Source: Vibrio astriarenae (GTDB lineage: Bacteria > Pseudomonadota > Gammaproteobacteria > Enterobacterales > Vibrionaceae). Taken from it: 64,000 nt of DNA. The translations under genes and the position numbers were made by a program. The notes under the pieces are model-generated. The model did not search any database and was not told where the DNA came from. It saw only the letters and a list, made by a program, of their open reading frames with translations. The stretch covers positions 620,001 through 684,000 of the forward strand of contig NZ_CP047476.1 in assembly GCF_010587385.1 (NCBI RefSeq), read 5' to 3'. Numbering within the stretch: position 1 is the stretch's first letter; every line of letters begins with the position of its first letter. Below are positions 1 through 64,000 of this stretch, piece after piece.

Positions 1-1589
1 GCCACGAGCTTGATGCGCTTCTAATTATCCATAGTCCCTCCGCCGCCTGTGACAGCGAATTAGCCGCACAAGCGGTAATCGGGCTTATCCAACAAAACAA
101 GAACAAACTGCGCCGCCTCAATATATTCACAAACTGGACCGGAGAATTAACAGCGAAACCAGCTCGTGATCTTTTCACTCAAGCCAAGATCCCAACCTAC
201 CGAACTCCCGAAAGTGCCGTAACTGCATTCATGCATTTGGTGGAATACCGTCGAAATCAGAAACAACTGATGCAGACACCTACGTCTATCGAAATGCGCA
301 GTGACGTCTCATTGCAGCAAGCACGTCAGTGGTTTGCTAACAAACTAAAAGACAATCAACGGGTCTCTTTGGACAGTTACCACTTGGGTGATATTTTCGC
401 TTTTTATAACCTAGATATGTTAGATACATGGTTAGCGTCGGATGCCAGTGAGGCCACACATATTGCCGAAACCATTGGCTATCCTGTCGCCGTTAAGCTT
501 CATTCGGATGACATTCCCCACAAGTCAGATGTTCAAGGAATCATGCTATCTCTGCGCACTGCTGAAGAGGTTTTTAGCGCAACCAATGCCATTTTAGACC
601 GTGTAAAACTCACCTTTCCCTCCGCTCGTATAGATGGCGTTTTGGTACAAGCTATGGCCGATTCAGCTGGAGCAGAAGAGATACGTGTAAAAATACACAG
701 TGACTCGGTGTTTGGGCCTGTACTCCTAATGGGACAAGGGGGCTCAGAATGGGATCCCGCGACAGATTCAGTGTGTGCGTTGCCACCATTAAATAGCGCG
801 TTGGCTAGATACTTTATCATTCGTGCGATAAAAGCGGGCGTCGTTAAATTGCAAAAGCGCCCAATACCTTTCGATATTGATGCGTTTGCAAACTTTCTTG
901 CGACACTGTCACAGATGGTCGTTGACAACCCTGAACTTGAAGAACTGGACATCCATCCAGTAATGGTAAAAGGACGCCAAATTACAATCGTTGATGCAGA
1001 TTTAGTGATTAAGCAAACCAATCTGAAATCAGCTCAAAGGCTCGCCATCGCTCCCTATCCAAGCCAACTTGAACAAATCGCCACGACTAAGGATGGCCGT
1101 GAAATATTAATCCGCCCAATTAGGCCGGAAGATGAGCCCAAACACGCAGATTTTATCCACCAAGTCTCCAAAGAAGATCTTTATAAACGCTTCTTTACTG
1201 ATGTCGGTGAGTTTAACCATGAAGCGCTGGCCGCTTTTACGCAAATCGACTATGACCGTGAGATGGCATTTGTTGCTCAAGAAAACACCGGTGACATCAT
1301 TGGCGTTGCACGCGCGATGATCACGCCAGATAACAGTGATGCCGAGTTTGCTGTGTTGATTCGGTCGGATCAAAAAGGTATGGGGCTGGGTAAGCAGCTA
1401 ATGATGAAAGTCATCGACTATTGCCGCAAACGGAAAACATCACAAATCAGTGGTATGACGATGCCCTCCAATCAGGGCATGCTCAATCTAGCGCGAGGGC
1501 TGGGTTTCAAGACAGCGATTGACTTTGAAGATGGTACCGCTGATATGGTATTAAAGCTGTCGGCTCTTAATTATACAGCAGATTCATAA
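1..1589 (+). CDS. Pat-type acyl-CoA ligase (NDP-forming)/GNAT acetyltransferase, 5' truncated
   Basis: The reading frame is open from the first bases of the window, so only the C-terminal part, about 529 residues, is present. The visible part runs from a succinyl-CoA-synthetase-like segment through an ATP-grasp-like region into a C-terminal GNAT domain of about 160 residues. The acetyl-CoA loop is seen as QKGMGLG. Full-length members of this family (Pat/PatZ/YfiQ) have roughly 880-900 residues and acetylate lysines of central enzymes such as acetyl-CoA synthetase. The ATG at 231 is an internal methionine, because coding continues upstream without a stop. An inverted repeat follows the stop codon and separates it from the convergent LysR gene. 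Family assignment is strong; the protein target is inferred from family knowledge only. Confidence 0.88.
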   Translation, partial: HELDALLIIHSPSAACDSELAAQAVIGLIQQNKNKLRRLNIFTNWTGELTAKPARDLFTQAKIPTYRTPESAVTAFMHLVEYRRNQKQLMQTPTSIEMRSDVSLQQARQWFANKLKDNQRVSLDSYHLGDIFAFYNLDMLDTWLASDASEATHIAETIGYPVAVKLHSDDIPHKSDVQGIMLSLRTAEEVFSATNAILDRVKLTFPSARIDGVLVQAMADSAGAEEIRVKIHSDSVFGPVLLMGQGGSEWDPATDSVCALPPLNSALARYFIIRAIKAGVVKLQKRPIPFDIDAFANFLATLSQMVVDNPELEELDIHPVMVKGRQITIVDADLVIKQTNLKSAQRLAIAPYPSQLEQIATTKDGREILIRPIRPEDEPKHADFIHQVSKEDLYKRFFTDVGEFNHEALAAFTQIDYDREMAFVAQENTGDIIGVARAMITPDNSDAEFAVLIRSDQKGMGLGKQLMMKVIDYCRKRKTSQISGMTMPSNQGMLNLARGLGFKTAIDFEDGTADMVLKLSALNYTADS

Positions 1590-1592
1590 ATT

Positions 1593-1620
1593 TAGGGCTT
1601 CACTTGAGCTAGAAGCCCTA
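1593..1620. terminator. Inverted repeat between convergent genes, likely terminator
   Basis: Perfect 9-bp arms TAGGGCTTC and GAAGCCCTA enclose a 10-nt loop. They lie between the stop codons of the acetyltransferase and LysR genes. There is no strong T-run on either side, so termination is inferred mainly from position. Confidence 0.5.
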
Positions 1621-2505
1621 GCGCAGCAGCCAGTGTTTCGTAAGATATTTGATGACCCAAGACTTAGCTTTGCCCATTTGATTTCGCTTCCATGCCATAA
1701 CAATATCGAGTGGTTGAGAAGCTGCGCCATCAATATAAGACAGCACACCGTCTTCAACCAGTTGTATTGCGATGTGCTCTGGAAGCGTACCAATGCCCAA
1801 ACCAGCCTTCAGCGCCTCAACCTTCCCGGCGAAATTAGTCACGGTTAAACGAGACTGCTTATCCAATACGTTAATGCTCATCGTCGGTTGTTCTCTCGCA
1901 GTATCTGATATCGCTATCACACGATGTTTCTGACGGGTCTCTTCGTTAAAGTCAGCATTACGCTTATGTATTGAGTGTTCAGGTGCGGCGACCCAAATCA
2001 TCGACAGCTGCCCTATCTTTTCAATTTTTAGATCCTGAGACATTGAATCAATTTGCGGACAGATCAAAATATCGCTGCGATCATCATTCAAAGACTCCCA
2101 ACAACCTGCCAAAATCTCTTCTTGCAGTTTGATCCGTGTTTGGCTCTCTTTCTCCAGAGCTGAAACCATAGGGAAGAAGGTGGATAAAGGGATGATCCCA
2201 TCAAAGGCGATGGTTAAGTCTAACTCCCACCCATTGGCGATGATGTTCGCCTCTTCGACCATGCTACCCGCCAGTTCTAGCATTAATCTGCCTCGCTCAA
2301 GGATCAGCTTACCCGCCTGAGTAAAAGCCGCCTTGTGACCAGAGCGATCAAATATATTGATATCAAGATCTTGCTCTAGCTTTTGGATCTGATAGCTCAA
2401 AGAAGAAGGAGCACGATCAAGTTCATTGGCTGCTGCAGCAAAGCTACCTCGGCGGTCAATCGCATCTAAAATCGTTAACGCTTCTAAAGTAATCGGGCTG
2501 CTCAA
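1618..2505 (-). CDS. LysR-family transcriptional regulator
   Basis: The 295-residue protein has the usual LysR length. Its N-terminal winged helix-turn-helix spans about residues 5-65 and shows the typical 'RRGSFAAAANEL' and 'SLSYQIQKLE' segments. A LysR substrate-binding domain follows. The start is a TTG, chosen because an AAGGA ribosome site lies 8 nt upstream and no ATG gives a full HTH. The gene is on the minus strand, 37 bp downstream of the sgrR-like gene's stop. The effector and regulon cannot be read from the sequence. LysR proteins often regulate a divergent neighbour, but here the neighbours are convergent or co-directional, so the target is unknown. Confidence 0.9.
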   Translation of the reverse strand: MSSPITLEALTILDAIDRRGSFAAAANELDRAPSSLSYQIQKLEQDLDINIFDRSGHKAAFTQAGKLILERGRLMLELAGSMVEEANIIANGWELDLTIAFDGIIPLSTFFPMVSALEKESQTRIKLQEEILAGCWESLNDDRSDILICPQIDSMSQDLKIEKIGQLSMIWVAAPEHSIHKRNADFNEETRQKHRVIAISDTAREQPTMSINVLDKQSRLTVTNFAGKVEALKAGLGIGTLPEHIAIQLVEDGVLSYIDGAASQPLDIVMAWKRNQMGKAKSWVIKYLTKHWLLR

Positions 2506-2542
2506 TGATCAATTCCTTTTAAATAATAGTCTGTTGCTAAGT

Positions 2543-4234
2543 TTAGCCGTCAATTTCCGGTCGTACCCACACATTAGAAAAATCAAACCAGCCCAACGCA
2601 TTACACTGGGCGTTTTGCAGAGAACCACATTGCTCTTTGTTCACTCCCAACCAGCAATGGAACAAGGGAACAATCTGGTTCTGCTCCGTCAACACCTTGC
2701 CCAGTTGGTGCGAAGGAAATGAGGTTTCTGCATTTGATCGCCAGTTTGCAATAATGGCTTTGTATTGGGTAAAGTGTTCTTCGCTACTGAGTCTCTCAAT
2801 GTCACCGGAGTCCAGTAGCCATCCAGCCAGAGCATCTTCTCGATGGTTTGCAATGCCCATTGGCTTTATCCATATATCGATATCGTCCACATTGTCTGGT
2901 TCAATATCAAACACGACCAACTCAACCGTTAGACCATCCTCTTTCAGGCGCTGTTCCAGTACTCTTGCGAGATCGGGATAAGTAGGATGCCTGTCATGGT
3001 AAGCCACTGTGATGGTCCTATAACTTGGCGGCGCTATATTTGAATTACAGTTCGTATGGTGTAACCAACCGGGCTTTAGGCCGTGCGCGGGTAAGATACC
3101 TAACTTTGTGACTATGTCCGATGGAAGATCCCTGAAGACGCTGAGTGCATTGAATTTGTTAGAAAAATAGTGGGCCCAAGTGGGATCTTTTGCGACTCCG
3201 CTTCTCTGATTAAGGAGCAAATATATACAGCCAGGATCAAGTTCTACCTGCTCCACACCACTCTTTTTCGGCTGCATCGGGTTCGATACACTTGGATAAA
3301 TCAGTGTAGAGTGTGCTTGATCAATGACCCACACTTCAACAACGTCTACCAAAGCTCGGTAGCCGAAGTAGCTGTCGAATGCATGAAGAACCAGCTTCTG
3401 TTCATCATTTCGAGCCATTTTATACGGCCCTGTACCGACGGGCACAACATCAAAATTATCGCTGCGCTCCTCTTTGGTTGGAAGTATCTTTGCGCAGGTT
3501 TCGGCGAGTAGGAGCGGTAAACGCGCATCTGGCGTCACCATAAAAACGTCTACGACGAGCGGCGATGGAGACTCAACTCGCTCTATTGTTTCAAACAGCG
3601 GGCGCTGCTTTAGATCTTCAAGACTCTCAATAACATGATTAACCGTTAAAACGGTGCCGTTATGAAAACGAACATGAGGCCGCAAGTAAAACCGCCATAC
3701 ACGCTCGTCAATCATTTCCCAAGTATGGGCAAGGTCTGCGGTGAGTTGCTCTTTCTCATCTAACTTGGTTAATCCACTAAATATCTGGTGGGCAATATGC
3801 TGCTCAGAACGCCTCATTGGCATTCGCGGGTTAAGCATAGAAAGCGGTCGATAATACGGTAACCTAATAACCTGTTCGCCTTCGCTATGCTGAACCCCAA
3901 GGTAGCCCTCAATGACTTGGGCCAGTTTGGCAGAATCGTTATTCATCGCGCCCAGTGCGTGCTCGATTTTTCCTTCCTCAAGATAGCGAAGTGCCATATT
4001 TTGGCTAACCTCACTCCGGCTACGCTTGAAATTGAGTTGAGAAAGCTTTCCACGTCCTGGCGCCGGGTGCCACTCTATCCACCCCTCTTCATCCATTTTA
4101 TTGAGAACAATACGTGCGTTACGGCGCGTACAAAACAGTATTTCAGTAATATCTTCAATACGCACCTGCGCGTTCTGCCCATCAAAATGTTCAAATAGGG
4201 TCTCAAACTGTACTCTTAAGCGTGGACTACTCAT
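2543..4234 (-). CDS. sgrR: SgrR-type transcriptional regulator with solute-binding domain
   Basis: The 563-residue protein has an N-terminal DNA-binding domain (about residues 1-110, with the stretch 'CTRRNARIVLNKM') fused to a periplasmic-binding-protein family 5-like domain (about 160-550). This is the SgrR architecture. In enterics SgrR activates the sRNA SgrS and sugar-phosphate stress genes. No signal peptide is present, which fits a cytoplasmic regulator using the binding fold as a sensor. The ATG start is followed at once by 'MSSPRLRVQFE', but the upstream ribosome site is weak. No SgrS-like divergent RNA was recognised; the upstream neighbour is a thioesterase gene on the same strand. 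Whether this Vibrio protein senses sugar-phosphate stress is inference. Confidence 0.85.
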   Translation of the reverse strand: MSSPRLRVQFETLFEHFDGQNAQVRIEDITEILFCTRRNARIVLNKMDEEGWIEWHPAPGRGKLSQLNFKRSRSEVSQNMALRYLEEGKIEHALGAMNNDSAKLAQVIEGYLGVQHSEGEQVIRLPYYRPLSMLNPRMPMRRSEQHIAHQIFSGLTKLDEKEQLTADLAHTWEMIDERVWRFYLRPHVRFHNGTVLTVNHVIESLEDLKQRPLFETIERVESPSPLVVDVFMVTPDARLPLLLAETCAKILPTKEERSDNFDVVPVGTGPYKMARNDEQKLVLHAFDSYFGYRALVDVVEVWVIDQAHSTLIYPSVSNPMQPKKSGVEQVELDPGCIYLLLNQRSGVAKDPTWAHYFSNKFNALSVFRDLPSDIVTKLGILPAHGLKPGWLHHTNCNSNIAPPSYRTITVAYHDRHPTYPDLARVLEQRLKEDGLTVELVVFDIEPDNVDDIDIWIKPMGIANHREDALAGWLLDSGDIERLSSEEHFTQYKAIIANWRSNAETSFPSHQLGKVLTEQNQIVPLFHCWLGVNKEQCGSLQNAQCNALGWFDFSNVWVRPEIDG

Positions 4235-4311
4235 TTTTTATTCTTATTCGCTGTTGTTGTGCACTGTTGTTGCTAACAGTTGCGACGCTAAGTTAAAGGT
4301 GGAATGGAAAA

Positions 4312-4740
4312 TTATCGTTGTTTCACGGCGATCGTTAAACGACTGGTACAAATCAGACGTGATTGCTCGTCTTCGATACGAATATCCCAAACTTGAGTCG
4401 TCTGACCCAAATGAAGTGGGCTTGCCGTACCCGTCACGACACCACTTCGTTTTGCTCGTACATGATTCGCATTGATATCTAAGCCGACACAATAGCTTGG
4501 TGACTCTACACTAAAGTTAGCCGCCACTGAGCCAAGCGTCTCGGCAAGAACCACAGATGCGCCACCATGCAGCATACCAAGCGGCTGATGAGTAATCGTT
4601 GAGACCGGCATCGTGGCACTGATCGTCGTCTCTGTGATCTCGGTATACTGAATTTGAAGATGTTCAATCAGAGTATTGGCTGAGCTTTTATTAAGAACCT
4701 CAATACTGATGGGTCGTTTCCAGATAGATTGAGGCGACAT
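4312..4740 (-). CDS. Hotdog-fold acyl-CoA thioesterase (YdiI/EntH-like)
   Basis: About 142 residues form a single hotdog-fold thioesterase domain close to E. coli YdiI/EntH. The family signature 'HGGASVVLAETLGS' contains the catalytic glutamate, and 'THQPLGMLHGG' precedes it. YdiI-type enzymes hydrolyse aryl- and acyl-CoA esters, including 1,4-dihydroxy-2-naphthoyl-CoA in menaquinone synthesis. I chose the ATG at 4740 because 'IWKRP' directly matches the usual family N-terminus; longer in-frame starts reach to 4791. The gene lies just upstream of sgrR on the same strand and is divergent from the M48 protease gene. The physiological substrate is not evident here. Confidence 0.85.
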   Translation of the reverse strand: MSPQSIWKRPISIEVLNKSSANTLIEHLQIQYTEITETTISATMPVSTITHQPLGMLHGGASVVLAETLGSVAANFSVESPSYCVGLDINANHVRAKRSGVVTGTASPLHLGQTTQVWDIRIEDEQSRLICTSRLTIAVKQR

Positions 4741-4856
4741 TTTTTCTTCTAAGGGTCTGATGGGCATAGAACTTGTCCATTGATTCGGCATTAGCCATAA
4801 TATTAAAATAAGTTAATAAAATATATACCTGATTGACCTCAATATGGAGATTGATA

Positions 4857-5654
4857 ATGTCAAACTGGAGTCGTCTTTCTGTTGTAGCGTCTGCTCTAAT
4901 TGTCGCCGCCTGTAGCTCGTCACCGACTGGGCGCAACCAACTCATTCTTTTTTCCGATTCTGATATGAGTTCATTAGGGGCGCAGTCTTTTGAGCAGATG
5001 AAGCAGGAACAGCCAATCAGCACCGATAAAGCCCTGAACGCCTACGTTCAATGTGTATCCAATGCCGTTACCGCGCATGTTCCACCGCAAGCGGGGTTCG
5101 ATGAGTGGGAAGTGGTTGTATTTGACAGTGAACAAGTCAACGCCTTTGCACTACCTGGTGGTAAAATTGGTGTTTATACCGGGTTGCTCAATGTCGCTGT
5201 CGACCAAGACCAACTGGCGACCGTCATCGGTCACGAGATTGCTCACGTACTGGCGGACCACAGTAATGAGCGTTTATCACAAGCACAGCTGGCCAACGTT
5301 GGGATGCAAATCACTGATATCGCACTGGCATCATCTGGCGCGGCTGAATATCGCTCAGCCACCATGGCTGCTTTAGGTTTAGGGGTGCAGTACGGTGTCA
5401 TTCTCCCTTATGGGCGAACTCAAGAGTCAGAAGCCGATATCATCGGATTAGATCTCATGGCCCAAGCAGGCTTCAATCCAAATGCTAGCGTTGCTCTGTG
5501 GATGAACATGGCTGCGGCGTCAAAAGGAGCACAACCGCCAGAAATGCTCTCCACCCACCCATCTCACGACACTCGAATCTCGGATTTGCAAGATCAAATT
5601 CCGCGAGTGCCAAAGGCTCAATCAGGTAAGCCTAATTGTAAAGCTCCCAGCTAA
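4857..5654 (+). CDS. M48 family metalloprotease, lipoprotein
   Basis: A 265-residue secreted zinc protease. The first 20 residues form a lipoprotein signal ending in a VAAC lipobox, so the mature protein should be lipid-anchored in the envelope. The zinc site HEIAH sits near residues 126-130, and the third ligand is in 'ESEADIIGLDLM'. These mark peptidase family M48, subgroup LoiP/YcaL, which takes part in envelope protein quality control. The ATG at 4857 was chosen because GGAG lies 7 nt upstream and it begins a clean signal peptide; an upstream ATG at 4833 lacks a ribosome site. The following 168 bp hold a long inverted repeat and the phnA promoter. Confidence 0.9.
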   Translation: MSNWSRLSVVASALIVAACSSSPTGRNQLILFSDSDMSSLGAQSFEQMKQEQPISTDKALNAYVQCVSNAVTAHVPPQAGFDEWEVVVFDSEQVNAFALPGGKIGVYTGLLNVAVDQDQLATVIGHEIAHVLADHSNERLSQAQLANVGMQITDIALASSGAAEYRSATMAALGLGVQYGVILPYGRTQESEADIIGLDLMAQAGFNPNASVALWMNMAAASKGAQPPEMLSTHPSHDTRISDLQDQIPRVPKAQSGKPNCKAPS

Positions 5655-5679
5655 ATACATTTGGTTACACCTAGGTTAA

Positions 5680-5719
5680 GACGCTGTAATAAAAAGGGTT
5701 AAACCATGGTTACAGCGTC
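5680..5719. repeat. Long inverted repeat with nested inner arms
   Basis: Perfect 10-bp arms GACGCTGTAA and TTACAGCGTC flank a 20-nt loop that holds a smaller GGTT/AACC pairing. It lies between the protease stop and the phnA start. There is no following T-run, so it could be an operator, a weak terminator or an mRNA end structure. Confidence 0.5.
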
Positions 5720-5783
5720 ACATGCATGGCAATTTCTATGCTAGAAAGTGCGACTTTGTTCAGCAAAATCGTTCAGCTTCAGC

Positions 5784-5789
5784 TATAAT
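5784..5789 (+). promoter_or_regulatory. Candidate -10 box of phnA
   Basis: A perfect TATAAT lies 34 bp upstream of the phnA start codon. No good -35 box is found at 16-18 bp spacing, so an activator or an upstream element may be needed. Confidence 0.4.
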
Positions 5790-5822
5790 TCGTCCCTTAA
5801 TTGAATGTTAGGTAAATTGATT

Positions 5823-6380
5823 ATGTCTACAGAAGCAACTCTACTAGAACGCTGTGATTCAAAATGTGAACTATGTGCAGCGGATACCAAGCTAAACGCT
5901 TACCCTGTCCCACCTGAATCTCTGGTTACAGTAGACTACGCGGCAATGCTGTGTGACAAGTGTCTGGCAGAGATTGAAGACCCACAAGATATCAATCACT
6001 GGCGTTGTCTAAACGACAGCATGTGGAGCCAAGTGCCGCAAGTACAGGTACTTGCATGGCGTCAATTGACTCGCTTAAACAGTGAATCTTGGGCACAAGA
6101 TGCGCTAGACATGATGTATATGGAAGAAGATACGAAGACTTGGGCAATGAAAGGTATGTCTGCAGACGACAAACCTTTTGACTGCAACGGCGTTGAACTG
6201 AAAAAAGGTGACGACGTAACAGTTATTAAAGATCTTCCAGTGAAAGGTACCAACCAAGTAATCAAACAAGGCACTGTTATTCGCGGCATCAGTATCGGCA
6301 GCGACCCTAAACTGGTTTCTGGCAAAGCTAACGGTGGTCAGTCTATGTATGTTATTGCTGAGTTCTGTCGCAAAAAGTAA
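5823..6380 (+). CDS. phnA: PhnA/YjdM family protein
   Basis: A 185-residue soluble protein of the PhnA (YjdM) family. The N-terminal zinc-ribbon-like part has Cys11, CELC (15-18) and CDKC. The C-terminal PhnA domain has the typical 'DDKPFDCNGVELKKGDDV' and 'GTNQVIKQGTVIRGI' segments. Despite the historical name, this family is not part of the C-P lyase machinery and its function is unsettled. The start at 5823 gives the usual N-terminus and has a TAGG-type ribosome site; a second ATG 18 bp upstream is possible. The gene is monocistronic, with its own TATAAT-containing upstream region and an intrinsic terminator after the stop. Confidence 0.88.
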   Translation: MSTEATLLERCDSKCELCAADTKLNAYPVPPESLVTVDYAAMLCDKCLAEIEDPQDINHWRCLNDSMWSQVPQVQVLAWRQLTRLNSESWAQDALDMMYMEEDTKTWAMKGMSADDKPFDCNGVELKKGDDVTVIKDLPVKGTNQVIKQGTVIRGISIGSDPKLVSGKANGGQSMYVIAEFCRKK

Positions 6381-6407
6381 TGCTTTACAGCAACCAAAAG
6401 ATATTCC

Positions 6408-6433
6408 AAAAAAGCGCTTTCTAGCGCTTTTTT
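6408..6433 (+). terminator. Intrinsic terminator of phnA
   Basis: AGCGCT arms around TTCT, preceded by an A-run and followed by TTTTT, 28 bp after the phnA stop codon. Confidence 0.85.
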
Positions 6434-6494
6434 AATGCCCTCGAAAACGAATGTTCTCAAAAACCAGTGCCCTTAAAACACGAATCTGCATGCA

Positions 6495-6523
6495 ATAAAA
6501 AAGCTCGCCGAAGCGAGCTCTTA
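6495..6523 (-). terminator. Intrinsic terminator of the small DUF1127-like gene
   Basis: On the minus strand, AGCTCGC-TTCG-GCGAGCT has a stable tetraloop and is followed by TTTTTT. It lies about 20 bp after the small gene's stop codon. Confidence 0.88.
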
Positions 6524-6541
6524 TCAATTCTTTATGACCTA

Positions 6542-6730
6542 TTAACGATATAGACCTATGTCCTTCTGCATGTGAGCAGACATATCGCTTGAATAGTAAG
6601 TGCGCGGAGTGTTGTCAACAAACAAGATGTCAAGAAGATGCGCGATCAATCCTTTGAAGCTAACCGAGTAGGTTTTTTTGTCCATAGAGGTTGGTACTGC
6701 GATAGTATCGATGTGCATTGCTTGTGCCAT
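6542..6730 (-). CDS. Small protein, DUF1127-like C-terminus
   Basis: A 62-residue basic-to-neutral protein without signal peptide or clear membrane segment. The C-terminal 'MQKDIGLYR' resembles the end of DUF1127/YjiS proteins, whose consensus ends in a DIGLSR-like motif; the rest is not recognised. The ATG at 6730 was chosen because GAGAG lies about 8 nt upstream; a longer frame reaches 6781 without ribosome site. A near-ideal tetraloop terminator follows the gene, and it has about 280 bp of AT-rich non-coding DNA upstream, so it looks like an independently transcribed small gene. DUF1127 members are linked to phosphate or RNA metabolism in some alphaproteobacteria; no function is claimed here. 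Confidence 0.65.
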   Translation of the reverse strand: MAQAMHIDTIAVPTSMDKKTYSVSFKGLIAHLLDILFVDNTPRTYYSSDMSAHMQKDIGLYR

Positions 6731-7015
6731 AACTAATCTCTCTATAAATTCGGTAACTTTGTTAAGACAAATAATAGGCAATTAATTGCTCTTCGAAAAA
6801 TGACAAATATTCCATTTTCGGATTAGTTTTACTTATGTTTTTATATTGTAAACACCACAATCACCATTTAGTCAGCCATTGCGACTAATTATTCATTTAG
6901 CTCAAAAATAGCGCATAAGGTGTTGATAAATTGGTTGAAACAACCATTTTAGTTACAATAATTTAACCAAATCATTTTACTATCTGGTGTGTAGCCCCCT
7001 ATTTTCGATAAGCTG
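6731..7015. other. AT-rich intergenic region
   Basis: No gene is seen. It carries the promoter region of the small minus-strand gene and a short perfect inverted repeat TGGTTG-AAA-CAACCA at 6932-6946, which could be an operator. No other structure was found. Confidence 0.5.
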
Positions 7016-7047
7016 AACTAAAAAGCCCATGAGCATGTCATGGGCTT
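7016..7047 (-). terminator. Intrinsic terminator of the fabH paralogue
   Basis: On the minus strand, AAGCCCATGA and TCATGGGCTT pair around a 5-nt loop and are followed by TTTTT. It lies 35 bp after the FabH-like gene. Confidence 0.88.
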
Positions 7048-7081
7048 CACTGATATAAAAAGAGAGGAGACTAAAAGGAGA

Positions 7082-8167
7082 CTAGCGCTCCTCGTTATAT
7101 GCCTTGCAGTGACTTATTGCTCTTTCAAGTAACTCTAATGCAGATTGATCACAAGTAGGCAGTTCTGCCTCGCTGCTATGTTTAGCCGTGACACGCTCTC
7201 CCCATTTAATAACGCCTGCTCCCCATGTTAAGCCAGCGCCAAAAGCGGCCAATAGTAATGTATTGTTAGGCTGAACTTTACCTTGCTCTACGGCTTCACA
7301 CAAAGCAATTGGGATTGTCGCGGCAGACGTATTTCCGTAATGGTTAATATTTACAAGTGCTTTGTCTTGAGGAATACCAGATAAATCACACAAGGTTTGG
7401 ATGATGCGTATGTTCGCTTGATGCGGTACCACGACATCGATATCCTCTTTTGATAGACCGGATGTTGATAGGACTTCTGCCGTTGCCGCCCCCATGCCTT
7501 TTACTGCACGTTTGAAAATCTCTTTACCAACAAACTCGAAACTCCAATGTCCGTTGTCAGACGCAAATCTATCCATCGACGTACCGAACTTAGGCACCGC
7601 CAAAATATCACGACCTTTTGCATCACAACCGATCTTCGCTTTTTGCAGGCCAACACACTGATCCGTTTTTGATACAACAACTGCACCTGCGCCATCGCCA
7701 AACAGCACTGCTGTATCGCGCTTAGTCCAATCAATAAAGAATGATAAACGCTCGGCACCAATGATCAGTGCATTTTCATAGCTCCCCGCCTGAATCATGC
7801 GAGTCGCTGTTTCTAACCCATAGAGGAAGCCCGTACAAGCCGCATTCAAATCAAATGCGGCGGCTGTCGGAATCGATAGATTCTGTGCGACACGCGAAGC
7901 GGTATTTGGTATCAAAGAGTCTGGCGAACACGTTGCGACGATAATCAGATCAACGTCCGCTGCCTCAATGCCTGCACAGGCCAACGCACGTTGCGCTGCG
8001 ACCGTCGCAAGATCCGATGTGTTAACGTGGCTAATTCGGCGAGATTCAATACCAGTACGAGAACGGATCCATTCGTCTGATGTCTCCATAAAGGTACTTA
8101 AGTCATCATTTGATAAAGTGGCTGGTGGCAAACACTTCCCCCACCCAGTGATCTCTGCATACTGCAT
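7082..8167 (-). CDS. 3-oxoacyl-ACP synthase III (FabH-like)
   Basis: A 361-residue ketoacyl-ACP synthase III with an intact Cys-His-Asn triad: Cys111 in 'NAACTGF', His249 in 'VVPHQAN' and Asn279 in 'HYGNTSAA'. This matches C112/H244/N274 of E. coli FabH. KAS III condenses acetyl-CoA or other acyl-CoA starters with malonyl-ACP. The gene stands alone between a small gene and trxC, not in the fab operon, so it is probably a second FabH with different starter preference or a role in another product. The ATG at 8167 is preferred because AGGAA lies about 10 nt upstream and '[10 protein letters not shown]' matches the family N-terminus; an ATG at 8209 is also in frame. It carries about 30 extra C-terminal residues compared with E. 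coli FabH. Confidence 0.9.
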
Positions 8168-8379
8168 AATCCAATAGTTCCTGCTTATTGTTGTAATCGG
8201 TTTTTTCATTGACTTGCCGATTGATTAATTGCCCAAAATCTCTAGGCTATACTTGATGGTCTTTGCGATGAAATTCGCTTGCGACTCAAATAAGTATATA
8301 CACAAGCAAGAATAATTTGCATGACGCAACTACTGTTTTGAATAACAGCGGTGAGTCTAAGCAAGATAAGAGAGAGTCT

Positions 8380-8805
8380 ATGTCTACGTTCAACACCCGA
8401 TGCCCACACTGCAATAGCGTCAATCGCGTTCCACAAGCTAAACTGAATGAAACCGCCCAATGTGGTCGTTGCCAACAGCCGCTGTTAGATGGTCGACCTG
8501 TTGAAGGCACTACAGACAACTTTAATGCACTACTAAACAGTGAAAAAACGGTCGTCGTAGATTTCTGGGCGCCTTGGTGTGGGCCTTGCGTTAATTTCGC
8601 ACCAGTATTTGATCAAGTTGCCAACGAGCAGTCATCTCAAGCTCGATTTATTAAAGTCGATACAGAAGCGCAACAAGCACTTGCCGCCCAATATGGTATT
8701 CGTAGCATCCCAACGATTATGGTGTTCAAAAATGGTGAGCGAGTGAACATAATTAATGGTGCACTGCCGAAAGTACAGTTTGAGCAGTGGCTATCACAAT
8801 CTTAG
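8380..8805 (+). CDS. trxC: Thioredoxin 2
   Basis: A 141-residue cytoplasmic thioredoxin of the TrxC type. An N-terminal zinc-binding module has CPHC (8-11) and CGRC (28-31), followed by a thioredoxin fold with the active site WCGPC (66-70) and the cis-proline segment 'RSIPTIMVF'. TrxC reduces protein disulfides and is part of oxidative-stress defence; zinc release on oxidation is known for the E. coli protein. The ATG at 8380 follows an AGAGAG ribosome site, while an in-frame ATG at 8317 lacks one. A wobble-paired terminator hairpin follows. The gene is divergent from the fabH paralogue. Confidence 0.95.
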   Translation: MSTFNTRCPHCNSVNRVPQAKLNETAQCGRCQQPLLDGRPVEGTTDNFNALLNSEKTVVVDFWAPWCGPCVNFAPVFDQVANEQSSQARFIKVDTEAQQALAAQYGIRSIPTIMVFKNGERVNIINGALPKVQFEQWLSQS

Positions 8806-8827
8806 ATGAACTAGTCAAATTCAATAT

Positions 8828-8856
8828 AAAGCGGTCAATAGCATGGCTGCTTTTTT
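8828..8856 (+). terminator. Intrinsic terminator of trxC
   Basis: AAAGCGGTC pairs with GGCTGCTTT (two G-U wobbles) around an 8-nt loop and runs into TTTTTT. Confidence 0.78.
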
Positions 8857-8923
8857 CGTTCAATGTTGAAAAACGAAGATGCAAATAGGTTGCTTAGAAT
8901 TATGGAAAGAGAAAAAGAGAAAA

Positions 8924-8997
8924 TGGAGGCGCGTCCCGGAGTCGAACCGAGGTCCACGGATTTGCAATCCGCTGCATAGCCACTCTGCCAACACGCC
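8924..8997 (-). tRNA. tRNA-Cys(GCA), copy 1
   Basis: The 74-nt cloverleaf has acceptor arm GGCGTGT pairing with ACGCGCC, anticodon loop TTGCAAA (anticodon GCA), T-loop GTTCGACTC and an encoded CCA end. The discriminator base is U, as expected for cysteine. It is the last gene of a Leu-Cys-Cys unit read leftwards and is identical to the other two tRNA-Cys copies in this window. Confidence 0.97.
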
Positions 8998-9059
8998 TTT
9001 GAGTGATTAACACGAGGTTAATTATCTAATTTTTGTATTTGCTATAAAGCAAAAGAGAA

Positions 9060-9133
9060 TGGAGGCGCGTCCCGGAGTCGAACCGAGGTCCACGGATTTG
9101 CAATCCGCTGCATAGCCACTCTGCCAACACGCC
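9060..9133 (-). tRNA. tRNA-Cys(GCA), copy 2
   Basis: Identical in sequence to the copy at 8924-8997, with the same GCA anticodon and encoded CCA. It lies 62 bp upstream of copy 1 in the same unit. The spacers after the two genes are also similar, pointing to tandem duplication. Confidence 0.97.
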
Positions 9134-9166
9134 TTTGGGTGATTAACATGAGTTAATACAAGTTGA

Positions 9167-9253
9167 TGGTGCCCCGGGCCGGACTTGAACCGGCACAACG
9201 CGAACGTCGAGGGATTTTAAATCCCTTGTGTCTACCAATTCCACCACCAGGGC
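9167..9253 (-). tRNA. tRNA-Leu(TAA)
   Basis: An 87-nt class II tRNA with anticodon loop TTTAAAA (anticodon TAA), a long variable arm, and acceptor GCCCTGG pairing with CCGGGGC. The discriminator is A and CCA is encoded. It is the first gene of the Leu-Cys-Cys unit. Confidence 0.96.
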
Positions 9254-9315
9254 AACGCAATTAAGCGATGGTGACACCATCTGTTCTTTCGGCCTGTGCC
9301 GTGAGAACGAGGCGT

Positions 9316-9343
9316 ACTTTAACGGATTGAGATTTCACGTCAA
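9316..9343 (-). promoter_or_regulatory. Stable-RNA promoter of the tRNA-Leu-Cys-Cys unit
   Basis: On the minus strand, TTGACG and TAAAGT are 16 bp apart and followed by a GC-rich discriminator (ACGCCTCG). This is typical of growth-rate and stringently controlled tRNA promoters. Confidence 0.75.
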
Positions 9344-9514
9344 CAATAAATTTTAAATAAAATAATCAAACGATTAAAACCACATCAATCTGATCGCATT
9401 ACCTGCACATTGATGTTTTTTAATACTGGCTAGCACCGATTCATCGGTATGAAACTTCACTGCAATATCTATTTCATACACTGAATAAATGCCGTTTGTT
9501 CATCTATATCAGCT

Positions 9515-10303
9515 ATGAAGCCACTAAAACGATATCAATATGAGCGTTATGCTGTTCTATGCAACCTCGCCTATCCTCGCGTTTTTAAGCAAACACGTTA
9601 TGGGTTTGACCCTAATGGACAGCGGATCATAAAGAATCAGTTTGGTAAAACGATGATCCGAGTACTTTGGAGTAAAAATAGTAACGAAGTCGTTGTGGTG
9701 ATCAAAGGGTCCCACAGCGTCACAGACTGGTTGCTCAATTTCGCATTATGGACGCGCAGTTGTCAGAAGGTAGGTCTTTACTATCGAATACATGCCGGTT
9801 TTTATCATCTGTTGTTTCAAGAGAGCGCACCGACGAGAAACGAAGACAAACTGGGAGCGAGTGTCTTTGAACGACTAGAAACTTGTTTAATACCTCTTAC
9901 AGAGCAAGGTAAGCGAATTACCATCACGGGTCATTCATCTGGCGGAGCGATAGGATGTGTTTTTGCCGATTACTTTGAGCAAAAGTACCCTAAATCAATC
10001 AAGCGCATCGTTACATTTGGTCAGCCTGCTATTGGCAACTGGCAGTTTAAACGACGCTATAAGCTCGCTCATAAGACCTATCGCATTTGTTGTGACTTAG
10101 ATATCGTGACCTTTATGCCGCCTTTGCCGCTGTTGTATTGGCACAGTGGGAAAATGCTCTGGCTATACAATGGGAAAATCTACGAGAATACACCAAGTAT
10201 TATAAGGTTTGGGCGTTCAATCGTGAGCTGGGTCGTGCGACCTTTTTCCTATCACCTAATGAGCAAGTACATTCGAAACAAAGACTTTTTCGACGAAAGA
10301 TAA
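9515..10303 (+). CDS. Class 3 lipase family protein
   Basis: A 262-residue alpha/beta-hydrolase of the lipase class 3 family. The nucleophile elbow GHSSGG places Ser141 as catalytic serine; 'VTFGQPAIGN', 'CDLDIVTFMPP' and a late 'YHLMSKY' supply the family's downstream Asp and His regions. It has no signal peptide, so a cytoplasmic or membrane-associated role is more likely than secretion. The start has little ribosome-site similarity. It sits alone between two minus-strand tRNA transcription units and is transcribed opposite to them, which suggests later insertion into a tRNA region. The ester substrate is unknown. Confidence 0.85.
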   Translation: MKPLKRYQYERYAVLCNLAYPRVFKQTRYGFDPNGQRIIKNQFGKTMIRVLWSKNSNEVVVVIKGSHSVTDWLLNFALWTRSCQKVGLYYRIHAGFYHLLFQESAPTRNEDKLGASVFERLETCLIPLTEQGKRITITGHSSGGAIGCVFADYFEQKYPKSIKRIVTFGQPAIGNWQFKRRYKLAHKTYRICCDLDIVTFMPPLPLLYWHSGKMLWLYNGKIYENTPSIIRFGRSIVSWVVRPFSYHLMSKYIRNKDFFDER

Positions 10304-10307
10304 GCTT

Positions 10308-10333
10308 AAAAGAACAAAATGGAAGAAGTTCCA
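10308..10333 (-). terminator. Weak terminator after tRNA-Cys copy 3
   Basis: On the minus strand, TGGAA-CTTC-TTCCA is followed by TTTTGTTCTTTT just after the tRNA. The stem is only 5 bp, so termination may be partial. Confidence 0.45.
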
Positions 10334-10339
10334 AAAGAA

Positions 10340-10413
10340 TGGAGGCGCGTCCCGGAGTCGAACCGAGGTCCACGGATTTGCAATCCGCTGCATAGCCACT
10401 CTGCCAACACGCC
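10340..10413 (-). tRNA. tRNA-Cys(GCA), copy 3
   Basis: Sequence identical to the copies at 8924 and 9060, with encoded CCA. It lies about 1.1 kb from the other tRNA genes, across the lipase gene, and has its own promoter at 10476-10503. Confidence 0.97.
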
Positions 10414-10475
10414 TCATTTGATTTGCCATCGCTTTAACATTGAGTATGTTTATCTCTGCTCTAACGATGGTGGAT

Positions 10476-10503
10476 ACTTTACTGTCCTCACATTTACAGT
10501 CAA
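10476..10503 (-). promoter_or_regulatory. Promoter of tRNA-Cys copy 3
   Basis: On the minus strand, TTGACT and TAAAGT are 16 bp apart, the same architecture as the promoter of the Leu-Cys-Cys unit. It lies about 60 bp upstream of the tRNA. Confidence 0.72.
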
Positions 10504-10604
10504 TGGTTTTTTGCGACTTTTGGCTCAAATGCTCAACCACAAAACAATGTGCGACAAAAACCAACCACACACGTTGAAAATTAGAGCAGTAAACATTCCA
10601 GGAG

Positions 10605-12050
10605 TTAGTGGCGCTTAGTAAAGCGCTCAAACATTGAAGGTGAGTAGTGCCAGCAATGGTCAAACATCTCGGTCAATTCTGGATTGCCGTATTTCGACAC
10701 ACACACCGCATGAAAGCGGTAGTGGCGACTTTTCAACTCATCCACTTGCTTTTGAAGCTCTTTTGATTGAGTCGGAGCGATAAAGTCTGAGAGAACCAAC
10801 ACATCAGCATTTCGATAGCGTTCAGTCTGTAGCATCTCCATAGAATTGATCAGGGCTTGTTCTAGATCCGTTCCACCGAAAAAAGTGTAGCTGAGAAAAT
10901 CGGCTACCTCTTGCAAACCGTCTTGCTTAGTCAGCTCATAGGTGATCTGCTCTGTAGAATAGAGCATAACAAAACACTCTCTATTTTCAGCAAGGGCAAT
11001 TTGCATCAGAGCATAAGCCATCGCCTTAACGCTCTTCTCTGGGAATCCTTTCATTGACCCGGAAGCATCAACACAAAGAATAAAAGGTCCTTTTTCGATC
11101 TCTCCTGACTTATGCTCTGGTTTTTGAGCAACCACTTTACGTACTGTGCGTGATTTACCCTTAACGCGATAATTCATCAAACGCTTGTCGACCAGGTGTT
11201 TGTAAAACACCACTTCCAATTCTGGGTGCGCTAAGAACATGGTTTCGTTAGGCAGCATACGATTCAAATCGTTGCTTTGGTGGATACCAACAATATCGTC
11301 AGCCACTTCATCAGTATTCTCTTCAACGACTTGTAACTGCTCATCGGGCATGGTCGTTAGACTTGGATCATCCACTTCCCCTGCCATACGACCAAGTTGT
11401 GTCGCAATTTCCTGAATTTTCGGGTGCTTCTTCAAGAAGTCTGCGTAGCCTTTTAAATGAGTAACGTCACTGCGTTTCAATCGCGCAGAGGCCATGTCCC
11501 ACAAGCGACCCATGCTCTCTTCATCACCCTCTTGTGTAATGCCGTCCATCTCCTGGATCGTTTCAATACGGTGATAGAGATCGCTCAGTACTTTTTCTTT
11601 GTTTGCCTCTAATTCCGAGACTTGCGCTTGCTTGATTGATGTCTTTAAATGCTGATACCACTGGTCACAGAAAAAGTGCGGAAACATCGGGTTGTGCTGG
11701 CTTTTGTTATCATTCAGCATCTTTCTCGCTTTGACATAAAAAGCAGAATGCCATTCAAGCTTCTTTACCACATCTTCGATGTGATCAAAAAAATAGGCTT
11801 CATCCCAATGTATGACTTCTTGGTACAAGGAAAGCTCTTGTTTGAAACGGTCTGTTTCACATACTCGAGTAATGCGTTTCTTTACCGTGCCACGCCATTT
11901 CAATAGATGGTTCTTAACCGAGGTTGATACACCTCGGTTTTCAGACATCATCATCACTTGTGAACGAGCCATCAAGTCATTAATCGCAGTATCAATGATG
12001 CCTGATTCTGCGACAGCAATGGCAAGGTTTACACTATCAGCTCCTAGCAT
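10605..12050 (-). CDS. viaA: ViaA, VWA-domain partner of RavA
   Basis: A 481-residue protein with a long alpha-helical N-terminal part (about 1-300) and a C-terminal von Willebrand A domain. The metal-ion site is seen as 'CVDASGSMKG' (DxSxS) with a later 'FGGTDLEQAL'. This is the ViaA (YieM) architecture. ViaA works with the MoxR ATPase RavA; in E. coli the pair is linked to respiratory complexes, phospholipids and aminoglycoside sensitivity. The gene follows ravA by 8 bp on the same strand, with an AAGGTG ribosome site, so the two are co-transcribed. An operon terminator was not found before the tRNA-Cys promoter region. Confidence 0.93.
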   Translation of the reverse strand: MLGADSVNLAIAVAESGIIDTAINDLMARSQVMMMSENRGVSTSVKNHLLKWRGTVKKRITRVCETDRFKQELSLYQEVIHWDEAYFFDHIEDVVKKLEWHSAFYVKARKMLNDNKSQHNPMFPHFFCDQWYQHLKTSIKQAQVSELEANKEKVLSDLYHRIETIQEMDGITQEGDEESMGRLWDMASARLKRSDVTHLKGYADFLKKHPKIQEIATQLGRMAGEVDDPSLTTMPDEQLQVVEENTDEVADDIVGIHQSNDLNRMLPNETMFLAHPELEVVFYKHLVDKRLMNYRVKGKSRTVRKVVAQKPEHKSGEIEKGPFILCVDASGSMKGFPEKSVKAMAYALMQIALAENRECFVMLYSTEQITYELTKQDGLQEVADFLSYTFFGGTDLEQALINSMEMLQTERYRNADVLVLSDFIAPTQSKELQKQVDELKSRHYRFHAVCVSKYGNPELTEMFDHCWHYSPSMFERFTKRH

Positions 12051-12058
12051 GGGTCACC

Positions 12059-13714
12059 TTAACTAAAATACTCTGCAAGCGCATTGACTCTCGCGACGGT
12101 GTTTTCACACTCAAGGCTAAAGGCTTCAACTTGTTCGGTTATTGTCTGTAGCCCAGATTCCATACCCAGTAAGATATCTTGATCTAGGAAGTTATGAGGT
12201 AAAGCGCCGTGGAAATCAGAGCTTACGCGACGTAAATGATGTTCCATATCTTTAACCTGCTGACCGACCTCTGCACAACGGCTTACCCAGCCTTCATGAA
12301 CGTCAGCCTTTAGTGCCGTATCGGTCGCCAAACCCACTAATACCGAGCGGTTGGCAAGATCTTTTATGACGAGCCTTTCATCCGCATCCAAGTCGAAACG
12401 CAGCTTGGTCACTTGTGATTTCTGATTCACATAGCCAAAGATATCGCCCGCCCCATCTTTGATCAGTTTTTCTAAATCATTTTTAGGAACATACACCCAC
12501 TTGGTGTCGCCCTTATCAACGTCAGATACCGACATATTGCTTTGCAGAAGCACGAGCTTAACGAGGTTCCCAATGACCCCTACTTTGTAGAGTTTGGCCG
12601 CACTTAAGTTATACGACATCCCTGATTTTTTTAGCAGTCCCGATGCCACCTCATGACTTAACGCCATACTAAGCTGCTCGTTCAGTTCCGTTTGGATTTC
12701 AGATAAATCTTCACGACAACTGTTGATTTGGAGCTCGACTTCACGTTGGTCGAAGGTGTAATTTAGGGCAAAGTCTCTGATGATCTGGCGTACAACATCA
12801 CGTGAACCCGGACTGTTCCAAAGACAGTCTTCGAGCAATAGAAGGTCTAGCGGGTTGATAGAATCACGGCCATTAAAGAAAGCACTTGCTTTCAATAATT
12901 TAACGGCTTTCTTCCAACGGCGATCTGAAACATACATCTCTTCATCGCCTAGTTTCTGCGCTTCAGGTGACTCCTCAATCATGGTTTTCAATGTGTATAG
13001 CTTATCGAAAGTACGCTCATCGAGAGGAATCTCTTCTAGCGCCTTCAGCCATTGGTGATATTCATCATCAGTGATTGCAAGACCCTCAGGCAATTGAACT
13101 TCCTGAGGCGTTCCCACTGTTAACATTGAGCGGAAGTTATGTTTGTTCTGAATACGATCCACAAATATACGAACCAGCATTCGGTCATACAAGGCATCAA
13201 GGCCACTGTCTTCATCAGGCAGCTCATTCGACGCCGATATCAACAATCGCATAGGAACACGTTCAACTTCACTCCCGTTTTTGAAGGTCTTTTCATTCAC
13301 CACGGTTAGTAACGTATTGAGAATGGCTGGGCCTGCTTTCCAGATCTCATCAAGAAAAACGACTTGAGAAGTGGGTAGATAGCCTTGAGTGAGGCGGACA
13401 TATTTGCCGTTATCTTTGAGCTCTTGAATGCTTAGTGGGCCGAACACCTCCTCAGGTGTTGAGAAGCGAGTCATTAAATATTCAAAATAACTGGAATCTT
13501 CAAACGCTTGGATAAGGCGTTTTGCAATCAGGCTCTTCGCGATGCCTGGAGGGCCAAGCAAAAATACACTTTCTCCAGAAAGTGCCGCAAGCAAGCACAT
13601 TTTTATCGTACGTTCACGCTCATAAACACCGTCGGATAGTGCTTTAGAAAGCTTGTTGATGCGCTCTGATAGCAACGCTTTATTCGCGTGAGATGTAGAT
13701 ACTGGCTTCAACAT
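12059..13714 (-). CDS. ravA: RavA, MoxR-family AAA+ ATPase
   Basis: A 551-residue AAA+ ATPase. Walker A is 'GPPGIAKS' and Walker B is 'VVFLDEIWK', followed by a sensor region 'ISASNELPDE'. A C-terminal extension (about 330-551) corresponds to the LARA-containing region of RavA. RavA forms hexamers and in E. coli also binds the inducible lysine decarboxylase. The ATG start has AAGGA 7 nt upstream. It is the first gene of ravA-viaA, with an AT-rich upstream region that must hold its promoter. A second MoxR-type system is present at 57.8-64 kb. Confidence 0.94.
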   Translation of the reverse strand: MLKPVSTSHANKALLSERINKLSKALSDGVYERERTIKMCLLAALSGESVFLLGPPGIAKSLIAKRLIQAFEDSSYFEYLMTRFSTPEEVFGPLSIQELKDNGKYVRLTQGYLPTSQVVFLDEIWKAGPAILNTLLTVVNEKTFKNGSEVERVPMRLLISASNELPDEDSGLDALYDRMLVRIFVDRIQNKHNFRSMLTVGTPQEVQLPEGLAITDDEYHQWLKALEEIPLDERTFDKLYTLKTMIEESPEAQKLGDEEMYVSDRRWKKAVKLLKASAFFNGRDSINPLDLLLLEDCLWNSPGSRDVVRQIIRDFALNYTFDQREVELQINSCREDLSEIQTELNEQLSMALSHEVASGLLKKSGMSYNLSAAKLYKVGVIGNLVKLVLLQSNMSVSDVDKGDTKWVYVPKNDLEKLIKDGAGDIFGYVNQKSQVTKLRFDLDADERLVIKDLANRSVLVGLATDTALKADVHEGWVSRCAEVGQQVKDMEHHLRRVSSDFHGALPHNFLDQDILLGMESGLQTITEQVEAFSLECENTVARVNALAEYFS

Positions 13715-14143
13715 CTAGATTCCTTGATTAAGAGGTTGTTTTCATTTTATTTATATTTAACATTGTATACACAAATGCAACCAAGTAATTACAACTTTAG
13801 TGTTAGCCTAGGGCTTTTGTGAAGATGACGAGGAATAGACATGCCACAAGTAAGTAGACTAAGCACCCGAAAGCACTAAGAGCTCTGGGTTGCACAAGTT
13901 AGATAACTACTTGTGTTATAACATTGTGCTGTCATTTGTGTGCTAGTAAAACTTTGATTGAGAAAATGATAAGAAAGAGATTTGGGTCACGAATAGATAG
14001 GGTAACAACCTTGTGGCTAGTATTTCATCTAATAGAGGTCAATTCGTTGATTCAACGACCAAATCTCATTTTCGAGCTTTAATTCACTGAATATTGAAGA
14101 TACATTGAACGAGTCATCATTAGCAGTAAGAGTTCAACAGGAC
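13715..14143. other. Intergenic region between divergent ravA and NUDIX genes
   Basis: About 430 bp without a convincing gene. A 7-bp inverted repeat (CACAAGT/ACTTGTG, 9-nt loop) lies at 13893-13915. It presumably holds both divergent promoters, but no clear -35/-10 pair was found by eye. A 12-codon ORF beginning ATGCCACAAG has a ribosome-like AGGA but no other support. Confidence 0.4.
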
Positions 14144-14659
14144 ATGAGCCACCTTATTCATCAATGGAAGTCGATTCGCTTAGAAGAAGAGCAAGTCACC
14201 CTACCCAATGGAAAAACCATTACACACACCAACATTCAACACCCCGGCGCAGCGGTGATTTTACCCATAACCCCTGATGGTCATATCGTGTTAGTTGACC
14301 AGTACCGCCCCTCATTAAAAAAGTGGTTACTCGAACTCCCTGCCGGCACTTTAGAGCCTAATGAATGCCCCTTAACTTGCGCTAAACGAGAGTTGGAAGA
14401 GGAAACAGGTTATGTCGCTTCAGAATTTATAGCTCTTGGACAGGTCACACCGTTAGCTGGCTTTTGCGACGAGATTCAGCACTTATTTGTTGCCCGCGGT
14501 GCTAGCAAAGACAGTGAGTGTAACCTCGATGATGATGAAGTGATCAATGTTTCTGTTAGAACGCTCACTGATATTCAGCACGCGATAGTCAACAATGAAC
14601 TCACTGATGCGAAAACCATTGCCTGCCTGAGTAAGGCGCAGTTGTGTGGGTATTTGTAA
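14144..14659 (+). CDS. NUDIX hydrolase, ADP-ribose pyrophosphatase-like
   Basis: A 171-residue NUDIX enzyme. The NUDIX box reads G-x5-E-x7-REL-x-EE-x-G in 'GTLEPNE' followed by 'RELEEETGY', complete with metal-binding glutamates. The preceding 'LVDQYRPSLKKWLLELPAG' and the following 'TPLAGFCDE' match ADP-ribose/nucleotide-sugar pyrophosphatases. Such enzymes hydrolyse nucleoside diphosphate derivatives to monophosphates. The ATG at 14144 gives the common family length; an in-frame TTG at 14105 with a GAAG upstream is an alternative start. A bidirectional terminator separates it from the convergent FadL-family gene. Confidence 0.85.
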   Translation: MSHLIHQWKSIRLEEEQVTLPNGKTITHTNIQHPGAAVILPITPDGHIVLVDQYRPSLKKWLLELPAGTLEPNECPLTCAKRELEEETGYVASEFIALGQVTPLAGFCDEIQHLFVARGASKDSECNLDDDEVINVSVRTLTDIQHAIVNNELTDAKTIACLSKAQLCGYL

Positions 14660-14666
14660 TTGAAAT

Positions 14667-14700
14667 AAAAAAATGCCCACTTTATTAAAGCGGGCATAAT
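14667..14700. terminator. Bidirectional terminator, NUDIX/FadL genes
   Basis: An almost perfect hairpin, ATGCCCACTTT pairing with AAGCGGGCAT, has an A-run on the left (T-run for the minus strand) and a nearby T-run on the right. It sits between two convergent genes. Confidence 0.85.
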
Positions 14701-14723
14701 GTTTTTCAGCGTGTTACGTGATT

Positions 14724-15953
14724 TTAGAATGACACGTTTAAGCCGATGAAGTGGATGCGGCCGTCGAACTGACCATTGACACCAATAAAAGCTGGGTCTA
14801 CGCGAGCTTCAGACTTCACGCTACCAAGATCTGCATACTCGTAGAACATATCAAATGTATAGCCATTCCATACCGTCGAGGCACCAACAGAATAGCGCCA
14901 CTGATCACCAACAGGTAAGTCTACCCATTGCATCTGAGGATCGTCTTGCGGAGATGTCTCATATGACAAGCCTGCCTTCAATCGCCAGTCGTCGTTCAAG
15001 CGGTAATCTGTACCCACTGCGAAATGCCAAACATCATCCCAATCACGTTGGATTGGAAGAGACCCGCCATTATTGAAATTAAATACCGTATGATCCCACT
15101 CTGACCACCTGTGAAACTGAACAGAAGCGAGTAAATTTAAATCAGCATTGATCCCATAGCGCATACTTGCATCAACAATAGCAGGAACATCAATATCTGC
15201 AGCCACGCCACCCTGAACCGCACCACTTACATCTGCATCAAAGCTATGTTCAACTTTAGAACGGTAGCTCAAGCTTAAATCAAGGTCTTCAGAATAACGA
15301 TACATTGTGCCCAGAGTGAAGCCAAATGCCCAATCAGAAGACTCCTCAACACGAATTGTGCCTGCGCCCATCGTCTGTTCTAAACTTGCCCAACTCATTT
15401 GCACGCCAGCACCAAATGACCATTGATCGTTGTACTGATACGAAACAGTAGGATTGATTTGCGCTACAGCTAAATCGATATCATTTAATAACGCTGTGCC
15501 CGCCCAGTTAGTCCCATAATCCAACGCAGAACCACCAGCAACCCCTACACTAATACCTACGTGAGTCTGGTCGTTGATTTGGCGTGCATGAAAAAAACCA
15601 AGTGTTGGTGATAATGTACTCGCTTTACCGTTGCCTGCATCACTAGCATCTGAGCCAGGTCCAGTATGCTTAAATTTCATTTCTAGGTCGAACAACGCAA
15701 CGTTAATCGTCGTCAGTGACTCACCCATAAATGACATGGTTGCAGGGTTTGTCCACATTGCAGCTGCAGAGCCTGTGTAGACGCCATCACCAGCACCAAC
15801 GGTACCCGCATTAGCAACGACTGCTTCTTGCAAAAATATACCACTAGCCTGCACAGGCATTGCCATGCCCACTGCTATTGCCAGCGCGGAAAGAGTGCGG
15901 GCCGGAGTGTTTATTGAAGGGGAAGTTGCACAGTTTGTAGGTTGTTTACGCAT
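14724..15953 (-). CDS. FadL/OmpP1/TodX-family outer membrane transporter
   Basis: A 409-residue outer membrane beta-barrel protein. A cleavable signal precedes the mature N-terminus near 'VQASGIFLQEAVVANAG', where the 'AAAMWTNPA' segment is the FadL-family hallmark of the hatch domain. Alternating beta-strand sequence continues to a terminal 'FIGLNVSF', with the C-terminal Phe used by the BAM complex. FadL proteins pass long-chain fatty acids or other hydrophobic compounds through a lateral opening. A palindromic operator-like region lies 108-143 bp upstream. The exact ligand is unknown; Vibrios often have several FadL paralogues. Confidence 0.92.
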   Translation of the reverse strand: MRKQPTNCATSPSINTPARTLSALAIAVGMAMPVQASGIFLQEAVVANAGTVGAGDGVYTGSAAAMWTNPATMSFMGESLTTINVALFDLEMKFKHTGPGSDASDAGNGKASTLSPTLGFFHARQINDQTHVGISVGVAGGSALDYGTNWAGTALLNDIDLAVAQINPTVSYQYNDQWSFGAGVQMSWASLEQTMGAGTIRVEESSDWAFGFTLGTMYRYSEDLDLSLSYRSKVEHSFDADVSGAVQGGVAADIDVPAIVDASMRYGINADLNLLASVQFHRWSEWDHTVFNFNNGGSLPIQRDWDDVWHFAVGTDYRLNDDWRLKAGLSYETSPQDDPQMQWVDLPVGDQWRYSVGASTVWNGYTFDMFYEYADLGSVKSEARVDPAFIGVNGQFDGRIHFIGLNVSF

Positions 15954-16294
15954 TGATTCGACCTTTTATGTAACTTATTTAATATCACCTACCAATCACA
16001 AATAGGTGACCAATAAGTCGGGTTCCAAATTAAACTGATGCGAATTATGCATGAACCTATTATTCCATATGGAATAGTAGTTATTCCTATTGGACTAGTT
16101 ACCGAAAGAATGAAAGTTATCCATAAAAGTAATCAAGTATTGCCAAGTACCCAGGCCGTTTACCCCGAATAACATACGAGCCAGAATATTGACCGTAAGT
16201 ATTTTTTGACGCTTCTTGTCCGACCTCTCACTTTTTAACAATCTATTACTCCGTTTAATCTCTATTAGTCGACAACAACACTTTACAAAGTAAT
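15954..16294. other. Intergenic region upstream of FadL-family gene
   Basis: No gene is seen. It contains the tandem ATTCC-N4-GGA sites and part of the TAGTCGACA inverted repeat. It probably holds the divergent promoters for the FadL gene and for the GGDEF-EAL gene. Confidence 0.5.
16061..16096. promoter_or_regulatory. Tandem palindromic operator candidates
   Basis: TATTCCATATGGAATA at 16061-16076 is a perfect 16-bp palindrome. A related site ATTCCTATTGGACT starts at 16083, 21 bp from the matching position of the first, or two helical turns. The pair lies upstream of the FadL-family gene. The regulator is unknown. Confidence 0.5.
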
Positions 16295-16304
16295 ATGTCG
16301 ACTA
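16266..16304. repeat. Inverted repeat TAGTCGACA / TGTCGACTA
   Basis: Perfect 9-bp arms are separated by 21 bp. The right arm overlaps the ATG of a tiny ORF. It may be an operator or an mRNA hairpin. Confidence 0.45.
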
Positions 16305-16496
16305 TAAGGTTTGAGCAATGGCAATATGCATGTATTATTTTTGCGATATTGCTCCATATCTTTGCATTTGTCAGAGCAACATATTTTGAATAAGCAAGCC
16401 TATACAATTTCAGAACAGAACTTAGCTATTTGGTATTCTCGCAATATCCTTGATGCCGACGCAATTACAAACAAAGACTGGGCTAGTGATGATTGA
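16295..16496 (+). pseudogene. Possible small membrane protein gene, apparently frameshifted
   Basis: From the ATG at 16295 a 32-residue peptide is encoded, with a plausible membrane helix around 'CIIFAILLHIFAF', ending at TAA 16391-16393. In a frame shifted by +1 the coding-like sequence continues as 'AYTISEQNLAIWYSRNI' to a TGA at 16496. The two pieces together would make a protein of about 65-70 residues just upstream of the GGDEF-EAL gene. The ribosome site is weak and the protein is not recognised. It may be a decayed gene, an intact 32-residue protein or chance. Confidence 0.25.
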
Positions 16497-16547
16497 GTTC
16501 CTCAAAGCAAAATACACTGAATCTTTGGCAGACAGGGAGCATATAGA

Positions 16548-18716
16548 ATGAGAGCAACTATTTTTACAAAACTCCTTGCCATATTGCTGCTTACTATCTC
16601 CATAATGGTGAGCATGTTCCTATTTGTTGCCCACTCTCTGAATGATGACTTTATCGACCGCGTTTACAATGAGGTCGAATTCGTCCTTAATGAAAACGCG
16701 ACAGACTTTTTGCTCACTCATGCTGATAAAAATATGGACTATCTGCAAGGAGAGATTGTCAATAGCATGTATTTCTCAAATGCTGATGAGATTTTGTCGT
16801 CAATAAATAAATTTACTAACGATTCCTCAACGGACGCCATTTACGTCTTTGACAAAAATCAGCAACTGTTAGCGAAAATGAGTAAGTACGAAGTTAAGAA
16901 TAACACTCAGTTATTTGAAGAGGCTGAATATCTCCTCGGTATCCATGACGAAGCTTACATTCAGATCGATCAAAAACTCGCTATTGCACGAAGCTTCTAT
17001 ATTTATGATGAGCCTGTCGGTTATGTGCTCATCGTCTCAAACAAAGATTTCTACTCGAACGAAATTGACGTTTCTTTAGACGTCATTCAATCTCTATCTT
17101 TAATTCAAAGAGATAAACATCTTTACCAATATACAATTGTTGTCACTCTTTCAACACTCATGTTCCTCATACTTGCGGGGACACTTTTAACCAGATTGCT
17201 AAAGCCGGTGCGTCGATTAAAACAGGATATTAATAATTTTGGCGAACGTAGTATCACGTCGAAGCCATTTGAAGACTACCCTAACGATGAGTTCGGTGAA
17301 CTAGCAAGAAGCTTCAAAATGATGAGAGACAAGGTCACTAAACGCGAACAAGAAATTGTACGTCTGGCTCAGTTTGACCCGCTGACTAATTTATACAATC
17401 GTAACTATCTGATTAATCGATTCGAAACCATCATCACAGATCAAAACACACAGGTTATCTGTCTGTATATGGACCTTGATAACTTCAAAGAGATTAACGA
17501 TACATTTGGCCATGATGAAGGCGACTTACTGATCCAAGAGGTTGCAGGTCATCTTGCGATGCTTCGCACTAAAGAGCACGAAGACCCATTTTTACAGAAG
17601 TGCTTCCAAGAGTGTATGACCTTGTCTCGTCTTGGCGGTGATGAGTTTGTTCTTTTGTTCCAGATACAAGACATCAGTATCAGCGTCTACTCTCTTGGCT
17701 ACCAGATTGCCAATGAAGTGAAGGCTTTATTTAGGAACAGACTAGTAAGTTACCACGTCTCTTCCTCTATGGGTCTGTCGCTGTACCCGTTGGATGGTGC
17801 GACCGTAGATGAACTGATGAAAAAAGCAGATATTGCGATGTACAGCGCCAAATCAAAAGGCAAGGGTCGTTTCGAGTTTTTTAATGAAGAGATGAGTACG
17901 GCTCTTGCACGAGATAGAATGATCGAGCAGAACCTAATTCGAGCACTCGAAGAGGAAGGCACACCCCAATTCCACATGGTGTATCAACCACAATACTATC
18001 TGCGCTCAGACAAATTAGTTGGAGTCGAATCCCTTGTTCGTTGGTTGCATCCTGAACAAGGCTTTATTTCACCGGCCGAGTTTATTCCAATTGCTGAACG
18101 TAAAGGCATGATAGAGAAACTCGGCAAAGTCACAGTTCAACTTATCTTAGAGGATATGAAGCAGTGGCGAAACTATGGGTGGGATATACCCGTCTCATGG
18201 AATTTATCCACCGTAGAACTCCTTAAGACAGATATCGTTGACTATCTGATTTCCGAGTTAAAACGAGCAAACATCGACCGAGATCTGTTAAACATCGAAA
18301 TCACAGAAACTGCTCTTGTGACGGATCTAAATCGAGCCAAAAAGCAGATCAATGACCTTCGCCAACATGGCTTCCGAGTGTGGCTCGATGACTTCGGTAC
18401 AGGTTACTCTTCTTTATCTATTCTGGGGGAAGTAGAGATTGACGGCCTGAAGATTGACCGCTCGTTTGTCAGTGCGATCGGCAATGGTGAAACCAGCAAA
18501 ACCTTAGTCGTGGATGCGCTTGTACAGCTGACCAATACTTTTGATATCTACATTGTTGCTGAAGGGATAGAAACTAAAGAGCAACTCGAATACTTGAAAG
18601 CAACCCGCTGCCACTATGGTCAAGGCTATTTTTACTCTAAACCTATTTGTGCAGACCAGATGCTTGATTACTTTAAGCAATCTGCTGAATTAAAATCGGC
18701 AGTAAATGCTTGTTAA
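16548..18716 (+). CDS. Membrane GGDEF-EAL cyclic-di-GMP protein
   Basis: A 722-residue inner membrane protein. TM helices at about 7-28 and 197-218 bracket a periplasmic sensor of about 165 residues; a HAMP-like linker follows (about 219-270). The GGDEF domain has an intact GGDEF at 363-367, and the EAL domain starts with ESL at 494 and keeps 'EITETAL', 'LDDFGTGYSS' and 'LKIDRSF'. Both synthesis and hydrolysis of c-di-GMP are therefore possible. The RxxD inhibitory site upstream of GGDEF is absent (the aligned residues are Gln and Met), so product inhibition is not expected. The ATG has GGGAG 8 nt upstream. The gene is convergent with the OmpA-like lipoprotein gene. Confidence 0.92.
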   Translation: MRATIFTKLLAILLLTISIMVSMFLFVAHSLNDDFIDRVYNEVEFVLNENATDFLLTHADKNMDYLQGEIVNSMYFSNADEILSSINKFTNDSSTDAIYVFDKNQQLLAKMSKYEVKNNTQLFEEAEYLLGIHDEAYIQIDQKLAIARSFYIYDEPVGYVLIVSNKDFYSNEIDVSLDVIQSLSLIQRDKHLYQYTIVVTLSTLMFLILAGTLLTRLLKPVRRLKQDINNFGERSITSKPFEDYPNDEFGELARSFKMMRDKVTKREQEIVRLAQFDPLTNLYNRNYLINRFETIITDQNTQVICLYMDLDNFKEINDTFGHDEGDLLIQEVAGHLAMLRTKEHEDPFLQKCFQECMTLSRLGGDEFVLLFQIQDISISVYSLGYQIANEVKALFRNRLVSYHVSSSMGLSLYPLDGATVDELMKKADIAMYSAKSKGKGRFEFFNEEMSTALARDRMIEQNLIRALEEEGTPQFHMVYQPQYYLRSDKLVGVESLVRWLHPEQGFISPAEFIPIAERKGMIEKLGKVTVQLILEDMKQWRNYGWDIPVSWNLSTVELLKTDIVDYLISELKRANIDRDLLNIEITETALVTDLNRAKKQINDLRQHGFRVWLDDFGTGYSSLSILGEVEIDGLKIDRSFVSAIGNGETSKTLVVDALVQLTNTFDIYIVAEGIETKEQLEYLKATRCHYGQGYFYSKPICADQMLDYFKQSAELKSAVNAC

Positions 18717-18812
18717 ATTTACAGTCCTGCCTCCAGATAAAACTACGGGCCCTTAACTAGAGTATTCCGTAAGAGGCCGTTTATTTATCTGACATAATGT
18801 GGAATGAGGCGA

Positions 18813-19436
18813 TTAACCATTTGGGTAGATAAACTTAATCTCAACCCTACGATTACACTGTTTACCCGGTGCGGAAGCATTGCTACAGCGGGGCATACTC
18901 TCTCCAAAAGCACGCGTGTAAATTGCCTGCCGTTGCACTTTCTGCCCAATGAGCGCTTTCTCTACCGATTCTGCGCGACGCTGAGCAAGTTGGTCATTGT
19001 AGCGACTCTGACCTTGATTATCGGTGTGACCATCAATGACCACTTCGATTTCAGGGCTACCCGCTAAATAACGTCCTAAGCTATCAAGCCAGCTGCGCGA
19101 TTGGTGGTCAATACGTGCTGAGTCAGTGTCAAATTGAATTACAGGCTCTAGTTGAATTAGAGAGTAATCACCGGGGATCACACGATATTCAATACCAAGC
19201 TGACGCAAGAAAGTTTCGAGTTCAAGTGACTGTGATTGGGCTACCTGTGAACTTGTTGGTACCGAGGTATAAGTCGCAATCATACGGCGTGGTGGATCGC
19301 CCCACTCAGGGTGTTTAACTTCAAGATCGTTTTGAGGCGCGGTTTCAAGCATATTGCCGCCAATAATCATTGGATCTGTGGTGAAACTGCCACATCCACT
19401 CAACGCTATTGCACATAGAACTGCTATCTTTTTCAT
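18813..19436 (-). CDS. OmpA-family lipoprotein
   Basis: A 207-residue lipoprotein. The signal ends in a 'LSGCGS' lipobox, and the C-terminal half is an OmpA/MotB peptidoglycan-binding domain with 'IDGHTDNQGQSRYNDQLAQR' and 'RRVEIKF'. The protein should be anchored in the outer membrane and bind peptidoglycan. The roughly 90 residues between the lipobox and the domain are not recognised. The gene lies convergent with a GGDEF-EAL gene. In Vibrio such pairs occur in c-di-GMP-linked envelope functions, but a functional link here is only inferred. Confidence 0.88.
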   Translation of the reverse strand: MKKIAVLCAIALSGCGSFTTDPMIIGGNMLETAPQNDLEVKHPEWGDPPRRMIATYTSVPTSSQVAQSQSLELETFLRQLGIEYRVIPGDYSLIQLEPVIQFDTDSARIDHQSRSWLDSLGRYLAGSPEIEVVIDGHTDNQGQSRYNDQLAQRRAESVEKALIGQKVQRQAIYTRAFGESMPRCSNASAPGKQCNRRVEIKFIYPNG

Positions 19437-19586
19437 TTATCCACCAGCCTGACTTTTTAACTCTTAATTTGTATCGGCTAAAACTGATTATACTTAAGTG
19501 AAAACTTAGATTTAATTATCGTATACCCTATATCGCCTTAGGTGTATGATAGTTAAGCTTCAAAATCAAACTATTAGAGCCATAAT

Positions 19587-20216
19587 ATGACCATTAATTT
19601 TCCAAAATTCAGCCTGATTGCTTTACTTACTCCGTTATTCATTTTAGCAGGATGCAGCGAAGAGCCAACAACGCCATCTGCTGGCAAAGAGTACCAACAA
19701 CTCGCCGAGCCTCTGAGCAACCTTGCTCCTGTCACTGAGGTGTTTTCTCTGACCTGTGGACACTGTCGTTCTATTGAGGCGTTCATTCCTGAGTTAGAAC
19801 AAGCGACAAACCAAGAGATTGGCAAAGTGCACGTCACGTTCAATGAAAGTGCACAAATCGCCGCGATGATTTACTACACAGCAGTTATGCAAAGTGATAC
19901 TCCTATCTCTCATTCCACCATGGACGAGTTGTTTGCCGCTGTGCAAATGATGGGGCAAGTGACGCAAGAAGAACAAAAAGCCGCTATTGAATCAGTCTTT
20001 GAAAGTAATAGCTGGGCTAGCCCATATCAAATTGATGACCAACAGCAAAGTGAAATGCTTGCCCTATTTCAGGAAGCCGATGACATCAGCATCAAAGGCC
20101 GTATCAATAGCGTACCGACCTTTATCATTAATGGCCAATATCAAGTTAACGTCTCTGCTCATGAAGACATTCAAAGCATTGCAAACACCATTAACTACCT
20201 ACTAAACAAGGAGTAG
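19587..20216 (+). CDS. DsbA-like thiol:disulfide lipoprotein
   Basis: A 209-residue lipoprotein with lipobox LAGC at about 20-23. A thioredoxin-like fold follows, with the active site 'FSLTCGHCRS' (CGHC) and the cis-proline loop 'INSVPTFIING'. This resembles DsbA/DsbL-type oxidases rather than DsbC. It should act in the periplasm as a membrane-tethered dithiol oxidase or a related redox protein. The next gene, an FKBP-type isomerase, begins 7 bp downstream, so the two folding factors form an operon. The pairing suggests a role in envelope protein folding. Confidence 0.88.
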   Translation: MTINFPKFSLIALLTPLFILAGCSEEPTTPSAGKEYQQLAEPLSNLAPVTEVFSLTCGHCRSIEAFIPELEQATNQEIGKVHVTFNESAQIAAMIYYTAVMQSDTPISHSTMDELFAAVQMMGQVTQEEQKAAIESVFESNSWASPYQIDDQQQSEMLALFQEADDISIKGRINSVPTFIINGQYQVNVSAHEDIQSIANTINYLLNKE

Positions 20217-20222
20217 TCTTTC

Positions 20223-20696
20223 ATGTCGAAAACCATTATCGCGGTCATTATTTTAGCTATCAGCCTGTTTCTCCTTTACCGCAATATGCAAAACTCAAAA
20301 GCGGCAGACCAGAATCAAGCGAAAGGAATAGCATTTCTAGAAAGTAATAAAGCGAAAGAGGGTGTGATTACAACCGAGTCTGGCTTGCAGTACGAAGTGT
20401 TACATAAAAGCGATTCTGGGGAAAAGCCTACGGCAGATAAACGCGTAAAAGTGCACTATCATGGTACCTTAATTGATGGCACTGTGTTTGATAGCTCTGT
20501 TGACCGTGGTACACCTATCGACTTTGGTGTTACTCAAGTCATTAAAGGCTGGCAAGAGGGCCTGCAATTAATGGATAAAGGCGACAAATATCGTTTCTAT
20601 ATCCCTAGCCAGCTTGGTTATGGAAACAGAGGGACAGGACCTATCCCTCCTGCATCGGTATTGATATTCGATGTGGAACTTATCGATATCTTATAG
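20223..20696 (+). CDS. FKBP-type peptidyl-prolyl isomerase, membrane-anchored
   Basis: A 157-residue protein. An N-terminal uncleaved helix (about 4-18) anchors it in the inner membrane. The C-terminal 105 residues are an FKBP domain with 'VKVHYHGTLIDGTVFDSS', 'VIKGWQEGLQLM' and 'IPSQLGYGNRG', all conserved FKBP active-site stretches. It catalyses cis/trans isomerisation of prolyl bonds, probably on the periplasmic side. It is the second gene of an operon with the DsbA-like lipoprotein. No terminator is evident before the convergent HAD gene, which ends 12 bp away. Confidence 0.92.
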   Translation: MSKTIIAVIILAISLFLLYRNMQNSKAADQNQAKGIAFLESNKAKEGVITTESGLQYEVLHKSDSGEKPTADKRVKVHYHGTLIDGTVFDSSVDRGTPIDFGVTQVIKGWQEGLQLMDKGDKYRFYIPSQLGYGNRGTGPIPPASVLIFDVELIDIL

Positions 20697-20707
20697 CTTA
20701 TTTGATG

Positions 20708-21319
20708 CTACTGAGCGGGATGAAACGTCACCCGCTCTCCTTCTACCATATAGCAATCCATACCCGCTGCATGTGCAGCTTGCTTACCCAGTTCAGTATC
20801 TTCAAAAACAACACATTGATTCGGCTCACAGCCCATATTCCGAGCTGCTAAGATAAACGTATCAGGGTTTGGCTTGTGCTGCTCGACATCGTTGGCGGTC
20901 ACAACAGATTCGAAGAGTGAACGCAGTCCCGCCGCTTCTATCAATGCATCAGCGTTAACACGTTGACTGCCCGTACCTATCGCCATCGGACGTTTGCCAT
21001 GGAACGCATTTACTACATCTAACGTGACTTTGATTGGCTGTCCTTTGTCTTCAATCGCCACAAAAGCTTTCATTTTAAAGTTGGACACAGCACTAGGCTC
21101 AAGCGCTAGACCCTGAGCTTTATTGACCTCTAACGTGATTTTAGGGCTTGGCATCCCCCCTAGACTGTGAAACCAAGCTTCATCAAATTCAAACCCAAAC
21201 TCATCCGCTGTCATCTTCCATGCAGCTAAATGAGCTGGCATCGTATCAAGCAACGTGCCATCCATGTCAAATATGAGCCCCTGGTATTGCTCGAGCTGTT
21301 TATAAATACTACTCATCAT
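20708..21319 (-). CDS. yqaB: HAD-superfamily sugar-phosphatase (YqaB-like)
   Basis: A 203-residue HAD hydrolase of the beta-phosphoglucomutase/YqaB group. Motif I is 'FDMDGTLLDT', motif II is 'AIGTGSQR', motif III is the Lys in 'QHKPNPDTF' and motif IV is 'VVFEDTELG'. A helical cap lies between motifs I and II. E. coli YqaB dephosphorylates fructose-1-phosphate and related sugar phosphates. The start has two adjacent ATG codons. It is monocistronic and convergent with the FKBP gene. The substrate is a family inference. Confidence 0.88.
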   Translation of the reverse strand: MMSSIYKQLEQYQGLIFDMDGTLLDTMPAHLAAWKMTADEFGFEFDEAWFHSLGGMPSPKITLEVNKAQGLALEPSAVSNFKMKAFVAIEDKGQPIKVTLDVVNAFHGKRPMAIGTGSQRVNADALIEAAGLRSLFESVVTANDVEQHKPNPDTFILAARNMGCEPNQCVVFEDTELGKQAAHAAGMDCYMVEGERVTFHPAQ

Positions 21320-21543
21320 TCGTTCACTTCTACTAAATAATTCATCAGTATATCAGCCTATTATGACGTGTTTAACATCCGTCTTTAATTAGACGCTTTG
21401 AAGTTGATGCTTAAGAACGTTCACCACGAGAAATCAGTTGCGATAGAAATTTCACCATAATCAGCAATGGAATGATTGTCTCCATTCATAGAAGGCTATA
21501 TTCTAGCGTTTTCTATTTCGTTACTTAATAAGTTGTTATTGCA

Positions 21544-22164
21544 ATGAATTTTGCTGTTTTAAGTGTCTTTATCCCCACATTTTTCTTTGTCTCTGTGACG
21601 CCTGGTATGTGTATGACACTTGCCCTCACGCTTGGAATGAGTATTGGTTATCGTCGTACGCTTTGGATGATGGTGGGTGAACTCGCTGGTGTTGCCGTTG
21701 TTTCAATCGCCGCCGTGCTGGGTATTGCTGCTATCATGCTCAATTACCCGTGGCTATTTGTCGGCTTCAAGTTCCTTGGCGGAACCTATCTGCTCTATCT
21801 TGGTATACAGATGTGGCGCTCGAAAGGTAAGCTCGCCCTGAGTGCTGATGCGAAAGAGATTGAAACCGGTAATGACTGGGATCTCGTCGTGCAAGGTTTC
21901 GTCACTGCCATCGCAAACCCTAAAGGATGGGCGTTTATGATCTCCCTGCTCCCTCCATTTGTTGATCAATCAGCAGCACTCACTCCTCAACTTATCGTGT
22001 TAGTTTCAATTATTTTAATTTGTGAGTTTATCTGTATGACGCTCTACGCAACCGGTGGTAAGGGTCTGAAACGACTATTAGGTAAAAGTGAGAATGTGAA
22101 GCTACTTAACCGTATTGCTGGCAGCCTAATGATGGGTGTAGGTATTTGGCTCTACCTCACCTAG
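21544..22164 (+). CDS. LysE/RhtB-family amino acid exporter
   Basis: A 206-residue inner membrane protein with about six TM helices. The N-terminal 'FVSVTPGMCMTLALTLGMS' is the LysE/RhtB signature, and 'NPKGWAFMISLLPPF' is the conserved mid-protein loop. Family members export amino acids such as homoserine, threonine, lysine or leucine. The gene stands alone, with a strong terminator 45 bp after the stop. The substrate cannot be predicted. Confidence 0.92.
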   Translation: MNFAVLSVFIPTFFFVSVTPGMCMTLALTLGMSIGYRRTLWMMVGELAGVAVVSIAAVLGIAAIMLNYPWLFVGFKFLGGTYLLYLGIQMWRSKGKLALSADAKEIETGNDWDLVVQGFVTAIANPKGWAFMISLLPPFVDQSAALTPQLIVLVSIILICEFICMTLYATGGKGLKRLLGKSENVKLLNRIAGSLMMGVGIWLYLT

Positions 22165-22209
22165 CAAGAGTGGTCAGGTTTTCATAACCCATTGACCCAA
22201 TAGACAGAG

Positions 22210-22243
22210 AAACGCCCATATCATTGATATGGGCGTTTTTTTG
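22210..22243 (+). terminator. Intrinsic terminator of the LysE gene
   Basis: An 11-bp perfect stem AACGCCCATAT/ATATGGGCGTT with a 5-nt loop is followed by TTTTT. It may also stop galE transcripts from the other side, although the minus-strand T-run is poor. Confidence 0.88.
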
Positions 22244-22301
22244 ATATATCAGAGTGGTAACTAAACTCGATGAGCACAAGAGCTTATCTAGCTAAATCAT
22301 G

Positions 22302-23318
22302 TTAGGCTTCAGGGTAGCCGTTCGGGTTATTCGACTGCCAGCGCCATGTATCTGCTGTCATCTCTTCCAAAGTACGCTCAGCTTTCCACTCTAGCTCTCG
22401 CATCGCTTTCGCCGGATCAGCCCAACACTCGGCAATATCACCAGGGCGACGGTCAACCAATTTATAGGGGATCTCTTTTTGGCTTGCTGCCTCAAAGGCT
22501 TTTACCATTTCTAATACACTTGAACCATTACCGGTTCCGAGATTGTAGATGTGCAGACCTTCTTTACGACCCACTCTCTTTAACGCGGCAATATGTCCGT
22601 CAGATAAGTCCATAACGTGAATATAGTCACGCACACCAGTGCCATCTTTGGTTGGGTAATCGCTACCGAAAACGGATAAGAATTCGCGACGACCCACCGC
22701 CACTTGAGATACAAAGGGCATTAGGTTATTAGGGATACCCTGTGGATCTTCACCTAGCTCGCCCGTTGGGTGCGAACCTACTGGGTTGAAGTAACGCAGA
22801 AGCGTGATGCTCCAGTCTGGGTTAGCCGCTTGGAAGTCCGTTAAACACTCTTCCACCATCAACTTACTGCGACCGTATGGGTTGGTCGCGCTGGTTGGAA
22901 AGTCTTCTGTAATTGGCACAGAGGCTGGATCACCATAAACCGTCGCCGATGAACTAAACACGATGCTATTAACACCTGCATCACGCATCGCATCAACCAG
23001 CACTAATGTACCGTTCACATTGTTATCGTAGTACTCAAGCGGTTTCGCCACTGACTCACCAACCGCTTTCAATCCCGCAAAATGAATAACCGCTTCAATT
23101 GCGTGCGTCTTCATCGTATCTACTAGCAGTGCTTTATCGCGGATGTCGCCTTGAATAAATACAGGTTTAACACCGGCCACCTTTTCAATGCGCTCTAATA
23201 CGGTTGATTTGCTGTTATAAAGATTATCGAGAATAATCGGTGTCATTCCCGCCTGAATCATTTGAATACAAGTGTGACTACCAATATAGCCCATGCCACC
23301 TGTGACTAATACATTCAT
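22302..23318 (-). CDS. galE: UDP-glucose 4-epimerase
   Basis: A 338-residue extended SDR enzyme. The NAD motif is 'VTGGMGYIGSH', and the catalytic Ser and Tyr-x3-Lys are in 'SSSATVYG' and 'NPYGRSK'. Length and the 'LRYFNPVGSHPTG' segment match GalE. It interconverts UDP-glucose and UDP-galactose for the Leloir pathway and for surface polysaccharides. It is not beside galT/galK here, so it is likely the polysaccharide or housekeeping copy. The gene is monocistronic, flanked by 252 bp of non-coding DNA before pxpA. Confidence 0.95.
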   Translation of the reverse strand: MNVLVTGGMGYIGSHTCIQMIQAGMTPIILDNLYNSKSTVLERIEKVAGVKPVFIQGDIRDKALLVDTMKTHAIEAVIHFAGLKAVGESVAKPLEYYDNNVNGTLVLVDAMRDAGVNSIVFSSSATVYGDPASVPITEDFPTSATNPYGRSKLMVEECLTDFQAANPDWSITLLRYFNPVGSHPTGELGEDPQGIPNNLMPFVSQVAVGRREFLSVFGSDYPTKDGTGVRDYIHVMDLSDGHIAALKRVGRKEGLHIYNLGTGNGSSVLEMVKAFEAASQKEIPYKLVDRRPGDIAECWADPAKAMRELEWKAERTLEEMTADTWRWQSNNPNGYPEA

Positions 23319-23570
23319 TAAACCTAGCCTCGAGTTGTCGTTTTTTGGTTAGGAACAAAGTGTAAACCATTGTCTAATCGATGTCTTTAGTCTGATTTAA
23401 ACTGACAAAGCGACATTTGGTTTAGCTATATAGAGTTGAGAAACATTCTACTGAAGCCGTTCACCACTTGCTTTTAAAATATCAGTTTAAATCACTATGA
23501 TAATGACTTGTTAAGAGGTATAAATCTAAGTAAGTGTTTGAATCAAATGCAATGCGACAAGGACTAAGCA

Positions 23571-24317
23571 ATGGATAGCACTAGAGCACTGTTGAACTGT
23601 GATATGGGAGAGGGTTTTGGACTCTGGACAATGGGCAATGACGCTCAAGTAATGCCACATATTGATTTGGCCAATATCGCCTGTGGTTTTCACGCCTCTG
23701 ATCCGCAGGTAATGGTCAACACCATACAGCTCGCGTTAGAGCATAATGTAAAAATTGGTGCCCACCCAAGTTATCCCGACCTGCAAGGTTTCGGACGACG
23801 ATCAATTCCTATGTCTATAGATGAAATCGTCAATCTTATGATTTATCAGATCGGCGCACTGCAGGCGCTCGCGCACTCACAAGGCTCTTTACTGCATTAC
23901 GTAAAACCTCACGGAGCTCTCTATAATGACATGATGCGCGACATGAGCATCTTTGAGGGCATTTGCGAGGCAGTCTCACAGTTTCATGTTCCCTTAATGG
24001 TACTAGCGACCCCAAACAGAGAGTCATTACTGGATATCGCTGATCAATACGATGTTCCCCTGCTCTTTGAGGCGTTTATCGATCGTGCTTATCTTGCGGA
24101 TGGGTCGCTCGCCCCAAGAAGTCTTAAAGGCGCGGTCCTCGGCAATCATGATGATATTATTAATCAAGCAAAACAGATTATTCACTATCAAAAGATTCAG
24201 ACGCTTGATCAGGAAACTCTGATCGTTGAAGCAGACACGCTCTGCATTCATGGCGATAATCCTTTAGCAGCAAGCATCGCCGGAGATCTGCGAAAGCTTT
24301 TGTTAAGTATGGAGTGA
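23571..24317 (+). CDS. pxpA: 5-oxoprolinase subunit PxpA (LamB/YcsF family)
   Basis: A 248-residue LamB/YcsF protein with the diagnostic 'LLNCDMGEGFG', 'NIACGFHASDP', 'IGAHPSYPDLQGFGRR' and 'KPHGALYND' segments. With PxpB and PxpC it forms the ATP-dependent prokaryotic 5-oxoprolinase, which opens pyroglutamate to glutamate. The ATG has AAGGA 7 nt upstream. It is the first of three tightly spaced genes; pxpB starts 3 bp after its stop. Confidence 0.94.
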   Translation: MDSTRALLNCDMGEGFGLWTMGNDAQVMPHIDLANIACGFHASDPQVMVNTIQLALEHNVKIGAHPSYPDLQGFGRRSIPMSIDEIVNLMIYQIGALQALAHSQGSLLHYVKPHGALYNDMMRDMSIFEGICEAVSQFHVPLMVLATPNRESLLDIADQYDVPLLFEAFIDRAYLADGSLAPRSLKGAVLGNHDDIINQAKQIIHYQKIQTLDQETLIVEADTLCIHGDNPLAASIAGDLRKLLLSME

Positions 24318-24320
24318 GCG

Positions 24321-25010
24321 ATGAACAAGAAACAGATAGAGTTTGATTGGCACCTTGTTTCAGAAACTGCCATATTGTTTCAGTTTCAACTTGAGCCTTG
24401 TCGAGAGCTATCACAACTCATCGGTGAAGTGGCGCATGCGGTCGCTGTAGAGCTCTCTGATACGACAATGAACGTGACGCTGTCACATAATACTTTACTC
24501 ATTGATTACCTTCCTTATCGCGTTAATGAAGCTTATATCGTCAGTACCGTACACAAACACTTGTCTCAGCTCAAAGAAACACCTGAACCATTTGAGACGA
24601 TCGTTGTTCCTGCTTACTATTCGCCCGAGACTGGATTAGATCTGGCTATCTATGAAGAACAAGGTATGTCACTCAAAGAGGTCGAGCAATGCCATACGGA
24701 GCCGACTTATTACGTATCAGCTCTAGGATTTGCTCCCGGCTTTGCCTTTCTGGCTGGTCTGAACCAAGAGCTGATGCTTCCTCGCCTTACCACACCTCGC
24801 GTTCATGTTCCCAAAGGTAGTGTTGCGGTTGCCGATCAATTCTCTGCCGTGTATCCGAGTGATAGCCCTGGCGGTTGGAATGTCATCGCGCGTAGCCCAC
24901 TCTCACTATTCAACCTCGCCTCCACTCCACATACACTATTTAGTGTCGGTGCAAGTGTGCGGTTCAAACCCATAAGTAAAAGGGCATACCTAGACTTCGC
25001 GGAACACTAG
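24321..25010 (+). CDS. pxpB: 5-oxoprolinase subunit PxpB (KipI family)
   Basis: A 229-residue protein of the KipI/allophanate hydrolase subunit 1 family, with 'VSALGFAPGFAFLAGL', 'PRVHVPKGSVAVADQFSAVY' and 'SPGGWNVIARSP'. It is the second subunit of the 5-oxoprolinase complex. The gene lies between pxpA and pxpC in one operon. B. subtilis KipI also inhibits the sporulation kinase KinA, a role not relevant here. Confidence 0.93.
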   Translation: MNKKQIEFDWHLVSETAILFQFQLEPCRELSQLIGEVAHAVAVELSDTTMNVTLSHNTLLIDYLPYRVNEAYIVSTVHKHLSQLKETPEPFETIVVPAYYSPETGLDLAIYEEQGMSLKEVEQCHTEPTYYVSALGFAPGFAFLAGLNQELMLPRLTTPRVHVPKGSVAVADQFSAVYPSDSPGGWNVIARSPLSLFNLASTPHTLFSVGASVRFKPISKRAYLDFAEH

Positions 25011-25052
25011 CTTTAAGTACAAGATACGCTACTGCACGAAAAAGGAAGATAA

Positions 25053-25982
25053 ATGAGCATTAGGGTTAACAAATCTCATCAGGGCGTTTTGCTGCAAGAC
25101 TTTGGTCGCTTTGGTCAGGCTCATATCGGCGTGACGACTGGAGGCCCTGCGGATACCTACGCCTATAGTTGGGCAAACAAGTTACTCAACAACCCCATCA
25201 ATTCGTCCGTTATTGAAATGACACTTGGTCAAGCGAGCTTTACTGTTCAGCAATCAACGTGGTTTGCGATTTCTGGTGCAGATTTAAACGCAACTCTCGA
25301 TACTCAACCACTGCAAAATTGGTCGAGTTTCTATGCAATGAAGGGACAAGTCATCAACTTTAAGCTACCCCGCAACGGGTTAAGAGGGTATTTGGCTGTC
25401 TCCGGTGGATTTGCTGCACCCGACACGTTGGGGAGTGCTTCGACCGTCGTTCGCGACAAGCTTGGTGGGTTACGCGGTAACGGAAGTTCAATAGGTACTG
25501 GTGACGAACTTGCCTTTAGGACGAAGATTTCACGATCCGACTACTCCACACAGTCCGTCTCGTTCCGCTTTGTCCCAGACTACAACCGCCCTATTCATTT
25601 GCGTATTATTCCTGGCTACCAAGTTAAGCAGTTCAGTCCTGCCGCTTTGAGTCACTTCTACCAACAAGAGTACATTGTTTCAAAAGACAGCAATAGAATG
25701 GGCTACCGCTTTGAGGGGCGCGGAATAGACGCACCAAACCAAGGAATTTTGAGTGAGGGCCTAGCCCTCGGCTCGATTCAGATCACTCCTGATGGACTGC
25801 CGATTGTGATGCTTTGTGATCATCAAACCATAGGTGGATACCCAAAGGTTGGCTGTGTATCTCAAGTTGATTTACCTAGACTAGCGCAAGCGCGACCCGG
25901 TCAAAGTGTTTATTTTCAACCGGGTGTATTAAAGGAGCTTCAAGCGGCTTGGTGCCAATGGGCTCTATTTTTTGGGTATTAA
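25053..25982 (+). CDS. pxpC: 5-oxoprolinase subunit PxpC (KipA family)
   Basis: A 309-residue protein of the KipA/allophanate hydrolase subunit 2 family, with 'QDFGRFGQAHIGVTTGGPAD' near the N-terminus and 'SEGLALGSIQITPDGLPIV' near residue 230-250. Database entries often call it a biotin-dependent carboxyltransferase, but beside PxpA and PxpB it is the third 5-oxoprolinase subunit. An AAGGA ribosome site precedes the ATG. The next gene is convergent and starts its stop codon 20 bp away. Confidence 0.93.
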   Translation: MSIRVNKSHQGVLLQDFGRFGQAHIGVTTGGPADTYAYSWANKLLNNPINSSVIEMTLGQASFTVQQSTWFAISGADLNATLDTQPLQNWSSFYAMKGQVINFKLPRNGLRGYLAVSGGFAAPDTLGSASTVVRDKLGGLRGNGSSIGTGDELAFRTKISRSDYSTQSVSFRFVPDYNRPIHLRIIPGYQVKQFSPAALSHFYQQEYIVSKDSNRMGYRFEGRGIDAPNQGILSEGLALGSIQITPDGLPIVMLCDHQTIGGYPKVGCVSQVDLPRLAQARPGQSVYFQPGVLKELQAAWCQWALFFGY

Positions 25983-26001
25983 TCGTTGTCGTTATTAAAG
26001 G

Positions 26002-27435
26002 CTAAGCCTGACTGCCAAAGTACTGCGCTAGAGAAGCGGGATATTGACGTTCGACTGCGGTTTGCATAGCCTTTTGCTCAATGTCACCCGCCTTTAAAGA
26101 CAGTGTCTGCGGATGAATCTCTTCAATAGAGCGACTATTGTAGGACTCTAGATCATCGACCAATTTCCACTCGTTAACGATGGCCTTTGCGCCTTCAAGC
26201 GCGGACGAACCCTTAACAATCTCTAACCGTGCGTAACCGTCGCCAGCAAAGCTCACATCGGCTGCACGCAAGGTGTCGTCATTGCCCGGGATCTGCTGTG
26301 CACCAAACAATGGCGTACCAGCACAATTGGCTTGTGTGAAACTTGGTAAGAGCCGAGCAACAAAATCAATGGCTCCACGGGTTCTCTTTTCCATCACATC
26401 AGACTCCCAGCCTTGCTCAAGCTTGCTGGTAAGGTGATTCGGCAAACTAGGTTGTGAAGTTTCAGATGTCGAGCTGACCAAGCCCCCTTCAAACAAGGTG
26501 ATGTCTTTGGTCATCCCATGCAGCTGGAACGTGTTATCTGAATAGGGTGTTAACTGAGCCATACCATTCGGCGTGCCTCGTTCACCGTGGAAGATCACTT
26601 CTGGCCATTGGTATTGGTTCTCTGTCCAACGAGTGACATAGGCAGCCTTGAACTCAACCAAACGCTCTCTCGGCTGCTGCACCATGTCGTCGATTGAACC
26701 CGTCTTGTACCCTGACGCGTTGATCAAGAAATCCGCTTCCACTGATTTTAATTCACCATCAGCATTGAATTGAATGTGCCAAGCATTATCCGACTTGTAC
26801 ATATCAACGACTTCACTTTCCAAACACAAGGTACAGTTTGCCATTCGCTCAAGAGACAGCATTGCTGTGGCTCCAACACGGAACACACTCCAACCAGGTT
26901 CTTGAACCGCAACTACGGGGTACTTTAGCTTGTCGAGATTGACTTTATTGGCAAAGGGAATCATCCAATCGTCAAAGCTAAGTGGCGATGCTTTTTGCTC
27001 GCAGCCCTCTAGCTCAAGAAGCTCTTGCTTAGTGTAAAGGCGATAGTAATCTGCCACCGACCCCAATACTTCGTTCCTTGGATCAACAGAAACCAAATTG
27101 TGGTAGGCACTTTTTACCTGATCGAGCCTGGGCACTAATTGGTCAGGAGAGCCTGGATCTTCCAAAGGGATCGCAATCACCGTTGGACGGTGATTGAATG
27201 TGTGAGGAAATAACCTTGCAGTCTCTATCGACTGTTCTAGAAGCTCGATACATTGCTCTGTTGATATTTCTCTGTATAAATTTCCACCAGCATGAAGATG
27301 ACAGATGGGTGGTCCACTAACTAGGCTAGTGCCTTTCTCGATCAAGGTCACATCTACGCCTAGCTCAGCTAAATGCATTGCTACAGTTGCCCCTGCAACT
27401 CCACCACCAATTATCGCGACTGATTTGTCACTCAT
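26002..27435 (-). CDS. FAD-dependent oxidoreductase (DAO-like)
   Basis: A 477-residue flavoprotein. The N-terminal Rossmann motif 'IIGGGVAGATVAMHLAELG' and the 'LIEKG' acidic strand bind FAD, and 'FLINASGYKTGSIDD' is the second FAD segment. The overall arrangement is DAO-like. No signal peptide is seen. No partner gene is adjacent; upstream ybbP is on the same strand but 254 bp away. The promoter region holds a perfect palindrome over a TATAAT box. The substrate, probably an amine, amino acid or hydroxy acid, cannot be named from sequence. Confidence 0.85.
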   Translation of the reverse strand: MSDKSVAIIGGGVAGATVAMHLAELGVDVTLIEKGTSLVSGPPICHLHAGGNLYREISTEQCIELLEQSIETARLFPHTFNHRPTVIAIPLEDPGSPDQLVPRLDQVKSAYHNLVSVDPRNEVLGSVADYYRLYTKQELLELEGCEQKASPLSFDDWMIPFANKVNLDKLKYPVVAVQEPGWSVFRVGATAMLSLERMANCTLCLESEVVDMYKSDNAWHIQFNADGELKSVEADFLINASGYKTGSIDDMVQQPRERLVEFKAAYVTRWTENQYQWPEVIFHGERGTPNGMAQLTPYSDNTFQLHGMTKDITLFEGGLVSSTSETSQPSLPNHLTSKLEQGWESDVMEKRTRGAIDFVARLLPSFTQANCAGTPLFGAQQIPGNDDTLRAADVSFAGDGYARLEIVKGSSALEGAKAIVNEWKLVDDLESYNSRSIEEIHPQTLSLKAGDIEQKAMQTAVERQYPASLAQYFGSQA

Positions 27436-27490
27436 GTCATACCCTATTTTTGATCATTAGTTGCACCGCGACCGTGCATCTAAGCTACTG

Positions 27491-27515
27491 AAGTGACGCG
27501 ATTATAGCGTCACTT
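27491..27515 (-). promoter_or_regulatory. Palindrome covering a TATAAT box
   Basis: Perfect 9-bp arms AAGTGACGC and GCGTCACTT enclose 7 bp. On the minus strand the spacer holds TATAAT, 55-75 bp before the FAD oxidoreductase gene. A protein bound here would block the -10 box. No good -35 box is seen at 17 bp. Confidence 0.5.
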
Positions 27516-27638
27516 TGGTGCCAAAAAAAACCATAAAAAATGCTTGACTACTTAATTATGGTTTTATGAAATTTGCGTGATGTGAGTATCTCAAATCCCG
27601 CTATGCCCGATGGCAAAACAGCTCGGTTACATTACAAG

Positions 27639-27689
27639 TTATTCACAGGCTAAGTTATCCAAAACTTTATCCACTGTTTTTGTGGATAA
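27639..27689. promoter_or_regulatory. Cluster of DnaA-box-like sequences / ybbP terminator hairpin
   Basis: TTATTCACA (27639-27647) and TGTGGATAA (27681-27689, reverse TTATCCACA) match the DnaA-box consensus TTATNCACA perfectly. TTATCCAAA (27655-27663) and TTATCCACT (27667-27675) match less well. The last two sites also form an 8-bp hairpin that could end ybbP transcription on the minus strand. Confidence 0.5.
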
Positions 27690-30125
27690 CTAAGCTTTGC
27701 GCATTGGTACAAGAATCCGCCGCATTCCACCTTGCACCACGATAGCGAGTGTCACTAGGGTTAAGATTGGTAATGCAAACCAGACCCAAATATGAATCTG
27801 AGACGGCAAAGTAAAACCAAACATCATTACGCCTGCAACCACCGACTCAGCTCCAACTGTTGCAACCACACTAGCTACCAACGCCATCACCCCATACTCG
27901 ATCCACAAAGTGTTTCTTAGTCGTTTGCCACTGGCTCCCAGTGTGCGGTACAGCTTCATTTCCGATTGTCGCTCCACTAGACTCAAATTCAGTAAAGTAT
28001 AAATAAGCAACAAGCCTGCCACTCCGGCCAATCCCGCTAGCAAGGTAATCGCCCACACAATTTGCCCGACGAGAGATTGTATCTTCTCTCCCATGACGCG
28101 AATGTCCATCAAGCTCACTGTAGGGTGGTTACGCGACAATTGTGTAAACAGATCATCATCTTGATCACCGAGACGGAAACTGACTAAATAGGTAGATGGG
28201 ATTGACGTCAACACATCCGGCGTAAATATGAAATAGAAGTTCGGCTTCATATCTCGCCATTCAACATGACGGATAGAGTTAACCGTCGCTTTGAATGTCT
28301 GCGAGTTGATAACAAACGTAAGCTCGTCTCCGATATCGATAGACAGTGCATCAGCAACCTGTTGTTCAACAGAAACCCCATTCTTGTCTGTCCATTCCCC
28401 AGACAATACTTCATTGTAATCAGGCAAGGATTCTGCCCAAGTAAAGTTGAGCTCACGCCTCACTGCATCCGTTTCAGCCCCCTCTTTTTGCAACTCTTTA
28501 GCATCTACCTCATTCACCTGAGACAAACGACCGCGAATAATCGGAAAGGCCTCAGAGCGATCGATTTGTGCTTGATCAAGCGTACCCAAATAGGTCTCTT
28601 TCTCATACTCTGCAATATTCAGTGCAAAGGCATTCGGGGCATCGGCCGGCAGGGTTCGTTGCCAATCAGAAAGTAAGTCTGTTCGTACCAGCCACAAAAT
28701 CGCTAGCAACATGACAGAAAATGCCAAGCACCCAAACTGTAATCCAGTTGCCCATTTGTTGCGGTTAATTCGACTAAGTGCCAGCTTGTAAGCCGGTTTG
28801 ACTGACAGGTTTTGAGCGAGCGAGACTAAAACAACACTCACTACACCCAAAAGTACAATTAAACCCAACAAGCCAAACAAGATTAACCAAACGAGCTTAT
28901 TACCTGCGTAAACACTGACAAAGGGGACGATTGGAACCAAAAGCAATAGCCAGCGATAGTGCTTGGATTCTTGATTAGACTGCGCAATCACTTGGCTTGC
29001 TTTCGTATCCATCAAACGCAGCAATGGAATACCCATTGCTGGGACAGCGATCAAGGTACAAGTCAAAAATGCAGTAACAAAAGGCTTTATGCCATAGCTA
29101 GGCAACGGTGCGGGTAACAGATCGGCAAGTGAGAAGCGTAAACCATATTCAAGTAACATCCCCAAGCCACAACCCACCACAATAGCGATCGAAGCAAGCA
29201 TGACCAATTGAATACCAAGCCAACGTCTCAACCATTGTTTGGTGGCACCCATACTTTTCAGCATAGACACGAGCTGCTGACGCGTACTCACATAATGTTG
29301 GCAAGTGAGTACGAGAGTCGTTGCGGCCATCAAAATCACCACTACAACCGTGAGAGACAGGAACTGTTCGGTATTAGCAAACACGTCGTTGGTTCGACTT
29401 CCTGAATCAACCGTGCGCCAGCGGTCACTGGGTGTGAGCTCTATCTGTTGCTGTAAACGCTCTAACTCGGGCTGGGGTCCATCCAGAAAAACCTTGTAGC
29501 GGACGCGACTGCCTGGCTGGATTGCTCCGGTCTCTTCTACTCCCTGTGCATGAATCAATGCAGCAGGCATCTGTTGGAATGGATTAAAGCTCAACCCAGG
29601 AAACTCAACAATTCGGCCAGAGACAACCAATTCAGTGTCACCTATAGCGAGTGTTTGCCCCTCTTTCACATCAAGCAGTGCGAACAAACGCTCGTCCAGC
29701 CATAGCTCTCCCGGCTTTACAAAACTGCTTACTCCTTGGCCTGAACTCAATGACAAATTACCTTGCAGTGGATAACTATCACTGACCGCATTGACCGAAA
29801 TAAGCTGCATCTGAGTATCACTAAACGCCATGGTGGCGAAACGTGTTAAGCGAGCTGTTGTGATGTCCTCTTCACTGTTGAACAGTGTTAGCACATCGTC
29901 AGAAATAGGGTTTGATGATTCATAAACAAGATCGGCTGTCAGTGCATCCTTACCCTGTTTGATGATGACTTGCTCCAGCCTAGAGCTCAACGCCGTCAGT
30001 GCGAACACACTTGCGAAGATCAATGTCAGTGCAAGAGCGATAATCCAAAGCTGACCACTTTTTACCTCTCGCCAGCACCACAACGCAAGGCGATGTTGAA
30101 TTGATTGAGAAGAGGCGTTACTCAT
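27690..30125 (-). CDS. ybbP: ABC transporter permease, FtsX-like (YbbP)
   Basis: An 811-residue inner membrane protein with two FtsX-type modules. TM helices lie near the N-terminus, around residues 255-370 and 395-480, and in the last 120 residues, with large periplasmic loops (about 45-250 and 495-680). This type VII/MacB-like permease is the YbbP partner of YbbA. It starts 8 bp inside the 3' end of ybbA (overlap 30118-30125) and is translationally coupled. Such transporters usually extract lipids or hydrophobic molecules from the membrane rather than move them across. The pair lies divergent from tesA, as in E. coli. Confidence 0.92.
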   Translation of the reverse strand: MSNASSQSIQHRLALWCWREVKSGQLWIIALALTLIFASVFALTALSSRLEQVIIKQGKDALTADLVYESSNPISDDVLTLFNSEEDITTARLTRFATMAFSDTQMQLISVNAVSDSYPLQGNLSLSSGQGVSSFVKPGELWLDERLFALLDVKEGQTLAIGDTELVVSGRIVEFPGLSFNPFQQMPAALIHAQGVEETGAIQPGSRVRYKVFLDGPQPELERLQQQIELTPSDRWRTVDSGSRTNDVFANTEQFLSLTVVVVILMAATTLVLTCQHYVSTRQQLVSMLKSMGATKQWLRRWLGIQLVMLASIAIVVGCGLGMLLEYGLRFSLADLLPAPLPSYGIKPFVTAFLTCTLIAVPAMGIPLLRLMDTKASQVIAQSNQESKHYRWLLLLVPIVPFVSVYAGNKLVWLILFGLLGLIVLLGVVSVVLVSLAQNLSVKPAYKLALSRINRNKWATGLQFGCLAFSVMLLAILWLVRTDLLSDWQRTLPADAPNAFALNIAEYEKETYLGTLDQAQIDRSEAFPIIRGRLSQVNEVDAKELQKEGAETDAVRRELNFTWAESLPDYNEVLSGEWTDKNGVSVEQQVADALSIDIGDELTFVINSQTFKATVNSIRHVEWRDMKPNFYFIFTPDVLTSIPSTYLVSFRLGDQDDDLFTQLSRNHPTVSLMDIRVMGEKIQSLVGQIVWAITLLAGLAGVAGLLLIYTLLNLSLVERQSEMKLYRTLGASGKRLRNTLWIEYGVMALVASVVATVGAESVVAGVMMFGFTLPSQIHIWVWFALPILTLVTLAIVVQGGMRRILVPMRKA

Positions 30126-30801
30126 GCGTCTCTCCTACTACTTTACCCGCCGCTAACTGTATGGTGCGATCACAACGCTCAGCCAGCGAAGGATCGTGGG
30201 TCACCATCACCAAAGTCGTACCATGCTTTTTGTTGAGTTCAAACAACAACTCTATGATTTTCTGCGCAGTGCCTTGGTCTAAATTGCCTGTAGGCTCATC
30301 GGCAAACAACACGTCCGGCTCAATCATAAATGCTCTAGCTAGTGCGACCCTTTGCTGCTCACCACCAGATAACTCATTAGGTGTATGGTGCGTTCGATGC
30401 CCCAAACCTATTTGCTCTAGCAATAGATTCGCTCTCGCCTCATCCACCTCAATACCTTTTAGCAAACAAGGTAGAGTCACGTTCTCAAGTGCTGTCATAC
30501 TTGGAATAAGCAGAAAACTTTGGAAGACAAAGCCCACCGAATGGCTTCGAAGTGCGGCTCTTTGCTCTTCATCTAATCCTTCCAACGACTTACCCAACAA
30601 TTCAATCGATCCCGTCGTCGGAGTATCTAAACCTGCAAGCAAACTCATTAAGGTCGACTTACCAGCGCCTGATGAGCCAATAATCGCCACCGTCTCTCCT
30701 TTATCTATTGATAGAGAAACGTCAGACAAAATTGTTAATTGCTCTTGTTTGGTTGAAACGATATGGTTGACGGAACTGGCTTTAATAACGGATGTTGTCA
30801 T
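30118..30801 (-). CDS. ybbA: ABC transporter ATP-binding protein YbbA
   Basis: A 227-residue ATPase of the LolD/MacB type. Walker A is 'IGSSGAGKSTL', the signature is 'ELSGGEQQRVALARA', Walker B is 'VLFADEPTGNLD', and the H-loop is 'VMVTHDP'. It powers YbbP, encoded next in the operon. Its ATG shares bases with the tesA ATG on the opposite strand, so the tesA promoter must lie within ybbA and the ybbA promoter within tesA. The ybbA-ybbP-tesA neighbourhood is conserved in many gammaproteobacteria. Confidence 0.95.
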   Translation of the reverse strand: MTTSVIKASSVNHIVSTKQEQLTILSDVSLSIDKGETVAIIGSSGAGKSTLMSLLAGLDTPTTGSIELLGKSLEGLDEEQRAALRSHSVGFVFQSFLLIPSMTALENVTLPCLLKGIEVDEARANLLLEQIGLGHRTHHTPNELSGGEQQRVALARAFMIEPDVLFADEPTGNLDQGTAQKIIELLFELNKKHGTTLVMVTHDPSLAERCDRTIQLAAGKVVGETHE

Positions 30802-31405
30802 GATTAAACGGTTTTCCTTGTTGTTTTCACTACTGCTTTCTTTCTCGGTTTCCGCTCAAACACTGTTAGTGTTGGGGGACAGCTTAAGTGCAGGATACCA
30901 AATGTCTGCAGAAGAAGCTTGGCCTTCTCTCATCCCAATTGAGCTAGAAAAAAGAAACCAGTTTGTAACGGTTATCAATGCCAGTGTATCCGGTGATACC
31001 TCTGGCAACGGTTTGTCCAAACTGCCTGCCCTTTTACAAGAGCATCAACCGACGACAGTATTGATTGAGCTAGGTGCTAATGATGGTTTACGTGGTTTTC
31101 CACCTAATGTCTTAAAAAACAACCTAAATCAAATGATTTCATTGATCCAGTCTTCAGGGGCAAAAGCCATTGTGATGCAAATACGCGTACCGCCAAATTA
31201 CGGTCAACGCTACCAACAGCTGTTTGAAAACGTCTACCCGCAAGTGAGCAATGAGACTGATACGCCATTAATACCTTTCTTCTTAGAGCAAGTAATTCTT
31301 AATGAGGAATGGATGATGTCGGACGGGCTTCACCCTAAGCCAGCCGCTCAGCCTTGGATCGCTGAGTTTATCGCCAACGAATTGGAACCTTTTTATCCAC
31401 TTTAA
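30800..31405 (+). CDS. tesA: Multifunctional acyl-CoA thioesterase I/lysophospholipase
   Basis: A 201-residue periplasmic SGNH hydrolase. A signal peptide of about 18 residues ends near 'SVSA' before 'QTLLVLGDSLSAGY', where GDSL carries the nucleophile Ser. Block III 'GANDG' and block V 'SDGLHP' (Asp and His) complete the active site. TesA cleaves acyl-CoA and lysophospholipids and acts as esterase and arylesterase. The ATG at 30800 is the true start, since a signal peptide begins there. The start overlaps the ybbA start in the palindrome CATG. fabV begins 79 bp downstream. Confidence 0.95.
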   Translation: MIKRFSLLFSLLLSFSVSAQTLLVLGDSLSAGYQMSAEEAWPSLIPIELEKRNQFVTVINASVSGDTSGNGLSKLPALLQEHQPTTVLIELGANDGLRGFPPNVLKNNLNQMISLIQSSGAKAIVMQIRVPPNYGQRYQQLFENVYPQVSNETDTPLIPFFLEQVILNEEWMMSDGLHPKPAAQPWIAEFIANELEPFYPL

Positions 31406-31484
31406 TGCCCTAGCTCAAAAAAAAGCAGGATCGACTGAGTTACAGTGAGCATGTTTACTTCGCACAACAAAGGAAGTGCTCTAA

Positions 31485-32687
31485 ATGATAATTGAACCAA
31501 TGATTCAAGGGGTGGTTGCTCGTTCTGCACACCCACTTGGCTGTGAACAGTCTATTCTCGAACAGATTGACTTCGTCAAGAAAGCCTCTCCGATCGCCAC
31601 AAAAGCAAAACGAATACTGATTCTCGGAGCGTCTTCTGGCTTTGGCTTGGCAGCTCGTATCGCATTAACCTTCGGCGGTCCTGAAGCAGATACGATTGGT
31701 GTTTCTTTCGAACGAGGCCCTTCGGAAAAGGGAACTGGCACTGCCGGCTGGTTTAACAATCACTATTTTAAACAACAAGCTGAAAAAGCGGGCCGAACTG
31801 CAATTAATATTACTGGTGACGCTTTTTCTCCAGAGCTACGCTCGCAAGTTATTGAAGCGATTGAAACCTACTTTGAAGGCGAAGTTGACCTTATCATCTA
31901 CAGCCTAGCAACGGGTGTCCGCCCAAACTACAGCAGTGACACTCCACAACAGTGGCGCAGCGTGATCAAACCCATCGGTCAATCGGTTGAAGGTGCCATC
32001 GTTTCGCTTGAAACTGACCAGTGGCAACCACAAACTCTTGAAGCAGCGAGTGAGCAAGAAGCCGCTGATACCATTAAAGTAATGGGTGGTGAGGATTGGG
32101 AAAGCTGGATCGATACGTTAATCAATGCTGAATCAATTGCTGACGGATGTCAGACTATCGCCTTCTCTTATGTTGGTTCTGAACTCACCCATCCTATCTA
32201 TTTGGATGGCACGTTAGGCCAAGCGAAGATCGACCTTCACCAAACCAGTCATTCGCTAAACTTAAAACTTGCCAACTTTAATGGACATGCTTATGCCACG
32301 GTATGTAAAGCACTCGTCACTAAAGCGAGTGTTTTCATTCCAGCGTTTACGCCATACATCCTCGCGCTGTATAAAGTGATGAAAGAGAAAGGCACGCATG
32401 AAGGCTGTATTGAGCAAATGCACCGACTGTTTACCGAGCAATTATTCTCTCCTACCGGGACACATGTGGATGGTGAGCGCCTAATTCGTATCGACGATCT
32501 TGAACTCGACCCGCAAGTGCAAACAGAAGTCTCCCTGCTTGTGAAAGAGATGGATGAAAATAACTTTAAGCAACTGGGTGACTACGAAGGATATAAGCGA
32601 GAGTTTCTGCAACTCAATGGATTTGGCTATGAAAATATTGACTACAGTCTACCCGTTGAACTAAGCCAATACACACTAGAGAGCTAG
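31485..32687 (+). CDS. fabV: FabV-type enoyl-ACP/CoA reductase
   Basis: A 400-residue enzyme of the FabV family, which reduces trans-2-enoyl-ACP with NAD(P)H and is naturally resistant to triclosan. The nucleotide-binding motif is 'LILGASSGFGLAARIAL', and the catalytic Tyr-x8-Lys is seen in 'IYLDGTLGQAKIDL'. Length is normal for the family. Several positions near the active site differ from the common 'IYWDGALGKAK' form, so this may be a second FabV paralogue rather than the main reductase. AAGGAAG lies upstream of the ATG. A strong terminator follows. Confidence 0.9.
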   Translation: MIIEPMIQGVVARSAHPLGCEQSILEQIDFVKKASPIATKAKRILILGASSGFGLAARIALTFGGPEADTIGVSFERGPSEKGTGTAGWFNNHYFKQQAEKAGRTAINITGDAFSPELRSQVIEAIETYFEGEVDLIIYSLATGVRPNYSSDTPQQWRSVIKPIGQSVEGAIVSLETDQWQPQTLEAASEQEAADTIKVMGGEDWESWIDTLINAESIADGCQTIAFSYVGSELTHPIYLDGTLGQAKIDLHQTSHSLNLKLANFNGHAYATVCKALVTKASVFIPAFTPYILALYKVMKEKGTHEGCIEQMHRLFTEQLFSPTGTHVDGERLIRIDDLELDPQVQTEVSLLVKEMDENNFKQLGDYEGYKREFLQLNGFGYENIDYSLPVELSQYTLES

Positions 32688-32713
32688 GTATTAGCTCACT
32701 CAACGAACTCGTT

Positions 32714-32743
32714 AAAATGACGTCGATTCGGCGTCATTTTTTT
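32714..32743 (+). terminator. Intrinsic terminator of fabV
   Basis: ATGACGTCG pairs with CGGCGTCAT around a 3-nt loop, followed by TTTTTTT, 30 bp after the stop. Confidence 0.88.
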
Positions 32744-32943
32744 ATCGCCACTATAAGCATCAAACATCATAATTGACTCCATCACTGTCCTCAATTTCAA
32801 CTGTGTCATTTATAAGACTCTGATTATTAAAAGAGAGATTTACGCCAGTATCACATTAAGAGGGTGATAAACACACTAATATAAAATCAATGGTCTGGGA
32901 TTAACTGCTAGGAATCCCAAATAGGCGGCTAAGGAAAAGCTAA

Positions 32944-34860
32944 ATGTCGAAGGTCAACACAGCGGAAGTCGTCATCCCCTCCAGTATACAAGCGAGTTGG
33001 CAGAAAATAGTTAACCTATCTGCCGAACTTATTGGCGTTCCGTCAGCCCTTATCACCCGAATCCCTAAAGAGTACATCGAGGTCATCGCCGCCAACGACA
33101 ACCTCAAGCATCCCTTTAACAAACGTGACACTGGAAAGCCATGCAGTGAACTTTATTGCGAAACAGTCATCAAAACGCAGCGACCACTTTGCATTCCTAA
33201 CCGCCTTGATGAGAAAAAATGGTGCGATAGCACAGATGTTGCTTTGGGCATGATCGCCTACTTTGGCCTGCCGATTAATTGGCCAAATGGTGAGCCTTTT
33301 GGAACGTTGTGCGTACTCGACACTAAAACCAATGACTTTAGCCAAAGCAGCAAAAACATACTTGAATCGTTTAAAGTCTGCATTGAATCTCATCTCGACA
33401 CCTTATTTCAGCATGAGGCTCTAAAGTCGACTCATCAAGCGTTGCAATCGCGCGTCACGAATCGAGCCAAAAATATTGCCGCACTTAACTATTCGTTAAG
33501 TAAAGAGATCAGCAAACGTCAGCTTGCAGAGCAGAAAGTAGAATATCAGCAACATCACGACCTTGGTACTGGATTCCTCAATCGAAAAGCGTTAGAGACA
33601 CAGCTAAGCCAATCGCTAGCTCAAACTCCTAACGGCCACCATGCCTGTAATGCCGTTATCCATATTGCGTTTAGCAATGGGCGACGACTTCAAAGTCGAT
33701 TTGGATACGTAGCTTGGGATATTGCCCTGTTAGATTTTCGTCAACGCTTGGAACACCTCCTACCGAGCGATACAAATACAGCACGGCCAACATCAAGTGA
33801 GATTGTTCTGATTCTTCACAATGTTGAAGATGACCTTTTTCTTCAGCAAGTCTGTCACAGTATTTCTGACCTTTGTCTTGATGAGTTTATCATTGGTAAT
33901 GAATCGGTACACCTGCATGCACACATTGGTGTTGCAACTTCATCAGAGAGCCTAGACGCCCCCCAACTGCTGACCTTTGCTTCTGAGGCTGCACTCTCGA
34001 GCAGAGACTCTGGACACAAGTACAGTTTCTATCAAAGCTCCGACTCAGACATCGTATGTAACCTAAACAAACAAGAGAGTTATCTACTGCAAGCCGTGAG
34101 AAACGATGATCTGCTGCTCTACTTTCAACCTAAAGTCGATCCTGACTCGCACCGTTGGGTTGGTGCCGAAGCGCTACTTCGCTGGAAGCATCCAGTGCTC
34201 GGTGATATCTCCAACGAAGGACTGATTAAACTGGCTGAACAAAATGGATTGATCTTCGAGTTGGGTAATTTCGTCCTCCGCACCGCTATTGAAAAGGCGG
34301 CACAATGGAACAAATTAGTGAGCCATTTTTCTGTTGCCATCAATGTATCCTCAGTGCAATTAAGAAACCCTTACTTCGCTCGGCAAGTTCAAGAGCTACT
34401 TGAAATGTGTCACGTTCCTCCGGAATGCATAGAGCTTGAAATCACCGAAGGTGGACTGATTTCAGATGAGGTACTTGCCTTCGAGACTCTACACAAACTC
34501 AAGCAACTAGGCATCACCTTATCGCTAGATGATTTTGGCACCGGCTATGCCTCGTTTAGTTACCTAAAAAAATACCCTTTTGATGCCATTAAGATCGATA
34601 AAAGCTTCCTAAATCAGATAGAGGAAAGCGCACAAGATAAAGAGATCGTACGTTCCATCATACATGTAGCAAAAAAGCTTGCTCTCAAAGTGACCGTCGA
34701 AGGCGTTGAGACACAACAGCATGAGGATTTTTTGGTTAGCGAGGGGGGCGACGTCGGCCAGGGTTATTTCTATGGCAGACCAATGCCCTATGACCAGTTT
34801 GAGCTGCACTTGCTAAAGCAGAGCCCACAAAGGCTCAATCCTAGACAAATAGAGCTGTGA
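32944..34860 (+). CDS. GAF-GGDEF(degenerate)-EAL protein
   Basis: A 638-residue cytoplasmic protein. An N-terminal GAF domain (about 10-160) is followed by a short coiled-coil-like linker, a GGDEF-like domain whose signature is degraded to 'TSSEI' near residue 284, and an EAL domain starting with EAL at about 409. The EAL motifs 'EITEGG', 'LDDFGTGYASF' and 'IKIDKSF' are present, so c-di-GMP phosphodiesterase activity is expected and cyclase activity is not. The degenerate domain may bind GTP as an allosteric site. The GAF ligand is unknown. The gene is monocistronic. Confidence 0.9.
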   Translation: MSKVNTAEVVIPSSIQASWQKIVNLSAELIGVPSALITRIPKEYIEVIAANDNLKHPFNKRDTGKPCSELYCETVIKTQRPLCIPNRLDEKKWCDSTDVALGMIAYFGLPINWPNGEPFGTLCVLDTKTNDFSQSSKNILESFKVCIESHLDTLFQHEALKSTHQALQSRVTNRAKNIAALNYSLSKEISKRQLAEQKVEYQQHHDLGTGFLNRKALETQLSQSLAQTPNGHHACNAVIHIAFSNGRRLQSRFGYVAWDIALLDFRQRLEHLLPSDTNTARPTSSEIVLILHNVEDDLFLQQVCHSISDLCLDEFIIGNESVHLHAHIGVATSSESLDAPQLLTFASEAALSSRDSGHKYSFYQSSDSDIVCNLNKQESYLLQAVRNDDLLLYFQPKVDPDSHRWVGAEALLRWKHPVLGDISNEGLIKLAEQNGLIFELGNFVLRTAIEKAAQWNKLVSHFSVAINVSSVQLRNPYFARQVQELLEMCHVPPECIELEITEGGLISDEVLAFETLHKLKQLGITLSLDDFGTGYASFSYLKKYPFDAIKIDKSFLNQIEESAQDKEIVRSIIHVAKKLALKVTVEGVETQQHEDFLVSEGGDVGQGYFYGRPMPYDQFELHLLKQSPQRLNPRQIEL

Positions 34861-34924
34861 CCCTTTACTCAAGTCGCGGTGGTTCCTATAATCGCGCCAC
34901 TATTTATAAAGCGAATATTCAGTT

Positions 34925-36574
34925 ATGGACCACTTAACGGCAACACTTAAGAAAATTGAGCGTCAGAACTACCGTGCGTATCAACAAATCAAAGGCGAGT
35001 ACGACTTTAAAGACTTCACGCTACACATTGACCACGTACAAGGTGATTCTCACGCTTCAGCCTCAAGAGTGCGTGCTATTCGCCCTTGGTCAGTGACAGG
35101 CCTTGAAGATCTGCGCGAAGCTTCTGCGAGCTATCAAGTGGCTGCGAGGGACTTCATTGCTCGCCAATTCGCTTTTTATGCCAAACAAGAGAATGACATC
35201 GATATTGCCCTAACAGGTCAGACCGTGTTGGATTCAACGGCGGTGTTGTTTACCGAAGAAGGCATTGAGATTCGTTTTCGTGTGAACCTACCTGCGGAAG
35301 GTCGAACCATTCTCGGTAAGCGTGCGATAAACATGCTGACGTTCCACCTACCTAAGTTTATTCGCAAGTCCACGCTTGAGCGCGAACTGGATATGGAAAA
35401 ACTGCACCAGCACTGCCAAGTAATCGAAGACCAAGATGCTATTCGTAGGCAACTTAAAGACAAAGGGCTGATTGCGTTTGTGGCGAACGGCAGCATTCTC
35501 CCTCGCTTTGCGGGCAATAGCGATCTACCAATGCGCGATGCGGTTGATTTTGTAGCTCCAGAGTCGCTACAAGTCACGCTAAACGCGCCTCACAAAGGGC
35601 AAGTGACTGGTCTTGGTATTCCAAAAGGCATCACGTTGATTGTTGGTGGTGGCTTCCATGGTAAATCAACACTGCTTAACGCAGTCGAACGCTCTATCTA
35701 TAACCATATTCCAGGCGATGGCCGTGAATATGTCGTGACCGATCGCGATGCGGTTAAGATTAAGGCGGAAGATGGTCGCTGCGTTCATAACTTAAACCTA
35801 TCGAACTACATCAATCATCTACCTATGGGTAAAGACACGGCGAACTTCTCTACTCAAGATGCTTCTGGCTCTACTTCTCAAGCAGCGTGGCTTCAAGAGT
35901 CTATCGAAGCAGGCGCATCTGCAATGCTGATTGATGAAGATACCTCTGCAACTAACTTCCTCATTCGTGACGAGCGAATGCAGGCACTCGTTAGCAAGGG
36001 CGATGAGCCGATCACTCCTTTAGTAGACCGAATTGGACAGCTGAGTGAATCACTGGATATCTCATCGATCATCGTCATGGGTGGCTCCGGCGACTACCTT
36101 GATGTCGCAGATACCGTGATTCAAATGCACGATTACCAAGCACAAGACCTGACGCAAAAAGCGCAAGAAGTGATCGTGCAACACCCAACTCAGCGTGTGA
36201 ATGAGAGCGAGTCTGAGCTGGCTACATTTAAACCTCGTAGCTGCAGTCGTCTAGCACTACAGAAAACCCTGGCAGACGGTAAATACCGTATTACCGCCAA
36301 GGGCACGGATACACTGCGTTTTGGTAAAGAGTTTATTGATATCCAAGCACTTGAACAGCTTGAATCTGGCAGTGAAGTGAACGCCATTGGTTGGCTTATG
36401 ATGCAAATCGCACAACTACCAGGTTGGTCAAATGTGCCAGCCAAAGAGATGGCGGATGCACTGCAGGGTGATTGGTACAAGACCATGCCTGTGCAGGGTG
36501 ACATTGCTAAACCGCGTGTCGTTGATGCTATGGCAACGCTAAACCGTCTACGTAAAGCGCAATTCAAAGGTTAA
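34925..36574 (+). CDS. ABC-class ATPase of unknown function (PF09818-like)
   Basis: A 549-residue soluble protein of the 'predicted ATPase of the ABC class' family. Walker A is 'VGGGFHGKSTLL' at about residue 240, and a Walker-B-like 'AMLIDEDTSATN' follows at about 340. There is no transmembrane segment. The T. brucei homologue MRB1590 is an RNA-binding ATPase of the kinetoplast, but the bacterial role is undefined. The gene is monocistronic and convergent with the J-domain protein, with a perfect terminator stem in between. Confidence 0.85.
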   Translation: MDHLTATLKKIERQNYRAYQQIKGEYDFKDFTLHIDHVQGDSHASASRVRAIRPWSVTGLEDLREASASYQVAARDFIARQFAFYAKQENDIDIALTGQTVLDSTAVLFTEEGIEIRFRVNLPAEGRTILGKRAINMLTFHLPKFIRKSTLERELDMEKLHQHCQVIEDQDAIRRQLKDKGLIAFVANGSILPRFAGNSDLPMRDAVDFVAPESLQVTLNAPHKGQVTGLGIPKGITLIVGGGFHGKSTLLNAVERSIYNHIPGDGREYVVTDRDAVKIKAEDGRCVHNLNLSNYINHLPMGKDTANFSTQDASGSTSQAAWLQESIEAGASAMLIDEDTSATNFLIRDERMQALVSKGDEPITPLVDRIGQLSESLDISSIIVMGGSGDYLDVADTVIQMHDYQAQDLTQKAQEVIVQHPTQRVNESESELATFKPRSCSRLALQKTLADGKYRITAKGTDTLRFGKEFIDIQALEQLESGSEVNAIGWLMMQIAQLPGWSNVPAKEMADALQGDWYKTMPVQGDIAKPRVVDAMATLNRLRKAQFKG

Positions 36575-36593
36575 CCCAAACCTAGTTCAAGTT

Positions 36594-36637
36594 AAAAGCG
36601 GCTTTACCTATCATATACTCGGTATCAGCCGCTTTTA
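36594..36637. terminator. Bidirectional terminator
   Basis: Perfect 10-bp arms AAAAGCGGCT and AGCCGCTTTT enclose a 23-nt loop between the convergent ATPase and J-domain genes. A/T runs on both sides fit use in both directions. Confidence 0.82.
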
Positions 36638-37210
36638 TTATGCGCGCAACACATTCCAAGCTTCGCACAGTACACGGAACGTCTCTGCATCCCCAGACGC
36701 TCTATCTGGGTGCCACTTTAGAGCCAACACTCGCCAGCGTTTTCTGATCGCCTGTGAATCGGCATCAGCGTCAAGATCAAACAGTTGCAAAGCATGCTGC
36801 CTACCCTCAATCGTTGTCTCTTTGGCCTTACCAATAAATCGAGAATAACGCTGCCAAAACTCATTCAGCAGACGCTTCACCTCCCCCTCTTCCGCCTCAT
36901 AATGGGACCAATCCATATAGTAATCGCGTAAAGGATCATTCAAATCGATACAGCATTCACAGCTCACATACGTCAGTTGTATATCCATTGCTTGAACCTG
37001 CAACCATCTCTCCGGGTATAGCAGCGCTTGAAGCTGATACAGTGCGTTCATCATCAAATAATTACGCTTAAAAAGGTCTTTTTCACTGCATTCATCTAAT
37101 GTGGGGACTAAGCCCTGCTGCTGGAGCTCTCCTGCTAGGGTATGTACTTTCCAATTATCGGGTTGGCGCTTGAGCACTTCATAAATCGGCCAAACCAAGG
37201 GGTTCTCCAT
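36638..37210 (-). CDS. DnaJ-related protein with C-terminal J domain
   Basis: A 190-residue protein. The N-terminal part (about 1-125) corresponds to the DNAJ-related domain with 'NPLVWPIYEVLK', and the last 60 residues are a J domain with the essential HPD in 'LKWHPDRASG'. A C-terminal J domain is the reverse of classical DnaJ. It should stimulate a DnaK/HscA-type Hsp70. The ATG at 37210 begins the conserved part; an in-frame TTG at 37246 is possible. The client is unknown. Confidence 0.85.
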   Translation of the reverse strand: MENPLVWPIYEVLKRQPDNWKVHTLAGELQQQGLVPTLDECSEKDLFKRNYLMMNALYQLQALLYPERWLQVQAMDIQLTYVSCECCIDLNDPLRDYYMDWSHYEAEEGEVKRLLNEFWQRYSRFIGKAKETTIEGRQHALQLFDLDADADSQAIRKRWRVLALKWHPDRASGDAETFRVLCEAWNVLRA

Positions 37211-37471
37211 TTCGGAACCACCATGTATTACTGCATCGTTTGTCAAAGTGACTCTCTTACAAAATTAACCGTGTCTACTGGTAAGTATAGGAATAATCGA
37301 GATATGATCATCTAACTTATTGGTCTGATTATCAATAATAGATAAGAGCGGTATACCGAGATGGTAGGCAACGATAAAAATGACTAGGATTTTGCCGCGG
37401 GGTCATCAAAGGGATATGGAGCGACTTAGAAAGACGCCTTCATGGGTAAACTAATCTCGTTCACAATATGG

Positions 37472-37795
37472 CTATTCACCACCTTGCGTTTGTTCACCAA
37501 GCCAGGTCAAATAAGGGTTAAAGCCTTCCACAAACGGAACCATAACAATCTGGGGAACATCGTAGGGATGAACTCGTTGAATCTCTTGTTCCACCTTTGG
37601 GTAGAGGCAAAGGCGAGTTTTAATCACCAAAAGTGATTCTTTATCGTTACAGATTTTGCCCTGCCAAACATAGTGGCTGTCGATAGGGAGCACCTGGATG
37701 CAACCCGCGAGTTGTTGGTTTAACAAACTATCGATAATTACCTGCTCGTCACCGGGTTCAACAGTGGTGAGCACCATGCCATACTCACTACTCAT
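37472..37795 (-). CDS. cutA: Divalent-cation tolerance protein CutA
   Basis: A 107-residue CutA1 protein. The family pattern 'GCIQVLPIDSHYVWQGKI' and 'VHPYDVPQIVMVPFVEGFNPYLTWL' is complete. CutA forms stable trimers with a PII-like fold; the link with copper tolerance in E. coli is indirect and its real role is unclear. The gene follows a hypothetical gene by 2 bp and is probably translated from the same mRNA. Confidence 0.95.
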   Translation of the reverse strand: MSSEYGMVLTTVEPGDEQVIIDSLLNQQLAGCIQVLPIDSHYVWQGKICNDKESLLVIKTRLCLYPKVEQEIQRVHPYDVPQIVMVPFVEGFNPYLTWLGEQTQGGE

Positions 37796-37797
37796 CT

Positions 37798-38337
37798 CTA
37801 TATCTCCACATCGGTCACTTGAACGCCTTGCTCTCCAAGCTTTGTCGCGAGACTCACGGCGAAGTCACCGCTACTTAGTGACGATTCACACGAAATATCG
37901 GAAATCAAACAGCCTTGCTCGGTTTGGGTAACCAAACCTGCCCCAATGGGTGCGCCATCAGCAAAGGCGAGATAAAGCTCACAGGGTTCGGAATAGATAA
38001 TTTGAGATAAGAATTCCAGAATCAAATCTTGGTCATCTTGAGATGGCCACAATTTCGCTTGAAGTAAAGAAAACATTACTGTCAAACGGTGAAAATCGAC
38101 AAGATAGATTGAATCGGCAGGCAATGAAGCTTCACCCGCAACCTCATCAATCGACAGAACTTGAGAGGTGTTGTATCGACTAAAATACAGCTCTCGGCCT
38201 TTGAGACTCTCTTTGGTGGGATACTCCACTTCAACTTGATTATGCAACCAATCATTTTTCGCGATGACTATCGCTGGAAGGGTGTCCATGCTATCGATGG
38301 TCCTTGTATTGTACTGATTGAGTTCAAGCATACGCAT
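37798..38337 (-). CDS. Hypothetical protein upstream of cutA
   Basis: A 179-residue soluble acidic protein without signal peptide or membrane helix. No catalytic motif was recognised. The second half ('LYLAFADGAPIGAGLVT', then 'CLISDISCE') has the strand-helix rhythm of a GNAT-like fold, but the acetyl-CoA loop is not seen. It lies 2 bp before cutA, so the two are probably one operon. Two close ATG codons (38337 and 38331) could start it. It is divergent from creA. Confidence 0.7.
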   Translation of the reverse strand: MRMLELNQYNTRTIDSMDTLPAIVIAKNDWLHNQVEVEYPTKESLKGRELYFSRYNTSQVLSIDEVAGEASLPADSIYLVDFHRLTVMFSLLQAKLWPSQDDQDLILEFLSQIIYSEPCELYLAFADGAPIGAGLVTQTEQGCLISDISCESSLSSGDFAVSLATKLGEQGVQVTDVEI

Positions 38338-38421
38338 CTAAACGCCGTGCCTCAAGGCAATTTGGTGTAAACCCAATAAAACTTGGGCTACACTGATGAA
38401 AAACAGGTAACGGAACGTAAC

Positions 38422-38478
38422 ATGATGAAAAATTTACCAGTTATCGGCCTATCAAACACCGTTGCATCCGTTTATTGA
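38422..38478 (+). CDS. Tiny ORF before creA, uncertain
   Basis: ATGATG starts an 18-residue peptide (MMKNLPVIGLSNTVASVY) with GGAA 7 nt upstream. It ends 26 bp before the creA ATG. It could be a leader peptide or chance. Confidence 0.2.
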   Translation: MMKNLPVIGLSNTVASVY

Positions 38479-38503
38479 GCGCTAAAGCATATAAGGACAA
38501 ATA

Positions 38504-38974
38504 ATGAAAAAACGACTTCTAGCAACAGGCCTAGCAACGCTACTCGCCGGTTGTGGTGGCGACAACGTTGGCGACGTTTCATTGGGCATTTTTACCCTCA
38601 AGGATATCAAAATCAGCTCACTTCAAGATGAGGTAGTCACGGGTGTCACCTGTCACATCGCCTCTATCGAAGCCAATCTTAGCCTATCGGACCCAAGTGA
38701 CAGTTCTATCTCGTGTCGACAAACCGGTGATATTACGCCAGAGATGATTGCAAAAATTGATAAGAGCTCATCAGGTGAAGTCGTATTTAAGAAATCCAAG
38801 AGTATCTTCTTCAAAACCATGAAGGTACGCCGCATTTACGATCCGAAAAATCAAACACTACTTTACCTCTCTTACACGACAAAAGAGACGGAAGGCAGCT
38901 TCAAGCACAGCTTATCTACCGTGCCGTTATGGGGCACACAAGCGTACGGCGCCGTGACCGAAGAAACGAAATAG
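38504..38974 (+). CDS. creA: CreA-family lipoprotein
   Basis: A 156-residue periplasmic CreA protein. The N-terminus is a lipoprotein signal ending LAGC. Typical segments are 'DEVVTGVTCHIASIEANLSL' in part, 'DPSDSSISCRQTG' and 'VRRIYDPKNQTLLYLSYT'. The two internal Cys may form a disulfide. The family is widespread, but its function is unknown despite the name taken from the E. coli creABCD locus; no creBCD genes are seen here. A 10-bp inverted repeat follows the stop. Confidence 0.92.
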   Translation: MKKRLLATGLATLLAGCGGDNVGDVSLGIFTLKDIKISSLQDEVVTGVTCHIASIEANLSLSDPSDSSISCRQTGDITPEMIAKIDKSSSGEVVFKKSKSIFFKTMKVRRIYDPKNQTLLYLSYTTKETEGSFKHSLSTVPLWGTQAYGAVTEETK

Positions 38975-38979
38975 CGCGC

Positions 38980-39014
38980 TTGCACAGGTGATCATGACAA
39001 ACTTACCTGTGCAA
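38980..39014 (+). terminator. Hairpin after creA
   Basis: Perfect 10-bp arms TTGCACAGGT and ACCTGTGCAA have a 15-nt loop and are followed by CTTTC. It is probably a terminator, though the T-run is weak. Confidence 0.55.
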
Positions 39015-39142
39015 CTTTCAAACGAAGAAGTTTAAATCGGCTAAACTTAAATCAAAATCGCGTGAATACACTGCAACTTTTGCAACGTGCTCAAATATTT
39101 TGTGATAGTATTCACAACCCGTTTTCTACTACCTCCTGTATT

Positions 39143-40450
39143 ATGAAATTTCCAGGCCAACGCAAATCAAAGCACTACTTCCCTACGCAAGCTCGTGATC
39201 CACTCATGAATCAAATGCATGATGACAAAGAGAAGCTGCACCGCCCTACGATTGTCGGTGTTGGGCAAACCATCGTAGATATTGAAGCGCAAGTGGATGA
39301 TGCCTTCCTTGAAAGATACAACCTGAGTAAAGGTCACTCATTAGTTGTCGAACAGCATGTAGCTGACGCTCTATACAAGGAGCTAGTAGATCGTGAATTA
39401 ATTACTCACCAATTCCCAGGTGACACCATTGGTAACACCCTTCACAACTACTCAGTGCTCGCTGATAGCAAATCTGTGCTGCTCGGTGTCATGTCGAAGA
39501 ACATTGAGGTGGGCTCTTACGCATACCGTTACCTTTGCCGCACATCATCGCGCATGAACCTAAATCATCTACAAACAGTAGATGGCCCGATTGGTCGTTG
39601 TTACACCCTCATCACCTCTTGTGGTGAGCGAACGTTCGCCATCAGTGAAGGTCACATGAACCAGCTAGAGCCTGAAAGTGTTCCAGAAAGCGTGTTTGAA
39701 AAAGCCTCTGCGCTAGTGGTGTCCTCCTACTTGATGCGCGGTAAAACAGGCGACCCAATGCCAAAAGCCGTTGCTCGCGCAGTAGAACATGCGAAAAAAC
39801 ATAACGTTCCTGTTGTTCTTACGCTTGGGACTAAGTATGTTATCGAGGGTAACGAAGAGTTCTGGCAAAACTACATCCGTGACAATGTCACCATTCTTGC
39901 GATGAATGAGGAAGAAGGTGAAGCACTGACGGGTGAAAAAGATCCACTGCTCGCCGCTGACAAAGCATTAGATTGGGTTGATTTGGTGTTGTGCACAGCC
40001 GGTCCAATTGGTCTTTACATGGCGGGTTACACTGACGAAGAGCACAAGCGCGAAACCGATCACCCGCTACTACCGGGTAAAATTGCTGAGTTCAACAAGT
40101 TTGAATTTAGCCGTGCGATGCGTAAGTCAGATTGTAAACAACCAGTGAAAACCTATTCTCATATCGGCCCTTATTTAGGCGGCCCGTTAGAGATTAAAAA
40201 TACTAATGGTGCGGGTGACGCGGCTTTATCGGCACTTCTGCATGATATGGCGGCAAACTTATACCATCTCAATAACGTGCCGAACTCTTCGAAACATGAA
40301 GCACCGTTTTTGACCTACTCTTCGCTGTCACAGATTTGTAAATACGCAAACCGTGTAAGCTACGAAGTGCTCAAGCAGCACTCTCCACGCTTAACTCGTA
40401 GCCTTCCAGAGCGTGAGGACAGCTTAGAAGAAGCTTACTGGGATCGTTAA
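39143..40450 (+). CDS. gsk: Inosine/guanosine kinase
   Basis: A 435-residue PfkB-family nucleoside kinase, the same size as E. coli Gsk. The start 'MKFPGQRKSKHYFP' matches the family N-terminus. 'NTNGAGDAALSALLHD' carries the catalytic Asp and anion hole, and 'GDTIGNTLHN' is the substrate region. It phosphorylates inosine and guanosine in purine salvage. An in-frame GTG at 39062 would add 27 residues that do not fit the family. No good ribosome site precedes the ATG; the region instead holds CCTCC. The M14 peptidase gene starts 3 bp later and is likely co-transcribed. Confidence 0.94.
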   Translation: MKFPGQRKSKHYFPTQARDPLMNQMHDDKEKLHRPTIVGVGQTIVDIEAQVDDAFLERYNLSKGHSLVVEQHVADALYKELVDRELITHQFPGDTIGNTLHNYSVLADSKSVLLGVMSKNIEVGSYAYRYLCRTSSRMNLNHLQTVDGPIGRCYTLITSCGERTFAISEGHMNQLEPESVPESVFEKASALVVSSYLMRGKTGDPMPKAVARAVEHAKKHNVPVVLTLGTKYVIEGNEEFWQNYIRDNVTILAMNEEEGEALTGEKDPLLAADKALDWVDLVLCTAGPIGLYMAGYTDEEHKRETDHPLLPGKIAEFNKFEFSRAMRKSDCKQPVKTYSHIGPYLGGPLEIKNTNGAGDAALSALLHDMAANLYHLNNVPNSSKHEAPFLTYSSLSQICKYANRVSYEVLKQHSPRLTRSLPEREDSLEEAYWDR

Positions 40451-40452
40451 GT

Positions 40453-41364
40453 ATGAAAACTAAATTTCAATACCCGATTGGTGTCGCAGGACAACCTTGG
40501 GGTGAAGAAGAGAAAAAAGCTTGGCTCGATAGCCGCAAAGTTCACCGTCTTTATCAAGAAGAAGTTGTGCCAAAGATCCACGCTTTGGCTGACCGCTTTG
40601 AGGTGTGCCAATATGGCGCGCTGAGTTATGATGAAACCCGCTTTCCACTGCTTTGCCTAAAGAGCAAACAGTGGGATGAAAGCAAGTCGATTGTTGTGGT
40701 GACGGGTGGCGTGCATGGTTACGAAACCAGTGGCGTGCATGGTGCACTGCTGTTTGCTGAACAATTTGCCCCTCAATATGAAACCGCGTTTAACTTCATC
40801 ATTGCACCTTGCGTGAGCCCATGGGGCTATGAAGTGATCAACCGCTGGAACCCTAAAGCCGTCGACCCGAACCGTTCGTTCTATGAAAACTCGCCTGCGG
40901 AAGAGTCTGCAGCACTACGTGAACTCGTGAAAGACCTCGATGTATTGGCGCATTTTGATCTTCATGAGACCACAGATTCAGATGAAACTGAATTCCGCCC
41001 TGCTCTAGCTGCTCGTGACGGTAAAGAGTACATCGAGGGTATGATTCCTGATGGCTTCTACACGGTGGGTGATACTGAAAATCCACAACCTGATTTCCAA
41101 AAGGCGATCATCGATTCGGTTCGCAAAGTGACACATATCGCTCCAGCTGATGATAAAAATCAAATCATTGGTGCCGATGTGGTTCAAGAAGGTGTGATTC
41201 TATACCCGATGGTTGAACTCGGCTTGTGTGGCGGTGTCACTAACTGCCAGTTCGGTACAACGACTGAAGTTTATCCTGACAGTGAGAAGGTGACAGATGA
41301 CGAATGTAACCGCGCTCAAGTGGCTGCCATCGTGGGTGGGTTAGACTATCTAATCAATCGATAG
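40453..41364 (+). CDS. M14-family metallocarboxypeptidase/deacylase
   Basis: A 303-residue enzyme of the M14/succinylglutamate desuccinylase-aspartoacylase group. Zinc ligands are seen in 'GGVHGYETSG' (HxxE) and 'HFDLHET' (His). It has no signal peptide, so it should be cytoplasmic. The gene is 3 bp behind gsk and probably in the same operon. The usual annotation is M14 family carboxypeptidase; whether it trims peptides or N-acyl amino acids is open. Confidence 0.85.
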   Translation: MKTKFQYPIGVAGQPWGEEEKKAWLDSRKVHRLYQEEVVPKIHALADRFEVCQYGALSYDETRFPLLCLKSKQWDESKSIVVVTGGVHGYETSGVHGALLFAEQFAPQYETAFNFIIAPCVSPWGYEVINRWNPKAVDPNRSFYENSPAEESAALRELVKDLDVLAHFDLHETTDSDETEFRPALAARDGKEYIEGMIPDGFYTVGDTENPQPDFQKAIIDSVRKVTHIAPADDKNQIIGADVVQEGVILYPMVELGLCGGVTNCQFGTTTEVYPDSEKVTDDECNRAQVAAIVGGLDYLINR

Positions 41365-41392
41365 CCTCGCTACAGTTTAACACTGATTTACT

Positions 41393-41428
41393 AAGCCCAA
41401 GTGACTGATGTTGCTCGGGCTTTGTTGT
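41393..41428 (+). terminator. Probable terminator of gsk-M14 operon
   Basis: AAGCCC and GGGCTT arms, extended by an AG/CT pair after one mismatch, are followed by TTTGTTG. Confidence 0.55.
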
Positions 41429-41543
41429 ATCTGAGTCTCAATAAAGCGACTGGAAGAGGTTTCTTCTAAATCCAAATATTCAACTACACACATAGAGGTA
41501 TGATAGTAGCACCAAGTCGTTGAGTTTTAAGGATGAACATAAG

Positions 41544-41771
41544 GTGATATCACAAAAAGAAATTCAATATTGCAGCGCGTGTGATACTCAAACAACACAC
41601 ACGGTTGTTTTAGTCCGCGAAGAACCAAAGGAATCAAAACTGAAAGACTTTGTTTACGGCATGATCAAAAGTAGTTTTATCGGAGGCTTTTACAGCGCCA
41701 TGGACGACTTTTCCCGCCACAGTGTTTGTGAACAGTGTGGCAAGAAAACCCTTAACGATAATCTTACTTAG
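41544..41771 (+). CDS. Small zinc-ribbon-like protein
   Basis: A 75-residue protein with two CxxC pairs, 'CSAC' near the N-terminus and 'CEQC' near the C-terminus, which could hold one zinc. A hydrophobic stretch ('MIKSSFIGGFYSAM') lies between them. The GTG at 41544 is preferred, with AAGGA about 10 nt upstream; a TTG at 41520 is in frame but has no ribosome site. The function is unknown. Confidence 0.7.
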   Translation: MISQKEIQYCSACDTQTTHTVVLVREEPKESKLKDFVYGMIKSSFIGGFYSAMDDFSRHSVCEQCGKKTLNDNLT

Positions 41772-41784
41772 TTATTTTGTTACG

Positions 41785-42573
41785 CTAGAGAAGACGATTT
41801 TTGTACTGCTCTGGCGTTTGTCCAGAGTATTTCTTAAACATACTAATAAACGGGCTGGCTTGGTTATAGCCTAAGGTCAAAGCCACTTCTTTTACTGAAT
41901 GTCCTTTGCGCAGTAGCTCCATCGAATAGAGATAGCGAACTCGTAATCGCCACTCAGTAAAGCTCATTCCCAGCTCTGTCTGACAGTGACGAGCCAAGGT
42001 TCGCTCAGTCGTGTGTACCTTCTCTGCCCATTGAGACAAAGAAGTATCATCCGTTGGGTTTTCTTCTACATGAGCTAATATCTTGGCGAGAAATTTATGG
42101 TCCGTGCTAGGAAGGAAGTGATGCTCGACATCGCTGGCAGCAAGTTGATCAAGCAATACTTGAACGAGTCGCTGATCTTGTTCTGACTCAGCAATGTTAA
42201 TATTACGCTGACGAAAGTCTTCGATAATGGCAGACACAATCGGAGTGACTTTCAGTAGACTGGTTTGCTCTGGCAGTACACTGGCTAGGTCCGGAGAAAT
42301 ATTCAGCGAGCAATATTCCAGTGGCTTTCGGTTATAGCTGCAATGACGCACACCGGCAGGCACCCAGATCGCCAAATGCGGTGGCGCTAAGAAACGCGTA
42401 TCTTCTGCATCCATCTCGAGAATGCCACCACTAATCAGCTGAATTTGCCCCCAAGGGTGTGAGTGAACGCGAGTTTCCGTATTTGATAGAAAGGCTTCAA
42501 AGTTCATGAAGACATCAGACGGAGCCTCATCAATAGCCAATGATGGATGAAGGTTTCTTGCGTTCTTTTTCAT
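41785..42573 (-). CDS. AraC-family transcriptional regulator with cupin sensor
   Basis: About 262 residues. An N-terminal cupin-like domain ('RVHSHPWGQIQLISGG' is its HxH strand) is followed by two helix-turn-helix motifs of the AraC type ('TTERTLARHCQTELGMSF' and 'VKEVALTLGYNQASPFISM'). The ATG at 42573 has AAGGA 5 nt upstream; a frame to 42654 is open but has no ribosome site. It lies near dedA and the EamA transporter, and regulators of this subtype often control drug/metabolite exporters. The inducer is unknown. Confidence 0.9.
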   Translation of the reverse strand: MKKNARNLHPSLAIDEAPSDVFMNFEAFLSNTETRVHSHPWGQIQLISGGILEMDAEDTRFLAPPHLAIWVPAGVRHCSYNRKPLEYCSLNISPDLASVLPEQTSLLKVTPIVSAIIEDFRQRNINIAESEQDQRLVQVLLDQLAASDVEHHFLPSTDHKFLAKILAHVEENPTDDTSLSQWAEKVHTTERTLARHCQTELGMSFTEWRLRVRYLYSMELLRKGHSVKEVALTLGYNQASPFISMFKKYSGQTPEQYKNRLL

Positions 42574-42711
42574 TTCTGTCCTTGATTGTCGTCCCGACAC
42601 AGTGCAATTGCTAATTAGTGCAGTGGCTAATTCAAGAAAGATACCCTTAATCACCGAAGATAGTAAGCAGTTTCCTGTTTATGCTGCCTAAGTGATTATT
42701 TTGAACCCGAA

Positions 42712-43374
42712 CTACTCAGCTACCGTAGCAGCTGCGCGCTTTTTATTTCGATTCATACGGACCGCGACACCAACAAAAGCCGCACACATAAGCGCTAGGC
42801 TCGACATTAAGAAGTATTTGGTTAGCACCTCCTGATATTCAGCAATAATTGGTCGTTGCATCACCCAACTTCCCACCAGCAAAAGAGTCAAAATCCACGT
42901 CAGTGAACTGGTAAAGCTGATAACTGTAGTACGCAAAATGCTGAGTTTCGACACTCCCATCAGCATTGGCGTCACCACGCGAACAAACGGAATAAAACGT
43001 GAAACGAAAAGAGAGAGGAATCCATAGCGCTCGAGTAGCTGACTTGCCCTAGGCAAAGTATCATCTGGCAAGGTTGACTCAACCTTGGTCATAAAGCGCG
43101 TATCACTTAACCAGCGACCTTGTAGATAAGCGATAACGCTCCCTGTCCCCGCTGCTAGAGAAAGCACCACAAGCGCCATATTGAAATCTATCGCGCCAAT
43201 GCCAACCAAGCCCCCAACAAACAGGACAAGCCCATCCCCTGGTAAAGGAAGGAACACAAAGCTCGACTCTAGAAACAAGATTAACCCAAGTAACAACACC
43301 AAGGCATGTAACGAATCAAATTCCAATAATGTATCGAAATCTTGGACTAAGATGGCCGTTAACATATCTAGCAC
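42712..43374 (-). CDS. DedA-family membrane protein
   Basis: About 220 residues with four to five membrane helices. The 'ESSFVFLPLPGDGLVLFVGG' and 'RFIPFVRVVTPMLMGVSKL' segments are the two re-entrant signatures of the DedA/VTT superfamily. Members work in lipid-carrier recycling and membrane homeostasis, for example undecaprenyl phosphate flipping by UptA. The GTG at 43374 has AGGAG 7 nt upstream and is the likely start. The substrate lipid is not known. Confidence 0.9.
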   Translation of the reverse strand: MLDMLTAILVQDFDTLLEFDSLHALVLLLGLILFLESSFVFLPLPGDGLVLFVGGLVGIGAIDFNMALVVLSLAAGTGSVIAYLQGRWLSDTRFMTKVESTLPDDTLPRASQLLERYGFLSLFVSRFIPFVRVVTPMLMGVSKLSILRTTVISFTSSLTWILTLLLVGSWVMQRPIIAEYQEVLTKYFLMSSLALMCAAFVGVAVRMNRNKKRAAATVAE

Positions 43375-43692
43375 GATATTTCTCCTAATGGCTTCGCGAG
43401 TGAGCGTGGAGATCAACAGGGTTGACAGTGACTGCTCTGAGGGCGGATTTTAAACTTTGGTTATCATAGTGAAAAAAGCTATTGAGTACGTACCCTATTT
43501 TGTAACGAGCTGTGATTAATAGTGAACAAGGCTTACAAGGCGAACACCCTTTGCTCTATACGGCAAATACTTTGATTTTAATTCATCCGTTTTGTCTGAC
43601 AGCAACGCGTCATGTCTTTTTGCAGATACATACAACTATTAAGACCTGTCAAACTAAAACCATTCAAGAACTCTCCACGAGGTAGCGCCTTA

Positions 43693-44601
43693 ATGATCTA
43701 TCTACTTCCACTCATGACTGTCTTAATTTGGGGCGGCAACTCTATTGTAAACAAGTTGGCAGCAACTGCTATCGAACCCAGTGCGATGAGCTTTTATCGC
43801 TGGTTAGTCGCCATGCTTATTCTTACGCCATTCTGCTTATCGAGTGTGATTAAACAATGGCCTACCATTAAAGCCAACTTGCACAAATTAGCGACACTTG
43901 CATTTCTCGGAATGGTACTTAATCAATCGCTGGGCTATTACGCTGGGCTGACAACGACAGCGTCAAACATGGCATTGATCACTTCTCTTGTACCGTTGAT
44001 CAGCGTATTTCTTAGTTTACCGCTACTTGGCAAAGCCATTTCACCACTGAGTGTCATCGGTGGCGCTATCTCATTGTTCGGCCTTGCATTCATGCTTGGT
44101 GAAGGTGATGTGCTCTTCTTTACATCCCAAGCGGTAACGCAAGGTGATGCGCTAATGGTGATCGCAGCGGTGGTGTATGGTACGTATTGCGTTTTACTTA
44201 AGCGCTGGCAAATGCCATTGAGTAACTGGACGATGATATACACTCAAGGGGTTCTAGCGGTGTTGATGCTGACGCCACTGTGGTTATCGAGCGAACAACT
44301 GCTACCAACAAAAGAATCACTCCCCTTGATTGCCTACGCTGGTATTCTCGCATCGATTTTCACCCCTTGGATGTGGGTGAAATCCATCAAGCGTATCGGT
44401 GCTGACTCAACAGCCATGTTTATGAACTTGCTGCCGGTTTTTGCCATGATCCTTGCGGCTACTTTCCTCGGGGAGCAAATACATCATTTCCATATCTTGG
44501 GGGGAACCATGGTAATTGGTGGTGTACTGCTCGCTCAAATTAAGCCGAATCGCTGGTTCGATATCCTAAGACAAAGACACCAGCGAATGGCCAAGCACTA
44601 A
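43693..44601 (+). CDS. EamA-family (DMT) transporter
   Basis: A 302-residue inner membrane protein with ten predicted helices in two EamA repeats. The first is seen in 'IWGGNSIVNKLA' and 'FYRWLVAML', the second ends at 'FMNLLPVFAMILAATFLGEQ'. The ATG at 43693 has GAGG 10 nt upstream; a longer frame to 43612 adds a basic tail without a ribosome site. Family members export amino acids or other metabolites. Its stop is 5 bp from that of the convergent MOSC gene, with no obvious terminator. Confidence 0.9.
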   Translation: MIYLLPLMTVLIWGGNSIVNKLAATAIEPSAMSFYRWLVAMLILTPFCLSSVIKQWPTIKANLHKLATLAFLGMVLNQSLGYYAGLTTTASNMALITSLVPLISVFLSLPLLGKAISPLSVIGGAISLFGLAFMLGEGDVLFFTSQAVTQGDALMVIAAVVYGTYCVLLKRWQMPLSNWTMIYTQGVLAVLMLTPLWLSSEQLLPTKESLPLIAYAGILASIFTPWMWVKSIKRIGADSTAMFMNLLPVFAMILAATFLGEQIHHFHILGGTMVIGGVLLAQIKPNRWFDILRQRHQRMAKH

Positions 44602-44606
44602 GCGTG

Positions 44607-45728
44607 TTAGGCTTGCACACTGATATTTGTCTCTGGCACGCAACAGCATGCCAGGGCAAAACCTTGCACTTTCTCGTCGTCGGTAATGGCAGGTGCATCA
44701 GGTTGCTTCACCTGCCCTTCTGTCACTTTGACTTTACACGCACCGCATAAGCCTGAGCGGCAACTACTGCGCATTTTAACCCCTTGAGCTTCCGCTTGGT
44801 TAAGCAAAGGATCTCGATTGTTACCCTCTATCTCAACACCATCAATTACAATGGTGAGTTGGCTGACCTGAACAGCTTCAAGCTCTTGGTCTCGATAGTG
44901 TACTGGCTCCTGATACTCAAGCACTTCGACTTCGGCCCCCGCCTCAATGACACCTTCGTTCAACGCTCTCACATTTTGTCCGAAAAACACCTGGCCAAAC
45001 TCATTAGCTCTGAATTTACCCAATGTCTTTAGTGGCTCACGATTCGCTCGTTTCTTTCCTGAGTTTGTCTCTATTGTGGTAAGAATACAGCGCTCGCATG
45101 GCTTCATCACTTCAAACTCAACGTCACCCACTTTAAATCTTTTCCAGCTATCCTCAGCAAACGCTTCTGTACCGGAAACGACAATATTGGGCCTAAATTG
45201 AGCCATTTTATGCACTTCTGTACTTCGGGCATTCAGTGCATCTAACGAGGCTTGAGAAATAATCAGCAGCGGGTATCCATCAGCAAAACTCACGTTGTGT
45301 CCGAGTTTTTCTCTTAACCGATTAGAGTCTTGCCCAGTGTATAAAAGCGCTACCTGCTCTTCGAGTAAGTCACTAAACCACTCGTCAGCCACATCATCAA
45401 CGGTATACGCGGTAAACGAGTCACTCCATACCACAGCTTCCGTTGGCTGCATCTTAAAGTTTGCATACTCTAGATGAAGCGACTCCTTTCCGGGATAAGT
45501 CAGCACAAGGCCTGTCGATGTTAACGCCGCCTTAACCAGCACCAGCTGCGGATATTTTCTGGCGGTCACCATGACACCGTCTGAAGTAGCTAGCATCAAT
45601 CGTCGGTCAAAGGATAACCCCTGTTTTTCAACCCACGCACTCGATAGCTCAATGCCACGAATCGATTTTATGGGGTAGACATGAATACCAGATAAGGTCG
45701 CTGGTGATGTTTGCTGTGGTTGAGTCAT
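44607..45728 (-). CDS. ycbX: MOSC-domain protein with C-terminal 2Fe-2S ferredoxin (YcbX-like)
   Basis: A 373-residue molybdenum-cofactor sulfurase-type protein. The MOSC_N beta-barrel ('IHVYPIKSIRGIELSSAWV') and MOSC domain (key Cys in 'KPCERCILTTIE') are followed by a plant-type ferredoxin domain with 'SSCRSGLCGACKVKV' and a late 'CC'. This is the YcbX architecture. E. coli YcbX detoxifies N-hydroxylated base analogues together with a reductase. The ATG at 45728 gives the usual start. Confidence 0.9.
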   Translation of the reverse strand: MTQPQQTSPATLSGIHVYPIKSIRGIELSSAWVEKQGLSFDRRLMLATSDGVMVTARKYPQLVLVKAALTSTGLVLTYPGKESLHLEYANFKMQPTEAVVWSDSFTAYTVDDVADEWFSDLLEEQVALLYTGQDSNRLREKLGHNVSFADGYPLLIISQASLDALNARSTEVHKMAQFRPNIVVSGTEAFAEDSWKRFKVGDVEFEVMKPCERCILTTIETNSGKKRANREPLKTLGKFRANEFGQVFFGQNVRALNEGVIEAGAEVEVLEYQEPVHYRDQELEAVQVSQLTIVIDGVEIEGNNRDPLLNQAEAQGVKMRSSCRSGLCGACKVKVTEGQVKQPDAPAITDDEKVQGFALACCCVPETNISVQA

Positions 45729-45879
45729 TGTGGTTGTCCATTTATTCCTTTGATACATAAACGCTATCACCAACCTGGAAGTATCTCAACAAAGTAAGCC
45801 ACTCTCTCTGTTACCAGCTTGAAGAATAAGCGGTTTCTGCTAACTCTTTATTAAGACATTTATTTTTTGGAGACTTTAG

Positions 45880-46044
45880 ATGGAATCAAACAAGCTGCTA
45901 ATGATCATTATTTGCTTACTCCTTCCTCCGGTGGGCGTATTCATCAAGTTTGGGTTGGGTACCACCTTCCTTATCAACCTTGTTTTGACGCTGTTCTTTT
46001 TTGTGCCTGGCATGGTGCATGCGCTATGGCTTGTCTTAAAGTAA
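45880..46044 (+). CDS. yqaE: YqaE/Pmp3-family small membrane protein
   Basis: A 54-residue protein with two membrane helices (about 6-27 and 30-50). 'LLPPVGVFIKFGLGTTFLIN' is the Pmp3/UPF0057 signature. These small proteolipids are stress-induced and affect membrane potential in yeast; the bacterial role is unclear. The ATG has GGAG 7 nt upstream. The frame is short and easily missed, but motif and ribosome site make it convincing. It lies between the MOSC gene and pyrC. Confidence 0.9.
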   Translation: MESNKLLMIIICLLLPPVGVFIKFGLGTTFLINLVLTLFFFVPGMVHALWLVLK

Positions 46045-46101
46045 GGGGGTGGTTTTAAAATAGGTGATTGATTTTAAAATAAGCATTTAGACACGAATCG
46101 T

Positions 46102-46130
46102 TTGTCAATTTAGCGCATTTCCTCTATCAT
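46102..46130 (+). promoter_or_regulatory. pyrC promoter
   Basis: TTGTCA (46102-46107) and TATCAT (46125-46130) are 17 bp apart. The start would be near the pyrimidine-rich CCTGTCGCC at 46131-46139, as in enteric pyrC promoters where start-site choice responds to CTP/GTP. Confidence 0.7.
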
Positions 46131-46135
46131 CCTGT

Positions 46136-46165
46136 CGCCTAAACGTAACCGTTTGCGTTTAGGCG
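46136..46165 (+). promoter_or_regulatory. pyrC leader hairpin
   Basis: Perfect 10-bp arms CGCCTAAACG and CGTTTAGGCG have a 10-nt loop at the very 5' end of the predicted mRNA. The PurR-like box overlaps it. Confidence 0.6.
46143..46158 (+). promoter_or_regulatory. PurR-like operator of pyrC
   Basis: ACGTAACCGTTTGCGT differs from the palindrome ACGCAAACGTTTGCGT at two of 16 positions. It lies just downstream of the predicted start site. PurR control of pyrC is established in E. coli. Confidence 0.7.
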
Positions 46166-46197
46166 CTAAACCAACAAATTTGCGGTGGGAGCGCTTT

Positions 46198-47226
46198 ATG
46201 ACAACGATTACCATTACTCGTCCAGACGACTGGCATGTTCACCTACGTGACGGTGAAGTATTAAAAGATACAGTTCGCGATATCAGCCGCTACAATGGCC
46301 GCGCACTGATTATGCCTAACACTATCCCACCAGTAACCAATACTGAAATGGCGCTAGCGTACCGTGAGCGCATCATGGCGGAAAAGCCTAGCGAGCAGTT
46401 TGAGCCACTTATGGCTCTATACCTAACTGACAACACAACACCTGAAGAAATTCGCAAAGCAAAAGCAAGTGGTAAAGTGGTAGCAGCAAAACTCTACCCT
46501 GCTGGCGCAACAACCAACTCTGATTCAGGTGTAACTTCAGCAAAGAACATCTATCACGTATTTGAAGCCATGCAAGAAGTAGGTATGTTGCTTCTTGTTC
46601 ACGGCGAAGTGACGACTCACGATGTCGATATCTTTGATCGTGAGAAAGAGTTCCTAGATACGGTTCTTGCTCCAATCGTCAATGACTTCCCTAACCTAAA
46701 AATTGTTCTTGAGCACATTACTACAGCTGATGCTGCTGCATTCGTTAAGAACGCCAACGAGAACGTTGCTGCAACGATTACTGCTCACCACCTCATGTAT
46801 AACCGCAACCACATGTTGGTGGGTGGCATCAAACCACACTTCTACTGCTTACCCATTCTAAAGCGCAACACCCACCAGAAAGCACTCGTTGAGGCAGCAA
46901 CAAGTGGTAGCAAGAAGTTCTTCCTAGGTACCGATTCAGCGCCACACGCCAAAGGCATGAAAGAAGCGGCTTGTGGTTGTGCTGGTTCATACACAGCGCA
47001 CGCCGCACTGGAGCTTTATGCAGAAGTGTTTGAGGAAGAGGGCAAGATCGAAAACCTTGAAGCTTTTGCCAGCCACAATGGTCCTGACTTCTACGGTATC
47101 GCTCGCAACACTGACACAGTAACGCTAACTAAAGAAGCGTGGCCTGTGGCTGAATCTATGCCGTTTGGTAATGACGTGGTTGTGCCAATCCGCGGTGGCG
47201 AAGAGATCGAGTGGACCGTTAAGTAA
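46198..47226 (+). CDS. pyrC: Dihydroorotase
   Basis: A 342-residue class II dihydroorotase, the third step of pyrimidine synthesis (carbamoyl-aspartate to dihydroorotate). Zinc ligands are in '[11 protein letters not shown]' (HxH), Lys in '[13 protein letters not shown]', His in 'LVHGEV' and '[10 protein letters not shown]', and Asp in 'FLGTDSAPH'. The ATG at 46198 has GGTGGGAG just upstream. The leader holds a promoter, a PurR-like box and a hairpin. The gene is monocistronic with a strong terminator. Confidence 0.96.
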
Positions 47227-47253
47227 GCCATCTCATCGCACTCGATAATTTGC

Positions 47254-47285
47254 AAAGGGCTTGAGGAGACTCAGGCCCTTTCTCT
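47254..47285 (+). terminator. Intrinsic terminator of pyrC
   Basis: AAAGGGCTTGAG pairs with CTCAGGCCCTTT (one G-U wobble) around GAGA and runs into TCTCTTT. Confidence 0.8.
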
Positions 47286-47294
47286 TTCCACAAA

Positions 47295-47333
47295 AGAAAA
47301 AGCGAAGCAGCAATCAAACTTGCTACCCCGCTT
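47295..47333 (-). terminator. Probable terminator of the LPMO gene
   Basis: On the minus strand, outer AAGCG/CGCTT and inner AGCAA/TTGCT arms are followed by TTTTTC. Confidence 0.6.
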
Positions 47334-47369
47334 AATCAATAAAGACTATGTGCTTTGTTTACACCGAGA

Positions 47370-48854
47370 TTAGCGCCAAACACCCCACTCTCCTGAAGTG
47401 CCTGGTTCTTCGCCTTGTGTCCACCATTGTGCTGTCCAGCTACGGCCACCATGAGTAACAACGTCTCCTTGAACATAGACAGCAGAGGCACTCCAGTCAC
47501 CTTCTGATGGCGGAGGAGTGGTATCGCCCTCACCTTCAACAACAAAGCTGTATACCGTCGTATCGCTACCTTCCGAGTTGCTCACGGTCAAACGGAATGT
47601 CAGTTCATGATCCTGTTGAGCATCAAGCTGTTCAGTATCAATAAGCAGCTCGCTGTATCGGCCGGTCGAGTACTCAACGTGCTCACCGCTTAGCTGTACC
47701 CATTCAACAGAGTCAAATTCGCCAACAGAGTTATTCGGATGAAGGACGACTAGCTCACCATTTTTAATTCTTGCTTCAACAAGATTAGCCAAGGTCATTG
47801 CCGTCACAACCGCTTCCAGATCGTTTGGTGTCTCGTCAGAAACAATCGAAAACTCACCGTAGCCCAAACCGTCTTTTGAGTTGAAGTAGTTTGAGTGCAA
47901 GGCATCTCTAAAGTACATGTAGTGATTCATTTCAGCATGCCAATCACCGACAAATACGTTTCCATCATGAAGCGCGTCATAATAGCCGTTCACCTCTGCA
48001 GCTAGGAGTCGGTCCCAATCACCTGCATTGTCTTCTGTGATCGTCACAGAGAATTCTCCATGCAGTTGTCCTTCAGCATTAAACACCTCGTACTTAACTT
48101 GGTCGCCAAGCTCAGGCGTTGTAAGTTCAACGTCCAAAGGAACAAAACGCTCACCTTTCACCAAATATGGCTCATCTGGGTCAACAGGTGGATTGCCACC
48201 ATCTCCGGTAATCACAATGTCACTACAGTTATAAAAGCCCTCTCCGACAGGATCTTCACGCTGCCAACGGGTATATAGAATGGCGTCACCTGAGCGATCA
48301 GCAGGAATCGTCATCTGCATGCGATACTTTTTCTCACCATCAACGGCAATGTCTCCGTGCTCTGAGATCAGTTCTAGGTCATCCCAGTTAAGCGGCTTGG
48401 TCACATCCACTCCCGGTTTGGTTAGGTATATCTCCCAAAACGAAGGGTTGTGAGGCGCTGTCGCTTGAAAGACATACTCAAAAGTACCTGGGGCGAGCTC
48501 TGTACGCGTCCATTGGGTGTGTTCAATATCTAAACCGCGCTTTTGATGATCGTTTGCTGCACAAAGCGTCCCATCAGGAATGTACTCTTTAACCTTATCA
48601 AAATTATTGTAGTGCGGAGCGGGGATATTGATTGCAACTTCGTTGCGCTGCACAAAAGGGTAAGCTCCCGAAATATCGTACGTTGCTTTACACGCCTCAC
48701 TCTCATGATTTCCAGACCAAAATGAGCCGTCGTTGTAACAGATACTCTGACGTGCTTCTGGGAATATCGCATAGCCGTGTGCATTAGCAGCACTCGGTGA
48801 CAGCACCCAAGCTGCGCCTATGATGATAGATAGATTGGCTTTGTTTACTTTCAT
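47370..48854 (-). CDS. AA10 lytic polysaccharide monooxygenase / chitin-binding protein
   Basis: A 494-residue secreted protein. A signal peptide of 25 residues ends 'AANA' so that the mature protein begins with His (HGYAIFPEARQ), the first ligand of the copper histidine brace. The second His is in 'TAPHNPSFWEIYL', and the axial Phe is in 'EGFYNCSDIVI'. After the AA10 domain (about 26-215) come middle beta-rich domains and a C-terminal CBM5/12 with aromatic residues ('WSASAVYVQGDVV', 'WTAQWWTQGE'). It should cut or bind crystalline chitin outside the cell. Its layout differs in detail from GbpA. The ATG at 48854 has GAGGAC upstream. Confidence 0.92.
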   Translation of the reverse strand: MKVNKANLSIIIGAAWVLSPSAANAHGYAIFPEARQSICYNDGSFWSGNHESEACKATYDISGAYPFVQRNEVAINIPAPHYNNFDKVKEYIPDGTLCAANDHQKRGLDIEHTQWTRTELAPGTFEYVFQATAPHNPSFWEIYLTKPGVDVTKPLNWDDLELISEHGDIAVDGEKKYRMQMTIPADRSGDAILYTRWQREDPVGEGFYNCSDIVITGDGGNPPVDPDEPYLVKGERFVPLDVELTTPELGDQVKYEVFNAEGQLHGEFSVTITEDNAGDWDRLLAAEVNGYYDALHDGNVFVGDWHAEMNHYMYFRDALHSNYFNSKDGLGYGEFSIVSDETPNDLEAVVTAMTLANLVEARIKNGELVVLHPNNSVGEFDSVEWVQLSGEHVEYSTGRYSELLIDTEQLDAQQDHELTFRLTVSNSEGSDTTVYSFVVEGEGDTTPPPSEGDWSASAVYVQGDVVTHGGRSWTAQWWTQGEEPGTSGEWGVWR

Positions 48855-49160
48855 TTTAATTATGTCCTCAACGTTTTGAACCTGATGATGTATCGGTCCT
48901 TTTAAAGAGAGCAAAATTAAATAATTTAACCTTATGAATTTAAAGCCCATTTAGTTGAGGTTCATTCCACAACTCACATGAATAATGTTAAATGTGCCAC
49001 AAAAGATCACTTCAACTTGTTTATTTTCAGTTACACATCCGTTGAAAGCACATCTTTAACATCGTTTGACTTTTTATTTGAATCCGCGTTTGGGACATAT
49101 ACGACGCTTAGCCTGTTCTGGTAACATGAGTATTAGTTAGACTTTGATTTGATTATAGAT

Positions 49161-50114
49161 ATGCCGAAGATAAGTAAAAATGCGGGTGAGGATCAGGCAA
49201 TACTTAATGCCAAGAAACAAGTAGCGATTCACGCTCTAAATGTAGGCATTAACGGAAAGTTGCCGACTAACTCCTATTTCAAAGAGCAACATAATATTGT
49301 TGCGGGCACGATGCAACGTGCTCTCAATCTGCTCAGTGAAAGCGATGCACTATCAACCCGCTCTAAGGGGCATCTCGGACGCATTGTTACTGACATTGAT
49401 GTCGGGTTATGTTGGAACATCGCAAAGCTAAAACCAATTCAATTATTGATGCCTAGCAGTGGTTCGATCGAAATTGACTGCCTGATCAAACACGTTACGA
49501 CTAAGCTTAGTCAACTCAATATCCCCTACTTTATCCATAATCAACCCGGTGCGTTGGAGCGTATTCGCCAAGTGGAGGCGGGTAATAGCGATATTACTCT
49601 TGTGTCAAAAGGAGCGTGTGAACACCCTACTCTGACAGCTCCCACCGGCAGCGTTAAAATCCTTGAACCGAACACTTATTATTGTTTAAAGCGCTTAGTT
49701 ATCGTCTCTAAAATCGATACTAATGCCAAAGATTGGAAAACAGTTGGCATAGACCGACAATCAACCGATCACACAGATTTCACGCTTTGTGAATTTCCTA
49801 GCGGTCATGCGCATCAGTATATTGAGACTGACTTTCGACAAGTTCCTGCTCGCGTACTTCGGGGCGAAATTGACGCTGGGATTTGGCATATTACAGGGAG
49901 TCCAGTACCGCTTTATTTCGCAGGTCTTCAAGCAACAGAAGTGACGCAAGTCACCACGCGCTCAAAACACCAAGCTATTTCAGCAGCAGCATTTATCACC
50001 AACCCCAAACGTCCTGAGCTCAGTTCTCTCCTGAACGAATTGAGAAGTGAAGAAGTCGCTCTTGCGCAAAGCCGTGCTTTTGAATCGGAAGATCCGTATA
50101 ACAAAGCGTTTTAA
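49161..50114 (+). CDS. YhfZ-family transcriptional regulator
   Basis: A 317-residue cytoplasmic regulator. The N-terminal helix-turn-helix (about 20-75; 'LPTNSYFKEQHNIVAGTMQR') is followed by a periplasmic-binding-like effector domain similar to E. coli YhfZ ('LRGEIDAGIWHITG', 'QAISAAAFIT'). It is the only regulator in the 49-57 kb cluster and is convergent with the GlpD-like gene, so it probably controls the cluster. An ATG at 49161 begins the conserved part; an in-frame start at 49149 is also possible. The effector would be expected to be a cluster metabolite. Confidence 0.75.
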   Translation: MPKISKNAGEDQAILNAKKQVAIHALNVGINGKLPTNSYFKEQHNIVAGTMQRALNLLSESDALSTRSKGHLGRIVTDIDVGLCWNIAKLKPIQLLMPSSGSIEIDCLIKHVTTKLSQLNIPYFIHNQPGALERIRQVEAGNSDITLVSKGACEHPTLTAPTGSVKILEPNTYYCLKRLVIVSKIDTNAKDWKTVGIDRQSTDHTDFTLCEFPSGHAHQYIETDFRQVPARVLRGEIDAGIWHITGSPVPLYFAGLQATEVTQVTTRSKHQAISAAAFITNPKRPELSSLLNELRSEEVALAQSRAFESEDPYNKAF

Positions 50115-50119
50115 GCAAA

Positions 50120-50147
50120 AGAAAGCCATGCACACTGCATGGCTTCT
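50120..50147. terminator. Terminator between yhfZ-like and glpD-like genes
   Basis: Perfect 10-bp arms AAGCCATGCA and TGCATGGCTT enclose CAC. The minus-strand side is T-rich (TTTCTTTTGCTT), so it suits glpD best and may work both ways. Confidence 0.82.
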
Positions 50148-50151
50148 AACG

Positions 50152-51849
50152 TTAGCACACGGGATCCATTTCTGGGCGTTCAGTCTTTGTCTTTGACTCA
50201 CGCACCATACTCGGACGGTGGGCAGTGACAAGGGCTCTATACTCTTCAATTTGCCGCGCTTTCTCTTCGTCGCTCCAGTTGAGTAGACCCTGCATCTCCG
50301 TAGCTATCGCCTCGATTTCCAGTAACCCTCCACTCTTATCCCAAAAAAACTCAGAAGTCCTTCGCACCATAAGGTCTGCCAAGCTTGCGGCCGCTTCATT
50401 ACTGATTGAATAAATCACCTCTGCGACCGTAAGACCTCGCATCGATAACCGCTTTTGGTTGCTCTGACTTTTCAGGTACTCATCAGCAACCAAGTGTGCG
50501 TTTTTGCCATACCGCGATGTCCATAGTTCTGACAGTTCTCGTGGCACACCAAGCGCATTCAATTCGGATATGATCTTGTTGGCGCAGTAGTTCTTTCCAT
50601 CCTCTAAGGTGACACCCGCTCCAGACAATATGACCTTGTCATAACGGTAGATATTGACGGATGGTGACAAATACTGACACCTATCATACTTAATGATGTA
50701 ATCCAGCATCTGCTTAGCCATTACCCTGTGGCTAGTGAGTTTTCCTCCGACTATCGAGAACAGCCCTGATTCACTGACCATAATTTGGTGTTCTCTCGGA
50801 GTCTTGCTGTTGTTCAAATCATCTTTGGGCGCGATAAGAGGCCTTAACCCCGCCCATGAGCCAATGACATGTTGCGGTCCGAGCTTAGCCTTTGGCATCA
50901 AGTGATTTGCCACGTTCAACAAGTACTGAATATCAGACTGATCGGGGCACACGTTATCAAGGTCACCTTGATAGGTTGTATCTGTCGTACCGATAAAAAC
51001 GCGATCATCTTGCATTGATGGAATTGGCCATACGACTCTTCCATCATCAGGAGAGCGAGTAAACACAGCTGAATGCAGTGGAAAGTCGCTCTTGCGAAGT
51101 ACAATATGGACGCCTTTCGTCGGTCGTAAAACCTTTGATTTGCTCCGCTCAAAACCAAGAATGTTGTCGCTCCAGGGCCCTGACGCATTGATAATGTAAT
51201 GAGCTTTAAACTGAGCCTCATGTTTCGTCAATTTGTCGATTACTTTTATACCGTCGCACTTGTTATCACTAAACGTCAGCCCTGTTACCTCACAGTGATT
51301 GATGAGCTGTGCTCCGTTTTCACAAGCGGTGCGCATGGTATCAATGGTGATTCTCGAGTCATCGGTCGATACATCATAAAACAGTGCGGCACCATTAAGG
51401 CCTTCACTTCTAAACTGGGGTTGCCGTGCTAGCACCTGAGATTTACTTAGCATCTTATGCCGACGTTTGTTCCAGTTTCCTGACACAAAGTCGTAAAACG
51501 TTAAACCCATGTTGAGAAGCCACTTTTTGTCTGGAGCATCATCGTAAAACATATACAAGAAAGGCTGTAAGCGAGTGAGGTGTGGTGCATGTCTTAGCGC
51601 CATTTCCCTTTCGCGAACCGACTCGGCAACCAAACCGAATTGATAAGTCTCCAAGTAGCGCAACCCGCCGTGAATCAATTTTGACGAACGACTCGATGTG
51701 CCCGCTGCAATATCGTTCTTTTCAACCACAAGCACTTTCATTCCGCGTAGTGATGCATCTTTGGCAATAGCGGCTCCAGTCACACCACATCCGATGACAA
51801 TAATGTCAAAGTGCTGTTTCTGTGTACTGGCTATATTCGCTCTTTTCAT
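50152..51849 (-). CDS. FAD-dependent glycerol-3-phosphate dehydrogenase (GlpD-like)
   Basis: A 565-residue flavoprotein of the GlpD family. 'IGCGVTGAAIAKDASLRG' binds FAD, 'GTSSRSSKLIHGGLRYLE' holds the substrate-binding Arg region, and 'GLRPLIAP' and 'VGGKLTSHR' supply later active-site Arg and Lys. A C-terminal DAO_C domain is present. It oxidises sn-glycerol-3-phosphate to DHAP and passes electrons to quinone at the inner membrane. It is longer than E. coli GlpD (501 residues). The ATG at 51849 overlaps the kinase stop by 3 bases (ATGA) and has GGAG upstream, so it is translationally coupled. It is the last gene of the minus-strand operon and probably an additional copy beside a standard glp locus elsewhere. 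Confidence 0.88.
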   Translation of the reverse strand: MKRANIASTQKQHFDIIVIGCGVTGAAIAKDASLRGMKVLVVEKNDIAAGTSSRSSKLIHGGLRYLETYQFGLVAESVREREMALRHAPHLTRLQPFLYMFYDDAPDKKWLLNMGLTFYDFVSGNWNKRRHKMLSKSQVLARQPQFRSEGLNGAALFYDVSTDDSRITIDTMRTACENGAQLINHCEVTGLTFSDNKCDGIKVIDKLTKHEAQFKAHYIINASGPWSDNILGFERSKSKVLRPTKGVHIVLRKSDFPLHSAVFTRSPDDGRVVWPIPSMQDDRVFIGTTDTTYQGDLDNVCPDQSDIQYLLNVANHLMPKAKLGPQHVIGSWAGLRPLIAPKDDLNNSKTPREHQIMVSESGLFSIVGGKLTSHRVMAKQMLDYIIKYDRCQYLSPSVNIYRYDKVILSGAGVTLEDGKNYCANKIISELNALGVPRELSELWTSRYGKNAHLVADEYLKSQSNQKRLSMRGLTVAEVIYSISNEAAASLADLMVRRTSEFFWDKSGGLLEIEAIATEMQGLLNWSDEEKARQIEEYRALVTAHRPSMVRESKTKTERPEMDPVC

Positions 51850-53339
51850 ACTTTGCTCCAACCGCGTGCGCGTTCAACGGCGACTTTCCACTTGCGATAA
51901 AGCTCTGTCCGTTCTTCTTCAGACATCTGGGGAGAGAAGGTCGTTTTGTTTCTATGAACCGCAAAGGCTTCGTGCTCATTTTTCCACATCGTTGAACCCA
52001 AACCCGCCATAAGTGCTGCACCAAGACTGGTGGCCTCAACGTTTCTTGGTCGAACAACCTCGACACCCAACTGATCAGCTTGAAATTGAACGAGTAGATC
52101 ATTTTGCGAAGCACCACCATCAACCGAAATGCTCTTCACATCGTATCCAGAGATGTTTTCCATCTCTTCGATAAAGTCTCTGACTGAATACACTATTCCT
52201 TCAAGAGTCGCTCTAACAACGTGGCTGCGCTTTGTCCCGGGAGTTATCCCAAGTAAAGCTCCACGAGCAAAAGAATCCCAATAAGGTGCGGAAAGCCCGG
52301 TTAAAGCAGGCACAAAATAAACATCTCCATTGTCAGGCACTTTTTGCGCAACTGACTCTGATTCTTTGGAAGAGTCGATTATTTTTAATCCGTCTCTCAA
52401 CCATTGAACCGCCGAACCTGTGCACCCTGCATAACCTTCTAACGCATAATGTGTAACGCCATCTTTTCGCCATGCTATCTGGCAACAAACACCACTCGAT
52501 GGTTCGATGATCGGTTGGTCACCAATTAACATATCAAGGAAGGTTCCAGTACCATGGGTACACTTGATCATGCCTGGCTCTGTGCAACCCTGGGCAAACA
52601 GTGCGGCATGCTGATCAGCAATAACACCGCAGATGGGGATGCTTCCTCCAATTACATTTTCATCCGTAAATGCGATGACACCCGAGTCATCACAGACTTC
52701 TGGGAAAAGTGACAGTGGCAGGTTTAGAGCACTCAACCACTCTTCATACCATTGATTATTAATAAGATCATAACTACCGGTTACGGAGGCATTAGATGCA
52801 CTGATTACATGACTAGCGCCACCTGTGAGGCGATAAATAATCCACGAGTCCACCGTACCGAACGCTAGCTTGCCTTCGTCAGCTTTCTTTCTTAGAGCTG
52901 CGCTGTCATTTAACATCCACTCTAAGCTTAAAGAAGAATAAACCGGAGCTATAGGCCAGCCAGTTCTAGAATAAACTTCATCGCCCCACACAGACGAGAG
53001 CTCTTCTGCCCTCTTTGCTGTACGCGTATCTTGCCATACGATTGCTCTGGGTGCCGCTTCCCCAGTCTCTTTGTCCCACAGAACCGTAGTCGCCCTTTGG
53101 TTGGTAATCCCGATGCATGAAATGTCATTTAACCGCAATTCAAGCGCCTTTAACGCCTGATTGACCATCTTCTTCGTCGCATCCCAAATTTCATTTGGAT
53201 CTTGTTCTACTCGGTCCGGTGAAGGAGTGTAATTTGGAAACTCAGTATATGCCTGAGATAGGATATGGCATCGGTGATTATATATGATCGCTCTAATGCC
53301 CGTCGTTCCCGCGTCAATAACTAGTATTTTCTTTTCCAT
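51846..53339 (-). CDS. GlpK-like FGGY-family kinase with altered substrate site
   Basis: A 497-residue FGGY kinase closest in pattern to glycerol kinase: 'DAGTTGIRAIIYN' (phosphate loop), 'GITNQRATTVLWDKETG', 'GTVDSWIIYRLTGG', 'GVIADQHAALFAQG' with the catalytic-base Asp242, and 'PALTGLSAPYWDSFARGA'. Compared with E. coli GlpK, the glycerol-binding Glu84 position is Ala83 (NQRATT instead of NQRETT) and the Tyr135 position is Val133, while Arg, Trp102, Asp242 and the Phe in 'GTGTF' are kept. It may therefore phosphorylate a glycerol derivative or bind glycerol weakly. The gene follows the membrane protein by 14 bp and overlaps the glpD-like gene. Confidence 0.85.
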   Translation of the reverse strand: MEKKILVIDAGTTGIRAIIYNHRCHILSQAYTEFPNYTPSPDRVEQDPNEIWDATKKMVNQALKALELRLNDISCIGITNQRATTVLWDKETGEAAPRAIVWQDTRTAKRAEELSSVWGDEVYSRTGWPIAPVYSSLSLEWMLNDSAALRKKADEGKLAFGTVDSWIIYRLTGGASHVISASNASVTGSYDLINNQWYEEWLSALNLPLSLFPEVCDDSGVIAFTDENVIGGSIPICGVIADQHAALFAQGCTEPGMIKCTHGTGTFLDMLIGDQPIIEPSSGVCCQIAWRKDGVTHYALEGYAGCTGSAVQWLRDGLKIIDSSKESESVAQKVPDNGDVYFVPALTGLSAPYWDSFARGALLGITPGTKRSHVVRATLEGIVYSVRDFIEEMENISGYDVKSISVDGGASQNDLLVQFQADQLGVEVVRPRNVEATSLGAALMAGLGSTMWKNEHEAFAVHRNKTTFSPQMSEEERTELYRKWKVAVERARGWSKV

Positions 53340-53353
53340 GATTAACTCCTTAA

Positions 53354-54298
53354 CTACTGAAGTGCAACAGAGATAACGATAAGTGCAGATGTCATTGGCC
53401 AGATAGCACTGGCTGGAGGATCGATATGAGTATCAGCACGAATTAACCAGAATCGAGCAAATAATTGCCCTAATAGCGAAGCAAGTAAACCGCATACAGC
53501 ACCAAGCGTGATCACCATAAACTGATTCTCAATAGTTCCCATGAATAGTGAGACCGCGACCGCACTCACCGCTGTGATATGGTGGGTAGCAGGCACCATC
53601 ACATTCATACCAAGAAACAGCAACGAAATGGCAGAAATGGCGAACCCAAACAGCATTACACCTTGTGCTTCTGGTTGAGGATAGAGAGTAAGTAGTTCAT
53701 AGGCTGCATAAGCAGACATAGCACCAACAAATAGACCGAGAACAGCGCTCATTGAGAAAGAGTCTTGATAGGGGAGCCAGGCATGTTCTTTACAGGGTTG
53801 GAAACGTTTCAGGCCCGTTTTTCCCTCACAGTGCTTACCAACAATTCCGCTTTTACCAAACATTAAGCGAACAACGATTGCAGAGATTACGACAGTTAAA
53901 GCGACAGAGTCTGTCTGATTCCCTAGCCCATCAACTAGCATCAATGATTGCTGAACGACAAAACCAAACAAACCGAAAGCGGCGCCAACTAAGAGCACTT
54001 GTGGTTTACCTAAACTCACCAGTGGCGTCACAATATCTCGTCCACTTTCAAGCCATCCTTTCTTGGCTGCATAAGCCGACGCTGCGACACCTGCAGCAAA
54101 CGAGATATGAGGACCAAAAAATGGGCCTAAGCCGATGAGGTTTAGGAAGGTCGGATCACCACTTCCCATCACAATGGCAATACCAACTAAAATGGCAAAG
54201 CCAGTAAACACAAATGCGACTAAAGCACCAAAAGTGGCCCCTAAAAATCCACCAGCGATGGCTCCTGCTAACTGCATTACATTGAACATGTTCTCCAT
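53354..54298 (-). CDS. Uncharacterised polytopic membrane protein, putative permease
   Basis: A 314-residue hydrophobic protein with about eight membrane helices rich in Gly and Ala. A central hydrophilic segment (about 150-175) has two Cys ('GKHCEGKTGLKRFQPCKEH'). The N-terminal 'GAIAGGFLGATFGALVAFVF' and 'FFGPHISFAAGVAASAYAA' are repeated-looking glycine-rich helices. I do not recognise the family. Its position directly before the kinase and GlpD-like genes (GAGGAC ribosome site, 14-bp gap) suggests that it imports the pathway substrate, but this is inference from context. Confidence 0.65.
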   Translation of the reverse strand: MENMFNVMQLAGAIAGGFLGATFGALVAFVFTGFAILVGIAIVMGSGDPTFLNLIGLGPFFGPHISFAAGVAASAYAAKKGWLESGRDIVTPLVSLGKPQVLLVGAAFGLFGFVVQQSLMLVDGLGNQTDSVALTVVISAIVVRLMFGKSGIVGKHCEGKTGLKRFQPCKEHAWLPYQDSFSMSAVLGLFVGAMSAYAAYELLTLYPQPEAQGVMLFGFAISAISLLFLGMNVMVPATHHITAVSAVAVSLFMGTIENQFMVITLGAVCGLLASLLGQLFARFWLIRADTHIDPPASAIWPMTSALIVISVALQ

Positions 54299-54428
54299 AT
54301 TGTTGTCCTCGTTCTGTAGGGTACTAAGTTGGGCAGCGTTTCTAATTGGTCAGCTGTCGTTATTGTTTGGCAAAAGATGCCCTCCTCTCGTTCTTATTCT
54401 TGTTCACACCACTCACCATTTTCTTAAA

Positions 54429-54452
54429 CTCTCTCGCTTCATCGCGAGAGAG
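54429..54452 (-). terminator. Hairpin between FAD-oxidase and membrane protein genes
   Basis: Perfect 9-bp arms CTCTCTCGC and GCGAGAGAG with a 6-nt loop are followed on the minus strand only by TTTAAG. It may be a partial terminator or an mRNA-stability element that sets different levels for the two parts of the operon. Confidence 0.6.
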
Positions 54453-54470
54453 TGTGTGCTTTATGAACGG

Positions 54471-55895
54471 TTACAATCCCAATTTACCTGGGTTTAATAT
54501 TCCATTCGGGTCCAGGGCCGTTTTCATCTTTTGCAAAATTAAATGCGCTTCTCCAATAGAGCGTCGACTGTATGGGGAGCGCGCTAAACCACCACCATGG
54601 TGATGAGAAAGCTCCGCCCCATATTCAATACAGACTTCCATCGTGGTCTTCCAAATTTCTCTAAGGCGTTCTACTGCTACCTCATCATTTTCAGTTTGAG
54701 AGAGCAGTATCATGTACATGGATGTACCTTGGTCGTAGATGTGTGAAAAGTGCGATAAAACCTCATCAGATAGCGGCCCTAATGCCTGTTTAAGAGCTCC
54801 CCATAATTCATGTATGGTGTCCCAGTTGTGGGCTATCTCTATCGTTTCGCCAAACCCACCTTTGGTGGCTAACAAGTTCTCAACGGTTGAGAAGTCGTAA
54901 CGTCGCCCCATCCAGCCTTGCACGCCTTCAGGGCCAAGTGCTTCTGCGCCAAACCGAGTAGCAATACTGTTGAGTGCTCCTTGCTCTGCATCCACCATTT
55001 CAGGTAGACCTCTACTGCCTAAGAACAGCACCGGTGTTGAAAAAGATGTGTCCCCCATTGCATGTTTCGCTTCTTCTGTATCATAGAAACGAACCAGAAA
55101 CGGCTTAATATTGGATGCAGAGATCTCTCTCATTAGATCTAAACCGGCTTTGACTGTTGGTACTGAATAGGTCATGAGCGCTTCAGCTGGGGGCAATCGG
55201 AATATTTTCAGCGTAACAGAGGTAATCACTCCCAAAGTTCCCTCTGAGCCCAAAAAGACCTGTCTAAGATCTGGGCCCATTGCAGCGCGAGGATTAGCCT
55301 TAAGAGACATCTTCTCACCAGTGGCTAGTATCACGTCATAACCCACAACTAAGTCTTCGATTCCGCCATACAAAGAAGAAAACTGACCCGTTGCTAGTGT
55401 CGCTAACCATCCTCCTACAGTAGAGCGATAAAGTGACTGCGGCGAATGGCCAAGTGTCCAGCCTTGCTCGACAAGCAAATCTTCAAGGTCTCCCCCATTG
55501 AAACTACTCGTTGCCGTCACCGTCATATTGGACTCATTGACAGAATAGGAAGCCGGTAGCTCAGACACATCCAGAACGATTCCACCCTTGGTTGGCAGGG
55601 GTTGACCAGTCACCGAGGAAGCTAAAGCTCGAACAGTGACCGGCACTTTATGCTCATTCGCTATAGCAAGGACACTCGTTATGTCGCTCTCCTCTATCGC
55701 CGTGATATAGACATCTCCTTTGTTTGGGTGTTGATCAAGCAAGTTAAGCTTTGTCATCAAAGGCCAGGTGTCATGGCTACTTGCTTCAAGATCATTTAGT
55801 CGAGTAGATACTTTTTCCTCACCGAGTGTATTTCGAAGCTCTTCTATCGCGTTTTGATAATTCAACATAGCGCTATTATCCTCTTGTCTAAACAT
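54471..55895 (-). CDS. FAD-binding oxidase, alkyl-DHAP synthase/GlcD-like
   Basis: A 474-residue FAD-linked (PCMH-fold) oxidase. The FAD site is 'TVRALASSVTGQPLP', followed by 'GHSPQSLYRSTVGGWLATLA' and 'GGIEDLVVGYDVILATG', which closely follow alkyldihydroxyacetonephosphate synthase (AGPS). Near the C-terminus 'LSHHHGGG' (431-433) is the AGPS His triad, and 'DPNGILNPGK' is the common end of this superfamily. It may act with the divergent GlcF-like Fe-S protein as a membrane dehydrogenase. The ATG has GGAG 6 nt upstream. AGPS itself makes ether lipids in eukaryotes; many bacterial relatives are hydroxyacid dehydrogenases, so the reaction is open. Confidence 0.85.
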   Translation of the reverse strand: MFRQEDNSAMLNYQNAIEELRNTLGEEKVSTRLNDLEASSHDTWPLMTKLNLLDQHPNKGDVYITAIEESDITSVLAIANEHKVPVTVRALASSVTGQPLPTKGGIVLDVSELPASYSVNESNMTVTATSSFNGGDLEDLLVEQGWTLGHSPQSLYRSTVGGWLATLATGQFSSLYGGIEDLVVGYDVILATGEKMSLKANPRAAMGPDLRQVFLGSEGTLGVITSVTLKIFRLPPAEALMTYSVPTVKAGLDLMREISASNIKPFLVRFYDTEEAKHAMGDTSFSTPVLFLGSRGLPEMVDAEQGALNSIATRFGAEALGPEGVQGWMGRRYDFSTVENLLATKGGFGETIEIAHNWDTIHELWGALKQALGPLSDEVLSHFSHIYDQGTSMYMILLSQTENDEVAVERLREIWKTTMEVCIEYGAELSHHHGGGLARSPYSRRSIGEAHLILQKMKTALDPNGILNPGKLGL

Positions 55896-56030
55896 TCAAT
55901 ACTCCAAATAAGGAGAACTCAATATATTGACTATTGATCGTTAAATAGCTAATGTCAATGTGAATTGTTCAAAAATAGAGCTGGATCAAGAGTGATCATT
56001 AGTGCCTAAAGCCATCATTGAGGAGAACGG
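55896..56030. promoter_or_regulatory. Divergent promoter region with inverted repeats
   Basis: Between the divergent FAD-oxidase and Fe-S genes lie a GATCA-AGAG-TGATC repeat (55984-55997) and an imperfect repeat with TTGAC/GTCAA ends (55927-55958). A TTGACA at 55953-55958 (minus) could be a -35 box, but the -10 box is poor. These are candidate sites for the YhfZ-like regulator. Confidence 0.4.
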
Positions 56031-57284
56031 ATGCTAATCAAAGTGTCACCACAATTTGCCGATACCCAACTCGGGAGCCAGGGTGCTAAAATCATAAAGA
56101 AGTGTGTTCATCGTGGCTTTTGCAATGCCCACTGCCCTACATTCCTAGCAACGGGTGACACGAATATGAGCCCTCGTGGCCGCATTTATTTGATTAAAGA
56201 ATACTTACAGGGAAAATCTCTGACACAGGTCGAGATGGCGAGCATCAAAACTTGCGTGGGTTGTCGTTCTTGTGAAACAGATTGCCCTGGCGGGGTAAAA
56301 GTCGCGAGACTGATTGAACTTGCTAAAGTCACAATTGAACACGAGTATCCGCAAAGCTCGACTTTAAAACAGCGTCTGATGAAAACTTTGTGTAAGGTGC
56401 TCCCTTCACCGCAAACACCTCTTTTAATGATGAGCTCGATAGCAAGGGACGGTTTAAATTCAAAAGGGTCACTGTATGTCGCGAAAAATCAGGTTAAAGC
56501 AAGGATTAGCAGACACAATCCAGTCTCTCCTAATCGCACCCTTGCACTAGTAACAGAGTGTACAAAAGCAGGTTTGGCACGGAATGCTCACCACTCAGCT
56601 CAGTATATTCTTGAGAATATGGGTTACCGTGTTATCGAGTTGCCAAAGACCCATTGCTGTGGCGCATTCAAAGCGAGCATCGGTGAGTCATCCAAGGCGA
56701 GGCAACAAGCAAGAGAGAACATTGATGCTTGGTGGGGTCTACTATCAGAGGAAAGCCTAGAAATAGTGACCATTTCTTCTAGTTGCGAAGCGCAGCTCAA
56801 GCAATATGGCAATATGTTACGTTGTGACAAAAGGTATGCCGACAAAGCTAATTATATTGCTCGCAAGACAATTAATATTGCGGAGTTAATCAATAAAGAC
56901 AGATTAAACATTGTGCACAACTCACGAGCTCAATATCGTGTTGCGATGCACATACCCTGCTCACTTCGCCATCGCAGTGATAAACACCGCGAGCTAATAC
57001 AACTTGTTAGCAGACTTCCGGTTATTATCGACGATACAGAAAGAGAACGCGTCTGCTGTGGCTCGGGAGGGACTTACTCACTGTTTTATCCTGAACTTGC
57101 CAGCCGTATAGGCAAAACAAAGATCTCAGATCTCACTTTAGGCAAACCAGACTACATCGTTACCGCAAATACCGGGTGCCAGTATCACATGGGTAAACAC
57201 ACAAACATTCCCGTGATCCACTGGCTTGAGCTAGTTTTTATCCTAATGCAGTCAGACAAAGGTATAAAAAAAGCCGCAGGCTAG
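56031..57284 (+). CDS. GlcF-like iron-sulfur oxidoreductase subunit with one missing Cys
   Basis: A 417-residue protein of the GlcF family (glycolate oxidase iron-sulfur subunit, about 407 residues). Two ferredoxin motifs lie near the N-terminus and two CCG domains follow ('CCGAF', 'CCGSGG', 'GCQYH'). The second motif C75-C78-C81-C85 ('CVGCRSCETDCP') is complete. In the first, 'CVHRGFCNAHCP' has Arg28 instead of the usual Cys (codon CGT instead of TGT), leaving C25, C31 and C35. Cluster 1 may be a [3Fe-4S] type or be lost. The gene is divergent from the FAD oxidase, its likely partner; no GlcE homologue is present. A terminator overlaps the stop codon. Confidence 0.85.
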   Translation: MLIKVSPQFADTQLGSQGAKIIKKCVHRGFCNAHCPTFLATGDTNMSPRGRIYLIKEYLQGKSLTQVEMASIKTCVGCRSCETDCPGGVKVARLIELAKVTIEHEYPQSSTLKQRLMKTLCKVLPSPQTPLLMMSSIARDGLNSKGSLYVAKNQVKARISRHNPVSPNRTLALVTECTKAGLARNAHHSAQYILENMGYRVIELPKTHCCGAFKASIGESSKARQQARENIDAWWGLLSEESLEIVTISSSCEAQLKQYGNMLRCDKRYADKANYIARKTINIAELINKDRLNIVHNSRAQYRVAMHIPCSLRHRSDKHRELIQLVSRLPVIIDDTERERVCCGSGGTYSLFYPELASRIGKTKISDLTLGKPDYIVTANTGCQYHMGKHTNIPVIHWLELVFILMQSDKGIKKAAG

Positions 57285-57294
57285 CGGCTTTTTA
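57268..57294 (+). terminator. Terminator overlapping the stop of the GlcF-like gene
   Basis: AAGCCGC and GCGGCTT with a 6-nt loop are followed by TTTT; the TAG stop lies at the loop/arm border. Confidence 0.85.
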
Positions 57295-57313
57295 CATAGT
57301 TTCGATAATTCAA

Positions 57314-57514
57314 TTAATGAACAGGCGTATGCGTCTTTGCGTAGAACTTGCCGAAATACTGCTCCAGTACTTCTGGAGTCAGTTTGCCTTCTGCTTCAAG
57401 TTGCTTCAGTTCCGCAGCAATGGCTTTCTGCTCTTCAAGAGAGGGTAACTTTTGCTCTGGCTCTTCGCCCATCTCTTCAGACATCAGTTCTAGTTCTTTT
57501 TCAAAATCACTCAT
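57314..57514 (-). CDS. Small acidic hypothetical protein
   Basis: A 66-residue acidic helical protein with many Glu and Lys ('LPSLEEQKAIAAELKQLEAE'), followed by 'TPEVLEQYFGKFY'. No signal, membrane segment or known domain. It is encoded opposite and downstream of the GlcF-like gene, which is convergent. A weak ribosome site (GAGTT) precedes the ATG. The Glu-rich composition and clean codon pattern suggest a true gene, probably conserved among Vibrios, but its function is unknown. Confidence 0.65.
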   Translation of the reverse strand: MSDFEKELELMSEEMGEEPEQKLPSLEEQKAIAAELKQLEAEGKLTPEVLEQYFGKFYAKTHTPVH

Positions 57515-57766
57515 AACGGTAACTCTTATTTATACTTACTAAATCAACTGCCATGTAGTTTATCAGCTTCTCGTCGGTTGTGCACACAGTGCTATCTGCT
57601 TTGACATGAATCCGCTTTCGTTAAAGCTATATTTAAATTGAACTTTTTCCTTTTTTTACACTCTTTAAATTTTGACACTAATTTTTCAATTACACCCCTT
57701 GAAACCCGAGTCAACCTATCGCATATTTTCGCTCGAAGTTCATGAATTAATTACAAGGCACTCAGG

Positions 57767-58723
57767 ATGATTGCGCAGCAATTCCACACTCTTCAAACTT
57801 ATCTCGAATCTCAAGTCATTGGCCAACAAGAATTGGTAAAACAACTGCTTGTCGCCTTGCTCGCCGATGGCCATATTTTGGTAGAGGGTCCACCAGGGCT
57901 TGCAAAAACACGTGCTGTCAAATGCTTAGCTGACTGCATTGAAGGCGACTTTCATCGTGTGCAGTTTACCCCCGACTTGCTACCAGCTGACTTAACAGGT
58001 ACCGATATTTTCCGACCAGAAACCGGAGACTTTGCCTTCCAAGCGGGGCCAATTTTTAACTCGCTGGTCCTTGCGGATGAGATCAACCGCGCGCCAGCGA
58101 AAGTACAAGCAGCGATGCTCGAGGCGATGGCAGAGAAACAGATCTCTGTCGGTAAAACTACCTACCCATTGCCTGAGCTCTTTCTGGTAATGGCGACACA
58201 GAACCCAATTGAACAAGAAGGTACTTACCCACTTCCTGAAGCTCAGTTAGACCGTTTCCTACTCCACCTCGATGTAGACTACCCAAATGAAGATGCTGAG
58301 CTTGAAATTCTGCGCCTTAACCGTGGTGAAGCCCAGGGTGTTGAATCGGTTGATAAACCGACTCTGTCTCAGCAAACCATCTTTGATGCTCGTAAACAAG
58401 CACTCGATATTCATATGGCTGAGGGCGTAGAGCGTTACATCGTTCGCCTCATCTTAGCCACACGCCAACCAGAAAAATACAGTTCGGAGTTGACGGGTCA
58501 ATTGGAGATGGGCGTGAGCCCTCGTGCCACTATTGCCCTCGACCGCTGTGCTCGCGCACACGCATGGCTATCTGGTCGCGATTACGTGACACCAGAGGAT
58601 GTTCAGACAATGGCATACCCTGTACTGCGTCATCGCTTGCTTTTGTCCTACAGTGCTCAAGCGCAGGGTATCAAGCCTGACACGATTATTGATGCCCTGC
58701 TTTCTATGGTAGGTAGCGCATAA
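57767..58723 (+). CDS. MoxR-family AAA+ ATPase
   Basis: A 318-residue AAA+ ATPase of the MoxR type. Walker A is 'EGPPGLAKTRAV', Walker B is 'LVLADEINRAPAK', sensor 1 is 'MATQNPIEQEGTYPLPEAQLD' in part, and the arginine-finger region follows. It is shorter than RavA and belongs to the MRP/Bat branch. It probably remodels the VWA proteins encoded downstream. AAGG lies 8 nt before the ATG. It is the first gene of the bat operon; the DUF58 gene starts 2 bp after its stop. Confidence 0.94.
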   Translation: MIAQQFHTLQTYLESQVIGQQELVKQLLVALLADGHILVEGPPGLAKTRAVKCLADCIEGDFHRVQFTPDLLPADLTGTDIFRPETGDFAFQAGPIFNSLVLADEINRAPAKVQAAMLEAMAEKQISVGKTTYPLPELFLVMATQNPIEQEGTYPLPEAQLDRFLLHLDVDYPNEDAELEILRLNRGEAQGVESVDKPTLSQQTIFDARKQALDIHMAEGVERYIVRLILATRQPEKYSSELTGQLEMGVSPRATIALDRCARAHAWLSGRDYVTPEDVQTMAYPVLRHRLLLSYSAQAQGIKPDTIIDALLSMVGSA

Positions 58724-58725
58724 CG

Positions 58726-59637
58726 ATGTCAGTGACACTCTCACCGTTTGCCGATGGCGTTAACTTGAACTTGGACGAGTTGCTTTACTACAAGCAGCAT
58801 ACCGTGCATTGGTTACCACCCGCCAAAAGTATATGGGCGCAGCAACTTGGACAACACCAGAGCCGTCAACTTGGCCGCGGTATGGACTTTTCTGAAGTTC
58901 GCCAATATCAAGCGGGTGATGATGTTCGTTCAATCGATTGGCGAGTGACAGCTCGCACCGGAAAAGTGCATACAAAGCTATTTACTGAGGAGAAAGAAAG
59001 GCCTGTCTACCTGTATATCGATCTCTCTTCAAGTATGAACTTTGGTTCTGCTTTGATGTTGAAATCTGTTATGGCGGCTCACTTTAGTGCGTTGGTTGCT
59101 TGGCTATCTGCAAAAGGCAAAGATAGAGTCGGGGCCATCGTTGATACCGGTAATGCGCTGTTCGAGTGTAAAGCGACCGCCTCTTCTCGTGGGGTCTTGC
59201 ATCTATTGAACTTGGTTACGTCTCATCATGATTTCCAAAGAAACGTGACAACGCAACAAAATTTTGATGGCGCGCTCGATGCAATTCACCGCTTATGTCC
59301 TAAGGGAAGTGAGATCATATTTATCAGTGACTTCTCCCGTTTAACCCAACAAGACAAAGAACGCTTGAGCCACATTCGAGTTCACAACTCTGTTCGCTTG
59401 GTTCATATCTACGACCCGCTAGAACAAGGAATGACGCAATATCGTGGCGTCGAACAAGTGACAACACAAACCCGAAGCTTGTGGTTAGATTTCTCGTCTG
59501 CGCGTGCCCGCAGTGCGATGAAGTCCCATTTTAAAAAGAACACCGAACAGCTCGAAGCTTTCACACAGCAACATGGGATGACGTTCCTGTCATTGTCAAA
59601 CGACCGTCCCTTGCTTTCTCAACTATCGAGATCATAA
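58726..59637 (+). CDS. DUF58 (VWA-like) protein
   Basis: A 303-residue protein with the DUF58 signature 'GRGMDFSEVRQYQAGDDVRS' followed by 'IDWRVTARTGKVHTKLFTEE'. The C-terminal half is VWA-like, with 'LYIDLSSSMNFG' (DxSxS-like). It has no membrane helices, unlike some family members. It lies in the order moxR-DUF58-DUF4381-batA-batB typical of this operon in many bacteria. Its role is chaperone-like or regulatory together with MoxR; precise function is unknown. Confidence 0.92.
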   Translation: MSVTLSPFADGVNLNLDELLYYKQHTVHWLPPAKSIWAQQLGQHQSRQLGRGMDFSEVRQYQAGDDVRSIDWRVTARTGKVHTKLFTEEKERPVYLYIDLSSSMNFGSALMLKSVMAAHFSALVAWLSAKGKDRVGAIVDTGNALFECKATASSRGVLHLLNLVTSHHDFQRNVTTQQNFDGALDAIHRLCPKGSEIIFISDFSRLTQQDKERLSHIRVHNSVRLVHIYDPLEQGMTQYRGVEQVTTQTRSLWLDFSSARARSAMKSHFKKNTEQLEAFTQQHGMTFLSLSNDRPLLSQLSRS

Positions 59638-59638
59638 C

Positions 59639-60106
59639 ATGCAACAACAAGCGGATACGCTCCCTCTTAAAGGCCTTCATCTCCCTGACGCCCCTTCATG
59701 GTTTCCATTATCAATCGCATGGTGGCTAACCTTATTCACGATTATTATTTTATCGACGCTGACTTTTTGGCTACTAAAACGCCGACGAGCGCAGCATGCA
59801 GCAAAAAACACCGCGCTAAAACTGATTACACAACAACAAACACCTTCACAAGCGATGGAAGTGGTGCGTCAAGTTGCGTTTAGTTATTACTCTCGTCAGG
59901 AGCTCGCAGCACTCACTGGCTCTGCCTGGTATGACTTTTTAGACGCTGAGTTAGGTAGTGAGCGTTTCAAACCAAAATCAGAACTATGGCAATCTGCTTT
60001 ATATATGAGTAACGAAAAAACAGAAGAGCTCGACTATATCGCCGATTGTGAGTACTGGATTCGCCATGCACTTCCGCCAAAACGACATGGGGGAAAGAGT
60101 GAGTAA
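59639..60106 (+). CDS. DUF4381 membrane protein
   Basis: A 155-residue protein with one membrane helix (about 24-46) and a cytoplasmic or periplasmic C-terminal part. 'LPDAPSWFPLSIAWW' is the start of the DUF4381 domain. It is always found with MoxR/VWA genes. Its stop codon overlaps the start of batA by several bases, so the two are coupled. Confidence 0.88.
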   Translation: MQQQADTLPLKGLHLPDAPSWFPLSIAWWLTLFTIIILSTLTFWLLKRRRAQHAAKNTALKLITQQQTPSQAMEVVRQVAFSYYSRQELAALTGSAWYDFLDAELGSERFKPKSELWQSALYMSNEKTEELDYIADCEYWIRHALPPKRHGGKSE

Positions 60107-61066
60107 TTTCGAGCTCGTTTGGGCGTGGGCGCTCATCCTACTTCCCTTGCCTTTTATTGTTCGTATGGTTTTACCTGCGACCAACGCAAAGGCAGCGGTT
60201 TACGTGCCAAACGTCCCCAGTAATATTCAAAACTCGCAGCCAAAAAGCAAAGCCACACAGATCCTGACCTGGCTTATCTGGCTGCTACTTGTTTTAGCCG
60301 CCTCTCGCCCGGTTCACTATGGTGAACCTGTTGTTATACCTACAGAGCACCGCGACCTTATGCTGGTTGTCGACCTCTCCTACTCCATGAGCCAAGAGGA
60401 CATGCAAGATGGAAGTGGTTACATCGACCGCCTGACCGCAGTAAAAAACGTCTTGACCGACTTTGCAAAACAGCGTCAAGGAGACCGGCTGGGCTTAGTC
60501 GTTTATGCTGATCACGCCTATTTACAATCGCCGTTAACCCTCGATACACACTCGATCATCGAGCAAGTTAACCAAATGGTTCTCAAACTTATCGGTACCC
60601 AAACCGCGATTGGCGATGGCATTGGCATCGCCACGAAAATGTTTATCGAAAGTGATGCGCCACAACGAGTGATGATCTTACTCAGTGACGGTTCAAATAA
60701 TGCTGGTGTGTTAGATCCTATTGAGGCGGCAAAAATTGCACATCAAAACAATGCCACCATTTATACCGTTGGTGTTGGCGCGGGAGAAATGGTCGTTCAA
60801 GACTTCTTTATGTCCCGTAAAGTGAATACCGCGCATGACCTGGATGAAAAACTCCTTCAAGAAATCGCCGATCTAACGGGTGGGCAATATTTCCGTGCTC
60901 GCAATCAACAGGATTTGGACAACATTTACAACACGATTAACGAGCTAGAGCCGATTAACCTAGCGACACAAGCTTGGCGACCACAAACAGAGTGGTTTCC
61001 GCTGCCACTTGCTATCGCGTTTATGCTCTCTGTGGGTTTAGTCATTTACCGAAAGGAGCAGGTCTA

Positions 61067-61067
<1 letters not shown>
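60099..61067 (+). CDS. batA: BatA-like VWA membrane protein
   Basis: About 322 residues. An N-terminal membrane segment ('FELVWAWALILLPLPFIVRM'), a second helix, a VWA domain with MIDAS 'VVDLSYSMSQEDM', and a C-terminal helix ('PLPLAIAFMLSVGLVIY') make up the BatA architecture. The start is uncertain: the GTG at 60099 gives the common BatA N-terminus and has a G/A-rich ribosome site, while an ATG at 60087 adds four residues. It overlaps the DUF4381 gene and its TAA shares a base with the batB ATG. Confidence 0.9.
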
Positions 61068-62881
<1,814 letters not shown>

Positions 62882-64000
62882 ATGAACAGTAAATACTTTG
62901 CCCAAACCTGGTCTGTTTTCATTTTATTGCTTTTGAGTGCAGTCTTCACTTGTGCAAATGCAGCTACCTTGCAAGCAACGGTCAATAAACGAGAACTCGT
63001 AACCAATGAAGTGTTTCAACTTCGAATCGTCGCTGACGAACGAGCTTCTGCAGATGACCTCGACCTATCTATATTAGAAAATGACTTCTTTATGGGGCGT
63101 CCTAACTTCGGGACGTCAGTCAACATTATCAATAGCCAGCGCACGAGTCGCAGTGAGTGGAATGTCTCACTCGCTCCGCAACGCATTGGGCGTGTGACCA
63201 TTCCGGCGTTTGAACTCAACGGCGCGAAAAGTGAACCCATTCAGATTGTTGTTACTAAGGATGAGCAAGAGCCTGAAGCGAGTAACTTTGTTGAGATTTC
63301 CAATCAACTCGAAAAGGACATTCTCTACCCACAAGAGAGTACACAACTGCTAAGCAGAGTGATCATTAAAACCGACCCTAGAAGACTACAAAACCCAGAA
63401 ATCTCGCAACCAAAACTGCAAGGCATGACTATTGCCGCCATTGGCGATGCCAAGCAGTACCAAAGCGTCCTTGATGGTGTTGAAGTCACTGTAGTTGAGC
63501 AGAGATATAAGCTCACGGCTGATAGTGCGGGTGAGTTTAATCTTCTTGGCGCAGGGTTTGATGGCACAGTCATCTATGGGGATAGCCTACGTGGCAGCAC
63601 GCGACTTATTGCCACACAAATTGAGCCTGAGGAGCTAAAAATCACCGTCAAAGAGCCACCAGCGGATTACCAAGGTGTCTGGCTCCCTACTCAATCTCTC
63701 GACATTGAACAGAAGTTTTTCAATGAAAACGGTGACGAAGTTATCGATCAAAACCCTATACAACTCAACGTTGGTCAATCTCTGACGCGCCAAATAATAC
63801 TCGACATACATGGACTTGACCCAGAAAGATTCCCTAAACTGTCGCTAGACTTACCTAGTGGTGTTCGAACTTACGATGAGAAACCCGTATTCCAGCCTTT
63901 GAGCAACGGCATAACTCGAATGATCATCAAGCAAGTTTTGATCGCTCAAGCTGAAGGCGAAATAACTATCGTGCTACCTTCGATCGATTGGTGGGATAGC
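62882..64000 (+). CDS. batD: BatD-like protein, 3' truncated by window end
   Basis: The frame starts at ATG 62882, one base after the batB stop, and stays open to the window end (about 373 residues visible). A signal peptide of about 27 residues ends at 'TCANA' before 'ATLQATVNKRELVTNEVFQL', typical of BatD, whose large periplasmic part has Ig-like modules ('VSLAPQRIGRVTIPAFEL'). The C-terminal membrane helix and tail lie outside. BatD completes the moxR-bat operon. Confidence 0.9.
   Translation, partial: MNSKYFAQTWSVFILLLLSAVFTCANAATLQATVNKRELVTNEVFQLRIVADERASADDLDLSILENDFFMGRPNFGTSVNIINSQRTSRSEWNVSLAPQRIGRVTIPAFELNGAKSEPIQIVVTKDEQEPEASNFVEISNQLEKDILYPQESTQLLSRVIIKTDPRRLQNPEISQPKLQGMTIAAIGDAKQYQSVLDGVEVTVVEQRYKLTADSAGEFNLLGAGFDGTVIYGDSLRGSTRLIATQIEPEELKITVKEPPADYQGVWLPTQSLDIEQKFFNENGDEVIDQNPIQLNVGQSLTRQIILDIHGLDPERFPKLSLDLPSGVRTYDEKPVFQPLSNGITRMIIKQVLIAQAEGEITIVLPSIDWWDS

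What the first reader, a model, noticed from the sequence alone, without database searches (positions are those of the whole stretch)
49149..57284. Accessory glycerol-type catabolic cluster with an AGPS-like oxidase, GlcF-like Fe-S protein and unknown permease
Six genes lie together: a YhfZ-like regulator, a GlpD-like dehydrogenase, a GlpK-like kinase, a polytopic membrane protein, an AGPS/GlcD-like FAD oxidase and a divergent GlcF-like protein. Kinase plus GlpD would give DHAP from glycerol. The FAD and Fe-S pair would add a second oxidation that the classical glp pathway lacks. I infer a system for a glycerol derivative (for example an alkylglycerol, glycerol-1-phosphate or glycerate-like compound), not housekeeping glycerol use. 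The combination is not one I know as a described pathway.
Basis: partly seen in the sequence, partly recalled or inferred. Interest (0 to 1): 0.75.

Follow-up and report, generated by a model that had tools for sequence, protein, structure and literature searches.

The report
Pathway for a modified glycerol
A set of six neighbouring genes in a marine bacterium looks like a pathway for eating not glycerol itself but a chemically modified glycerol, using a relative of the enzyme that builds ether lipids in animals, probably run in the breaking-down direction.

Summary
The six genes are real and lie at the given coordinates. The set recurs in Vibrio, Aliagarivorans and Photobacterium, and without GlcF in Thioclava and on a Microbacterium plasmid. 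The genome keeps a separate glpK-glpD locus. The wider core is kinase + GlpD-like + AGPS-like flavoprotein, found in scattered lineages (Cupriavidus, Burkholderia, Novosphingobium, an uncultured Firmicutes bin); regulators and transporters vary. New finding: in all 18 distinct loci examined where a GlpK-like kinase sits near an AGPS-like gene, positions Glu85 and Tyr136 (E. coli GlpK), which bind glycerol's hydroxyls, hold neither Glu nor an aromatic residue; of 23 unlinked GlpK-like kinases, 21 keep Glu85 and all keep Tyr or Phe at 136. The flavoprotein keeps AGPS active-site residues (two of three named, plus HHH) and lacks GlcD-type motifs. The unknown permease is DUF7973; its neighbours (63 of 80 loci: FGGY kinase or diol-microcompartment-type genes) and model suggest a small-polyol channel. 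Best reading: a C1-substituted glycerol is phosphorylated, oxidised to a C1-substituted DHAP, and cleaved by the AGPS-like enzyme to DHAP. Substituent, reaction direction and GlcF's role are inferred, not shown.

The parts
49149..50114 (+). YhfZ-like transcriptional regulator, 321 aa from the TTG; a later ATG start is possible
   Evidence: PF14503 118.9 bits (cut-off 35), NF041241 119.3 bits (cut-off 260, not reached); homologue near the AGPS-like gene also in L095, L112, L113, L114
50122..50146 (.). terminator-like stem between the convergent GlpD-like and YhfZ-like genes
   Evidence: consensus scan only
50152..51861 (-). GlpD-like FAD dehydrogenase, 569 aa; predicted to oxidise C2 of the phosphorylated substrate
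   Evidence: DAO + DAO_C; positions 54, 55, 233, 270, 317, 332, 354 of E. coli GlpD unchanged in the 11 cluster copies where they are covered (L022 is truncated at 54 and 55)
51846..53339 (-). GlpK-like FGGY kinase, 497 aa, with altered glycerol pocket (E85A, Y136V)
   Evidence: TIGR01311 550.4 bits against cut-off 590.35; pocket residues
53354..54298 (-). DUF7973 membrane protein, 314 aa, candidate small-polyol channel
54428..54453 (.). perfect 10-bp inverted repeat in the gap between the flavoprotein and permease genes; possible attenuator or processing site
   Evidence: consensus scan only
54471..55895 (-). AGPS-like FAD protein, 474 aa; predicted to cleave the C1 substituent from C1-substituted DHAP
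   Evidence: best solved relatives are ADPS/AGPS (4.8e-47 and 9.7e-39) ahead of 1.9e-22 for the next; SHHHG and HFSHIYDQGTSMY motifs
55896..56030 (.). 135-bp divergent region between the flavoprotein and GlcF genes
   Evidence: coordinates; a sigma-70-like match at 55958-55930 on - is within chance expectation (13 found, 14.1 expected)
56031..57284 (+). GlcF-like Fe-S protein, 417 aa, lineage-specific accessory; first 4Fe-4S motif has Arg in place of one Cys
   Evidence: PRK11274 323 bits against cut-off 333; CxHRGFC in all six cluster copies aligned, CVHCGFC in E. coli GlcF

Best explanation
The cluster is a catabolic module for a glycerol whose C1 hydroxyl is substituted (an ether or similar small C1-X derivative). 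DUF7973 lets the compound in. The GlpK-like kinase, whose pocket no longer recognises the free C1 hydroxyl, phosphorylates the far hydroxyl. The GlpD-like enzyme oxidises C2, giving a C1-substituted dihydroxyacetone phosphate. The AGPS-like flavoenzyme then breaks the C1-X bond through a covalent N5-flavin adduct, the AGPS half-reaction run backwards with water as acceptor, and releases DHAP to central metabolism and X to the medium or elsewhere. YhfZ is the likely regulator. GlcF is an accessory of the Vibrio-type version, perhaps an electron acceptor for GlpD. Shown by computation: gene content, conservation, altered kinase pocket, AGPS-type active site. Inferred: substrate, direction of the flavoenzyme reaction, channel function, regulator role, GlcF role.
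For: Kinase: E85A/Y136V in the window and six orthologues and in the 120 best hits, the window's own included (Ala at 85 in 120; Val in 118 and Ile in 2 at 136). Other linked kinases have different replacements: L115 Thr/Ala; Cupriavidus-type L123, L131, L148, L149 Ser, Ala, Ala, Cys at 85 with Arg at 136; Novosphingobium-type L125 and L150 Ala or Thr with Ser or Gln. In all 18 distinct linked loci examined there is neither Glu at 85 nor an aromatic residue at 136; of 23 unlinked GlpK-like kinases 21 keep Glu85 (two have Gln or Gly) and 23 keep Tyr (15) or Phe (8) at 136. One genome (G534) carries two linked altered kinases (L113, L115) and one unlinked unaltered kinase (L079). Glu84 and Tyr135 hydrogen-bond glycerol hydroxyls (PMC3245297, PMC2680290, passages), and the GlpK signature is called extremely well conserved. 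Flavoprotein: AGPS is the best solved relative and Tyr578, Arg419 and HHH are kept. GlpD-like keeps its G3P-site residues. Kinase + GlpD + AGPS-like trios in several phyla. G3P-responsive antiterminator genes near AGPS-like genes in Cupriavidus, E. coli, S. clavuligerus and E. gilvus. DUF7973 context: 45 of 80 loci near an FGGY kinase, 18 near microcompartment, PduO or glycyl-radical genes.
Confidence: 0.48

Rival explanations
1. The AGPS-like flavoprotein is a real dehydrogenase or oxidative cleavage enzyme acting on the keto-phosphate from GlpD (or on a C1-extended or C1-deoxy polyol such as a tetritol or 1,2-propanediol), passing electrons to GlcF or other carriers.
For: Electron carriers recur: GlcF, a weakly Fe-S-subunit-like protein in L024, ygcN/O/Q/R in E. 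coli. DUF7973 is shared with 1,2-propanediol-type microcompartment loci and with loci holding RpiB-, Fe-ADH- and epimerase-like genes. Loss of Glu85 and Tyr136 would also suit a C1-methyl or C1-extended substrate.
Against: The GlcF query found no match in L095, L123, L131 or L125; other carriers were not searched there systematically. The window-type GlcF has lost a cluster cysteine in all six copies and evolves fast; the L024 protein lacks most cluster cysteines in the alignment. AGPS-type residues are kept.
Confidence: 0.27
2. FAD protein + GlcF form a D-2-hydroxyacid (glycolate, glycerate or lactate) dehydrogenase that adds a second oxidation to ordinary glycerol use.
For: GlcF is the nearest named family of the Fe-S protein (323 of 333 bits) and GlcD the best NCBIfam hit of the FAD protein (134.6 of 567.9 bits); the AF2 model matches D-lactate dehydrogenase as well as AGPS.
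Against: The DGNxH and EHGIG motifs seen in E. coli GlcD are replaced by AGPS-type HFSHxYxQGxSxY and SHHHG in at least 97% of 120 sequences (invariant in the 49). No GlcE is in the cluster. GlcF is missing from the other versions tested.
Confidence: 0.12
3. A redundant, horizontally acquired glycerol operon that uses plain glycerol.
For: The kinase reaches the PRK00047 GlpK subfamily cut-off (547 against 498) and the GlpD-like enzyme keeps its G3P-site residues.
Against: Both pocket positions are altered in the 120 best hits while the genome's other GlpK keeps them; the AGPS-like gene would have no role.
Confidence: 0.06
4. Ether-lipid biosynthesis: kinase and GlpD supply DHAP and the AGPS-like enzyme makes alkyl-DHAP.
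For: AGPS-like residues; one source names relatives alkyldihydroxyacetonephosphate synthase.
Against: No acyltransferase or fatty-alcohol gene among the six; a permease and G3P-type regulation suggest catabolism; the kinase no longer looks like a glycerol kinase; the gene is rare and accessory (3 of 247 family genomes).
Confidence: 0.05

Closest known systems
glpFKD glycerol catabolism (E. coli GlpF, GlpK, GlpD)
   Same: Kinase then FAD-linked 3-phosphate dehydrogenase giving a DHAP-type ketone
   Different: Kinase has lost two glycerol-contact residues; DUF7973 in place of GlpF; an AGPS-like third enzyme is linked
AGPS/ADPS, alkyl-DHAP synthase of eukaryotes
   Same: Best solved relative; catalytic Tyr, Arg419 and the HHH motif kept
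   Different: Bacterial, 474 aa, no lipid-synthesis partners, Arg515 replaced by Glu, an unaligned gap of 12 residues where Dictyostelium ADPS has 37; proposed to run in the cleaving direction
E. coli ygcU-ygcW-ygcE-ygcP cluster (uncharacterised)
   Same: AGPS-like flavoprotein beside an FGGY kinase, a dehydrogenase and a G3P-type antiterminator
   Different: SDR in place of GlpD, YgcE-type kinase, MFS transporters, ETF-like carriers
Glycolate oxidase GlcDEF
   Same: GlcF homologue and the FAD-oxidase fold
   Different: No GlcE; flavoprotein lacks GlcD motifs
Alkylglycerol monooxygenase (AGMO)
   Same: Would also break 1-O-alkyl glycerol ethers; called the only known enzyme to do so (PMC7911779 abstract)
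   Different: AGMO uses tetrahydrobiopterin (PMC9192799 abstract) and oxygen (recalled); the route proposed here would need neither

Membership tests
[quoted passage not shown]
Glycerol kinase GlpK | TIGR01311 equivalog cut-off 590.35 | tested here: not met
   550.4 bits; the broader PRK00047 subfamily cut-off (498) is met with 547
Glycerol kinase GlpK | Signature residues Arg83, Glu84, Tyr135, Asp245, Phe270 (PMC3245297) | tested here: not met
   Glu84 is Ala and Tyr135 is Val; the other three kept
Aerobic G3P dehydrogenase GlpD/GlpO | Equivalog cut-offs | tested here: not met
   355.5 of 840, 302.7 of 360, 273 of 352
Aerobic G3P dehydrogenase GlpD/GlpO | G3P-site residues R54, Y55, H233, T270, R317, R332, K354 (recalled list) | tested here: met
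   L022 is truncated and has no residues at 54 and 55
AGPS/ADPS | Closest solved relative by sequence | tested here: met
   2UUU 4.8e-47, 4BBY 9.7e-39, next non-AGPS 1.9e-22
AGPS/ADPS | Catalytic Tyr508/Tyr578 and Arg352/Arg419 | tested here: met
   alignments, placed by the Tyr578Phe (4bca) and Arg419His (4bc7) mutant chains named; PMC3509576 names R352, Y508, R447
AGPS/ADPS | Arg447/Arg515 | tested here: not met
   Glu in the window and nearly all close relatives
AGPS/ADPS | AGPS rather than lactate-dehydrogenase fold | tested here: inconclusive
AGPS/ADPS | Acyl/alkyl exchange activity with oxidised FAD | not testable with these tools
   needs an enzyme assay
GlcD-type D-2-hydroxyacid dehydrogenase | DGNxH and EHGIG motifs of E. 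coli GlcD | tested here: not met
GlcF | PRK11274 cut-off 333 | tested here: not met
   323 bits
GlcF | Four-cysteine first 4Fe-4S motif | tested here: not met
   Arg in place of one Cys in all six cluster copies
YhfZ | YhfZ_C domain and full-length equivalog | tested here: inconclusive
   PF14503 met; NF041241 119.3 of 260 not met
Urea transporter (UT) fold | Structural match over most of the chain | tested here: inconclusive

The most novel reading that the evidence does not exclude
An undescribed bacterial route, scattered over several phyla, breaks glycerol ethers, or other C1-substituted glycerols, without oxygen: kinase, GlpD-like oxidation, then AGPS chemistry run in reverse through a flavin N5 adduct. 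It pairs with an unrecognised small-polyol channel family (DUF7973), and related modules include the uncharacterised E. coli K-12 ygcU-ygcE cluster.
Probability: 0.33. Interest if true: 0.85.

Novelty: new variant of a known kind. Interest (0 to 1): 0.66.

Why it matters
If right, it gives a function to a large group of bacterial AGPS-like flavoproteins now annotated mostly as FAD-binding oxidoreductases, with E. coli YgcU as a relative, and to a kinase group now often named glycerol kinase by annotation pipelines. Alkylglycerol breakdown is credited to one enzyme only, AGMO (PMC7911779 abstract). It also proposes a substrate class for DUF7973, which stands near FGGY kinases and diol-type microcompartments. 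The two-residue kinase marker offers a simple way to tell such clusters from true glycerol operons.

Tried and rejected

Rows dropped or outside the counts: L022 (altered kinase, 3.9-kb contig ends before an AGPS gene could be seen) is in neither count. The 23 unlinked kinases are those scoring over 150 bits to the window's in the fetched stretches; more divergent FGGY kinases were not counted, and 'unlinked' means no AGPS-like ORF in the fetched stretch (5.7-21 kb), since some of these genomes hold an AGPS-like gene elsewhere. L160 repeats L010, L118 and L119 repeat L009 and L008 (contig lengths), and L132 repeats L007 (coordinates); none was counted again. AGPS-like loci without a GlpK-like kinase, outside the 18: L112 (another FGGY kinase and PfkB), L114, L163, L164 (GlpD-like, no GlpK match), L124 (DUF1537 kinase), L126-L130 (other FGGY kinases), L151, L152, L161, L165, L166, L167 and E. 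coli (YgcE-type kinase with YgcW-like SDR), L168 (SDR only), L169 (nothing), and L162, whose YgcE-like kinase reads Asp at 85 and Leu at 136 in an uncertain alignment. Among 14 short AGPS-like loci (L096, L097, L099-L108, L110, L111) 7 showed a GlpK- or GlpD-like match at 1e-8; two of these kinases (L106, L111) proved YgcE-like when extended. FAD genes with the EHG-type motif (L146, L154, L157, L159) and four where my motif pattern found nothing (L153, L155, L156, L158) are in no trio. Contig-length overlap of the flavoprotein and kinase hit lists was 32 of 88 flavoprotein contigs of 5 kb or more, a rough lower bound from lists capped at 120.
Full report
Observation. YhfZ-like (+) converges on GlpD-like, GlpK-like, membrane protein and AGPS-like flavoprotein (all -, in transcription order flavoprotein, membrane protein, kinase, dehydrogenase), and GlcF-like (+) diverges from the flavoprotein over 135 bp. 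Kinase and dehydrogenase genes overlap by 16 bp. The window lies on the second contig of a two-contig 4.8-Mb genome. The same genome has another glpK-glpD pair on contig 1 (kinase 42% identical to the window's) and a further GlpD-like gene on contig 2. For the AGPS-like and GlcF-like proteins the only other matches are weak pieces of a long ORF near C2:1411 kb.

Conservation. A scan of genome contigs with a DUF7973 alignment found 479 relatives and kept the best 80. The six-gene arrangement is in L007 (Vibrio), L008 and L009 (Aliagarivorans; YhfZ split over two ORFs in L008), L010 (Photobacterium rosenbergii) and L012 (Vibrio hannami), and the set without GlcF in L011 (Thioclava indica). Identities to the window are flavoprotein 74-79%, permease 60-86%, kinase 70-76%, dehydrogenase 64-66%, YhfZ 54-64%, GlcF 33-38%. 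A Microbacterium plasmid carries YhfZ, a HAD phosphatase, flavoprotein, DUF7973, kinase and dehydrogenase. An uncultured Firmicutes bin (L024) has flavoprotein, a protein weakly like Fe-S subunits, dehydrogenase, kinase, DUF7973 and HAD. Within the window's own family the cluster is rare: permease in 2 of 121 genomes, flavoprotein in 3 of 247, each count including the window's genome.

The core. Going out from the flavoprotein instead of the permease shows that the stable core is kinase + GlpD-like + AGPS-like. It recurs with other transporters and regulators: Cupriavidus metallidurans (MFS, kinase, dehydrogenase, flavoprotein, then a G3P-responsive antiterminator, PF04309 9e-49), Burkholderia arboris, two more genomes with Cupriavidus-type copies (L148, L149), Novosphingobium (L125), and L150 with a Novosphingobium-type kinase. 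More distant AGPS-like genes sit with other kinases: a DUF1537 kinase plus PdxA in Methylobacterium nodulans; FGGY kinases in Roseibium, Paracoccus, Streptomyces clavuligerus and Enterococcus gilvus; E. coli K-12 ygcE with the SDR gene ygcW, an arrangement of YgcU-, YgcE- and YgcW-like genes also seen in L151, L152, L161, L165, L166 and L167; and an FGGY plus PfkB kinase in the genome of L043, Budvicia diplopodorum. Some AGPS-like genes have only a GlpD-like neighbour (L114, L163, L164) or none that I recognised (L168 has only an SDR, L169 nothing). Antiterminators of the G3P-responsive family (PF04309) occur in the Cupriavidus, E. coli, S. clavuligerus and E. gilvus clusters. GlcF and the HAD phosphatase look like lineage-specific additions.

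The kinase pocket. In E. coli GlpK Arg83, Glu84, Tyr135 and Asp245 hydrogen-bond the glycerol hydroxyls and Phe270 packs on its carbons (PMC3245297, passage; similar for Plasmodium GK, PMC2680290, passages; in Chaetomium GK the listed polar contacts do not include the Tyr, PMC7765489, passages). With Met counted these are positions 84, 85, 136, 246 and 271. The FGGY study calls the GlpK signature extremely well conserved across its clusters. The window kinase reads R-A-W-V-D-Q-F at 84, 85, 104, 136, 246, 247, 271 where E. coli GlpK and the genome's other GlpK read R-E-W-Y-D-Q-F. The 120 best hits (the window's own among them) all have Ala at 85 and Val (118) or Ile (2) at 136; linkage was not checked for them. 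In 18 of 18 distinct loci examined with a GlpK-like kinase near an AGPS-like gene there is neither Glu at 85 nor an aromatic residue at 136: window and L007-L012, L024, L095, L098, L113 and L115, L123, L125, L131, L148, L149, L150. The replacements differ by lineage: Ala/Val; Thr/Ala in L115; Ser, Ala, Ala or Cys with Arg in the Cupriavidus-type; Ala or Thr with Ser or Gln in L125 and L150, where the alignment at 136 is ambiguous but not Tyr. Of 23 unlinked GlpK-like kinases in DUF7973 loci, 21 keep Glu85 (L026 has Gln, L045 Gly) and all keep Tyr (15) or Phe (8) at 136. Several of these are as divergent from E. coli GlpK as the linked ones and still keep Glu85. L022, with the altered pair on a 3.9-kb contig, is in neither group. 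Genome G534 has two linked, altered kinases and one unlinked, unaltered one. The window-type kinases form one clade (41 of 41 sampled, support 0.964); between the four linked lineages identity is 31-41%, so about four lineages carry the signal and the direction of change was not rooted.

The dehydrogenase keeps seven residues of the E. coli G3P site (list recalled), so it should still bind a glycerol-3-phosphate moiety.

The Fe-S protein. All six cluster GlcFs aligned have Arg in place of one cysteine of the first 4Fe-4S motif. The GlcF query found nothing in the Thioclava, Microbacterium, Cupriavidus, Burkholderia or Novosphingobium loci. Electron carriers are nonetheless recurrent near AGPS-like genes, which keeps the oxidative rival alive.

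Mechanism. A kinase that has lost recognition of the C1 hydroxyl, a G3P-type dehydrogenase and a flavoenzyme of the family whose known product is 1-O-alkyl-DHAP fit together as: C1-substituted glycerol, its 3-phosphate, C1-substituted DHAP, DHAP plus leaving group. The M. nodulans arrangement fits the same logic, since a DUF1537 kinase plus PdxA can also give a DHAP-type ketone (recalled from acid-sugar pathways). Which glycerol hydroxyl Glu84 and Tyr135 hold is taken as C1 from recall, not from a call. The leaving group is unknown.

Novelty. The parts are known families; the combination was not found described in the searches made (listings only except the passages cited). I rate it a new variant of a known kind: a glycerol-type kinase-dehydrogenase pathway with a changed substrate and an added AGPS-like step.

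Noticed in passing
window 8924-10413 (-): Three tRNA-Cys genes and one tRNA-Leu close together; the repeated tRNA-Cys caught the eye.
   Followed up: no
window 47370-48950 (-): LPMO_10 protein with GbpA_2 and CBM5/12 domains, well below the GbpA equivalog cut-off (86.6 of 481).
   Followed up: no
window 54428-54453: Perfect 10-bp inverted repeat in the 172-bp gap between the flavoprotein and DUF7973 genes.
   Followed up: no
L112 7372-16459: Budvicia-type locus: YhfZ, DhnA-type aldolase, AGPS-like flavoprotein 59%, FGGY and PfkB kinases, RbsD-like protein and MFS transporters; suggests a sugar-level version of the module.
   Followed up: partly
L129 8480-8944: A broken DUF7973 gene directly after the AGPS-like gene on an Enterococcus gilvus plasmid.
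   Followed up: partly
L120 2658-13375: E. coli K-12 ygc cluster: AGPS-like YgcU with HHHG motif, FGGY kinase YgcE, G3P-type antiterminator YgcP, SDR YgcW, electron carriers; function unknown. YgcU-YgcE-YgcW-like sets recur in L151, L152, L161, L165, L166, L167.
   Followed up: partly
proteins P0146, P0156, P0160: Cof-type HAD phosphatase fused to the AGPS-like flavoprotein; role unexplained.
   Followed up: no
for example L014, L016, L031, L043, L056, L065, L069, L070, L072-L076, L078, L081, L082: DUF7973 inside or beside diol-type microcompartment or glycyl-radical loci, a candidate non-MIP counterpart of PduF.
   Followed up: partly
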